Shown piece after piece: positions 1 through 36,741 of a stretch of DNA of 36,741 bases. The stretch comes from Bacteroidota bacterium. Lineage in GTDB: Bacteria; Bacteroidota; Bacteroidia; Bacteroidales; Prolixibacteraceae. The position numbers and the translations under genes are program-made. Each line of letters opens with the position of its first letter. The first letter of the stretch is position 1. Where the stretch lies: assembly GCA_029265715.1 (NCBI GenBank), contig JAJUGZ010000034.1, forward strand, positions 1 to 36,741, read 5' to 3'. The notes under the pieces were generated by a model that ran no database searches, was not told the origin of the DNA, and was given only the letters and a program-made list of their open reading frames with translations.

Positions 1-154
1 ATAGCCCTTGAGAGTCATACTTGAAATGAATCTGGTAAATTCTCTTAAGATACTGATTCTCAGGGGTTTTACCAAACAAAAATCAAGTTATTTTGTTGAT
101 TATCAATTATTTAACACAACTCTTAACGGAGTGTTGTATTATGTTTCCGTTTTT

Positions 155-2416
155 TTATTGAAGTTTACGGGTCTGGACCGCGAAGTCGCGTTGCGATTTC
201 ATCAGGTTAATAGTATGGTTCAGCAGGTTTTTGGTTTCCGTTAAAATATTGAAAAAGATCACCGCATTTTTGGTATTCACATCCTTGTTTTTAATGCGTT
301 TAATTTGCTGTTTTTCCATGCTTACCAACCGTTCCACAATTTTATCCCGTTTCTGAAATAATTCCTCAATATTTTCGATACGTTTTTCCAGAACCATTGT
401 CGATGCATGCTTGAAAAAATCGTCGATCAATTTGATCAGTTCGCGCATCTCCTTGATTTGCGAATCGATAAACGGTTTATGGTTATTCTCTAAGTGTTCG
501 CGGATGGGCATCACTAAGTAATTGAGCGAGTGCGATATCTCACGCTGATAATCGACTACCTGGACGTAACAATGCCCGGTTTCAGCCGAATCTTGTTGTA
601 ATTTCTGGATAACCGCGTACAGCCGGGTTTTATATTTTTTCGATTTCCGGTTGAATTCTTCTGCTGCTTCGAGTGCCTCGCGGACCCCCGGACGGTCTTC
701 TTTTAAAAAGCTTTCGATTGCCGAGGCAAATATGGTATTTGAGGCATTAATGGCATTCACAACCTGCTTGGCCGATTTTTCGAGAAGTTTACGGCCCGGG
801 TCAACCTCCGGAACCAGGTCTTCGTCGTCTTCCTCGATTTTGATGGTACGGCGCTTAAACAAAATGTGGGTCCGGATAATCAGGAAAACAGCTATGGCAA
901 TGAATACAAAAATCATCACATTTCCGCCGATGGAGATCATGAATGCGATAAATGCCGAGATGATAAATGCGACCAGGGCAGTCATAAACCAGCCCCCCAC
1001 GACAGCAAATACGCCGGAAATACGGTACACGGCGCTTTCCCGGCCCCAAGCGCGGTCGGCCAGCGAGGTTCCCATGGCTACCATGAACGTTACGTAAGTG
1101 GTCGAAAGTGGCAGTTTCAGGGATGTTCCCAGCGAAATCAGGATACCCGAAACAATCAAATTAATCGAGGCGCGTATTTTGTCGAATGCCGGGCGGTCTT
1201 CAGGTTTCACAAAGGCCAGGGACCCGTCGTCGTGCGGTTGAAAGCGCGAGTCGATGGCGTTTAAAAAACGATCGGGAAGAACACTGCGCACCCGTTTGTT
1301 CACATTGATCGTGCTCCTGACAATTACGCGCGAGAGCATGGATGACCCAAAGCGCTCGTCGCCTTCAGTCTGACGCGACAGGTCGACTGAAGTCGCAATG
1401 ACGTTGTGAGCTTTGCGCGAAGTGATCAGGGTTATGATCATTACAATCCCGGAGATAATCAGCATGTATTCCGGAGTCTGCATTTTCCCTTTCAGCATCT
1501 CCATGGTGAAGCCATCCGGAGAAGGATGCCCGGCTCCGGCCCAAGCCATAAACGACTGGAACCCGGCAAGCGGGACCCCGATAAAGTTTACCAGGTCGTT
1601 TCCGGCAAAAGCCATGGCCAGTCCGAACGTCCCGACCAACACAATAAATTTGGGGATATCAATTTTAAAAATCCAGTAAAGTATCTGCAACAGGGCAGTC
1701 CATCCCAGGAAACTGTAGAAAATTATTTGGGTGATGTTCTCATCCATAAACCGGATGTTGTCTTCAGTCATGAACGCCGCTCCTTTGGCACCTTTGATAA
1801 TCATGAAATAGGTCATCGCAGCAATGGATGCGCCGCCGAAAACCGAACCAAAATATTTCAGGGGCTTATTAACCCGGAATGAAAAAATGAGCCTTGAAAT
1901 GTACTGAATAATTGTACCAACCGAGAACGCAATAACAACCGAAACCAGAATCCCGGAAATAATGGCAAGCGCTTTCTCGGAGTTCATATATTCGGAAAGG
2001 TGCCCGATACTTTGCCCCATCCGGGTAATTTTAACCAGGGCAACGGCTACCGAGGCCCCAAGCAATTCGAAAACAATAGAGACGGTAGTCGAAGTTGGTA
2101 AGCCAAATACATTGAACATGTCGAGCAGGATAACATCTGTAATCATGACTGCCAGGAAGATAACCATGATTTCAGAGAAAACGAACATGTCCGGGTTAAA
2201 GATCCCTTTCCGGGCAATTTCCATCATCCCGCTTGAAAAAACGGCTCCGACCAAGACCCCTAAGCTGGCTACCAGAAAGATGACCCATTTGGGCGCTGCT
2301 TTTGAGCCAACAGCCGAATTCAGAAAGTTGACCGCATCGTTTGCAACACCGACAACCAGGTCGGAAATGGCCAGCGCAAAGAGGATGACAATTATTATAA
2401 GGTAAAAATTTTCCAT
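155..2416 (-). CDS. PiT-family inorganic phosphate transporter with C-terminal cytoplasmic domain
   Basis: This 753-residue inner-membrane protein most likely imports inorganic phosphate by cation symport. The two inverted PiT half-signatures are visible: GVANDAVN at residues 23-30 and AGNDLVN at about 271-277, each in a hydrophobic multi-helix region. Serine/threonine-rich re-entrant motifs LPTSTT (about 106) and LPLSTT follow each half. After the last membrane helix (about residue 530) comes a charged helical tail of roughly 200 residues that resembles a PhoU-like (DUF47-type) regulatory domain, common in the long PiT proteins of Bacteroidota. The gene is divergent from a PhoR/PhoB-like two-component pair starting 182 bp away, which supports a role in phosphate supply. 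The start is the ATG at 2416. The family is clear; the ion coupled is not visible. Confidence 0.93.
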   Translation of the reverse strand: MENFYLIIIVILFALAISDLVVGVANDAVNFLNSAVGSKAAPKWVIFLVASLGVLVGAVFSSGMMEIARKGIFNPDMFVFSEIMVIFLAVMITDVILLDMFNVFGLPTSTTVSIVFELLGASVAVALVKITRMGQSIGHLSEYMNSEKALAIISGILVSVVIAFSVGTIIQYISRLIFSFRVNKPLKYFGSVFGGASIAAMTYFMIIKGAKGAAFMTEDNIRFMDENITQIIFYSFLGWTALLQILYWIFKIDIPKFIVLVGTFGLAMAFAGNDLVNFIGVPLAGFQSFMAWAGAGHPSPDGFTMEMLKGKMQTPEYMLIISGIVMIITLITSRKAHNVIATSVDLSRQTEGDERFGSSMLSRVIVRSTINVNKRVRSVLPDRFLNAIDSRFQPHDDGSLAFVKPEDRPAFDKIRASINLIVSGILISLGTSLKLPLSTTYVTFMVAMGTSLADRAWGRESAVYRISGVFAVVGGWFMTALVAFIISAFIAFMISIGGNVMIFVFIAIAVFLIIRTHILFKRRTIKIEEDDEDLVPEVDPGRKLLEKSAKQVVNAINASNTIFASAIESFLKEDRPGVREALEAAEEFNRKSKKYKTRLYAVIQKLQQDSAETGHCYVQVVDYQREISHSLNYLVMPIREHLENNHKPFIDSQIKEMRELIKLIDDFFKHASTMVLEKRIENIEELFQKRDKIVERLVSMEKQQIKRIKNKDVNTKNAVIFFNILTETKNLLNHTINLMKSQRDFAVQTRKLQ

Positions 2417-2597
2417 TATACAGATTGGATTTTTTAGTGCGGTAAATATAAGCCATCAAGTTTAGCCGGCAAAGCATGTTTTTTATCTTTTCGCTATAAA
2501 GGAAATTATTACCTCTTAACCGACAGGCGTTTTCGTTGAAATCGTAAAAACCAGCTAATTTTGTACTAAACTTGTATTTAAATAATCATCTGCTTTT

Positions 2598-3635
2598 ATG
2601 AGAACATATTCGGCAAAAACTCTTTCAGCTTATATTGCCCTTTTAATCCTGGCATTCAACTTTCTTTTTTTCCTGATTGGGCGGTTCGAGGGCATAACAA
2701 CCTATGGGTTGATCGCTTTGTTTGTCTTCCTTTTTGCGGTTTCCTATGCGGTCATTCTTTTTGTGCTGAATAAGTTCATCTACGACAAGATTAAACCCAT
2801 CTATAAAACAATCAGGGATATCCCGGTAAAAGGAAAAAAACAACAACCCGAGCGGATGGGCTCGAACATTATTGCCGATGTGCAAAAGGAAGTAGAAGCC
2901 TGGGCCAAAAACCAAACCGAAGAAATTACCCGCTTGAAGGACCTTGAACGCTACCGAAAAGAGTTTGTCGGTAATGTGTCGCACGAACTGAAGACCCCGA
3001 TTTTTAATATTCAGGGGTATATCCTGACCCTGCTCGAAGGGGGAATTGACGATCCGAAAATCAACAAACTGTACCTGCAGCGGACGGAAAAAAGTATCGA
3101 CCGCATGATTTCGATTGTCGAAGACCTTGAGTCGATTACCAAACTGGAATCAGGCGAACTGAAATTGAATTATGAGAACTTCGATATCGTAAAGCTCTCC
3201 GAAGATGTGTTCGAGCTCGATCATATGCTGGCTAACGAGCGCAAGATCAGCCTCGAATTCAGCACAAAAACCGATAAACCCATCATGGTCCGCGCCGACA
3301 AGAAGCGCATCATGGAAGTGCTGAACAATCTGGTTGGCAATGCGATTAAATACGGCAAAAAACGGGGTTATGTCAAAATCGGGTTTTACGATTTGCACGA
3401 TACCATTTTGGTCGAGGTGTCCGACAATGGTATCGGGATGGACAAAGCAGACCTCCCTCGCATTTTCGAACGCTTTTTCCGGGTCGATAAATCACGTTCG
3501 CGCGAGCAGGGGGGAACAGGCCTGGGGCTCTCGATTGTGAAACACATTATCGAAGCTCACGAGCAAACCATCAACGTGAAGAGTGCAATTGATAAGGGTA
3601 CCACGTTTACATTTACGTTGGAGAAGGCAAAGTAG
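2598..3635 (+). CDS. Membrane sensor histidine kinase, PhoR-like
   Basis: This 345-residue protein autophosphorylates a histidine and passes phosphate to a response regulator, probably the one encoded next. Two membrane helices (about residues 9-29 and 35-58) with almost no periplasmic loop anchor it. A linker leads to the HisKA dimerisation box with the phospho-accepting H129 in NVSHELKTP. The ATPase domain has an N box (NNLVGNAIKYG, about 243-253), G1 (DNGIG, 276-280) and G2 (GGTGLGLS, 305-312). The tiny extracytoplasmic part is typical of PhoR kinases that sense through a transporter. The divergent PiT gene supports phosphate sensing, but that is inferred from context. Start ATG at 2598. 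Confidence 0.9.
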   Translation: MRTYSAKTLSAYIALLILAFNFLFFLIGRFEGITTYGLIALFVFLFAVSYAVILFVLNKFIYDKIKPIYKTIRDIPVKGKKQQPERMGSNIIADVQKEVEAWAKNQTEEITRLKDLERYRKEFVGNVSHELKTPIFNIQGYILTLLEGGIDDPKINKLYLQRTEKSIDRMISIVEDLESITKLESGELKLNYENFDIVKLSEDVFELDHMLANERKISLEFSTKTDKPIMVRADKKRIMEVLNNLVGNAIKYGKKRGYVKIGFYDLHDTILVEVSDNGIGMDKADLPRIFERFFRVDKSRSREQGGTGLGLSIVKHIIEAHEQTINVKSAIDKGTTFTFTLEKAK

Positions 3636-3791
3636 GGGTTCGGTTCTTTACGCATAAGGCTGGCTGTGATAAATATTTGGCGGCAGATATAAATAATTAA
3701 AAATGAAATTGCTAATTTGTCAGGGTTTTCAGGATGTATTGGATAAATGCCGGACTGAGAGTCCTCTTTTAAATTATAATTTATTGATACT

Positions 3792-4496
3792 ATGAGCGAA
3801 AGTACCTACACAATTCTTTTGGTTGACGATGAAGTTGATATTCTTGAATTCATCAGTTACAATTTGGAGAAAGAAGGATACAAAGTATATACTGCGCAGA
3901 ATGGAGCTGAAGCCATTAAAATTGCCGAAAAGAAAATCCCGGACCTGATTATCCTGGATGTAATGATGCCCGAGATGGACGGAATCGCAGCTTGCGAGGA
4001 ACTGCGCAAAATACCAAGCCTGCAAAATACCGTCATTGCCTTCCTGACCGCCCGCGGCGAGGACTACTCGCAAATTGCAGGGTTCGAGGCAGGCGCCGAC
4101 GATTATATCACCAAGCCTATTCGCCCGAAAGTTTTGGTTAGCCGCGTTAAAGCACTGTTGAAACGTTCTTCGTCGGTTGGGGCACCTGCTCCGGTCGTGG
4201 CCGAAAATACCAATACCCTGACTATCGGGAATCTGGTTATCGATAAAGAACGGTATCTGATTAAACGGGACGATCAGGAAATGATCCTTCCGCGTAAAGA
4301 ATTCGAGTTACTTTCGTTGCTGGTATCCAAGCCGGGGAAGGTCTTTACCCGCGAAGAGATTTATTATTCTGTTTGGGGCGACAATGTGGTTGTGGGCGAC
4401 CGGACCATCGATGTCCACATCCGGAAACTGCGCGAAAAAATTGGGAACGATCACATCAAAACACTGAAGGGGATTGGTTATAAGTTTGTTGAATAA
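3792..4496 (+). CDS. OmpR/PhoB-family response regulator
   Basis: This 234-residue transcription factor has a receiver domain (residues 5-120) and a winged-helix DNA-binding domain (about 135-234). The acidic pocket D12/D13, phosphoacceptor D56 (LILDVMMP), T85 and K107 (TKP) are all present. The C-terminal half carries the OmpR-type signature with EFELL, the VFTREEI segment and TIDVHIRKLREKIG. It lies 156 bp downstream of the histidine kinase gene on the same strand and is closed by a strong terminator at 4528. It probably activates phosphate-starvation genes, possibly including the divergent transporter; no Pho-box-like repeat was confidently seen. Confidence 0.92.
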   Translation: MSESTYTILLVDDEVDILEFISYNLEKEGYKVYTAQNGAEAIKIAEKKIPDLIILDVMMPEMDGIAACEELRKIPSLQNTVIAFLTARGEDYSQIAGFEAGADDYITKPIRPKVLVSRVKALLKRSSSVGAPAPVVAENTNTLTIGNLVIDKERYLIKRDDQEMILPRKEFELLSLLVSKPGKVFTREEIYYSVWGDNVVVGDRTIDVHIRKLREKIGNDHIKTLKGIGYKFVE

Positions 4497-4525
4497 TGGT
4501 TAGACAACAAGGTTAAAGATATTTG

Positions 4526-4557
4526 AAGGGTAAGTTTCTCTACTTGCCCTTTTTTTA
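4526..4557 (+). terminator. Intrinsic terminator after the response-regulator gene
   Basis: An 8-bp stem GGGTAAGT/ACTTGCCC (one T-G pair) with a TTCTCT loop is flanked by an extra A-T pair or two and followed by seven T residues. It lies 30 bp after the stop codon at 4496. Confidence 0.85.
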
Positions 4558-4718
4558 TGGGCGAACGATGGCTCTTATGTTCTAGTTATGGGCCATAATG
4601 TAATGTCGGTTAATTAAATCCCGACAGTGTTTAAGCTGAAAGAACTTTATCTAAAACGCCATTGAATCATAATGAGAGTTTATCCTCACTGATGGTTGGG
4701 CTGTTAAAAACTTAATTG

Positions 4719-5168
4719 TTACTCATTCGGACATTCCGACAGCCTGGAGAAGTGTATTTCGAGGTCGGCATAGTTGATAATTGTCCCTAATTGTTTCAAA
4801 ACATCGCCGCCAATCAGCCCGGCAATTTTGTAATCGGAATACCGGCTGTAAATTTGGTTAACATGAGCTAAGTCGATCAGCGCTACTTTTTGGTCCCGCA
4901 GTACCAACTGTGCTCCCAGTGCTAAATATTTCAATACGCCCACAGCTGTATCGACCATTCCCTGATTAATCCCTGCGCTCAAAAGTTCCTCTTCGTTTTC
5001 AGGATCCAGACTGGCGTAATGTTCTTTCAAGTTTATATCCATTACCGATTTCGATGCCCCGGTATCGATAATCCAGAAGCATTCCTGTCCGTCGCGAAAA
5101 CGGCCGCCAACCAAAATGTGGTAACTTTCCTGTTCAAGTTCGATCAGATGCAACGGGATTGAAATCAT
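4719..5168 (-). CDS. Retropepsin-like aspartyl protease family protein
   Basis: A 149-residue protein with the aspartic-protease signature IIDTGASKS, catalytic aspartate D35, followed by a beta-rich segment and the GLIGGDVL motif that stands in for the second structural loop of single-domain retropepsin-like folds. Its length fits a homodimeric retroviral-type protease domain, and no signal peptide is visible, so it may be cytoplasmic. The substrate is unknown. It is a single-gene unit facing the response regulator. Upstream of it (5169-5803) no protein gene is supported, only terminator hairpins and a tiny leader-like ORF. Confidence 0.8.
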   Translation of the reverse strand: MISIPLHLIELEQESYHILVGGRFRDGQECFWIIDTGASKSVMDINLKEHYASLDPENEEELLSAGINQGMVDTAVGVLKYLALGAQLVLRDQKVALIDLAHVNQIYSRYSDYKIAGLIGGDVLKQLGTIINYADLEIHFSRLSECPNE

Positions 5169-5264
5169 ACGCTGTAATTGTAAAAGACAAATGTAAAAAG
5201 TAAACAGCCAACGGCAAGAAGAAAATGGATCAATTGATCGGGAATGACGGGAGTTTATAAAAGC

Positions 5265-5295
5265 AAAAAAGGTAGGTCAACACCTACCTTTCCTC
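5265..5295 (-). terminator. Hairpin AAAGGTAGGT/ACCTACCTTT, probable terminator
   Basis: A 10-bp perfect inverted repeat with a CAAC loop (5268-5292) is followed on the minus strand by a run of T residues (TTTTTT at 5265-5270). On the plus strand it is followed by an unusual CTAA-rich stretch and the short ORF at 5330. Confidence 0.6.
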
Positions 5296-5329
5296 TCTTA
5301 AACTAACTAACCTAACTAAACCTAAACTT

Positions 5330-5356
5330 ATGAAAAAAAATGTATTACAAAGATAG
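5330..5356 (+). other. Leader-like 8-codon ORF after a CTAA-repeat tract
   Basis: After a CTAA-rich tract (5300-5329) an ATG opens an eight-codon frame reading MKKNVLQR and a TAG stop. No longer gene follows it on the plus strand. It may be the remnant or start of a small transcript; translation is not established. Confidence 0.2.
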
Positions 5357-5440
5357 GCTCCGAAAGTCTAAAGAAGATCAAATTAATGTTAATAGATGTT
5401 GAACTTTAGATTTCGTGATCAGACGTTTGTTAGGGAAGTG

Positions 5441-5475
5441 TAAAAAAAAGACCGCCTTTCCGTAGAAAGCGGTCC
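5441..5475 (-). terminator. Intrinsic terminator, minus strand
   Basis: Stem GACCGC-TTTC / GAAA-GCGGTC with a CGTA loop and one unpaired base (5450-5474), followed on the minus strand by eight T residues (5442-5449). It would end leftward transcription coming from the metG side. Confidence 0.75.
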
Positions 5476-5768
5476 CAATATAATCGTGTAAACAACCGAT
5501 CCGCAATGGCAGTACGGCTGCTTACGGAGGATAGAAGCCTCCCCAACCCCTTCCGGAAGAAGGGCTGAGAAGAGTTCTAATTTTCTCATTCGTATAAATT
5601 CTTGTTGATCATTCTGCAATTGGGTATCGAGCTCATCTTTTTGAATAACCCATCAACCTCATGGAATAACCATTTATTCGCTTCGCGGATTTCCCTTTGG
5701 CCAATTCATTTCCGGTTTGTTCGGGCTTTAGCACACATGGCTATTTCATCTTGCGGAGCAAATGTGCC

Positions 5769-5804
5769 AAAAGCCTTCCCTTTGGGGAGTCGGGAGGGGC
5801 TTTT
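5769..5804 (-). terminator. Terminator hairpin just downstream of metG
   Basis: AAGCC-TTCCC pairs with GGGA-GG-GGCTT (about ten pairs, one bulge) directly after the metG stop. T runs lie on both sides, so it could act in both directions. Confidence 0.55.
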
Positions 5805-7837
5805 TACTTTACTTCCGATCCGTTTTTAACCGGGGTTGTCGGGGTCACAAACTTCAGCGAGCCATCGGCATCCTGGGCCATCAGGATCATTCCCTGCGAT
5901 TCGATTCCTTTCAGAGGTTTGGGTTCCAGGTTAACTAAAATACAAACCTGGCGGCCAACCACATCTTCCGGCTTGAAATATTCGGCAATACCTGAAACAA
6001 CCGTGCGTTTGTCGATTCCGGTATCGATTTTCAGCTTCATCAGTTTTTTGGTTTTGGGAACCAGTTCGGCTTCGAGCACGGTCCCGGTGCGGATATCCAT
6101 TTTCGAAAACTCATCGTAGCTGATATTGTCTTTTGCCGGAGTCACTTTCGCATTGGCCGCTTCGTTGGCCCTTTTCGTTTCGAGCAACTTGTTCACCTGT
6201 TTTTCGATCACTTCGTCTTCGATCTTTTCAAACAGCAACTCGGGCGTGTTTACCTGGTGCCCGGCCGGTAACAAATCGGTGCGGCCCAGTTCGCTCCATG
6301 GCAGTTTGCCCAGGTTCAGAAAGCCGCGCAGTTTTTCCATGCTGAATGGGAGGAACGGTTCGAGCATGATAGTCAGGTTGGCCGTGATCTGGGCACAAAC
6401 GTACATGCTGGTTTTTACGCGTTCCGGATCGGTTTTTACCACTTTCCAAGGTTCTTCGTCGGTCAGGTATTTGTTCCCGAGGCGGGCCAGGTCCATAGCC
6501 AGTTTCAGGGCTTCGCGGAAACGGTATTGGCGGATGCTCTTTTCAACTTCGGCTTTCAGGTTGGCTATTTCGGCCAATGTCGTTCGGTCGTTGTCGTTCA
6601 GTTCGCCCGGCGCCGGTATTTTTCCGTCGTAATATTTATTGGTAAGCACCAGCGCCCGGTTTACGAAGTTTCCGAGGATTGCCACCAGTTCGTTGTTGTT
6701 GCGGGCCTGGAAGTCTTTCCAGGTAAAGTCGTTGTCTTTGGTTTCCGGGGCGTTGGCGGTTAAAACGTATTTCAGCACGTCTTCTTTTCCGGGAAACTCG
6801 TCGAGGTATTCGTGCAGCCAGACTGCCCAGTTACGCGAGGTCGAGATTTTGTCGCCTTCGAGGTTCAGGAATTCGTTGGCCGGGACATTGTCGGGCAGAA
6901 TATAGCTCCCTTCGGCTTTCAGCATGGCCGGGAAAATGATGCAGTGGAACACGATGTTGTCTTTCCCGATGAAATGGACCATTTTGGTTTCCGGGTCCTT
7001 CCACCATTTTTCCCATTCGGGGGTCAGCTCTTTGGTTGCCGAAATGTAACCGATTGGTGCGTCGAACCAAACGTACAGCACCTTGCCGTCGGCTCCGTCA
7101 ACCGGGACCGGTACGCCCCACTCGAGGTCGCGGGTCACGGCGCGTGGCTGCAACCCGCTGTCGATCCATGATTTGCACTGCCCGTAAACATTCGATTTCC
7201 ATTCTTTATGGCCTTCCAGGATCCATTCTTTCAGCCATTCTTCGTATTGGTCGAGCGGCAGGTACCAGTGCTTGGTTTCTTTCAGTACGGGCGAATTTCC
7301 GCTGATCATCGATTTGGGGTTGATCAGTTCGGTCGGGCTGAGCGATGTCCCGCAGCTTTCGCACTGGTCGCCGTAAGCGCGTTCGAACCCACATTTGGGG
7401 CAGGTGCCGGTAATGTAACGGTCGGCCAGAAACTGGTTGTTTTCTTCGTCGTAATACTGCTCCGATGATTTTTCGATAAACTTCCCGTTGTCGTACAACT
7501 TCCTGAAAAATTCCGAAGCCGTTTCGTGGTGCACTTTAGCGCTGGTGCGCGAGTACACATCGAACGAGATGCCGAAACGGGCAAACGAGTCTTTAATTAT
7601 CGCATGGTATTTGTCGACCACATCCTGGGGTGTGACGCCTTCGTTTTTAGCTTTCAGGGTAATCGGCACGCCATGTTCGTCAGAACCGCCTATAAAGGCA
7701 ACCTCTTCGCCATTCAATCGCAGGAAACGGGCATAAATATCGGCCGGAACATACACGCCGGCCAGGTGGCCAATGTGGACCGGACCATTGGCATACGGCA
7801 ATGCCGAAGTAATTAAAGTACGTTTATAATCAGTCAT
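5804..7837 (-). CDS. metG: Methionyl-tRNA synthetase
   Basis: This cytosolic enzyme charges tRNA-Met, including initiator tRNA, with methionine using ATP. The 677-residue sequence has the class I HIGH motif at 21-24, a zinc knuckle with C146/C149 and C159/C162, and the second catalytic signature KISTS at 330-334 (the KMSKS equivalent). An anticodon-binding helical domain follows. The last 105 residues form an EMAPII/Trbp111-like tRNA-binding OB fold ([11 protein letters not shown] onward), as in the dimeric long form of MetG. Start ATG at 7837. It lies 93 bp downstream of the Fic gene on the same strand. All expected domains are intact. Confidence 0.97.
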
Positions 7838-7930
7838 TGTACGAGAATTTGTTTGAGGGTGACAAAGATAGTTGAAAATTATAAAGAAGAACCATGAAGA
7901 TAAAGGCGTGTTGTTGCTAAAAAATTTACT

Positions 7931-8389
7931 TCAATTTTCATTATCAATTTGGTTTTTAGAAATTGAGTCAAGTAATTTTAATTTAAGTTCTTCACAATAA
8001 TCTTCCTCGTAGAGGATAGATGTAATCACTTCCAGAAGCAAATTTTTATCTATGTTTCCGGCAGCAACATGATAACTTATTGTTTCCATTTTGTGCAAGA
8101 AGACCTCAACCACTGCCAGATATCCATTCATCAAAAGAAACATGCTACAAGCTGTTATTGCGATACGCTTGTTGCCATCCTGAAAACAATGGCTTTTATT
8201 GGCTACCCAAAACAGATGGGTTAATTTGTCTTCGAATCCAGGATAATAATCATCATTCTGTATCTGTTCAATGGCACACTCCAACGCCCCAAGTTCAATA
8301 ATCCCATCAGTACCACCTCCACTGGCAGTTATCGTTTTCTGATGAATGGCAACAATTTCGCGGACACTCTTGAAGTAAATGTATGCCAT
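7931..8389 (-). CDS. Fic/Doc-family (death-on-curing type) protein
   Basis: A 152-residue Fic-domain protein of Doc-like size. The active-site motif HCFQDGNKR (H67-R75) matches HxFx(D/E)GNxR, so AMP or phosphate transfer to a target protein is expected; Doc itself phosphorylates EF-Tu, but the target here is not known. No inhibitory (S/T)xxxE(G/N) helix is obvious at the N terminus. Its ATG overlaps the stop of the upstream RhuM-like gene by one base (TAATG), so the two are translationally coupled. This pairing is recurrent in Bacteroidota, and the upstream protein is probably its partner or regulator. Confidence 0.87.
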   Translation of the reverse strand: MAYIYFKSVREIVAIHQKTITASGGGTDGIIELGALECAIEQIQNDDYYPGFEDKLTHLFWVANKSHCFQDGNKRIAITACSMFLLMNGYLAVVEVFLHKMETISYHVAAGNIDKNLLLEVITSILYEEDYCEELKLKLLDSISKNQIDNEN

Positions 8390-9396
8390 TATTCACTTTG
8401 TTTAAGACGAGTAAGGACATCTTTGGCCTCTTCGAGTTGCTTTTCAAAATTGACACTCTGTTCTCCCAGGAAACGTTCAAAATCGGCAGGGCAAACAGAT
8501 TGAATATATTCTTCAAGCTTTTTATGTAGTGCATCACGGAAATGTAAGTCGCGGGAAGCCATTTTGATCCGGGCATCTTCAATGTAGGGTCGTTGTTGCG
8601 GGTGTTGAGAAAAATCTGCAAATATTTTATCTACTTCTTTAGGTTCGAGCATCCGGTTGAGCGCTTTACTCTGCTTTTCTATTTCATAAGCCAACCCTGT
8701 TTCAAAGGAGGCAATGCTGGTTAAAACTTCAGCATACATGGTTTCACGGGCATTGTCGCTTTCTGCAAGTTTCAGTATTTGCTTGTATTCTTTCGCATTC
8801 TCCTTGAAAATGCACTGGTAAATTTTATCGGTGTATAAGGAATATTTATAATTACCCATATTGACATACCGGCTCAGTGCCGAAGTAAAGTCTTTACGGT
8901 AATTGCTTTCCTGGATTGCGGCAGGTAAATAGTTTGCATCGCGCCGATTGATGAATTTGGTTCCCCCTCCGGTGCGTTCATTTATGATATCGATGACAAT
9001 ATCGAGTATTTTGCTGCGCAAAAGACGGGCGTTATCGCTTTCTTTCAGCAGCATTGCCAAATTAAGGAAGGACCTGAAGTTGAACAATCCCAGAGCCGTT
9101 GTTTTGGTCGTCTTATTAATGAGATGACCAAATTGTAACTTAAAGTCTTTCAGTTGCTTACCCTTGCTTAAAATATATCCGTTGTGTTTGAGTTCTTCTT
9201 CGTGAGTTGCCAAATACCGATTGATGGTAGAAATGTCGACATTAAAGAACTCGACCAGCATTTCTTTTGTAAACCGATACTCACCCTCGAAAAGCATGCC
9301 GGTAAGGCCGATGTACTCCTGAATGCGTTGCAGTGCGTATTTGTTGTTGAGAATATTTTGCCTCTCAATGCCTGAATTTGTAAGGTCTTTACCCAT
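8389..9396 (-). CDS. RhuM-like DNA-binding protein paired with Fic
   Basis: A 335-residue protein resembling the RhuM/virulence-protein family that precedes Doc-type genes in Bacteroidota. The first 110 residues look like a winged-helix/HTH region (MLVEFFNVDISTINRYLATH), followed by a conserved core with FRSFLNLAMLL and a long charged helical C terminus. No enzymatic motif was seen. It is the first gene of a two-gene operon with fic and is likely its antitoxin or autoregulator by analogy; this is inference. A TAAATTTG promoter box lies about 58 bp upstream of the start. Confidence 0.75.
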   Translation of the reverse strand: MGKDLTNSGIERQNILNNKYALQRIQEYIGLTGMLFEGEYRFTKEMLVEFFNVDISTINRYLATHEEELKHNGYILSKGKQLKDFKLQFGHLINKTTKTTALGLFNFRSFLNLAMLLKESDNARLLRSKILDIVIDIINERTGGGTKFINRRDANYLPAAIQESNYRKDFTSALSRYVNMGNYKYSLYTDKIYQCIFKENAKEYKQILKLAESDNARETMYAEVLTSIASFETGLAYEIEKQSKALNRMLEPKEVDKIFADFSQHPQQRPYIEDARIKMASRDLHFRDALHKKLEEYIQSVCPADFERFLGEQSVNFEKQLEEAKDVLTRLKQSE

Positions 9397-9453
9397 CGTT
9401 ATGTCCTGTTTGTTCTCAGTGCAAGTTAGTCCTTTTTATGAATCAGAACGTAA

Positions 9454-9461
9454 CAAATTTA
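9454..9461 (-). promoter_or_regulatory. Bacteroidota -7 box TAAATTTG upstream of the rhuM-like/fic operon
   Basis: On the minus strand TAAATTTG is a perfect match to the TAnnTTTG consensus of the Bacteroidota primary sigma factor. It lies 58 bp upstream of the ATG at 9396. The -33 element is weak. Confidence 0.5.
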
Positions 9462-9748
9462 TAGTCAAAGAACCAGATTTTGCATTCCTATTAAGGGGGT
9501 AAAAACAAAGTGTACAGATTAATTTATTAGATAACGCTGATTTTCAGAGAGAACAAAGATAGTGTTTGAAAAACGAATTGTGCAATAGGTTAATTGGACT
9601 TCAATTGAGGGTGAATTTATACCGGGGCTTTTTTTTGTTCTCACTTAATAAGGTTAATGATTCTGACACATTGGGCTTAAACCGTTAATTTTCGGGCTGT
9701 TTAAAGGCTTTTTAGCTGCCTTTTAAAGGGTACATACTGCAATATCAA

Positions 9749-9772
9749 GGGCTCTATTTTGAGCCTTTTTTT
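9749..9772 (+). terminator. Terminator-like hairpin in the prophage left flank
   Basis: GGCTC / GAGCC with a TATTTT loop, followed by seven T residues on the plus strand. Confidence 0.5.
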
Positions 9773-9810
9773 ATGCCCGTGCCCTGGGGTTTATAGCTCA
9801 AAAAATTGGA

Positions 9811-9846
9811 TGGGCTTACAAATGGGCTTACAAATGGGCTTACAAA
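9811..9846. repeat. Three tandem copies of TGGGCTTACAAA
   Basis: Three perfect head-to-tail 12-bp copies. A related TTGGGCTTAAA occurs near 9671. The position just outside the repressor operon suggests protein-binding sites (transposase or host factor) near the phage end, but this is inference. Confidence 0.85.
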
Positions 9847-10013
9847 ACATGGTTTAAAACAGCACGAAAAACACAGGATAAAGCCAAAAAACGACACCAA
9901 AACCCCTGTTTTTGGCACTTAAAGGGGGGGGTATTCCACACCATAACACACAGGGCGCACGTATTAAAGCATTGTTATTTAGTGGTTTCTGGTTGTGTTT
10001 TGTGATTTTTTTA

Positions 10014-10045
10014 CTTGACAAGTGTGCGTGTGTGAGTTACTTTTA
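10014..10045 (+). promoter_or_regulatory. Phage-type promoter CTTGACA-N16-TTACTTTTA
   Basis: The -33 box CTTGACA (10014-10020) is separated by 16 bp from TTACTTTTA (10037-10045). The same layout precedes the genes at 18953 and 20649. This one points into the 3' end of the minus-strand membrane gene and would give antisense RNA. Confidence 0.5.
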
Positions 10046-10064
10046 CCGGAAAACGGCATGAATT

Positions 10065-10472
10065 TTAGACCAATAGCAATATACACGATGCCACGAAAGA
10101 CACTATTGCAACAACTTCGGCAACGGAAAAGATTACAGGTTTATGCCCGTAAACTGGAGCGGCTTTTCGGTTGGCTTTATGTGACCGTTGTAATTCCTGA
10201 TGGAAATAGATCGCGCGACGATTTAGAGAATATACTTCGAACCACGACGCGGTTACAGAACAAAGGATACAGAGTATCAATAAGCTACTTGCCAGAATTT
10301 GAAGAATGCTGTGGCTGCTGCTGCTGCCGCGAAACACAACCTGGATTGCAAAAACCGATGATGCCACAAGGGTTAGGTGGCGAAACCAGGAAGCCCGGGA
10401 GCGATTTAGTTCATCCTTCATGCGAGCCAGCTTCTCAATGTTTTTCCAGTAATATTCGTCATTCATAAGCAT
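10065..10472 (-). CDS. Membrane protein in the repressor operon, function unknown
   Basis: About 135 residues from the ATG at 10472; a TTG eight bases further up overlaps the repressor stop. A polar N terminus is followed by two hydrophobic segments (LTLVASSVFAIQVV and ILQILASSLLILCILC), a polar helix-rich stretch and a third C-terminal membrane helix ending at the last residue. It follows the S24 repressor by four bases and is probably cotranscribed with it in the lysogen. Lysogenic-conversion or superinfection-exclusion proteins often occupy this place, so that is a reasonable guess. A plus-strand frame overlaps it but looks like a shadow. Confidence 0.65.
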   Translation of the reverse strand: MLMNDEYYWKNIEKLARMKDELNRSRASWFRHLTLVASSVFAIQVVFRGSSSSHSILQILASSLLILCILCSVTASWFEVYSLNRRAIYFHQELQRSHKANRKAAPVYGHKPVIFSVAEVVAIVSFVASCILLLV

Positions 10473-10476
10473 AAAA

Positions 10477-11118
10477 TTACTCAAGCCTTACTCCGCCCAA
10501 CACCAGGGCAATGCCGGTTATTTCGTCTTGTGGGATTTCGAATGGCGGATAGTCTGGATTTTCGCTAACTGCCAGAAATGTTTTGTTATTACTTCCTTTT
10601 CGCAGCCGCTTAATTAATATGCCCTGCTCGCGGGTGGCTATTACATGCACTTCGTTCCATTGTATAAACTGGCTTTCGCGCAAAACACGGCAGGCCACCA
10701 GGTCGCCACTGCTATAACGGGGCGACATGCTATCGCCACGAACCCGGAGCATAAATGATGCCTGGTCGAAATCTGGTATCAGGTAACGACCTATAATGTC
10801 GGTTTGGTTAATTGCAAAATCGTTGTTGCCAAACCCTCCGACAGCTTCAATTTCGACCAGCGGGATTCCTTCATCAGCCACAACTGCTATGGGGTTTTGG
10901 GGCTCTTTTATGGATTTTAGCATCTCTCCTTTACCGGTAAGAAGCCATTCTATTGACAGATTAGGGTATTTCTCTAATATCAAAAATCTTTTTTCTTCTC
11001 CTATTCCCTTACTAATGCTATTAACGTAACCATTTGATGCATTGATGCTTTTTTCAAATACAGTAATAGGAATACTCATTTCGTTACAGAATTTTTTTAT
11101 TCTCTCCTTGATGCTCAT
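10477..11118 (-). CDS. S24-family phage repressor (CI/LexA-type)
   Basis: A 213-residue repressor with an N-terminal helix-turn-helix (about residues 1-60, SINASNGYVNSISKG region) and a C-terminal S24 peptidase fold. The catalytic serine lies in RGDSMSPRY (S130) and the general-base lysine in ILIKRLRKG (K170), so self-cleavage on host DNA damage, with induction, is plausible. I chose the ATG at 11118; the frame opens two codons earlier at a TTG. It is divergent from the early genes, and two inverted repeats lie between (11140 and 11171). It should keep the transposition operon silent in the lysogen. Confidence 0.9.
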   Translation of the reverse strand: MSIKERIKKFCNEMSIPITVFEKSINASNGYVNSISKGIGEEKRFLILEKYPNLSIEWLLTGKGEMLKSIKEPQNPIAVVADEGIPLVEIEAVGGFGNNDFAINQTDIIGRYLIPDFDQASFMLRVRGDSMSPRYSSGDLVACRVLRESQFIQWNEVHVIATREQGILIKRLRKGSNNKTFLAVSENPDYPPFEIPQDEITGIALVLGGVRLE

Positions 11119-11139
11119 ATCCAATATTTTAGAAAAAAG

Positions 11140-11156
11140 ATAGATTATTTCTCTAT
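11140..11156. promoter_or_regulatory. Candidate repressor operator 1
   Basis: Perfect inverted repeat ATAGA-N7-TCTAT in the gap between the repressor and the early genes. It shares the TAGA/TCTA half-site with the second repeat at 11171. Confidence 0.55.
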
Positions 11157-11170
11157 TTATATTTTGAAAT

Positions 11171-11185
11171 TAGAGAATTACTCTA
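11171..11185. promoter_or_regulatory. Candidate repressor operator 2
   Basis: Perfect inverted repeat TAGAG-AATTA-CTCTA, centred 30 bp from operator 1, about three helical turns, so two repressor dimers could bind on the same DNA face. Confidence 0.6.
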
Positions 11186-11226
11186 TTAATTTGTTGTCAC
11201 TAAAGTATGACAAAAATTTAAATAAA

Positions 11227-11454
11227 ATGACAAACGAGGAGCTTAAAAAATTACTTGACAAAGGCGACTATGTGAAAATAGCCCGCATAGCAGGGTATAA
11301 GAACCTGACCGACGGGCGGAGGTATGTGTACAAAGTTCTGTCGGGGCGCATTTCGGGGCAAAAAGGGATTGCGAAGAAAATAATTGATGCCGCCCACGAG
11401 ATAGCCGCCCGCAATGCCGCAAACGGCAAATCGCACGAAGATATTAACGATTAA
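11227..11454 (+). CDS. Small DNA-binding-type protein, first gene of the early operon
   Basis: Seventy-five residues from the ATG at 11227. An in-frame TTG at 11164 exists, but it lies upstream of and would translate through operator 2, so it is unlikely. The sequence has a helical N terminus (NEELKKLLDKGDYVKIARIAGY), a basic middle (GRRYVYKVLSGRISG) and a C-terminal helix. It has the look of a small Ner/Cro-like helix-turn-helix regulator, which fits its place directly opposite the repressor. No specific family is claimed. Confidence 0.7.
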   Translation: MTNEELKKLLDKGDYVKIARIAGYKNLTDGRRYVYKVLSGRISGQKGIAKKIIDAAHEIAARNAANGKSHEDIND

Positions 11455-11460
11455 AAATCA

Positions 11461-11532
11461 GGCCACACCGATAAAGGCGTCCAGGTGATTTCCCGAGTGG
11501 CACACTCTCCGGTTCGAGTCCGGGGCGGGAAC
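11461..11532 (+). ncRNA. tRNA-like T-arm plus short acceptor helix upstream of the transposase
   Basis: TCCGG-TTCGAGT-CCGGG (11508-11524) is a perfect tRNA T arm with the canonical TTCGA loop. Six bases TTCCCG at 11490-11495 pair with CGGGAA at 11526-11531, giving a mini acceptor helix enclosing only a 12-nt linker and the T arm. Further upstream GCCAC (11462-11466) can pair with GTGGC (11497-11501). There is no D arm or anticodon arm of normal spacing, so it is not a standard tRNA. It fills the 91-bp gap before the transposase ATG. Confidence 0.4.
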
Positions 11533-11545
11533 AAACAAACGACTA

Positions 11546-13585
11546 ATGGAATACTACAACAATACACTCTGCATAGAGGCCGCATGGCTGATTGAGGAAG
11601 GGATTTTTTCAAAAGACAATTACGACCAACTAAGGTTTAGAAATAAAATCAACGTAGTTCGCAGGGCATGCCTGAATACACCTGCGCTGGTTGCTTACGA
11701 TAGTATTCCGGAGCGGTTTAAAATGCAGATTGTGGCAAAAATTGGCGACCCGCGCAAAGCGGCAAGCCAAAGCGAGTTGAAGGCCCGCATAGTGCCCGAC
11801 CCAAAAGCGTTATGTTGGTACCGCGACGAGTTTACCCTCGAAAACGGCGAACCCCTGCCCGAAGACAAGCAACTGGAGTACCGTACCAATGCCGAGATAC
11901 TGAATGCCATACACACCATAGTTAGCGAGCGCAAGCCGCAGGCCAAAAAGCTGAACGGCAATACCAAAAACCTGTGGCCAAACTTAGGCAAAGCGGTTGG
12001 CGAGCTCGATAAAACGATGTTTAAACACTCGCTGCCGGTTAATTACCGCCGCCTACAGGAAAAATACCGCGCCTACTTGCGCGATGGTTACCAGAGCCTG
12101 GTACATGGTGGTTTCTGCAACAAAAACTCGGAGAAAATAAACGACATGGCCAAGTCGTGGATATTGGCGCGGTGGATGGCCATGCACGACCGCGCCACCT
12201 CGGTACAGCAGCTATGGTGCGAGTACAACGCCTTGGCCGGTAGCGATGGTTTCTGGCAAAAAACAAAGCCACTGAAAAGCCCCGATGCCATTTACAATTT
12301 TTTGCACCAGCCCGAGATACAACCAATCTGGTACGGCCACCGGCATGGTGAGCTTAAGTTTAAAGAGAAGTTTATTTACCACCACAAAACCGCGCTTCCA
12401 ACCATGCGCGACTCGCTTTGGTACAGCGACGGTACAAAACTGAACTATTACTACAAAGATTTTGATGCCAATGGCCGCATGGTGGTAAAAACAACCAGTG
12501 TTTACGAGGTGATGGACGTTTACAGCGAGTGTTTGCTTGGCTACCACATATCGGATAACGAAGACTACGAGGCACAATACAATGCTTACCGCATGGCACT
12601 TGAGTTTAGCCAGCACAAGCCTTACCAGATCAGTTACGACAACCAGGGAGGGCACAAAAAACTGAAAAACGGTGACTTTTTTACGCGCCTGGCACACCTT
12701 GCCATTGCCACAAAGCCCTACAACGGTAAATCGAAAACAATAGAGAACGCTTTTAAACGCTTCCAGGAAGGTTTCCTTAAAAAAGATTGGTTTTTTACCG
12801 GGCAAAACATACAGGCCAAACAGGAAGAAAGCAAGGCAAACCTCGAATTTATCAATGCAAACAAGCACGAACTGCCAACGCTGGAAGAAATAAAGGCCAA
12901 ATACAAACAACGCCGCGACGAGTGGATGGCGGCAGAGCACCCCAAAACAGGCGAGAAAAGGATTGAGATGTACCGGAAAAGCCAAAACCCAAAGGCTGTG
13001 AAGTTGGAGTTGATGGATATGGTAGACCTGTTTTGGGTGCTTCGCGAAAAGCCTGTCAAGTGCGGTGCATGGGGCATTTCCTTCGAAGAAAAGAAAGTAC
13101 GCTACGATTACATGGTAAACCTGCCCGACGGAACGCCCGACATGGACTGGATAGTGCGCAATGTTAACCGCAAATTCCGAATCAAGTTCGACCCGCAGGA
13201 CTTCTCTATGATCTACCTGTACGAAGACACCCCGCAAGGCTTACGCTTTATTACTGCAGCTGAGCAAAAAGTTGAAGTACACCGTGGAAAACAGGAGCAG
13301 GAACAGTGGGAAGCTGCGTGGCTGAAGAAAGTGGAGATACACAGCAATGAAACCCGCGAGGCTTGGCATGAGGCAGGCATGGACATTATGGCCGCACACA
13401 ACCAACTGCCAGAACAGCACGGCCTTGTAACCCCGGCACTGAAAGGGATTAATAAGTCTAAAAATAAAAAAGCAAAACAGGCAATGGACAATTTCGGGAA
13501 AATACAGAAGGCAATGAGCAATGCAGTGGCTGCCGGAGTGGACGATGAAGACTTTAGCGAGAAAGATTTATTCAGATCATATTAA
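11546..13585 (+). CDS. Mu-type DDE transposase (MuA-like, rve integrase core)
   Basis: This 679-residue enzyme should cut the phage ends and join them to target DNA for integration and replicative transposition. The catalytic core carries D295 (WYSDGTKLN), D365 (SYDNQGGHKK) and E400 (SKTIENAFKRFQ), the spacing expected of retroviral-type DDE recombinases. The N-terminal 250 residues are helical and basic and probably bind the phage ends. After the core come a Mu-type beta-barrel-like domain and a lysine-rich tail that may contact the MuB partner. It is the key gene identifying the element as a transposable phage. Confidence 0.93.
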   Translation: MEYYNNTLCIEAAWLIEEGIFSKDNYDQLRFRNKINVVRRACLNTPALVAYDSIPERFKMQIVAKIGDPRKAASQSELKARIVPDPKALCWYRDEFTLENGEPLPEDKQLEYRTNAEILNAIHTIVSERKPQAKKLNGNTKNLWPNLGKAVGELDKTMFKHSLPVNYRRLQEKYRAYLRDGYQSLVHGGFCNKNSEKINDMAKSWILARWMAMHDRATSVQQLWCEYNALAGSDGFWQKTKPLKSPDAIYNFLHQPEIQPIWYGHRHGELKFKEKFIYHHKTALPTMRDSLWYSDGTKLNYYYKDFDANGRMVVKTTSVYEVMDVYSECLLGYHISDNEDYEAQYNAYRMALEFSQHKPYQISYDNQGGHKKLKNGDFFTRLAHLAIATKPYNGKSKTIENAFKRFQEGFLKKDWFFTGQNIQAKQEESKANLEFINANKHELPTLEEIKAKYKQRRDEWMAAEHPKTGEKRIEMYRKSQNPKAVKLELMDMVDLFWVLREKPVKCGAWGISFEEKKVRYDYMVNLPDGTPDMDWIVRNVNRKFRIKFDPQDFSMIYLYEDTPQGLRFITAAEQKVEVHRGKQEQEQWEAAWLKKVEIHSNETREAWHEAGMDIMAAHNQLPEQHGLVTPALKGINKSKNKKAKQAMDNFGKIQKAMSNAVAAGVDDEDFSEKDLFRSY

Positions 13586-13593
13586 ACAACAAA

Positions 13594-13607
13594 GCCCCTT
13601 TCGGGGC
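13594..13607 (+). other. Short hairpin GCCCC-TTTC-GGGGC between transposase and ATPase genes
   Basis: A 5-bp GC stem with a four-base loop follows the transposase stop by eight bases. There is no T tract, so it may stabilise or partition the mRNA rather than terminate it. Confidence 0.35.
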
Positions 13608-13626
13608 AAACAAACAACGCAAAATT

Positions 13627-14481
13627 ATGAAAAATTTAGACAAACAACAAATTGCTGAAAAACTGGCTGAGTATTGCGCCAGGTACGAAAGCCAAAACAA
13701 GGCAGCAAACAGCCTAAAAGGAGTAAGCTCGGCAACCATCAGCCAGATGCTTAACGGCAATTGGGAGCTGATTAAAGATGAAATGTGGAAAAACGTAGCC
13801 TCGCAGATTGGTTATACAGCCAACCAATGGCAGACTGTTGAAATCCGCGATTTTAAAATACTCAATACCCTACTTGCAGATGCCAGGGACAACAGCAACG
13901 TGTTTGCAGTGATCGGCGATGCCGGAACCGGTAAAAGCGTAGCCTTGCGCAGCTTTGCCGAAAGCAACAAACGCACCTACCTGTTGAGCTGTAATGAATA
14001 CTGGAACCGGAAGATGTTCCTGCAGGAGCTGTTAACATCGATGGGGCGCGACTATTCTGGCTTTACCGTTGGCGAAATGATGTATGAGGCCGTGAGCAAT
14101 TTGAAAAAGCAGGTTGACCCGATCATCATTATGGACGAGGCCGACAAACTGAGCGACCAGGTGCTTTATTTCTTCATCACCATTTACAACCAGCTCGAAG
14201 ACCATTGCGGCATCGTTTTGATTGCCACTTCGCACCTCGAAAAACGGATCAAACGTGGTATCAAACTCAATAAAAAAGGATATACCGAGATTTTCTCGCG
14301 CATGGGCAGGAAGTTCATTGAATTGAAAGGATTGGGGTTTACCGATGTGAAGGCAATATGCAATGCAAACGGAGTTGTCAATGCCTCGGCAATTAAAGAT
14401 ATATGGGAAGACTGCGAGGGCGACCTGCGCCGCGTGAAGCGTAAGATTCACGCCTGGAAACAATTGCAGGCGGCTGAATAG
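13627..14481 (+). CDS. MuB-like AAA ATPase, transposition target protein
   Basis: This 284-residue ATPase has an N-terminal helix-turn-helix (about 20-45, NSLKGVSSATISQMLNG), then a P-loop domain with Walker A GDAGTGKS (97-104) and Walker B PIIIMDEAD (165-173), and a winged-helix-like C terminus with basic residues (DLRRVKRKIHAWK). This is the architecture of Mu gpB, which binds target DNA cooperatively, stimulates the transposase and gives target immunity. It directly follows the transposase gene, as in Mu. The next gene starts one base after its stop. Confidence 0.9.
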   Translation: MKNLDKQQIAEKLAEYCARYESQNKAANSLKGVSSATISQMLNGNWELIKDEMWKNVASQIGYTANQWQTVEIRDFKILNTLLADARDNSNVFAVIGDAGTGKSVALRSFAESNKRTYLLSCNEYWNRKMFLQELLTSMGRDYSGFTVGEMMYEAVSNLKKQVDPIIIMDEADKLSDQVLYFFITIYNQLEDHCGIVLIATSHLEKRIKRGIKLNKKGYTEIFSRMGRKFIELKGLGFTDVKAICNANGVVNASAIKDIWEDCEGDLRRVKRKIHAWKQLQAAE

Positions 14482-14482
14482 T

Positions 14483-15115
14483 ATGGCAGAAAAGACAATT
14501 AACAGGGCGATATCTGTAAGCCAGCTCGAAACGATGAGCTTTAACGAGCTACCGTTTGAGGGCGACTGGTACGAAGCAATTGGCAAGCCCGAAATAAGCG
14601 GGGCATGGTTAATATGGGGAGACTCAGGCAATGGTAAAACAAGGTTTGCCCTGCAACTCTGCAAATACCTGGCTCAGTTTTGCCGCGTTGCCTACAACAG
14701 CATGGAAGAGGGAGCTTCAAAATCAATGAAAAAAGCCTTCCGCGAGGTGGGGATGAACGAAGTGAGGCGCAATGTGATATTGCTGGACAATGAACCAATT
14801 AGCGAACTTAAAGAGCGGCTACGCAAACGCCGCAGCCCCGATGTGGTAGTGATTGACAGTGTGCAATACACAGGTATGAGCTACCGCGATTATACGGCCT
14901 TACGTGCCGAGTTCCGCAACAAACTGTTTATCCTGATCTCGCATGCCGACGGCAAAAACCCAGCAGGCCGAACCGCAAAAAGCATCCGTTACGATGCCTT
15001 TGTAAAGATCAGGATTGAAGGTTACCGGGCTTTTGCCCTTAGTCGCTACGGTGGCGGCGAGCCTTTCACTATATGGGAAGCCGGGGCAAAGGCTTATTTC
15101 AGCGAAAACTTATAA
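14483..15115 (+). CDS. RecA/DnaB-like P-loop ATPase
   Basis: A 210-residue ATPase with Walker A GDSGNGKT (46-53) and Walker B DVVVIDS (120-126), and a fold order matching the RecA/KaiC-type core. It has no N-terminal DNA-binding domain and no helicase linker. Its start lies one base after the MuB-like stop, so it is tightly coupled to the transposition genes. Classical Mu has no second ATPase at this place. It may help replisome assembly or transpososome turnover; the role is inferred only from position. Confidence 0.8.
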   Translation: MAEKTINRAISVSQLETMSFNELPFEGDWYEAIGKPEISGAWLIWGDSGNGKTRFALQLCKYLAQFCRVAYNSMEEGASKSMKKAFREVGMNEVRRNVILLDNEPISELKERLRKRRSPDVVVIDSVQYTGMSYRDYTALRAEFRNKLFILISHADGKNPAGRTAKSIRYDAFVKIRIEGYRAFALSRYGGGEPFTIWEAGAKAYFSENL

Positions 15116-15127
15116 AACCAATTCATC

Positions 15128-15667
15128 ATGAAAAACTATACCGTAGAAAACGCATTAGGTACCACCTCGATTGAGGAAGCCAGGACACGACTTGGTTTAT
15201 CGGACAATGCCCTTTTGAACCTGTATTTCGATTCGGGCATTAAGTATCTCGAAATACTAAAACACAAGGTTACGAAAAAGCAGGTGTTCGATGTCATGCT
15301 GCGGCCTATACTCGACCGCATTGGGAGCATGAAGCCTTCCGAAGTTTTTAAAAAAATAACGTATTCTCCTGTTTTCTGGGCTTGGTGGAGTGCCCAGTTG
15401 TGGTGCGTCTGCAACGAAAAACAATTTAATGATGCAACAGAACTTTTCTATCGTTGCCAGTTCAACAACGCAATTATCCCACCATTCATTTTAAAACAAA
15501 TTTTTCATGTCAAGCAAAACACTGAGCGCAGACCGGGATTTGATCCACAACCTGAAAATAAAGCTAATCAAATTGAACCAGGAAAAAGAGAAGCTGGAGC
15601 AGCAGTTACAATCACAGTTCTGCCCTCAGAAATGGCGACAATTAAACGTGTTAATCAACCACATTGA
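15128..15667 (+). CDS. Early phage protein of unknown function, 3' end overlapped by another gene
   Basis: The 179-residue frame begins with a helical, well-formed domain (about residues 1-128, rich in aromatic residues, WAWWSAQLWCVC near 95). From about residue 130 the sequence turns into low-complexity, out-of-frame-looking text, exactly where the ORF at 15507 opens in another frame. Either the two genes truly overlap by 161 bases or a frameshift has displaced the natural stop. I recognise no family. Confidence 0.6.
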   Translation: MKNYTVENALGTTSIEEARTRLGLSDNALLNLYFDSGIKYLEILKHKVTKKQVFDVMLRPILDRIGSMKPSEVFKKITYSPVFWAWWSAQLWCVCNEKQFNDATELFYRCQFNNAIIPPFILKQIFHVKQNTERRPGFDPQPENKANQIEPGKREAGAAVTITVLPSEMATIKRVNQPH

Positions 15668-15767
15668 GTGTTGTGAAAACCGCATAGCCGGTGTTTTCAA
15701 GGATGCAAAAAGTGAATTTGAATTTAAAATCGACAGAAATGCTACTACAAACACATATAACCGATGA
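15507..15767 (+). CDS. Small coiled-coil protein
   Basis: Eighty-six residues beginning MSSKTLSADRD, then a long charged heptad-like helix (LKIKLIKLNQEKEKLEQQL), and a second helix containing IECCENRI. The composition is convincing for coding DNA, unlike the competing frame of the gene that overlaps it. It resembles short accessory coiled-coil proteins of phage early regions; no function can be given. Confidence 0.6.
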   Translation: MSSKTLSADRDLIHNLKIKLIKLNQEKEKLEQQLQSQFCPQKWRQLNVLINHIECCENRIAGVFKDAKSEFEFKIDRNATTNTYNR

Positions 15768-16014
15768 CGAAATCAAGGCTTTTTTTGAAGGGTATGGCTT
15801 TGCTGTTGACATGATCGAGTTGCCAGTATATGAAAAACGCACCCACGGAGAAGGAGGAGTTTACATGACCCCAACCCTGCATGTAATCAGTAATGATATT
15901 CCGGTTCCGGCTCAAACGCTGATGAACGAATATGTAAAAACGTCCATACTGCGGCCTGCAAATCCGGCTTTGGTTAACATTCACCAGGCCGTCAGTAACA
16001 TACTTAAACGGTAA
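15739..16014 (+). CDS. Small early phage protein, unknown function
   Basis: Ninety-one residues from the ATG at 15739, overlapping the previous gene by 29 bases; upstream in-frame starts at 15691 and 15706 would lengthen the overlap. It has a mixed alpha/beta look (DDEIKAFFEGYGFAVDMIEL, then VYMTPTLHVISNDIPVP) with no recognised motif. Its place between the ATPases and the DUF3164 gene suggests an early replication accessory role. Confidence 0.65.
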   Translation: MLLQTHITDDEIKAFFEGYGFAVDMIELPVYEKRTHGEGGVYMTPTLHVISNDIPVPAQTLMNEYVKTSILRPANPALVNIHQAVSNILKR

Positions 16015-16043
16015 TTAATCACTATTCAATAATCATTTAAAAG

Positions 16044-16700
16044 ATGGAAAAGATAGAATTCTCACAACTCACAGAAGATCAGAAACGGCAGCTTCGCCAA
16101 CAGATGGCAGCCGAAGACAAAGCACGTAATGAAGCAAATAAAAAGCTGCGTGATGACTACGAACAGTTGAAAGACTACGAGGTTAAAAAATCGTTTGGCC
16201 ACTTGCAGCGCGTATCATCTGCACTTGCAGAAGAGAAGGTGAACGTGTTCAATCAGTTCGGGGCACTGCTGGCTATGAAGAAAGAACTATACAACCTTTC
16301 GGAGGAGCAGATGGATCTGCAGCAGTCGCACACCTTCACCAGCAACGACGGAAAGCAATCTATCATTATCGGTTCGAACGTGATAGACCGCTGGAGCGAC
16401 GATGTTCAGGTTGGCATTGACCGCGTAACTGCATGGATAAATGCCCGCATAACCGATAAGGATAGCCGCGAAATAATCACAGCCCTGCTTAAGCCTGACT
16501 CGAAAGGTGTACTAAAAGCAAACCGTGTTCTTGAGCTTAGCAAAAAGGCCGCCGAAATTGGCGATACCGACCTGATGGATGCAGTGAACTTCATCCGCGA
16601 CCAGTACCGGCCTGAAAAGACATCAACCTTCGTGAAAGCGAAGTTTATGGATGAAAACGATCAATGGCAATGGCTCGCCTTGAGCATGAGCGCCGTTTAA
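16044..16700 (+). CDS. DUF3164-family phage early protein
   Basis: A 218-residue protein matching the layout of DUF3164, a family common in transposable phages near the transposase genes. A charged coiled-coil N terminus (about 1-75) is followed by a compact domain with the segment TALLKPDSKGVLKANRVLELSKKA (paraphrased: last-third residues about 150-173) and a C-terminal strand pair. The molecular function of the family is unknown. The last codon precedes a 543-bp noncoding RNA-rich gap. Confidence 0.7.
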   Translation: MEKIEFSQLTEDQKRQLRQQMAAEDKARNEANKKLRDDYEQLKDYEVKKSFGHLQRVSSALAEEKVNVFNQFGALLAMKKELYNLSEEQMDLQQSHTFTSNDGKQSIIIGSNVIDRWSDDVQVGIDRVTAWINARITDKDSREIITALLKPDSKGVLKANRVLELSKKAAEIGDTDLMDAVNFIRDQYRPEKTSTFVKAKFMDENDQWQWLALSMSAV

Positions 16701-16821
16701 CAATACACGGCCTTCTTGCCGGGGCTTCCAATAACCGGCATGCGTTCTAACCAGTAAATGATTTTCCCAAATCATTCATTTCAAAACCCCGGCCTTCGTG
16801 ATTGATTGAGCCGGGGCACAC
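16701..16821 (+). ncRNA. Hairpin-rich noncoding segment
   Basis: Several stable hairpins occur in the 5' part of a 543-bp gap: AATGATTT/AAATCATT with a TCCC loop (16757-16776), CCCCGGC/GCCGGGG (16787-16793 with 16810-16816), and GCCGG/CCGGC near 16717-16738. No ORF of merit is present. It leads directly into the tRNA-like RNA at 16822. Confidence 0.45.
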
Positions 16822-16978
16822 GGACAGGTGGCGGAACTGGCAAACGCTTAATGACACGTACCGCAGCCGAAATGTAACAGCGCTCAATGATTAGGCAATG
16901 CGAATAAGAAGCCAGATACCTCAGTGTACGTAGGTAAAGCTTAAAGCTGGCATGCAGGTTCGAACCCTGCCCTGTCCA
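16822..16978 (+). tRNA. tRNA-like RNA with enlarged central region (157 nt)
   Basis: Acceptor strands GGACAGG (16822-16828) and CCTGTCC (16971-16977) form seven perfect pairs, followed by A as discriminator. A D arm GCG-GAACTGGCAAA-CGC (16831-16847), like that of tRNA-Leu, follows TG at positions 8-9. The T arm GCAGG-TTCGAAC-CCTGC (16954-16970) abuts the acceptor exactly as in real tRNAs. Between D and T arms lie 106 nt where a class II tRNA has about 35. Two further stems can be drawn there: CGCAGCC with GGC-AA-TGCG (16862-16868 / 16894-16902) and GCCAG/CTGGC (16911-16915 / 16947-16951) enclosing TACCT/AGGTA. No convincing 7-base anticodon loop was found, so the isotype is unknown. CCA is not encoded. 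Confidence 0.5.
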
Positions 16979-16995
16979 CGTGGCGATTTTAGTTA

Positions 16996-17164
16996 ACCCG
17001 GACGCTTTCGGGTTTGAAGGGAATGGAGGCAATGCTTACATGGGTGCACCACAGGGTTTCAGATTTTCCCCGAACATACGCCCAATCCATCCTCAAAGCT
17101 ATGGTGCTGAGATTGCACCACCCGGGCGGGTTGCTTAAATCAGGTTCGACCCCTGATCCGGGAC
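16996..17164 (+). ncRNA. Second structured RNA segment ending in a tRNA-like T arm
   Basis: TCAGG-TTCGACC-CCTGA (17140-17156) is a perfect T arm followed by TCCGGGA. CCCGGG at 17121-17126 can pair with TCCGGG (17157-17162) to give a mini acceptor helix with a 13-nt linker; CCCGGA at 16997-17002 is a competing partner that would make a 160-nt tRNA-like unit, similar in size to the one at 16822. Other hairpins inside are AACCCG/CGGGTT (16995-17014) and TGGTGC/GCACCA with a seven-base loop (17102-17120). It is clearly tRNA-derived or tRNA-mimicking at its 3' end; a standard tRNA cannot be drawn. Confidence 0.4.
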
Positions 17165-17243
17165 AAAAAAGCGAGAGATCATAAACTATTAACCTCAATC
17201 CCTTCAAGCACTTCGAGTGCATGAAGGTTAACAAATAATCCAA

Positions 17244-17609
17244 ATGATAATAGCAATCGACTTTGACGGAACAATATCGCGGGGCAAGTACCCGGCCATT
17301 GACGGCCTGCAACCTTATGCAGCCGAAACAGTTAACGCACTGTACGATGCAGGGCATTACATCATTATAAACACATGTCGAAGCGGAGAACAGTTATTGG
17401 AGGCCATTAACTGGATGCTCGGACAGGGTATCCGGTTTCACCGCGTTAACGACAACCATCCTGATCAGACGGCCAGGTATAAAAACAACAGCCGCAAAAT
17501 ATACGCGCATGTGTACGTTGATGACAAGAACCTGGGCGGTTTTCCCGGTTGGCTCCGCGCCGGAGAAATGATTGCCGAACTGCAAAAAGAATGGGAGGAA
17601 CGGGAATGA
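17244..17609 (+). CDS. HAD-like hydrolase (C1-capless type)
   Basis: A 121-residue protein with haloacid-dehalogenase signatures: nucleophile motif IDFDGT (D6, D8), motif II threonine in NTCRSGE (T44), a lysine/arginine-rich middle, and the acidic motif YVDDKN (D93/D94). It is much shorter than typical HAD enzymes because it has no cap domain, like the small HAD proteins known in Bacteroidota. It probably hydrolyses a phosphate ester, perhaps a nucleotide or a nucleic-acid end, during phage growth; the substrate is unknown. It overlaps the next gene by four bases (ATGA). Confidence 0.8.
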   Translation: MIIAIDFDGTISRGKYPAIDGLQPYAAETVNALYDAGHYIIINTCRSGEQLLEAINWMLGQGIRFHRVNDNHPDQTARYKNNSRKIYAHVYVDDKNLGGFPGWLRAGEMIAELQKEWEERE

Positions 17610-17845
17610 GCTTTGGTGGCGATATAAACCGGGTTGAGTTCCGCATAAAACGGGTGACTTTTTACCGGAAGCAGTGCCCCATGTGCGGTGGCACCGGCAA
17701 ACGATCGCAAGGTTACAAAGAAGTACCATGCGGGAGTTGCCGAAACGGTGTGGCCGAACATGAGCACCATACAGAGGTGAGCCTACTTGATGCATTGCTT
17801 GAGTTAGGGCTCATCTCCCGGAAGGCAGAACAGCCCGAAAAATGA
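17606..17845 (+). CDS. DnaJ-type zinc-ribbon small protein
   Basis: Seventy-nine residues from the ATG at 17606, chosen because it overlaps the HAD stop as ATGA. Two knuckles CPMCGGTG (C24, C27) and CGSCRNG (C42, C45) match one half of the DnaJ central zinc domain. A polar C terminus follows. Such single zinc ribbons are common small phage proteins; it may bind RNA or protein partners, but no specific role can be assigned. Confidence 0.75.
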   Translation: MSFGGDINRVEFRIKRVTFYRKQCPMCGGTGKRSQGYKEVPCGSCRNGVAEHEHHTEVSLLDALLELGLISRKAEQPEK

Positions 17846-17886
17846 GTTTTCAATCGGTATTTAATCATCTTTTAAACAGCATCTGA

Positions 17887-18369
17887 ATGGGAAAAGAAAA
17901 CCACCGCCGCCTGATGGTCTTGCTTACGCAAGCCGGAGTTGACGAAGATACGCGCCACGAGTTGGTGTATGGATGGACTGGAGGGCGCACCTCGAGCACA
18001 AAAGGCTTGTATGAAAACGAGCTGAATGATATGATCTGGAAGCTCCAGCATGACTCATTTTTCACCTCGAACCTGAATCGTTCGGCCAATGCCATGAAAG
18101 AACTGGCCATTAAGCAAAAGCGTAGTAATGTTCTGGCTATTGCCCAGCGATGCGGGTTGCACGGTGGCACCGACTTTAAACAGTTTAACGGGTTCATGGA
18201 AAACCGGAGCATCCTGAAAAAGCGATTGAATAAATACACGCTCGAAGAGCTTGACCAGCTCATACAGCAAATGCATGCTATTGAGGCCAATTACAAGGCA
18301 AGTTCAAACCACGTTGGAACAAAAGCCTGGCACGAACATTATGGCATACCGCAATCAAGCGAAAATTAA
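17887..18369 (+). CDS. GemA/gp16-like (DUF1018-type) phage protein
   Basis: A 160-residue protein whose N terminus (LMVLLTQAGVDEDTRHELV, then a GGRTSS turn and NELNDMIWKL) has the pattern of Mu gp16/GemA, in which a helical domain recognises that a tiny mature phage protein modulates host gene expression and supercoiling. The C-terminal third is a helical segment (KYTLEELDQLIQQMHAIEAN). Position in the late part of the early operon also fits gemA. The match is by eye and distant, so the family call is tentative. Confidence 0.5.
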   Translation: MGKENHRRLMVLLTQAGVDEDTRHELVYGWTGGRTSSTKGLYENELNDMIWKLQHDSFFTSNLNRSANAMKELAIKQKRSNVLAIAQRCGLHGGTDFKQFNGFMENRSILKKRLNKYTLEELDQLIQQMHAIEANYKASSNHVGTKAWHEHYGIPQSSEN

Positions 18370-18472
18370 AAAAACGATTGATATGGAAGTCTCAATTTTA
18401 CAACTGATAGTTATGGCGGCAGCGGTAGTGCTGGCAGTTTTGGCGGTGTTATACGTAAACGACCACGATTGA
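18341..18472 (+). CDS. Single-span small membrane protein
   Basis: A frame opening at ATG 18341 (43 residues) or at ATG 18383 (29 residues) ends with the hydrophobic helix LQLIVMAAAVVLAVLAVLYV and a short charged tail. The first start overlaps the GemA-like gene, the second follows it by 13 bases. Its 3' end overlaps the opposing gene at 18449 by 24 bases. It may be a small holin-like or stress protein; coding status is uncertain. Confidence 0.4.
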   Translation: MAYRNQAKIKKTIDMEVSILQLIVMAAAVVLAVLAVLYVNDHD

Positions 18473-18823
18473 AGCGTGTACCCGAAGTATGTGGCCTTGC
18501 TTGTTTTGCGCGATCACGATATTGGGGTTAAACCACGACCATTCTACCACCGTAAGGTTTTGATCCCCGTTTACAACGCCAAAAAAAGTGCCTGGCTTTA
18601 GCGATCCGCGCAAAAAACCGATGTTTTCGACTTTGTTGAGCGCGGTTATACGGTGCCACAACCACAGGGCCAATGTTGCCGAAGCGAAAACAAGCAACGG
18701 GAAAACAAAAACCGGAACGGTAACCCGGGTCAGCAACAGGTCGCGGAAGATATAACCCAGCAGGGCAACAATGGTGGCATACGCTGTTTTTAACAACCAG
18801 CTTTTTAAACGTTGGTCAATCAT
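18449..18823 (-). CDS. Two-helix membrane protein on the opposite strand of the early region
   Basis: A 124-residue protein with two membrane helices (about 12-28 and 34-56) and a soluble C-terminal domain of about 65 residues (beta-rich, ending in VHASIVVVYV). It is the only minus-strand gene within the rightward early region and stands alone, so it probably has its own promoter and may be expressed in the lysogen. That arrangement is typical of phage morons such as superinfection-exclusion genes; this is inference. No family is recognised. Confidence 0.6.
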   Translation of the reverse strand: MIDQRLKSWLLKTAYATIVALLGYIFRDLLLTRVTVPVFVFPLLVFASATLALWLWHRITALNKVENIGFLRGSLKPGTFFGVVNGDQNLTVVEWSWFNPNIVIAQNKQGHILRVHASIVVVYV

Positions 18824-18905
18824 TGTCGTTGGTTTTTAATACTCAACAAATTAACAAAAAAATTAAACCAATAAAAACCCCCGCTTACAGCAAACAAAAA
18901 AACAC

Positions 18906-18937
18906 CTTGACACCAATAAGCCTGCCACTTACCTTTA
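18906..18937 (+). promoter_or_regulatory. Phage promoter CTTGACA-N16-TTACCTTTA
   Basis: CTTGACA at 18906-18912 and TTACCTTTA at 18929-18937, a near match to TTG / TAnnTTTG, with the same 16-bp spacing as the promoters at 10014 and 20598. It lies 15 bp before the ATG at 18953. Confidence 0.65.
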
Positions 18938-18952
18938 AAGCAAAAAAACGAC

Positions 18953-19360
18953 ATGGATAAATCTATTTTTAAAAAACTGGACAAAAGTTTGGAAAAGAGC
19001 CAGCGACAGGCGAAAGCCGAGGCCGACAGGCGCGATGCTTTTCTGTTTAATGTTGAAAAAGTAGTTATTGCCCTGGGCGCTGTTTTAACCGATTACACCC
19101 AGCAGTTTATGGCACGCGAATACCGTGTAAGCGAGCATAGTAACGAATATTACCTGAGCTGGGAAGTATGCTGCCCCAACAGCGCGCACACCCTTAAAAT
19201 TGCCATAGCGCACCACGACGGCGGTTTGAACCAAAGCCTTGGTTTTAGCATAAACGGGTTATTGCGCACCACCGTAAGCATAGATAACCTGCCCACGCAG
19301 GCAGCCGTCGAATTATGGGTTGAAAAATGGATTTCCGAATTTATTGGTTTGCACAGTTAA
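18953..19360 (+). CDS. Phage protein of unknown function
   Basis: A 135-residue protein with a charged helical N terminus (FKKLDKSLEKSQRQAKAEADRR is the polar start, about residues 6-27) and a mixed alpha/beta core. The DNA sequence directly before it carries a strong phage promoter, so it starts its own transcript. No catalytic motif or membrane helix is seen. Confidence 0.7.
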   Translation: MDKSIFKKLDKSLEKSQRQAKAEADRRDAFLFNVEKVVIALGAVLTDYTQQFMAREYRVSEHSNEYYLSWEVCCPNSAHTLKIAIAHHDGGLNQSLGFSINGLLRTTVSIDNLPTQAAVELWVEKWISEFIGLHS

Positions 19361-19370
19361 TTTTTTTTCT

Positions 19371-19379
19371 ATATTTGCC
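19371..19379 (+). promoter_or_regulatory. -7 box TATATTTG upstream of the BRO leader
   Basis: TATATTTG matches TAnnTTTG, with TTTG about 18-19 bases further upstream as a possible -33 element. It would transcribe the structured leader and the BRO gene. Confidence 0.5.
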
Positions 19380-19442
19380 CTCGACTGATACTAATACATA
19401 CTCTTGGGCAAAAACTCAATAGTTTTTAAAACAAGATAAAAG

Positions 19443-19540
19443 GCAACGCCTGCTATGGTGGTTGGAACGAAAGAACCAACGACTAACTACGCCCAGCGTA
19501 TTGGTGTCAGTCACACCTACGGTGGGCGTTGCTGTTTTAT
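19443..19540 (+). ncRNA. Structured leader RNA of the BRO antirepressor gene, switch-like
   Basis: GCAACGCCTGCT (19443-19454) pairs with GGTGGGCGTTGC (19521-19532) over 12 positions, counting G-U pairs. This closing stem encloses two hairpins: GTTGG/CCAAC with a 10-base loop (19461-19480) and GGTGT/ACACC with a CAGTC loop (19503-19517). A competing 7-bp helix ACGCCCA (19489-19495) with TGGGCGT (19523-19529) uses the same 3' strand and cannot form at the same time. A short TTTT run follows. The mutually exclusive stems suggest an attenuator or riboregulator acting on the gene at 19557. Confidence 0.55.
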
Positions 19541-19556
19541 CACAATTCTTAAAGTT

Positions 19557-20237
19557 ATGACTGACACCAAGAATGAAATTTTGACACCGGAGGTATTTCA
19601 ATTCTCCTCCACCAAACAAGAGGTAAGAAGCCTCGTAGTTGAAAATGAACCGTGGCTGGTTGCCAAAGATGTTTGCGATATTTTGGGGCTTACAAACCAC
19701 AAGGTCGCCGTAAAGAGCTTAGATGAAGACGAGGTAAGAAAAACTTACCTCCTTTCAAATGGTGGTAATCAATTAACCACAATTATCAACGAAAGTGGGC
19801 TTTATACTTTGATTATGCGCAGCAACAAGCCCGAGGCCAAAACCTTCCGTAAATGGGTAACATCGGAGGTGTTACCAGCCATACGCAAACGCGGCTACTA
19901 TGGCACCCAAAAGAAAAGCAACGATTTTATCGATTGCCGCGATGTTCCGTTCCGCTTTAAAGAGTTTAACGGCATCAACATCCGCTACATCGAATTGGAC
20001 AGCGAACTGTGGTTTTCGCTTAACGACATCCACACCGCCATTGGCAGCCGCACCGAAAGTACCCAGGCCGCCCGTAAACTGAACCAGAAACAAACATTGG
20101 CCAAAAAAGTATGGTTGTTTGGCAACACCCACCCGGCTTGGTTTACCAATAACCTGGGCTTGCAGTTGCTCGTTAGTGGCAGCCGCACATTAAACCAAAC
20201 CCGCCAGTTAGAACTAAACTTTGGAGGGCAGGCATAA
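19557..20237 (+). CDS. BRO-family phage antirepressor
   Basis: A 226-residue protein from the ATG at 19557; an upstream in-frame ATG at 19455 lies inside the structured leader and is rejected as the start. Residues 10-110 form a BRO-N domain with the landmarks WLVAKDVCDILGL, NESGLYTLIMRS and FRKWVTSEVLPAIRK. The remaining 110 residues look like a second BRO-type or antirepressor DNA-binding module (LNDIHTAIGSRTESTQAARKL). BRO-N proteins bind DNA and often oppose phage repressors, so a switch to lytic growth is plausible. It overlaps the next gene by one base. Confidence 0.88.
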   Translation: MTDTKNEILTPEVFQFSSTKQEVRSLVVENEPWLVAKDVCDILGLTNHKVAVKSLDEDEVRKTYLLSNGGNQLTTIINESGLYTLIMRSNKPEAKTFRKWVTSEVLPAIRKRGYYGTQKKSNDFIDCRDVPFRFKEFNGINIRYIELDSELWFSLNDIHTAIGSRTESTQAARKLNQKQTLAKKVWLFGNTHPAWFTNNLGLQLLVSGSRTLNQTRQLELNFGGQA

Positions 20238-20455
20238 TGGTTACTTTTACAAAAGACAGCTTTGTAGTGGAGGTAAAAACGGGGCATGGCCCGGTTGAGA
20301 ATTACCTTGAAACAGCCAACGACATCATAAACGTGCTGCAAAATCAGGAAGAAGACCTGTTGCAAAAAAACTACTACCTGTTAGAGCTACTGCGCCAGAT
20401 GCTGCCCGACTACGAACAGGCCAAAGCGATGTTCGACGAGATAAAAGACCTTTAA
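20237..20455 (+). CDS. Small acidic helical protein coupled to the BRO gene
   Basis: Seventy-two residues starting at an ATG that overlaps the BRO stop (TAATG). After a short beta-like start (TFTKDSFVVEVKTG) the rest is helical and acidic. The coupling suggests that it works with the antirepressor, but no family is recognised. Its transcript is closed by the two hairpins at 20459 and 20491. Confidence 0.7.
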   Translation: MVTFTKDSFVVEVKTGHGPVENYLETANDIINVLQNQEEDLLQKNYYLLELLRQMLPDYEQAKAMFDEIKDL

Positions 20456-20458
20456 GAT

Positions 20459-20490
20459 ATTGCGGCTGCAAAGGGTTGCAGCGCAATTTT
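20459..20490 (+). terminator. Intrinsic terminator
   Basis: ATTGC-g-GCTGCAA pairs with TTGCAGC-GCAAT (12 pairs, one bulge, AGGG loop) followed by TTTT, directly after the stop at 20455. Confidence 0.75.
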
Positions 20491-20539
20491 GCCACACGCG
20501 AAAGCCCGGAGTTTTATGCCCCGGGCTTTCGCGTGTGGC
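20491..20539. repeat. 19-bp perfect inverted repeat, strong hairpin
   Basis: GCCACACGCGAAAGCCCGG (20491-20509) is perfectly repeated in inverse orientation at 20521-20539 with an 11-nt loop. It abuts the previous terminator and is followed by GGGGTTTT on the plus strand and preceded by TTTT-complement on the other side, so it may terminate transcription both ways. Confidence 0.9.
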
Positions 20540-20597
20540 GGGGTTTTAAACCACGCATTAACGAAAATTACAAACAGGCACATCCTTATAAAAAAAC

Positions 20598-20629
20598 CTT
20601 GACACATATATACGTGGCTGTTACTTTTG
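20598..20629 (+). promoter_or_regulatory. Phage promoter CTTGACA-N16-TTACTTTTG
   Basis: CTTGACA (20598-20604), 16-bp spacer, TTACTTTTG (20621-20629), a perfect TAnnTTTG match. It precedes the ATG at 20649 by 19 bp and lies just after the strong hairpin, so it starts an isolated one-gene transcript. Confidence 0.75.
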
Positions 20630-20648
20630 TTAAAAGGCCACGCAACCC

Positions 20649-20873
20649 ATGAGTTATAACCGGAAAAACCTGCTTCAACGCCAAGTTGACATACAGACCA
20701 TTGTTTTGGAGCATAAAGCCAGAGGTGTGACACAGGAGTGGGTGTATGAAAACCTTGTTTTCCCGGCCTACCGCATATCTCGCCGCACCTTTTACGGCTA
20801 CTTGGGCAACAACGCCAAGGCCGAGCTAAAAACCATTGTCAAGGCCGAAAAAATGCAGCCCAGTCTTTTTTAA
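20649..20873 (+). CDS. Small helix-turn-helix-like phage protein
   Basis: Seventy-four residues with its own promoter, between two terminator-like hairpins and the convergent late block. The sequence has a helical first half (LLQRQVDIQTIVLEHKA), then VTQEWVYENLVFPAYRISRRTFYGYLG (split about residues 26-52), in which ISRRTFYGYL looks like a recognition helix. Small proteins of this pattern are frequent in Bacteroidota mobile elements. It may be a late-gene regulator, as a separately controlled small regulator between early and late genes would be; this is inference. Confidence 0.65.
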   Translation: MSYNRKNLLQRQVDIQTIVLEHKARGVTQEWVYENLVFPAYRISRRTFYGYLGNNAKAELKTIVKAEKMQPSLF

Positions 20874-20891
20874 ACAGCATCAATCGGTGAA

Positions 20892-21542
20892 TTATATGCT
20901 TATCGGGTGCAGACCGAGCATAATTCGACGAATGTCTGACTCTTTCAGAACAACGTTATAGCATTGCACATCATCAACAAGCCCATTGTAGTAACTCGTG
21001 GAAGTATTTAACCCCGGGTTATACCCTACATATAGCAATGTTGTTGACGCTGTGAATACTATTGTTCTTGTCACTGAATGAACAAGCTTTCCGTTAAGAT
21101 ATGCTCTACAAGCCTTCGTCGTTGTGTTGTAAGTAAATGCGTAATGATTCCATCCTGTTAATCCTTTCCCTAAACTAAAAGACCCACTTGATGCTGAACT
21201 GCCGAAGGCAACAGTAAATGAGCCTGTCGCATTATTAAATCTGAATGATATTCCTGTCACGTTAGGACTTATATAAGCCCCGCATCCAAGAGCTGTTGCA
21301 AACGCCATATTTGATGCCCCATGATTAGCCCAAAACGCAATAGTATAGTCTGATGAATTAATCGTCAAACCGTGAGGAAAATAGATTTTTTTTGCGCTTG
21401 TTCCGTCAAAAGAATAGCATTGTCCGAATTTTCCTGATGCAAGTAAAGCCCCGATTAAAGTTCCGTTTCTCATATTTCCAGAGGCATCATTTACATTGCC
21501 CTCAAAAGGTAACCATGCTGTTAGTTTAGGTGTTATGATCAT
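20892..21542 (-). CDS. LamG/concanavalin-fold protein, tail fibre tip or receptor binder
   Basis: A 216-residue protein with a LamG-like jelly-roll: opening segment LTAWLPFEGNVNDASGN, the core YTIAFWANHG, WNHYAFTYN and YLNGKLVHS, and the closing GLVDDVQCYNVVL. These match the LamG_3 glycan- or protein-binding fold. It is the last gene of the minus-strand structural block, overlapping the fibre gene by four bases (ATGA), so it is most likely the distal, host-surface-binding part of the virion. No signal peptide is present. Confidence 0.82.
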   Translation of the reverse strand: MIITPKLTAWLPFEGNVNDASGNMRNGTLIGALLASGKFGQCYSFDGTSAKKIYFPHGLTINSSDYTIAFWANHGASNMAFATALGCGAYISPNVTGISFRFNNATGSFTVAFGSSASSGSFSLGKGLTGWNHYAFTYNTTTKACRAYLNGKLVHSVTRTIVFTASTTLLYVGYNPGLNTSTSYYNGLVDDVQCYNVVLKESDIRRIMLGLHPISI

Positions 21543-22819
21543 TTACTGTCAGGAATAAAGTTTGTCAACCTCAGAATGCTTGCGCTTTCGGCAATAAATT
21601 CAAGTACATCTACCGCCAAAGCCGTTGAAGTAAGAACTGGAATGACAGCCCCGGGGAATTTATAATACGACGAAAAAGCTAACGTCCGGCTTCCGATTGC
21701 ATCCTGCTTAACGATCAATACATATCGGCCACCAGCTACAAGGTTTGTTGGGTTATTCATTGTCCGCGCCCCTGAAAGTGTTATAGCTGCACTACCCAAT
21801 TCTGCGTTCCAGTCAATATTATCAGCGTCTGACAATGTTTGTAATAACCTGTCTTGTTTACTTCCTAATGCCTGTGCAGATGAAACAGGCTTGTCGGCAT
21901 CGCTGGTATTATCCACGTTCCCAAGTCCGACCTGTGTTTTTGTTACAGCATGCGGGTTTTCGGTACTCGCTGCATGACTCAACAGGTTTTGCCCGTTGTT
22001 ACTGATCCAATTAACCGCCGAATCATACCCTTGCTTTACCGTCGCGGCAAGTGTTTTGAATTTAAGTGTAAGCGCATCAAAGTATGCAAGGCCACCATCA
22101 ACGGGTGCTTCCTCGCGGGTTGCAAGCGGCTGTTCGTCGCCAACGTCTCCCACTCTGGCAATCCCTTCACGGTCAAATACCAACCTGCCATCATGCAGCC
22201 CGTCGTAATTTTTAGCCCGAATACCGGTGTATTCGTTTGCGCCCAACCCAGCTTCAGCACCGTCACGCGTGATAATCTCATCCTGACGGGTGTAAACCTG
22301 CTCCTGATGCGTTTCATAGGCTTCGCCTTGCTGATAAATGCTTCCGGAAACGTGCAAGTTTCCTGCATTATCAGTATATGCTACTGTTTTCGATTTATCA
22401 GGGGTTTTTAGCGAATTATCAGAGTTGGGATCATGGATCTTGGCCTTTTCATCCGAAGAAACAAACACTCTTTCGGTGCTTTCTTCAATCATCGAGGCCG
22501 GATGCGTTGACGGGTGCTGATAATTGTTGGCATTTTCGGCAATTCCGGAAAGCTTTGTCTTTTCTTCCGAAGTATAATCCTCAGTTGACAAGCCTTTGCC
22601 TTCAACTTTGTCAACCTTGTTGCTTATCGAGTTTAAGTCGGCGGCAAACTCATATTCTGAATTTTTATAGCCAGCATCAACAGCTATTTTGTATGCCGAA
22701 TTTCCGGGAGAGCCTTTTTGTGCTTCCGATACAGTAATTCCAACTTGATCAATGCGCTCAGTTACTATTATAGTAACAAGTTCTACCGATTCAGTAACTA
22801 ATACCTGTATTGTTTCCAT
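21539..22819 (-). CDS. Tail fibre protein
   Basis: A 426-residue fibrous protein. The N terminus is beta-rich with repeated VT/IVTE segments (about 1-30), and a collagen-like GSPGNSAYKIAV motif leads into an element resembling the SAYxIAVxxGF phage fibre repeat. A trimeric-looking middle (LSGIAENANNYQHPSTHPAS near 90-110) and the phage fibre phrase HAVTKTQVGLGNVDNTSD (about 290-307) are classic T4/lambda-type tail-fibre sequences. It probably presents the LamG protein encoded next. Confidence 0.88.
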   Translation of the reverse strand: METIQVLVTESVELVTIIVTERIDQVGITVSEAQKGSPGNSAYKIAVDAGYKNSEYEFAADLNSISNKVDKVEGKGLSTEDYTSEEKTKLSGIAENANNYQHPSTHPASMIEESTERVFVSSDEKAKIHDPNSDNSLKTPDKSKTVAYTDNAGNLHVSGSIYQQGEAYETHQEQVYTRQDEIITRDGAEAGLGANEYTGIRAKNYDGLHDGRLVFDREGIARVGDVGDEQPLATREEAPVDGGLAYFDALTLKFKTLAATVKQGYDSAVNWISNNGQNLLSHAASTENPHAVTKTQVGLGNVDNTSDADKPVSSAQALGSKQDRLLQTLSDADNIDWNAELGSAAITLSGARTMNNPTNLVAGGRYVLIVKQDAIGSRTLAFSSYYKFPGAVIPVLTSTALAVDVLEFIAESASILRLTNFIPDSK

Positions 22820-23154
22820 TATTCAGTTATATCCTGTTCAACAGTCATTGTACCTTCGATGTAGGTTTTCAGGCTATCGTCGTTAAACTGAATCTGAATA
22901 TCGTATTGATATGCCCCAGCCTGAACGGAAATTACTTGAGGCGAAAAAATAAATCGTCCCTCAAGCGGATAGGTAATTGCTATTTTATCATTATCAGTGC
23001 TCATGGTCATCAGGGTTTTTCCTGAATTTTTCAGTTTAAAATCGGCTTTGATTGTTGCATCTGTCAAATCAATTGCACTTCCGTTTTTAATAAGCTGGAA
23101 TTCTACACCCTGATAGGTGTCCCCGCGTTTTACTGTAAAATCGTATTTTGTCAT
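22819..23154 (-). CDS. BppU-like baseplate upper protein / Ig-like domain protein
   Basis: A 111-residue all-beta protein of the BppU N-terminal type: FTVKRGDTYQGVEFQL, DATIKADFK and AGAYQYDIQI fit an immunoglobulin-like strand order. In other phages this domain attaches receptor-binding proteins to the baseplate, which fits its position just upstream of the fibre gene. Its stop overlaps the fibre start by one base (TAATG). Confidence 0.65.
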   Translation of the reverse strand: MTKYDFTVKRGDTYQGVEFQLIKNGSAIDLTDATIKADFKLKNSGKTLMTMSTDNDKIAITYPLEGRFIFSPQVISVQAGAYQYDIQIQFNDDSLKTYIEGTMTVEQDITE

Positions 23155-23168
23155 AATTGGCTGATTAA

Positions 23169-23642
23169 TTATTGTTTAAATTCTTCTTTAATGTCAGGCG
23201 GAACCGGATGTTTTGTATAAACCTTACTGGCCGAATTATCGGTTAGTTGGTTTGTGAAAACATGGGTGTATGCCTGAATCGTGTCGTAGCGTTTTTGCCT
23301 GAATGTTTTTAACCGGTTCAGGCCTATAAAGCCAGCTAACTCGGAATACACCTGATTAATGATTTCCATTTGTCCTACAAAATCATCAATGGTTGGTGAA
23401 TCCTGGTGACTTTGATTCACAGGCAATACAGCCACGGTGATGGCAATGTTAGACTTCCCGTTCTGGATCTTGCTGCCCTGGTTTGACCAATCGATATTAT
23501 CCAGGTCAATCAGTACTGCAGGGAATAAAAGCGGGTATGCTTTCTCCGGATCAGCTAATTGGCCTTTGTCGGCATCGATGGTTCTTAACTCAGGAAGTTT
23601 CTCCCGGAGATGATCTGCTATCTGTTTATAAATGTTGAACAT
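23169..23642 (-). CDS. Tail-completion (tail terminator) candidate
   Basis: A 157-residue protein starting FNIYKQIADHLREKLPELRTID, then YPLLFPAVLIDLDNIDW and a beta-strand series (NIAITVAVLP). The alpha/beta pattern and length suit phage tail-terminator proteins, and the neighbours (gpG upstream, baseplate downstream) support a head-tail joining role. No specific family name is certain. Confidence 0.5.
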   Translation of the reverse strand: MFNIYKQIADHLREKLPELRTIDADKGQLADPEKAYPLLFPAVLIDLDNIDWSNQGSKIQNGKSNIAITVAVLPVNQSHQDSPTIDDFVGQMEIINQVYSELAGFIGLNRLKTFRQKRYDTIQAYTHVFTNQLTDNSASKVYTKHPVPPDIKEEFKQ

Positions 23643-23673
23643 GGATTAATAGTTATAAATTATGGGTTATAAG

Positions 23674-24186
23674 TTATGAACCAAGAATTTTGGTAATGTC
23701 GCGTTCAATGCGTTGGTCAACTTTATCGATCAGCTCTTTTGAATGCCCGATAAACTGACGTTTCGGAATGTTTGATCCGGGATGTTTAACCCGGCGACGG
23801 ATCAGGCTGCCACCCTTGGTCATAAACTTCAAAGCTTTTCCGCTTCGTGGTTTTATAATATGGGCTTTTGTCCGGCCTCCCCGGTTATGGATCGATCCAT
23901 ATTTTACATCGGTTCCCCAGTTTGTTTTACCAAGGTCGGCCTGATAGTCGATAGAATCTTGCAGCTCCTTGCTTTCGCCGGTGAGGATCTTCCGTCCGGT
24001 TTCAACTCTTCTGGCTGGCCACGGGTGCAGGCCATTGTTTACAAAACCCTCCTTGTCGAAGTTTTCTTTAAAGTGGTCAACCCCCATTTTACCAACAATG
24101 CGCGGGGCATCGCTCCGGATATATTTTGCCAGTGCTGCTTTGTGTCGGGCTAAATCGGCGGCTAATTGTCTGATGTTTCGTGCCAT
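23674..24186 (-). CDS. Phage virion morphogenesis protein (Mu gpG-like)
   Basis: A 170-residue protein with the gpG/tail-completion family hallmarks: helical start (LAADLARHKAAL), KMGVDHFKENFDKEGF, the WPARRVETGRKILTGESKELQDSI segment (about 56-80), YGSIHNRGG, then the basic RRRVKHPGSNIPKRQFIGHS. Mu gpG completes the tail-attachment face of the head. Start ATG at 24186. It follows the MuF-type gene in the same order as in Mu relatives. Confidence 0.85.
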   Translation of the reverse strand: MARNIRQLAADLARHKAALAKYIRSDAPRIVGKMGVDHFKENFDKEGFVNNGLHPWPARRVETGRKILTGESKELQDSIDYQADLGKTNWGTDVKYGSIHNRGGRTKAHIIKPRSGKALKFMTKGGSLIRRRVKHPGSNIPKRQFIGHSKELIDKVDQRIERDITKILGS

Positions 24187-24208
24187 GAACTTTTATTTAA
24201 AAAAAACG

Positions 24209-24284
24209 TATATTTGCAATGGTCACTTGCAGCAATGCATGAGACCCCGCCTCAGCCCTGGTTCGCCGGGGCTGTTGTATTTTA
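24209..24284 (+). ncRNA. Candidate antisense small RNA with TATATTTG promoter and UUCG hairpin
   Basis: On the plus strand TATATTTG (24209-24216) is followed 36 bp later by CAGCCCTGG-TTCG-CCGGGGCTG (24253-24274), a 9-bp stem with a TTCG tetraloop, and then TTGTATTTT. A transcript of about 60-70 nt antisense to the gap between the MuF-type and gpG genes is possible. Confidence 0.3.
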
Positions 24285-25523
24285 GAAAGGCAGCTTCCCT
24301 TTAGCAATATCTTCAAGTTGACATTTCCCAAGATACTTTCCCTTGTGTATAAAGTGGACATTCTTAATTGCTGGTATAAATTCTTTTCGTGTAATCCTGT
24401 CTTTAAGCCCATTAATTACAAAACCCTTGCTAAATTCAGTTGGAAGTTCAATAGTTAGGTCGCCGGTAAGTTCCCTTTTTTTGAACTGTCTATTTGCACG
24501 TTGCATTTCTTTATCAAAGGCATTTGCCGTGTTCGACGGTGACTTGAATTCATTCCAGGTTCCGTCGATAATCGAATCAAGGCTATCCTGACCCATCAGT
24601 TCAACCAAATGTCCTTTGTCGGCAAATACCTGTGCGATGCGCCGGTTTGCTTTGGCCTCTGTTTTCGATAGTTTTTCAAGCGAGAAATAACATCCGTTCG
24701 TCTTTTTGTCGAAATAGAACTCTGTGATTTCGCTTTCGTCGATATCGTAAACAGCGGCAATATTGCTCCGGAGAATTGCCTCGACGTTTTTCTGGCCTTT
24801 GATATACGGGTGCGATTGGCTAAATAAAGCTCCATCGGCTCCGGGATTATTATCAAGACCCGGCTCCGGATTTGGAGCATCTTTCGGGATCACCGTCAAC
24901 TCCTCGTCTGTAGTAGTCCATCCGCACTGGCAGCCCCAGTCTGATGGCGGCAAGATTCTTCCCCAAATAGGGTCATCCATTGGGCGGATCATGCCGTAAT
25001 AAGCCTTATGGATGTCGCGCGGCTCTTTGGCTGTTGATGCCAGGTACTTGATGTTTGGAAACAAATCGGCATCCTCTACGGCCTTCGCCCATCGTTTGGC
25101 GCTTCGGCTCGCTTTTTTTGCCGTGTTCCACTCCGCCTTCAGGTAGTTATAGTTATAATCCTTAACGGTGCCGCGTACCTCCTCAGCAAAATCAGTAAAT
25201 GTGGCCGCTTTCGATGCCGCCTTCAGGTTCTCTAAGGTTTGCGTCTGGCTTTTACTTTTGAAGGCTGCAAATACGCTGTTTTGATACTTCAATTGATTGG
25301 CCAGTGGCTTGAATTCTTTCCCAAATTCGGCATTAACGGCTTCATTCAACTTAGAAACCGTAACCTCCCAAAATTCCTTCGGAAATTCGCCTTGGTAGTT
25401 CCCGGTGTAAATCTTTTTTAAAGCTGTTGTAACCTTCTTTTCGATGTTCAGCGTTTCCTCTTCTGAAAAATCGGCTAAACAGATGTCGCAACTACAATGA
25501 CCAGAATCATAAAGGGCTGTCAT
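24282..25523 (-). CDS. MuF-type head morphogenesis protein with C-terminal nuclease-like toxin domain
   Basis: A 413-residue minor head protein. Residues 50-270 are of the Mu gp30/SPP1 gp7 type, with the signature EPRDIHKAYYG through PPSDWGCQCGW (168-202). From about 285 a separate domain begins (SKTEAKANRRIAQVFADKG), with D316/D320 and the E325-F-K327 pair in DGTWNEFKS, resembling the CdiA C-terminal nuclease/PD-(D/E)xK type of polymorphic toxins. MuF-toxin fusions are known in temperate phages; the head protein may deliver the toxin with the DNA or during assembly. No immunity gene is obvious beside it. Confidence 0.8.
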   Translation of the reverse strand: MTALYDSGHCSCDICLADFSEEETLNIEKKVTTALKKIYTGNYQGEFPKEFWEVTVSKLNEAVNAEFGKEFKPLANQLKYQNSVFAAFKSKSQTQTLENLKAASKAATFTDFAEEVRGTVKDYNYNYLKAEWNTAKKASRSAKRWAKAVEDADLFPNIKYLASTAKEPRDIHKAYYGMIRPMDDPIWGRILPPSDWGCQCGWTTTDEELTVIPKDAPNPEPGLDNNPGADGALFSQSHPYIKGQKNVEAILRSNIAAVYDIDESEITEFYFDKKTNGCYFSLEKLSKTEAKANRRIAQVFADKGHLVELMGQDSLDSIIDGTWNEFKSPSNTANAFDKEMQRANRQFKKRELTGDLTIELPTEFSKGFVINGLKDRITRKEFIPAIKNVHFIHKGKYLGKCQLEDIAKGKLPF

Positions 25524-25558
25524 CTCAGCCCGGAGGCGTTCTTGTGACCGCTCCGGGC

Positions 25559-26785
25559 TTAATCGAAAAAACGCAGAAAGCCCCCTTTTGATTTGCCCTT
25601 TTTGGGCTCGGATAGTTGTTTCTTGCCGTTTGAAGACGGGGAATTCCCCGTCTCTACTGTTCGGGCTTTTGCGCCGCCTTTGGGCATTGGCACGTTATAG
25701 CGGTCGTACCAGTATTGCGGGTCAATTTCAACAGCCTGATTAACCTTCAGGTCAATATCGATGCGGTCTTTTATCGGAGTCGAATCTTCATCCACAAATT
25801 TAAACCTGGCATCGCCCGGATTATACCCATGCAGTTCAAGCAGATCATACACCTGATTATTCAATATCCGGAGGACAAACCGCCTGTCGGCTTCAAAAAT
25901 GCCTTCTTCGCTTTCGGCGTGTACTTCGCCTTTATAGTTTCCTCCCTGGGCATCCACAGTCATCGTATTAGCTAGGATGATTTTTGACATCTCGTTGTTG
26001 CACCAATCGGCAAAAGTTTCGTGTACACCTTTTCCGCTCTGCGAAGTTTTATTTTCCACAAAGTCGATGCTGCACGTGTCGGGCATGGTGATCGAATTGG
26101 CCGATCCGGTCTCGTCCATTGCCTCATTAAGCTCTTTCCGGGCATTGGGATCATGAGCCGGGAATTTTCCGACCCGAAGCGGAATTCCGAATATTTCGCA
26201 AAATGTTGCCCAGTCGCCAATATCGCCACGTTTATAAATCACATAAGGGGCGCATTTCAGCAGCAACCCCAAATCATCTTCACGACCGGCAGTGAGCGTA
26301 TAAGGCGGATAAGGTGGAAGGGTATAATCTATTCCGGCATTCAGCGAGTCGCTTTCTTTGTATTTGTAAATATGCCGGGTAGGCTCCACATGTCGGCGGT
26401 CGATTAACGTCACCTTTGGTTTTTTAACTCCGGGCTGGGTTATATCGACCCAACATAACGAATAACCGTACAACTTTGATTCGATAATGTACCGGAGCAA
26501 ATTTTCGAAAGCTTCACTTTCGATAAGGTTAGCAACCAACTCATTTTCTTTTCCCTTGGACTGAAAGATCAACGGCGTATTCAAAATGTTTAGAATACGT
26601 TTTTCGGTAATGGCTGTCAGGTGACCGTCGAGCATGATGTCGTGATAAAGGTTCATGAGCCTGGAGCGGTCGGGATAGTCGGGGTCTTCAGCCGATTTTA
26701 AGGCTTGTTTCCACTTCGAAATATCTTTGTTCGTCCTATCGTAAGAGGCTATTTTTATTGCGTATTCTGCTGCTTTGTCTGCCAT
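25559..26785 (-). CDS. Portal protein, Mu gp29 type (DUF935)
   Basis: A 408-residue portal that should form the dodecameric ring at one head vertex, through which DNA enters and leaves. DUF935 landmarks are present: DGHLTAITEKRILNIL in the first 70 residues, the beta/alpha body, LGLLLKCAPYVIYKRGDIGDWATFCEIFGIPLRVGK (about 170-206, given as two halves of the classic segment) and the GGNYKGEVHAE motif. The basic C terminus is proline- and lysine-rich. It precedes the MuF-type gene, as in Mu. Confidence 0.9.
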   Translation of the reverse strand: MADKAAEYAIKIASYDRTNKDISKWKQALKSAEDPDYPDRSRLMNLYHDIMLDGHLTAITEKRILNILNTPLIFQSKGKENELVANLIESEAFENLLRYIIESKLYGYSLCWVDITQPGVKKPKVTLIDRRHVEPTRHIYKYKESDSLNAGIDYTLPPYPPYTLTAGREDDLGLLLKCAPYVIYKRGDIGDWATFCEIFGIPLRVGKFPAHDPNARKELNEAMDETGSANSITMPDTCSIDFVENKTSQSGKGVHETFADWCNNEMSKIILANTMTVDAQGGNYKGEVHAESEEGIFEADRRFVLRILNNQVYDLLELHGYNPGDARFKFVDEDSTPIKDRIDIDLKVNQAVEIDPQYWYDRYNVPMPKGGAKARTVETGNSPSSNGKKQLSEPKKGKSKGGFLRFFD

Positions 26786-26791
26786 AATTGG

Positions 26792-27211
26792 TTACATGTA
26801 ATTGTTTCTTTTCGTATTTCCCGACCGGCTTATCTGGGTCGTTGGTATTTCGGTTGCTGTTTGCCCGACCAGCTTTGCGCCTTCCAGGATAAATTTTCCG
26901 GATTGAATTTTTTCGAGGGTTTTAACGGCATCTTCGTAGTCGATCCGGCGTAGTTCAGTCATGGTGTTACACACTTTGTGCAGCTTATAAATTGCGATAG
27001 TCCGGGCAATCGAAAGGATTGTCTTATTTCGGCTGCTGCCTGTTTTTTCGAACAAATCAGCCGAGTCGTACCGGGCACAGATATAGCCGTTAATCTCGTC
27101 CTTGGCTTCGCTGCAGGCATCAACTATTTTGTCATCGTCGCCACGGGTAACGCCGGTTAAAATCTCGCCGTAAATGTCCTGTCCTAAATCGTCTTTTGTA
27201 ATGAATGACAT
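26792..27211 (-). CDS. DUF1320-family protein (Mu gp36-like)
   Basis: A 139-residue helical protein with the DUF1320 start MSFITKDDLGQDIYGEILTGVTRGD and the helix VDACSEAKDEINGYICARYD. Mu gp36 is a virion-associated head-completion protein of this family. The gene lies between portal and terminase, six bases from the portal start. Confidence 0.82.
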   Translation of the reverse strand: MSFITKDDLGQDIYGEILTGVTRGDDDKIVDACSEAKDEINGYICARYDSADLFEKTGSSRNKTILSIARTIAIYKLHKVCNTMTELRRIDYEDAVKTLEKIQSGKFILEGAKLVGQTATEIPTTQISRSGNTKRNNYM

Positions 27212-27212
27212 A

Positions 27213-28727
27213 TCAATATCTGTTATTTCGGCGTGAGCCGATTATTTTCACTTCGTTGCGTTTTTCGCCTTCGTAAACCACAAACTTTGAGAGATAAGAG
27301 ATCGCCTGTTCGTCACAGTCCGGACTATCATCGTGGATCTTGTACCCTGGCTCAATCCCTTTAAGCTGATTGATGCCGGTTTGCATGTCGTTGTTGGCAT
27401 ATTCGCCCTCGTCGTAATAAATCCGTCCGTTCTGGTAATAAGGGTGCATCGACATCAGGCGGTCAAACTTTTTGAGCTTCGGTTTGGGCGAAATGACAAT
27501 GTTTAAAGGCTTTTTAAATTCCCGCTCAACCTCTTTTAAAGCATCTTTTAACGGATCGTTCCAAAATTGCTCTTCAACCCTCCAATGAATAATGACCGAT
27601 TCAGGAAGCGCGGCCTGATAGTTATACATGAAGCGGATTGCATCGGCCATTTTGCATTGCCGGACAAAAGCTTTCACACACCAGAAATTGAAGCCATACA
27701 AGCCCCAAACTTTAACTGCATTGTAGTCGTTTGCCCCTGAATAAGCCACGTCCCAAAACCCGACAATATGTTTGAAGTGATCCAGTCTCGGGCGTTTTCC
27801 CCATTGGATCAGATTATCCGTAAATACTTTTCCTTCGACAAACTTTTTATGGTTGTATTCAGCCCGGCACGAAATGGCGCCGTCTTCTGTTTCCAGATCC
27901 CGGTAGTAATTGTCATCGTACTTTTCAGGCCATGCCGGTTTATAGGTAGCTTCGTCGTAAGCTTCAACCAAATCGACCGTCCAATTGGGATGGCGTTTTT
28001 CAAGCAGGTTCTGAATACTTACCGGCCACGGATCATTGTTCGGGTGCAAGTAGCGGCGGGTGTCGCCGTCCATTATTTTAAGAAGTGCGCCTTCAATCCA
28101 CTCAACGGTCTCCATTTGCCGGCGAGGGTTTTTGGCCGTGTCGCGGTCTTCCAAATCGTCGGCTGATATGTAGTTTGGCCGGATTGCGCCTTTGCGTAAA
28201 CCACGGCAATCCTGACCCATGCCGATAGCCTGACCCATGAACCGCCCATCTTTAGTCCGAAAGTCACCGTCCTCCCAACTTCCGCGAAGTACCTGGTCGC
28301 CGAAATAATGGATCAACCGTTGGTTGCTCTCAAATTCAGCCTGAACATCGGCCAAAAGGTTGATTGCTTTCGTTTCGTTGTTTCCAACGATCACCTCGTA
28401 AACAAACTCCCCATTAATCCACAGGTAAATCGGGATGATTACATCAACCCAAACCGATTTGGCCAAGCCGCGTCCCCAGCGAACCAGCCACCGACCCTTT
28501 TTATTTCGGAGTACGGCCTTTGCGAGCCTTACATGAAAGGCCGCCGCTTTTGCTGAAGCATAGTGTGGGAACAAGAATTCGCACAAAAAAGCCGGGTCTT
28601 TTTTCAGACGGGCAATAATGGCTTTCTTTTCCTCCGGTGTTTCGAAGGGGTTAATCGCCGTACCGTCTTTAATGACCCGCAGCCTTTCGAGGTAGAGCTC
28701 TTTTGCTTGTTTGTCGGCTATCCGCAT
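27213..28727 (-). CDS. Large terminase subunit (Mu gp28 type)
   Basis: A 504-residue DNA-packaging ATPase/nuclease. The ATPase region has a deviant Walker A WGRGLAKS (84-91) with Walker B-like acidic residues in ISADDLEDRDT, and the RNase H-like nuclease half shows the FWDVAYSGANDY motif with its metal-binding aspartate. It should package phage DNA headful-style from integrated copies as in Mu. It overlaps the small-subunit stop by one base (TAATG). Confidence 0.92.
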   Translation of the reverse strand: MRIADKQAKELYLERLRVIKDGTAINPFETPEEKKAIIARLKKDPAFLCEFLFPHYASAKAAAFHVRLAKAVLRNKKGRWLVRWGRGLAKSVWVDVIIPIYLWINGEFVYEVIVGNNETKAINLLADVQAEFESNQRLIHYFGDQVLRGSWEDGDFRTKDGRFMGQAIGMGQDCRGLRKGAIRPNYISADDLEDRDTAKNPRRQMETVEWIEGALLKIMDGDTRRYLHPNNDPWPVSIQNLLEKRHPNWTVDLVEAYDEATYKPAWPEKYDDNYYRDLETEDGAISCRAEYNHKKFVEGKVFTDNLIQWGKRPRLDHFKHIVGFWDVAYSGANDYNAVKVWGLYGFNFWCVKAFVRQCKMADAIRFMYNYQAALPESVIIHWRVEEQFWNDPLKDALKEVEREFKKPLNIVISPKPKLKKFDRLMSMHPYYQNGRIYYDEGEYANNDMQTGINQLKGIEPGYKIHDDSPDCDEQAISYLSKFVVYEGEKRNEVKIIGSRRNNRY

Positions 28728-29233
28728 TACATGCTCAGTTTGAGTGAAACATCGTGAATATGCTTTTCCTGAAATTCAATGGTCTGCATGTAAAGTTTCG
28801 GGTTGAAATGTTGCAGTGCCTGAAAAATATCCTGCATCACTTCAAGGTAAGTCGCGAGCGGCACCTTGGTTTCTTTGTTGATGTCGCGAAGGGTTTTGTT
28901 CCACTTACTTACCGCATCGTCGATTTTTGAAATGTTCCGCCTGATCTCGGCTGCAAGTTTGGCATCGCCTCCTTTTTCGGCCTCTGTTAATTGACAGCTA
29001 AGTTTAATACGCTCATCGGCCAGGTTCGAAATGATCTGTTCGATATTGGCCACGCGTTGCGACGGCGAGGCGTGTCTGATGCGCTGATCTTTCTTCCAGC
29101 GTTCGTCCTCGGCATTGATCCAACCTGAAAGCGTTTTTTCACTCACGCCAATAAGCTGTGAAATCTCTTTTGCAGTCTTTTTTTGCTCGACAAACAGGAT
29201 GTAGGCGAGCTTTTTTTCTTCCTTCTTGGCCAT
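28727..29233 (-). CDS. Small terminase subunit-like protein (Mu gp27 type)
   Basis: A 168-residue protein with an N-terminal helix-turn-helix (KKTAKEISQLIGVSEKTLSGWI, about 17-38) followed by long coiled-coil helices (about 60-120). That layout matches phage small terminases, which recognise packaging DNA. First gene of the minus-strand structural block, with a TAAATTTG promoter box 20 bp upstream. Confidence 0.78.
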   Translation of the reverse strand: MAKKEEKKLAYILFVEQKKTAKEISQLIGVSEKTLSGWINAEDERWKKDQRIRHASPSQRVANIEQIISNLADERIKLSCQLTEAEKGGDAKLAAEIRRNISKIDDAVSKWNKTLRDINKETKVPLATYLEVMQDIFQALQHFNPKLYMQTIEFQEKHIHDVSLKLSM

Positions 29234-29252
29234 GCGGTTAACCTTTTAAGGC

Positions 29253-29260
29253 CAAATTTA
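29253..29260 (-). promoter_or_regulatory. -7 box TAAATTTG for the minus-strand structural block
   Basis: Perfect TAnnTTTG on the minus strand, 20 bp upstream of the small-terminase start. It faces the plus promoter at 29332. Confidence 0.5.
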
Positions 29261-29331
29261 AGCAACTGGATGCCGGGGGTAAAACATTCGTGCCAGCGTT
29301 GCATAAATCCATGAATGTGTTGCACTTTTTA

Positions 29332-29362
29332 TTGACCTGCCTCATAAATCGCCTCAATTTTG
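29332..29362 (+). promoter_or_regulatory. Promoter TTGACC-N17-CAATTTTG for the plus-strand head/tail block
   Basis: TTGACC at 29332-29337 and CAATTTTG at 29355-29362; the spacing of TTGACC to the -7 box equals that in the three CTTGACA promoters. It lies 45 bp upstream of the protease start. Confidence 0.55.
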
Positions 29363-29407
29363 AATCGAACAACGCGAAAAGCGGCACAACAATTAATTCA
29401 AAATTGC

Positions 29408-30385
29408 ATGGAAGGAACCAAAACATACTCATTTGTAATTTCAGACGAATCGCTAAACTCTTATGGGTTCAGGGTTTTGACTGACGGTATAGATACCTCT
29501 CTATTTGAGAAAAACCCTATCGCTCTTTGGGTGCATGCCAGGCCTTACGGATGGGACAAAAACCGGGAGCCGCTGCCAATTGGAAAATGGGTAAACCTTC
29601 GCCGCGATGGTAAAAGCCTGATCGCCGATTTGGAGTTTGACGAGGATGATGAATTTGCCGTTTCGCTGATGAAAAAGGTTGAAAAGGGCATCATCAATAT
29701 GGTCTCTGCCGGATTACGGGCAATCACTACCAGCGATGATCCGTCGGTATTGGTAAAAGGCCAAACCCGCCCGACCGTCGTTCAATCTTTGCTGATGGAA
29801 GCTTCGCTGGTTGACATTGGGTCGAACCGTAACGCGCTGCGCCTGCAAGATGAATTCGGGGCGGAAATCAACCTTTCGGATAGGGACAATAACCACATGC
29901 TCCCGCTACTCAGGGATATTCACAATCAAAATAACGATATGAAATTTAAGGAACAAATTGCTCAACTATTGAAGCTTTCAGATAATGCATCGGAGGCTGA
30001 TATCGTAGCTGCTGTTCAGAATTCAGTAAACAACAGTATTCAATTATCCGACCTGCAAGGGCAGATAACCACGCTGAAGGATGGAAATAAAACCCTTCAG
30101 GATCAACTGAAAGTTTATCAGGATGCCGAAAAAGCAGCAAAAACACAAGAACGGATCAACCTGGTTGATCAAGCTATTGCCGATAAGAAAATTACGGCAA
30201 GTCAGAAAGACGATTACCTGGCATTGGCCGAGGCAGATTTTGACCGCACCAAGAAAATTCTTGACGGATTAACCGGGGTGACAAAACTTGGAGACAATGA
30301 CAATGGCGGTGCCGGAGGAGATATTACGTTGAGCGCTTTTGATGCTCGCATGGAAGAAATTCGGAACAATCTTAAAAACAAATAA
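29408..30385 (+). CDS. Prohead protease with C-terminal scaffold
   Basis: A 325-residue protein from ATG 29408 (the open frame starts 16 codons earlier, inside the divergent promoter region). Residues 1-160 form an HK97-type prohead protease-like domain: FVISDESLNSYGFRV, the IALWVHARPY histidine (H-A-R, about 42), and VSAGLRAI and SLLMEASLVDIGSN, where the SL(M)E-S region would hold the catalytic serine. The C-terminal 150 residues are acidic and coiled-coil (scaffold). An in-frame ATG at 29939 could give a separate scaffold, as Mu gpZ arises within gpI. Confidence 0.78.
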   Translation: MEGTKTYSFVISDESLNSYGFRVLTDGIDTSLFEKNPIALWVHARPYGWDKNREPLPIGKWVNLRRDGKSLIADLEFDEDDEFAVSLMKKVEKGIINMVSAGLRAITTSDDPSVLVKGQTRPTVVQSLLMEASLVDIGSNRNALRLQDEFGAEINLSDRDNNHMLPLLRDIHNQNNDMKFKEQIAQLLKLSDNASEADIVAAVQNSVNNSIQLSDLQGQITTLKDGNKTLQDQLKVYQDAEKAAKTQERINLVDQAIADKKITASQKDDYLALAEADFDRTKKILDGLTGVTKLGDNDNGGAGGDITLSAFDARMEEIRNNLKNK

Positions 30386-30387
30386 TT

Positions 30388-31326
30388 ATGCCAGCAGGTG
30401 TTACAATTGAAACGATTTATTCGGCTGATGTCGTAAATGCGTTATTGACCAGGGCTTCAACTACAAACGAGTTAGTTGAAGGTGGTCACGTTCACATGGA
30501 AGTCGGAATTTCCGAGAAATTAGCTATTCCTCGCATCCGTATTGGAGAGGTTTTACAAAAAGTAGTTGAACAGCCAACAGACGAAGATGCAGAGGGCACT
30601 TTTTCTGCTGACGAACGCTACTTGAAGCCGGAAGAATTTATGGCTTTCACCACCTTTAATCCAAAGGTATTTGCAAAATGGTGGAGACAATACCAACCAA
30701 AAGGGAACCTTGTATTTCTTGAGTTGCCTGTAAATGTTCAAAATGCCATGTTGGCCGAATTAGCCAAAACGGTAAAATTCGAACTTGGTGACCACTTTGT
30801 TAATGGCGTTTTGGGCGATGGTAAAAAAGAGCTTTTCAACGGGTTAATTTACCGTGTACTGAATGACCCGGATAAAGTCGAAATTGAAAATCCGGTGGCT
30901 ATCACCAAAGCCAACATCTTTGATAAGTTGAAACTTATCCGCGCTCATGTTCCAAAAGCACTTCGCAACAATCCTGATCTTAAAATCTTCATGAGTATTG
31001 AAGATTTCGACAAGTACGATGAAGCATTGACTGATCTGGTAACCAAAGGTGTTGATGTTAGTGAAATCAGCAAAAAGGTGTACAAGGGAATTAAAATCGT
31101 TACCCTCTCTTCATGGCCTGAAAACCTTATGATTTGCACCGTGGCCAACATGGATGTTGAATCAAACTGGTGGGTAGGCGTTGGCCTGTCAAGCGATCAG
31201 GATGCAATCCTTATTGACAAGCTCACGAATGCCGGTGAAAAATACTTCTTCAAAATGAAGATGAAAGCCGATACATGCGTTGCGTGGGGTGACTACTGTG
31301 TAGTTTACGACGGGCGCACTGCTTAA
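30388..31326 (+). CDS. Major capsid protein
   Basis: A 312-residue protein in the position and size of the Mu gpT-type head subunit, directly after the protease/scaffold gene (2 bases). It shows a HK97-fold-like pattern: helical N terminus, a long helix region VQNAMLAELAKTVKFELGDH (about 118-137), the IFMSIEDFDKY segment and a C-terminal beta domain with FFKMKMKADTCVAWGDYCV (about 289-307). It is followed by a strong terminator. Confidence 0.85.
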   Translation: MPAGVTIETIYSADVVNALLTRASTTNELVEGGHVHMEVGISEKLAIPRIRIGEVLQKVVEQPTDEDAEGTFSADERYLKPEEFMAFTTFNPKVFAKWWRQYQPKGNLVFLELPVNVQNAMLAELAKTVKFELGDHFVNGVLGDGKKELFNGLIYRVLNDPDKVEIENPVAITKANIFDKLKLIRAHVPKALRNNPDLKIFMSIEDFDKYDEALTDLVTKGVDVSEISKKVYKGIKIVTLSSWPENLMICTVANMDVESNWWVGVGLSSDQDAILIDKLTNAGEKYFFKMKMKADTCVAWGDYCVVYDGRTA

Positions 31327-31335
31327 AAAATACAA

Positions 31336-31358
31336 AGTCCCTCTCCGGAGGGGCTTTT
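31336..31358 (+). terminator. Intrinsic terminator after the major capsid gene
   Basis: AGTCCCTC / GAGGGGCT (8 pairs incl. one T-G) with a TCCG loop and TTTT. It may lower expression of downstream genes relative to capsid. Confidence 0.75.
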
Positions 31359-31380
31359 CAAATTCTTAATCTGAAATCAA

Positions 31381-31779
31381 ATGAGACTTAAAATTCTTAT
31401 TGCATTTATCATGGCCATGATGGTGGCCACAATTTCAGCCCCGGCGCAGAAATTGACAAGCGTCAAACAATACGGGTCAAAAGCCTTGCATGATGTGACC
31501 CCGACAAACGATACCCTTTCGTTTGCTCCGAAATACTCGGCTACGGCTTATGTAATGGAGGTTGGCACCAATATGGTGCTTCAGATAGATATCGTCAAAT
31601 CGAACCCGTGCAATACGCTGTATTACCAGCTGACGGCAGACGGTACAAAAAGGTATGTCACTTTTGACAGTGGACTGGAAGCCCCCGCCGACAGCATATC
31701 GGCCAATAAGAGCCGAACGTGGGGTTTTGTGTTCATCCGTTACAAATACATACTGATGCACCGATCGGCTGAATTCTAA
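31381..31779 (+). CDS. Secreted protein with signal peptide
   Basis: A 132-residue protein with a basic start, a hydrophobic core (ILIAFIMAMMVATISA) and a likely signal-peptidase I site after APA (about residue 23). The mature part is a small beta-rich domain. A secreted protein between capsid and lysis genes is unusual; it may act in the periplasm during lysis or superinfection exclusion. No family is recognised. Confidence 0.65.
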   Translation: MRLKILIAFIMAMMVATISAPAQKLTSVKQYGSKALHDVTPTNDTLSFAPKYSATAYVMEVGTNMVLQIDIVKSNPCNTLYYQLTADGTKRYVTFDSGLEAPADSISANKSRTWGFVFIRYKYILMHRSAEF

Positions 31780-31865
31780 AAAGGACACTTACTATCATCC
31801 ACCATCACAAACATCCTGATCCGGGAGTGAAAACAAGTAGCTCCAGGTTCTTTTAAGCAACAATT

Positions 31866-32099
31866 ATGGAACGCGAACAGGATTGCATCAACTTACAGGA
31901 CTATACCCAAAAAGAGCTTTTGAAAATGACCTATACGAAGGTTAATGAGCTTGCGGCAGATGTAAAGGATATGAAAGCTACGCAGGCGAAGCATGAAGTT
32001 CGCATATCCGTTATTGAAAGCCGGGTGATGATGTGGGGTGGATTGTTTGGCGCAGCTGGTGCCGGACTTATGCAATTGATTATTTCATACTTCAAATAA
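31866..32099 (+). CDS. XhlA-like small membrane protein (holin accessory)
   Basis: Seventy-seven residues: a soluble N-terminal half with a coiled coil (TKVNELAADVKDMKATQAKH, about 24-44) and a C-terminal membrane helix (MMWGGLFGAAGAGLMQLIISYF). This is the hemolysin XhlA arrangement. The lysis cluster context (M15 endolysin at 32533, holin-like gene at 32884) supports it. Confidence 0.6.
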   Translation: MEREQDCINLQDYTQKELLKMTYTKVNELAADVKDMKATQAKHEVRISVIESRVMMWGGLFGAAGAGLMQLIISYFK

Positions 32100-32111
32100 C
32101 ATTCAAACCCG

Positions 32112-32546
32112 ATGAAAAACAAAACACTTAGGAAGTATTTCGACAAACGCCCGGAGGTTGATGAGTTATACCTCGTTGGAAAATTCGTATTTGTTGACAA
32201 GCCAACTGCCTGGAAATATGCCGGACAGGTTAACGGAACTGTTGAGACAAAACGACGTGATGAATTAACGGATGATGAAGATATGGAGGAAGAAACCGAT
32301 CAGGTGACTGATGCTGAAGAAACAACGGAAACAATAAATGATGTTGTGGAAGATCCGGAGGAAGAACTAACCAAAGAGAAAGCAATAGCGAACCTTTTGG
32401 AAATGGATATCAATGCAGATTGCGACTACTACGAACTGCAGGAAATGGTTAACATCCTTGAGCTGACTACTGACGGTAAATCAAAAACCGCCTACCTGGC
32501 TGCATTAATAAATAAAAAAGCGGAGCTTACCAATGAGCACAGTTAA
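32112..32546 (+). CDS. Acidic-linker protein with SAP/HeH-like C-terminal domain
   Basis: A 144-residue protein: a basic N-terminal 50-residue part, a very acidic linker (about 54-90, mostly D, E, T) and a C-terminal helix-extension-helix-like segment (AIANLLEMDINADCDYYELQEM). Function unknown; the last 14 bases overlap the endolysin gene. Confidence 0.65.
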   Translation: MKNKTLRKYFDKRPEVDELYLVGKFVFVDKPTAWKYAGQVNGTVETKRRDELTDDEDMEEETDQVTDAEETTETINDVVEDPEEELTKEKAIANLLEMDINADCDYYELQEMVNILELTTDGKSKTAYLAALINKKAELTNEHS

Positions 32547-32871
32547 CGAACAATGGGCGTTTTTGCAGGATGTTGCAAAATTGATACAAAAAGCCGCCGA
32601 GCTTGGTATTACATTGACAGGCGGCGAACTGTACCGCACGCCCGAGCAACAGGAAATTTACCTGAAGACAGGTAAAAGCAAGACCTCGAAAAGCAAACAC
32701 CTGGAGCGGAAGGCTATCGACCTGAATTTTTTTATCGATGGCAAACTTACCTACGACAAGAAAGCGATACAGCCACTGGGCGACTATTGGGAAAGCCTTA
32801 ACCCTGCAAACCGCTGGGGCGGCAATTTTACATCGTTTACCGATGTGCCACATTTTGAACGGAACATTTAA
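32533..32871 (+). CDS. Endolysin, M15-type peptidoglycan peptidase
   Basis: A 112-residue protein of the Peptidase_M15_4 type. The zinc ligands lie in SKHLERKAIDLNFF (H56, D63) and DVPHFE (H107), the SxHxxxxAxD / H pattern of D-Ala-D-Ala-type phage endolysins. It should cleave peptide bonds of the cell wall at lysis. No signal peptide is present, so a holin is needed; the genes at 31866 and 32884 are candidates. Confidence 0.88.
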   Translation: MSTVNEQWAFLQDVAKLIQKAAELGITLTGGELYRTPEQQEIYLKTGKSKTSKSKHLERKAIDLNFFIDGKLTYDKKAIQPLGDYWESLNPANRWGGNFTSFTDVPHFERNI

Positions 32872-32883
32872 AAAACAAGCGAT

Positions 32884-33060
32884 ATGGAAACATTCTCTAC
32901 TGTTGACTGGCTTGCACAGAACTGGGCAGAGCTCCTGATCGGGATGATGGCCTTCGTTAAAATAGTTGTCAGGCTAACGCCTACCCTGAAGGATGATGCT
33001 GTTTTTGGCAAAATCGACTCACTGATTTCGTGGTTTGTGCCAAACAATGGCAACCAATGA
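32884..33060 (+). CDS. Holin-like small membrane protein
   Basis: A 58-residue ORF starting METFSTVDWLAQNWAEL, with one amphipathic/hydrophobic helix (LLIGMMAFVKIVVRL) and a polar tail. Located directly behind the endolysin gene (12 bases), its last 14 bases overlap the next gene. A holin or pinholin is the simplest reading, but the hydrophobic segment is short. Confidence 0.6.
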   Translation: METFSTVDWLAQNWAELLIGMMAFVKIVVRLTPTLKDDAVFGKIDSLISWFVPNNGNQ

Positions 33061-33595
33061 AATACTGAAAAAACTACCCATTGCCCGCAAATGGTACAAA
33101 CGGGCAAGGGCAATTAAACGACTGTATAATCTTTATAAATTATTCAATATGAGTGACGGTTATATCTCAAAAGAACGCCTCAAAAGGTTGTCAAAAGCCT
33201 GCGATGGCTGGTTTGATTTCAATAAAATATTCGGCGACAAAAAAATCTTTTTTGGCTTGGTAAAAGTTGGGAAGACTGCCGAAAAAGTTGATGACAAGTT
33301 CTTTTTGTTCCTCTTCACATTGCTGAACAAAATGGTATCGAAAGACCAGAATATTCAGGCGGCAGCTGTGCTTGATAAAATGCTCGACTTTTTGGAAGCA
33401 CGTGACATTGACGGGTTTAACGGTTATGTTGCCGGGTTGCTGGCAGCCCAATACGACCTGCCCCTTGTGAAAGATGACAAAGCCCTCTTTTTGTCGGTGC
33501 TGAATGCCTTTAAGGAAGCATTGAATTATGTGATTGACGAATTCGACCAGGCAGTGGCCATTGCCGAAGCAGAGGCAGCTGCAGAAAATGAATAG
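33047..33595 (+). CDS. Phage structural/tail-region protein, unknown function
   Basis: A 182-residue protein from ATG 33047 (a TTG four codons earlier is in frame). It has a very basic N terminus (ILKKLPIARKWYKRARAIKRL), a helical body with FFLFLFTLLNKM, and an acidic Ala/Glu-rich end. It sits between the lysis genes and the tail sheath. No family is recognised. Confidence 0.7.
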   Translation: MATNEILKKLPIARKWYKRARAIKRLYNLYKLFNMSDGYISKERLKRLSKACDGWFDFNKIFGDKKIFFGLVKVGKTAEKVDDKFFLFLFTLLNKMVSKDQNIQAAAVLDKMLDFLEARDIDGFNGYVAGLLAAQYDLPLVKDDKALFLSVLNAFKEALNYVIDEFDQAVAIAEAEAAAENE

Positions 33596-33616
33596 AAATT
33601 TCAAAATTAAAAATAC

Positions 33617-34801
33617 ATGTTACCAGAAGTAGTAATTAACATTAAGAACGGCAACCTCGGCGGTGGTGAGAATCTTGCCGATGGCGTAGCCGGGATCATC
33701 GTATCGGGCGATGCTGCCCCTTCGGGTGATTGGGCATTGGGCGAAGCCAAACAGTTCTTCTCGATCAGTGAGGTAAAAGATGCCGGGTTGGATGCAGCGT
33801 ATGATACTGCAAACAGCACGAATGCTTATAAGCAGGTGGCCGACTTTTACACCGTGGCCGGTGATGGAGCTGAGTTGTGGGTAATGTTAGTGCCCAAAAC
33901 CGAAGAGATGGAAGACATCTGCGATGCAGCAAGTGAAAACGCTTATGCAAGCGCGTTGCTTGACGCTGCCGGTGGTACTATGCGACTGTTGGGAATTACC
34001 CGCATTCCGGATGCGCTTTATGTGCCTGCATATACCAAGGGGATTGATGATGATGTAATTGCAGCCTTAACAAAACTTAATGCACTTGCCGAATCGAAAG
34101 CTTCAGCAATGATGCCATTTGTGGGTATTGTTGAAGGCCGTGCATGGCAGGGCGATACCGGGACAATCGAAGACCTGAAAGGCTTAGGCTTTAGCCGCGT
34201 TGGAGCCGTGATTTGTGGCGACAAAACAGACAAGTCAGCCGGAGTTGGGCTACTGCTTGGCCGCCTTGCCGCTGATCCGGTTCAACGGAAGCCGGGGCGG
34301 GTAAAAACAGGTGCAATCCCAATCAAAAACGGTTATTTCAGCGACGGCACAAAAGTAACCCGTGGCGTGGCAAATAGCCTGGATACAAAAGGCTGGATCG
34401 TGATGACCCCTTACCCGCAACGCAGCGGCCTGTACTGGGGCGTTGACAACACAGCTGCCAGTGCCGATGATGACTTTTGCACTATTGTAAACCGCAGGGT
34501 TATTGACAAGGCCATGCTGATTGCTTACAACACTTACGTGACCGAGATCATGGACGAGGTTGAAGTTGATGAAGACGGCAAACTGAACCCAGGCGTTGTG
34601 AAATACTTTGAGGGTAAAATTGCCAACGCCATCAACAACGAAATGACCGGTAACGGCGAGATCAGCTCGGTAACGGCCTATGTTGACCCGAACCAAAACA
34701 TTCTTAGCACAAGCAAGTTGGTTGTTTCGCTGCAGATTGTTCCGGTTGGTTATGCAAAAACGATTTCTGTTAACCTTGGGTTCTCGAACCCAGCAGCTTA
34801 A
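33617..34801 (+). CDS. Tail sheath protein (DUF2586 type)
   Basis: A 394-residue contractile sheath subunit. Landmarks: GVAGIIVSGDA near the start, the ADFYTVAGDGAELWVMLVP strand pair (about 73-91), the FVGIVEGR region and a C-terminal AYVDPNQNILSTSKLVVSLQIVPVGYAKTI domain (split, about 354-384), typical of sheath C-termini that interlock with neighbours. It shows that the phage is a myovirus, like Mu. Confidence 0.88.
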   Translation: MLPEVVINIKNGNLGGGENLADGVAGIIVSGDAAPSGDWALGEAKQFFSISEVKDAGLDAAYDTANSTNAYKQVADFYTVAGDGAELWVMLVPKTEEMEDICDAASENAYASALLDAAGGTMRLLGITRIPDALYVPAYTKGIDDDVIAALTKLNALAESKASAMMPFVGIVEGRAWQGDTGTIEDLKGLGFSRVGAVICGDKTDKSAGVGLLLGRLAADPVQRKPGRVKTGAIPIKNGYFSDGTKVTRGVANSLDTKGWIVMTPYPQRSGLYWGVDNTAASADDDFCTIVNRRVIDKAMLIAYNTYVTEIMDEVEVDEDGKLNPGVVKYFEGKIANAINNEMTGNGEISSVTAYVDPNQNILSTSKLVVSLQIVPVGYAKTISVNLGFSNPAA

Positions 34802-34807
34802 TAATAT

Positions 34808-35224
34808 ATGGGACAAGTAGTAAATAGCGAGGAGTTTGCATGGAGTGATGCACAGGTGATCATGCTTGGTAAAGTGATTAACGGCATAACTGCTTTTAAT
34901 TACAAAAAGAGCCAAAGCAAGGAGCTTCGTTATGGTCGCGGGAGTGAGCCGATTGGCTTTAAACGCGGCAATAAAAAATACGAAGGGTCGATTACCGTAT
35001 TGAAGAGCGAACTGGAAGCATTGAAAGATGCTTCGAAAGATGGTGATATCCTGACCCTGAAAAATTTCGACATCGTTTTTAGCTATGTAGCTGAAGACGG
35101 TACGTTGAAAACCGATATCGCCAAGTATGTCGAGTTTACCGAAAGTGACGAATCCCTGAAGCAGGGCGACGGCAACGGCGAGTACCAGCTCCCTTTTATC
35201 GCGCTGCGTATTACACAGGCATAA
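34808..35224 (+). CDS. Tail tube protein
   Basis: A 138-residue beta-rich protein directly after the sheath gene. The sequence contains the tube-like strands ITAFNYKKSQSKELRYGRG and KKYEGSITVLKSELEAL, and a closing FIALRITQ. Size and place match the Mu gpM-type tube. Confidence 0.85.
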   Translation: MGQVVNSEEFAWSDAQVIMLGKVINGITAFNYKKSQSKELRYGRGSEPIGFKRGNKKYEGSITVLKSELEALKDASKDGDILTLKNFDIVFSYVAEDGTLKTDIAKYVEFTESDESLKQGDGNGEYQLPFIALRITQA

Positions 35225-35271
35225 TTTTTCATGAGATAATTTTTAGGTTTAGTTGGATCATTGGTTTGAAG

Positions 35272-35318
35272 CCTCACCCCAACCCCTCTCCAAAATGGAG
35301 AGGGGCTATGGGTGGGTG
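35272..35318. repeat. REP-like palindrome CCCCTCTCC-AAAAT-GGAGAGGGG
   Basis: A 9-bp stem (35283-35291 / 35297-35305) inside an outer CACCC/GGGTG pair. It resembles dispersed palindromes common in Bacteroidota chromosomes. It lies in the 145-bp gap before the chaperone gene. Confidence 0.6.
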
Positions 35319-35369
35319 TCGCCAATAAACCATCATTTAATCAGTATTTAATCAAAAATTCAAATCAAT

Positions 35370-35780
35370 ATGAAACAAGAAAACATTACCAGTCCAACCC
35401 CGGAAGATATTGCCAAATGGAAAGAACTATATGGCAAAGTGAATGTGTTGGAAATCCCGATCAACTTTACAACTGCCGATGGGCAGGAATTTGATGACGA
35501 GCAGGAGGCCAAAGACCACGCGGAGGAGCTTGCCGAAGACAAGCGCGAGATTGCAACTTTGAAAGTGGTTGCTTACCTGAAAAACCCGACCCGCAAAATC
35601 ATATCAATGGCAACCGCCGTTGGCGGGAAAGACCCGATTAAGTTCGGTGAACTGATCCTGCAGAATTGCTGGCTTGGTGGTGACGAACGGATTAAAACGG
35701 ACGATGAACTGTTTTTGGCTGCAAATGCTGTGCTGGGCGATCTGATTAAGATTAAAACGGCCAGCCTAAAAAACTGCTAG
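35370..35780 (+). CDS. Tail assembly chaperone, short (unshifted) form
   Basis: A 136-residue protein between tube and tape measure, the place of lambda gpG and the Mu gp41/42 pair. It is acidic and helical, with a beta segment at the start (VLEIPINFTTADGQ). The frame ends in TGC TAG right after the slippery heptamer A AAA AAC at 35768-35774, and a fraction of ribosomes should shift to the -1 frame (separate entry). Such chaperones coat the tape measure during tail assembly. Confidence 0.85.
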   Translation: MKQENITSPTPEDIAKWKELYGKVNVLEIPINFTTADGQEFDDEQEAKDHAEELAEDKREIATLKVVAYLKNPTRKIISMATAVGGKDPIKFGELILQNCWLGGDERIKTDDELFLAANAVLGDLIKIKTASLKNC

Positions 35781-35944
35781 AGGCCACCGGGAGGCCTGAT
35801 AAAGACTTCCTGCGACAGACCAATATGCTGATAAGGCATTACTGTCCAGCAGTTGACCCGGATTGTTTGTCGGATGAAGCGTGGGCTATGATGGCCAAGG
35901 ATGTAGAATGGTTTATCAAGAAAAAGAATGAAGCTGCCGGTTAA
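35370..35944 (+). CDS. Tail assembly chaperone, -1 frameshift (long) form
   Basis: Reading -1 from A AAA AAC (35768-35774) continues LLEATGRPDKDFLRQT... for 56 more codons to TAA at 35942-35944, giving about 191 residues. The extension is clearly protein-like, with EAWAMMAKDVEWFIKKK near its end, and has no start codon of its own at the right place. A small hairpin AGGCC/GGCCT with a 7-nt loop (35781-35797) lies 6 nt downstream of the heptamer, as in stimulated -1 frameshifts. This is the gpG-GT logic of lambda. Confidence 0.78.
35768..35797 (+). promoter_or_regulatory. Programmed -1 frameshift site with downstream hairpin
   Basis: Slippery heptamer A AAA AAC in the correct register, 6-nt spacer, then AGGCC-ACCGGGA-GGCCT. 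Confidence 0.75.
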
Positions 35945-36111
35945 GCCCCGCGTTTAAAAAACAAGGGGTAAAACAGGCCGCCCATGATAAAAAAGAAAAG
36001 CGTACCGCCAAGCAGCGTTGCACCCGTTCCAAATGGCAGGAACAGCGCGAGGGTTATAATAAGCCACACGAGCGAGTAAGTGAATATCCCTTTGGTTTTT
36101 CGTTTTTCCAT
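35941..36111 (-). CDS. Small two-helix membrane protein, minus strand
   Basis: A 56-residue ORF too short for most gene finders. It reads MEKRKTKGIFTYSLVWLIIT and then two hydrophobic stretches (LVWLIITLALFLPFG and GGTLFFFIMGGLFYPLFF) with a basic C-terminal tip. Base usage is protein-like and it fills exactly the space between the chaperone extension and the tape measure start. Its opposite orientation makes it an odd insertion in the tail operon; a moron is possible. Confidence 0.6.
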   Translation of the reverse strand: MEKRKTKGIFTYSLVWLIITLALFLPFGTGATLLGGTLFFFIMGGLFYPLFFKRGA

Positions 36112-36134
36112 GTACCAAAGTTAATAAAAAAACA

Positions 36135-36741
36135 ATGACCGGCATATACGAATACGTCATCAAACTGACCGACCAGATGAGCCCCGTGCTTACCAAGATA
36201 AGCGGTGGCGTTGATACGGCCATTGAGAAAGTTTCGGGCTTTGCCGAAAGTACCTGGAAGTTTAACCAGGTAGCCGAATTGTTTGAGCGTACATCGGATA
36301 GCCTGAACCAGATGACCGCACCCGGCCTTGAATTTGAACAGAGCATGGCCGACCTGAGCGCGATAACGGGCATTGTTGGCAACGACCTTGAAAGCCTGGG
36401 TGAAACTGCCCGCAAGGTGGGCAAGGCAAGCGGCGTTGGCGCGTCAAGTGCTGTGGAAGCTTATAAATTGCTGGCCTCGCAGATTGATGTTGCCAAAATA
36501 GGCATGGACGGGTTGAACGAACTGCAATCGAAAACCATAACCCTGGCGCAGGCTTCGGGCATGGGCATGGAAGACGCGGCAAACTCGCTGGCCGGAACGA
36601 TCAACCAATTTGGCCTGTCGGCTGACCAGGCAGGCCGCGTTATAAACGTGCTGGCTGCCGGGGCAAAATACGGGGCGGCTGAGATACCCGATCTGGCACA
36701 AAGCTTTAAGGTGGTAGGCGCGAGCGCAAATGCTGCCGGGG
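36135..36741 (+). CDS. Tail tape measure protein, 5' part (runs off the window)
   Basis: At least 202 residues, open at the window end. It starts MTGIYEYVIKLTDQMSPVL and shows the typical helical tape-measure N terminus with an Ala/Gly-rich region: FEQSMADLSAITGIVGNDLE, KASGVGASSAVEAYKLLASQ, GMGMEDAANSLAGTINQFGL and AAGAKYGAAEIPDLAQSFK. These match the phage TP901-type tape measure core. It sets tail length and assembles with the chaperone encoded upstream. Confidence 0.92.
   Translation, partial: MTGIYEYVIKLTDQMSPVLTKISGGVDTAIEKVSGFAESTWKFNQVAELFERTSDSLNQMTAPGLEFEQSMADLSAITGIVGNDLESLGETARKVGKASGVGASSAVEAYKLLASQIDVAKIGMDGLNELQSKTITLAQASGMGMEDAANSLAGTINQFGLSADQAGRVINVLAAGAKYGAAEIPDLAQSFKVVGASANAAG

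What the first reader, a model, noticed from the sequence alone, without database searches (positions are those of the whole stretch)
16822..16978. tRNA-like RNA of 157 nt: perfect acceptor, D and T arms, about 70 nt too many in the middle
Seven acceptor pairs, a Leu-like D arm and a perfect T arm abutting the acceptor prove tRNA ancestry, yet 106 nt replace the anticodon and variable arms. Two extra stems (16862-16902 and 16911-16951) would make it a cloverleaf with two oversized arms. It could be an intron-containing tRNA, a decayed tRNA, or a tRNA mimic evolved by a phage, for instance to sequester an aminoacyl-tRNA synthetase or to serve as a decoy for tRNA-targeting host defences. Bacterial group I introns are much longer than 70 nt, so an ordinary intron is unlikely.
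Basis: partly seen in the sequence, partly recalled or inferred. Interest (0 to 1): 0.72.

Follow-up and report, generated by a model that had tools for sequence, protein, structure and literature searches.

The report
Phage tRNA mimic without anticodon
A prophage carries a gene for an RNA that keeps the top half of a leucine tRNA but has a long, differently folded insert where the anticodon should be; the same kind of RNA turns up in many phages and may serve as a cutting mark in their transcripts or as a decoy for the host's tRNA machinery.

Summary
In detail: at 16822-16978 a perfect acceptor, a Leu-type D arm and a perfect T arm enclose a 106-nt middle; generic criteria give 0.013 hits per shuffled window. 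It is no intron-bearing tRNA and not a lone relic. In 35 hand-picked homologous pairs, 17 of 19 two-sided changes in a predicted pseudoknot keep pairing (slid registers 1-5 of 4-9; one-sided changes are no better than slid). Sixteen loci hold two or three versions with unrelated middles. A 40-42-nt form (11-12-bp acceptor/T stack, loop with GG) occurs twice more in this window (11490-11531, 14 nt before a presumed transposase gene; 17121-17162) and in relatives, partly at gene junctions. My reading: phage-made mimics of the tRNA top half, built to be cut by host RNase P and 3' processing enzymes, mainly as operon punctuation; a decoy role is the main rival. No processing is shown here, and the pseudoknot of this copy alone is not significant (p 0.11).

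The parts
16787..16816 (+). G+C-rich leader hairpin CCCCGGC-loop-GCCGGGG, ending 5 nt before the tRNA-like RNA
   Evidence: fold (-15.9 kcal/mol with 5 following bases); similar hairpins before L003, L004, L014 and BS-TP2 elements (by eye); leader hairpins 2-8 nt upstream in 82 of 219 family members against 24% in shuffles and in 611 control windows
16822..16828 (+). acceptor stem, 5' strand GGACAGG
16829..16847 (+). Leu-type D arm TGGCGGAACTGGCAAACGC
16848..16953 (+). 106-nt middle that replaces the anticodon and variable arms
   Evidence: no partner for nt 27-31
16856..16861 (+). predicted pseudoknot helix H1, 5' strand ACGTAC (3' strand GTACGT 16926-16931)
   Evidence: prediction; p 0.11 (0.15) against shuffles, so not significant alone
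16911..16915 (+). predicted helix X, 5' strand GCCAG (3' strand CTGGC 16947-16951, ending 2 nt before the T arm)
   Evidence: prediction; helices ending 1-3 nt before the T arm are stronger than in shuffles across 219 members (mean -7.26 against -4.79)
16954..16970 (+). T arm GCAGG TTCGAAC CCTGC
16971..16978 (+). acceptor stem, 3' strand CCTGTCC, and discriminator A
17121..17162 (+). mini tRNA-like element: CCCGG, 13-nt loop with GGG, 6-bp T stem with loop TTCGACC, CCGGG, then ACA
   Evidence: 11-bp stack
11490..11531 (+). mini tRNA-like element: TTCCCG, 11-nt loop AGTGGCACACT, 6-bp T stem with loop TTCGAGT, CGGGAA; ends 14 nt before the ATG at 11546
   Evidence: 12-bp stack
11546..13585 (+). 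large early gene, taken to be the Mu-type transposase
   Evidence: inference from position and the AAA gene behind it; Pfam finds no family
16044..16700 (+). DUF3164 gene upstream of the tRNA-like RNA
   Evidence: Pfam PF11363, E 6.6e-8

Best explanation
What it is: a non-decoding tRNA mimic made by a phage. It keeps the tRNA top half (acceptor stem stacked on the T arm, a D loop with GG to form the elbow) and replaces the anticodon side by a variable fold, in many family members an H-type pseudoknot whose second helix ends just before the T arm. How it most likely works: the acceptor/T stack and elbow are read as a pre-tRNA by host RNase P, which would cut at 16822, while RNase Z or 3' exonucleases would cut near 16978. 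In the early operon this separates the DUF3164 message from the downstream gene and releases the tRNA-like piece; mini versions of 40-42 nt, with little more than the stack and a GG loop, do the same at other gene junctions, as before the presumed transposase gene at 11546. This is tRNA punctuation with purpose-made tRNA-like elements, as t-elements do in plant mitochondria. The long versions would in addition release a stable RNA. Shown here: the anatomy, the family, the compensated two-sided changes, the mini forms and their places. Inferred: cleavage, its use, and the stability of the product.
For: Of 311 viral and phage elements with 7/7 and 5/5 arms, 45 have an ordinary anticodon stem; 266 (219 distinct) do not. 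Pseudoknot: 17 of 19 two-sided changes stay paired in 35 pairs, slid registers 1-5 of 4-9. Minimal form: 8 of 17 T arms near the DUF3164 and transposase genes of related prophages carry an 11-12-bp acceptor/T stack with a 9-14-nt loop, against 38 of 1797 with shuffled flanks; 8 of 8 tabulated loops hold GG; stack pairs vary with pairing kept. Place: T arms 11 on the DUF3164 strand and 0 on the other over 26 loci; upstream stop abutting or within 4 nt for L005, L006 second copy, L392, L595, next start 14 nt (window) or 18 nt (L595) downstream; mini elements before the presumed transposase also in L630 and L617, about 17 and 19 nt from an ATG, and an ordinary-looking tRNA about 24 nt before it in L615 (distances by eye). 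Long forms: a start codon 10-40 nt downstream in 30% of 200, random positions 14%, ordinary phage tRNAs 15%, antisense 1%; a stop within -2..10 nt upstream in 26%, random 3%, tRNAs 12%, antisense 11%. PMC4919913 section 11 (read): any RNA that presents the T-stem/acceptor stack is recognised by RNase P, the D loop seems dispensable.
Against: No transcript or cleavage data. 34% of 200 long forms have no gene start within 200 nt downstream, and some lie in tandem in non-coding gaps (L363) or, for the class I D-arm forms, among phage tRNAs, which suits a trans-acting product. Punctuation alone does not need a pseudoknot or a Leu-type D arm. The nearest relatives of the presumed transposase (L609, L610, 64% and 63% identical) have no T arm before it; 18 of 26 DUF3164 loci have none at all. 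One-sided changes in the predicted helices keep pairing no better than slid registers (25 of 57), pairs were picked by hand and share members, and nested folds are also above shuffles. For the window copy the pseudoknot has p 0.11 and the nested fold z -0.17; L004 has p 0.42.
Confidence: 0.5

Rival explanations
1. A trans-acting decoy or inhibitor. The processed RNA binds a host factor that reads the acceptor end or elbow (leucyl-tRNA synthetase, CCA-adding enzyme, EF-Tu, or a defence toxin that modifies the tRNA 3' end) and cannot be used in translation because it has no anticodon.
For: Leu-type D arm and base A after the acceptor kept (A in 128 of 163); 16 loci with two or three versions that differ in the middle, 15 of them with the same AGTCAGG acceptor; near absence from host genomes; class I D-arm versions sit in jumbo-phage tRNA clusters. 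That LeuRS does not read the anticodon in E. coli is recalled.
Confidence: 0.27
2. A stable regulatory RNA whose tRNA ends are only a maturation and stability handle, the variable middle being the active part (protein binding or base pairing with a target), comparable to phage sRNAs carried by tRNA-like ends.
For: Middles differ between copies in one phage yet are structured; T4 makes a 139-nt stable RNA with a perfect T arm in its tRNA cluster.
Against: The middle has no unusual complementarity to the rest of the window: longest match 11 nt, reached by 45 of 100 shuffles; complementarity to the host genome was not tested. Mini forms have no middle.
Confidence: 0.14
3. A tRNA gene with a short intron, or a decaying phage tRNA.
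For: Arms are those of a tRNA-Leu; some phages carry ordinary tRNA-Leu as well (45 of 311).
Against: No partner for nt 27-31; arms intact in many unrelated middles; two-sided compensated changes.
Confidence: 0.04

Closest known systems
Plant mitochondrial t-elements
   Same: tRNA-like structures between genes that mark cleavage sites for tRNA-processing enzymes (PMC8003010, passages seen; the primary work by Forner et al. 2007 only as a reference there).
   Different: Here in phages and prophages of bacteria; two size classes, one with a pseudoknot in place of the anticodon side; cleavage not shown.
Phage T4 species 1 RNA (rnaC)
   Same: Phage-made 139-nt stable RNA in a tRNA cluster with a perfect T arm CCGGG-TTCGAAT-CCCGG and acceptor-like ends (5 of 7 pairs counted by eye); function unknown (passages of PMC3014915 and PMC9697503).
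   Different: No Leu-type D arm by eye; acceptor imperfect; no sequence relation to the window copy tested beyond the T arm.
tRNA-Leu
   Same: Acceptor, D and T arms, base A after the acceptor.
   Different: No anticodon arm, 106-nt middle.
tmRNA
   Same: tRNA-like ends with a pseudoknotted domain instead of an anticodon arm (general knowledge).
   Different: Keeps a full D arm, has no Rfam tmRNA match in the window, and the shorter relatives leave little room for a tag frame (not tested).
Bacterial Y RNA YrlA
   Same: tRNA mimic without decoding function (recalled).
   Different: Open acceptor end here; no Ro protein or YrlA search was made.

Membership tests
tRNA | anticodon stem-loop at 27-43 | tested here: not met
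   window nt 27-31 TAATG have no 5-bp partner; ARAGORN calls none
tRNA | acceptor, D and T arms | tested here: met
intron-containing tRNA | removal of an insert restores a cloverleaf | tested here: not met
   no partner for nt 27-31 in the window copy; 31.5% of 219 relatives against 24.5% shuffled and 66 of 66 controls
tmRNA | match to the tmRNA covariance models | tested here: not met
   no Rfam match at gathering in the window, none of tmRNA up to E 10 at 16650-17260
t-element | tRNA-like structure located between genes of a co-transcribed unit | tested here: met
   between DUF3164 and the next gene, same strand; mini forms at 11490 and 17121; co-transcription itself is inferred
t-element | cleaved by RNase P and RNase Z | not testable with these tools
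   needs RNA data
T4 species 1 RNA | T arm plus acceptor-like ends in a phage stable RNA | tested here: inconclusive
   T arm shared; T4 acceptor 5 of 7 by eye and no Leu D arm; expression of the window RNA unknown
Y RNA (YrlA) | Ro-binding stem and Ro protein in the genome | not tested
   no search was made

The most novel reading that the evidence does not exclude
Bacterial viruses use a graded set of tRNA-derived elements, from 40-nt acceptor/T minihelices with a GG loop to 160-nt pseudoknotted tRNA mimics, as RNase P handles that divide their operons and release stable RNAs; they have been overlooked or mislabelled as tRNAs, and the functionless T4 species 1 RNA is one of them.
Probability: 0.25. 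Interest if true: 0.9.

Novelty: new variant of a known kind. Interest (0 to 1): 0.72.

Why it matters
If cleavage is confirmed, phages would have evolved the tRNA punctuation known from mitochondria, with elements reduced to what RNase P measures, and a widespread class of viral RNAs would gain a function. One related class I element in jumbo phages is labelled tRNA-Lys, tRNA-OTHER, tRNA-Ser or hypothetical protein in 16 GenBank records that match it, so tRNA counts of large phages may need correction. It also gives a concrete test for T4 species 1 RNA, whose role papers of 2010 and 2022 call unknown.

Tried and rejected
Intron in a Leu tRNA: tested and rejected for the window copy and as a general account. 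Antisense RNA against the phage's own genes: nothing beyond shuffles within the window. Nested fold of the whole RNA: not above shuffles. HDV-like ribozyme topology: considered for BS-TP2 because of the order of helices, dropped because other members lack the third helix (by eye). Y RNA: considered from memory, not pursued. A Leu-only identity: dropped when class I D-arm forms filled a scan too; Ser-type forms are rare (19 stretches in the whole collection, 14 with perfect arms). Shared protein partner: none; the best conserved neighbour of the BS-TP2-like copies is an ORF of about 250 aa directly upstream in 6 loci, annotated DUF2303 in BS-TP2. Close copies of the window element: none in 140 genomes of the family, 23 phage records matched only by short stretches, so its own middle could not be tested by covariation. 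Viral relatives of the DUF3164 protein: none found in IMG/VR. Literature: nine counted searches listed no paper on such phage RNAs other than those on T4 rnaC/rnaD; subscription journals and preprints are mostly not held, so absence from print is not claimed.

Full report
Observation. The window holds, at 16822-16978 on the + strand, a perfect 7-bp acceptor, a Leu-type D arm, a perfect T arm and a 106-nt middle. Two of 150 shuffled windows gave any hit to the generic criteria, without asking for the Leu D arm. ARAGORN and Rfam are silent. The genes around it (AAA ATPase 13627-14481, DUF3164 16044-16700) suggest a Mu-type prophage early region; the name transposase for 11546-13585 is my inference, Pfam has no match.

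Family. A pattern with the Leu D arm, a gap of 50-80 and the T arm hit the limit of 120 viral contigs, as did gaps of 81-111. Of 242 elements so extracted 168 have 7/7 acceptor pairs and 163 also 5/5 T pairs (149 distinct). The rest include ordinary tRNA-Leu followed by another tRNA and chance alignments. A strict AGTCAGG form matched 107 contigs, not capped. After widening the D-arm pattern and asking for perfect arms there were 311 viral or phage elements, 45 with an ordinary anticodon stem, 266 without (219 distinct middles, mostly 45-80 nt). Sixteen loci hold two or three different versions, 15 of these with one and the same acceptor; some loci are near duplicates of each other. In host genomes the 50-80 pattern gives 106 stretches in 84,980 species, many being ordinary tRNAs, duplications or runs of N; the clear ones lie in Bacteroidota such as Bacteroides, Prevotella, Riemerella and Sphingobacterium. 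None of 199 relative genomes matched a gap of 65-95 (that pattern cannot match the window copy, whose gap is longer). Rfam's tRNA model accepts at least 8 of the elements in 20 loci, while ARAGORN calls none of the pattern elements in 33 loci, so tools disagree on them.

Fold of the middle. Nucleotides 27-31 have no partner in the window copy. In relatives a recurrent topology is H1-5', X-5', H1-3', X-3', with X ending 1-4 nt before the T arm: an H-type pseudoknot. The smallest is L363 with a 33-nt middle. In 169 middles up to 80 nt the best pseudoknot scores -13.9 against -9.8 shuffled, 27% at p 0.05 or better; but the best nested pair of helices is also above shuffles (-14.6 against -11.3, 21%), and the pseudoknot beats the nested fold in 39% (28% in shuffles). 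Energies alone do not decide. Comparison helps: over 35 of 39 hand-picked homologous pairs (4 had no prediction) there are 19 two-sided changes, 17 still paired; in registers slid by 1-4 there are 4-9, 1-5 paired. One-sided changes (57, 25 paired) are no better than in slid registers, and pairs share members. Clear cases are L389/L117, L192/L252 and L445/L384; in L099/L394 the independent predictions put X at the same place with different letters. The window copy has H1 ACGTAC/GTACGT and X GCCAG/CTGGC, p 0.11 and 0.15; L004, its neighbour in kind, p 0.42. So the pseudoknot is well supported for the family and only plausible for this copy.

Mini forms. T arms in the neighbourhood of DUF3164 in 26 loci: 11 on its strand, 0 on the other, in 8 loci (10 of 11 downstream of DUF3164, the one in L014 upstream). 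Around the presumed transposase in 26 loci: 6 on its strand, 1 on the other. Besides the long forms (window 156 nt, L004 146 nt with 6 of 7 acceptor pairs) there are a 55-nt form without anticodon side (L003) and 40-42-nt forms: a continuous 11-12-bp acceptor/T stack interrupted on the 5' side by a loop of 10-13 nt with GG. Of 17 T arms examined 8 have such a stack, against 38 of 1797 with shuffled flanks; L617, with one bulged base, was counted as a miss. In a blind scan of 5.29 Mb of held loci there were 32 hits, several inside ordinary tRNAs, and none in 1.19 Mb of shuffled sequence. Relaxing the GG demand gave 34 distinct hits, 21 with GG. The window has two: 11490-11531 and 17121-17162.

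Place. Mini forms often touch gene ends: of 13 measured, the upstream stop lies within 4 nt for four (L005, L006 second copy, L392, L595) and a start codon lies within 30 nt downstream for four (window 11490, L595, L410, L102); others do not, and overlapping reading frames make some of these gaps uncertain. L410 proved to be the end of a longer form. Before the presumed transposase the distance to an ATG is 14 nt in the window, about 17 in L630 and 19 in L617, whose transposases share 26% and 28% identity with the window's (distances by eye). Long forms are also enriched just before gene starts and just after stops, more than ordinary phage tRNAs, but a third of them have no gene start within 200 nt.

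Leader. A hairpin 2-8 nt upstream is present in 82 of 219, against 24% in shuffles and in 611 control windows, most often 4-5 nt away; in 14 it carries a GGAAAGAC-type loop although the acceptors differ.

Other D arms. A class I D arm with a gap of 50-80 also filled a scan: of 121 elements 74 have perfect arms and 2 of these an ordinary anticodon stem. Some lie in jumbo-phage tRNA clusters. One of them (L520) matches 16 phage records, labelled tRNA-Lys, tRNA-OTHER, tRNA-Ser or hypothetical protein. Ser-type forms are few (19 stretches).

Mechanism. What all forms share is the acceptor/T stack with the T loop, and mostly a GG that can form the elbow. That is what RNase P measures; PMC4919913 states that any RNA presenting it will be recognised and that the D loop seems dispensable (section 11 read). 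RNase P is also reported to process phage RNAs and operon mRNAs (PMC11143913, passages). Placement between genes then suggests punctuation as by t-elements (PMC8003010, passages). The conserved folds of the long middles, copies with equal arms and unlike middles, and the copies in tRNA clusters suggest that the released RNA does something too; a decoy for an acceptor- or elbow-binding factor is the main rival.

Known relatives. T4 rnaC has a perfect T arm and acceptor-like ends and no known function (passages of PMC3014915, PMC9697503; PMC12685909 passages report a mutation in rnaD). I searched nine times and found no paper on the present family; this does not prove absence from print.

Noticed in passing
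window 16787-16816 and upstream of L015, L017, L021, L032, L036, L047, L059, L185 elements: Conserved leader hairpin just upstream of the tRNA-like RNA; in 14 members with a GGAAAGAC-type loop and varied stem.
   Followed up: partly
L273, L275, L284, L352, L360, L307 (genome contigs): tRNA-Leu-like genes in Planctomycetota, Acidobacteria, Methylopila and Chlorobaculum whose anticodon region is a long hairpin or holds a short insert; not phage-like by inspection of the middle only.
   Followed up: no
L477 4623-4908: Permuted tmRNA (Rfam RF04321, 56.8 bits against 47) in a viral contig with 16 ARAGORN tRNA calls.
   Followed up: no
L454-L571 class I elements: Many class I D-arm mimics share a hairpin followed by a motif like ACAGCAA and end in GGTC or GTC before the T arm, seen by eye.
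   Followed up: no
viral elements: The second base after the acceptor is C in 141 of 163 although CCA is rarely encoded (ACC in 8); the usual tail is ACA or ACT.
   Followed up: no
L136, L363, L370, L379, L383, L446: Two or three copies in one phage with identical arms and unrelated middles, which points to exchange of middles or strong constraint on the arms.
   Followed up: partly
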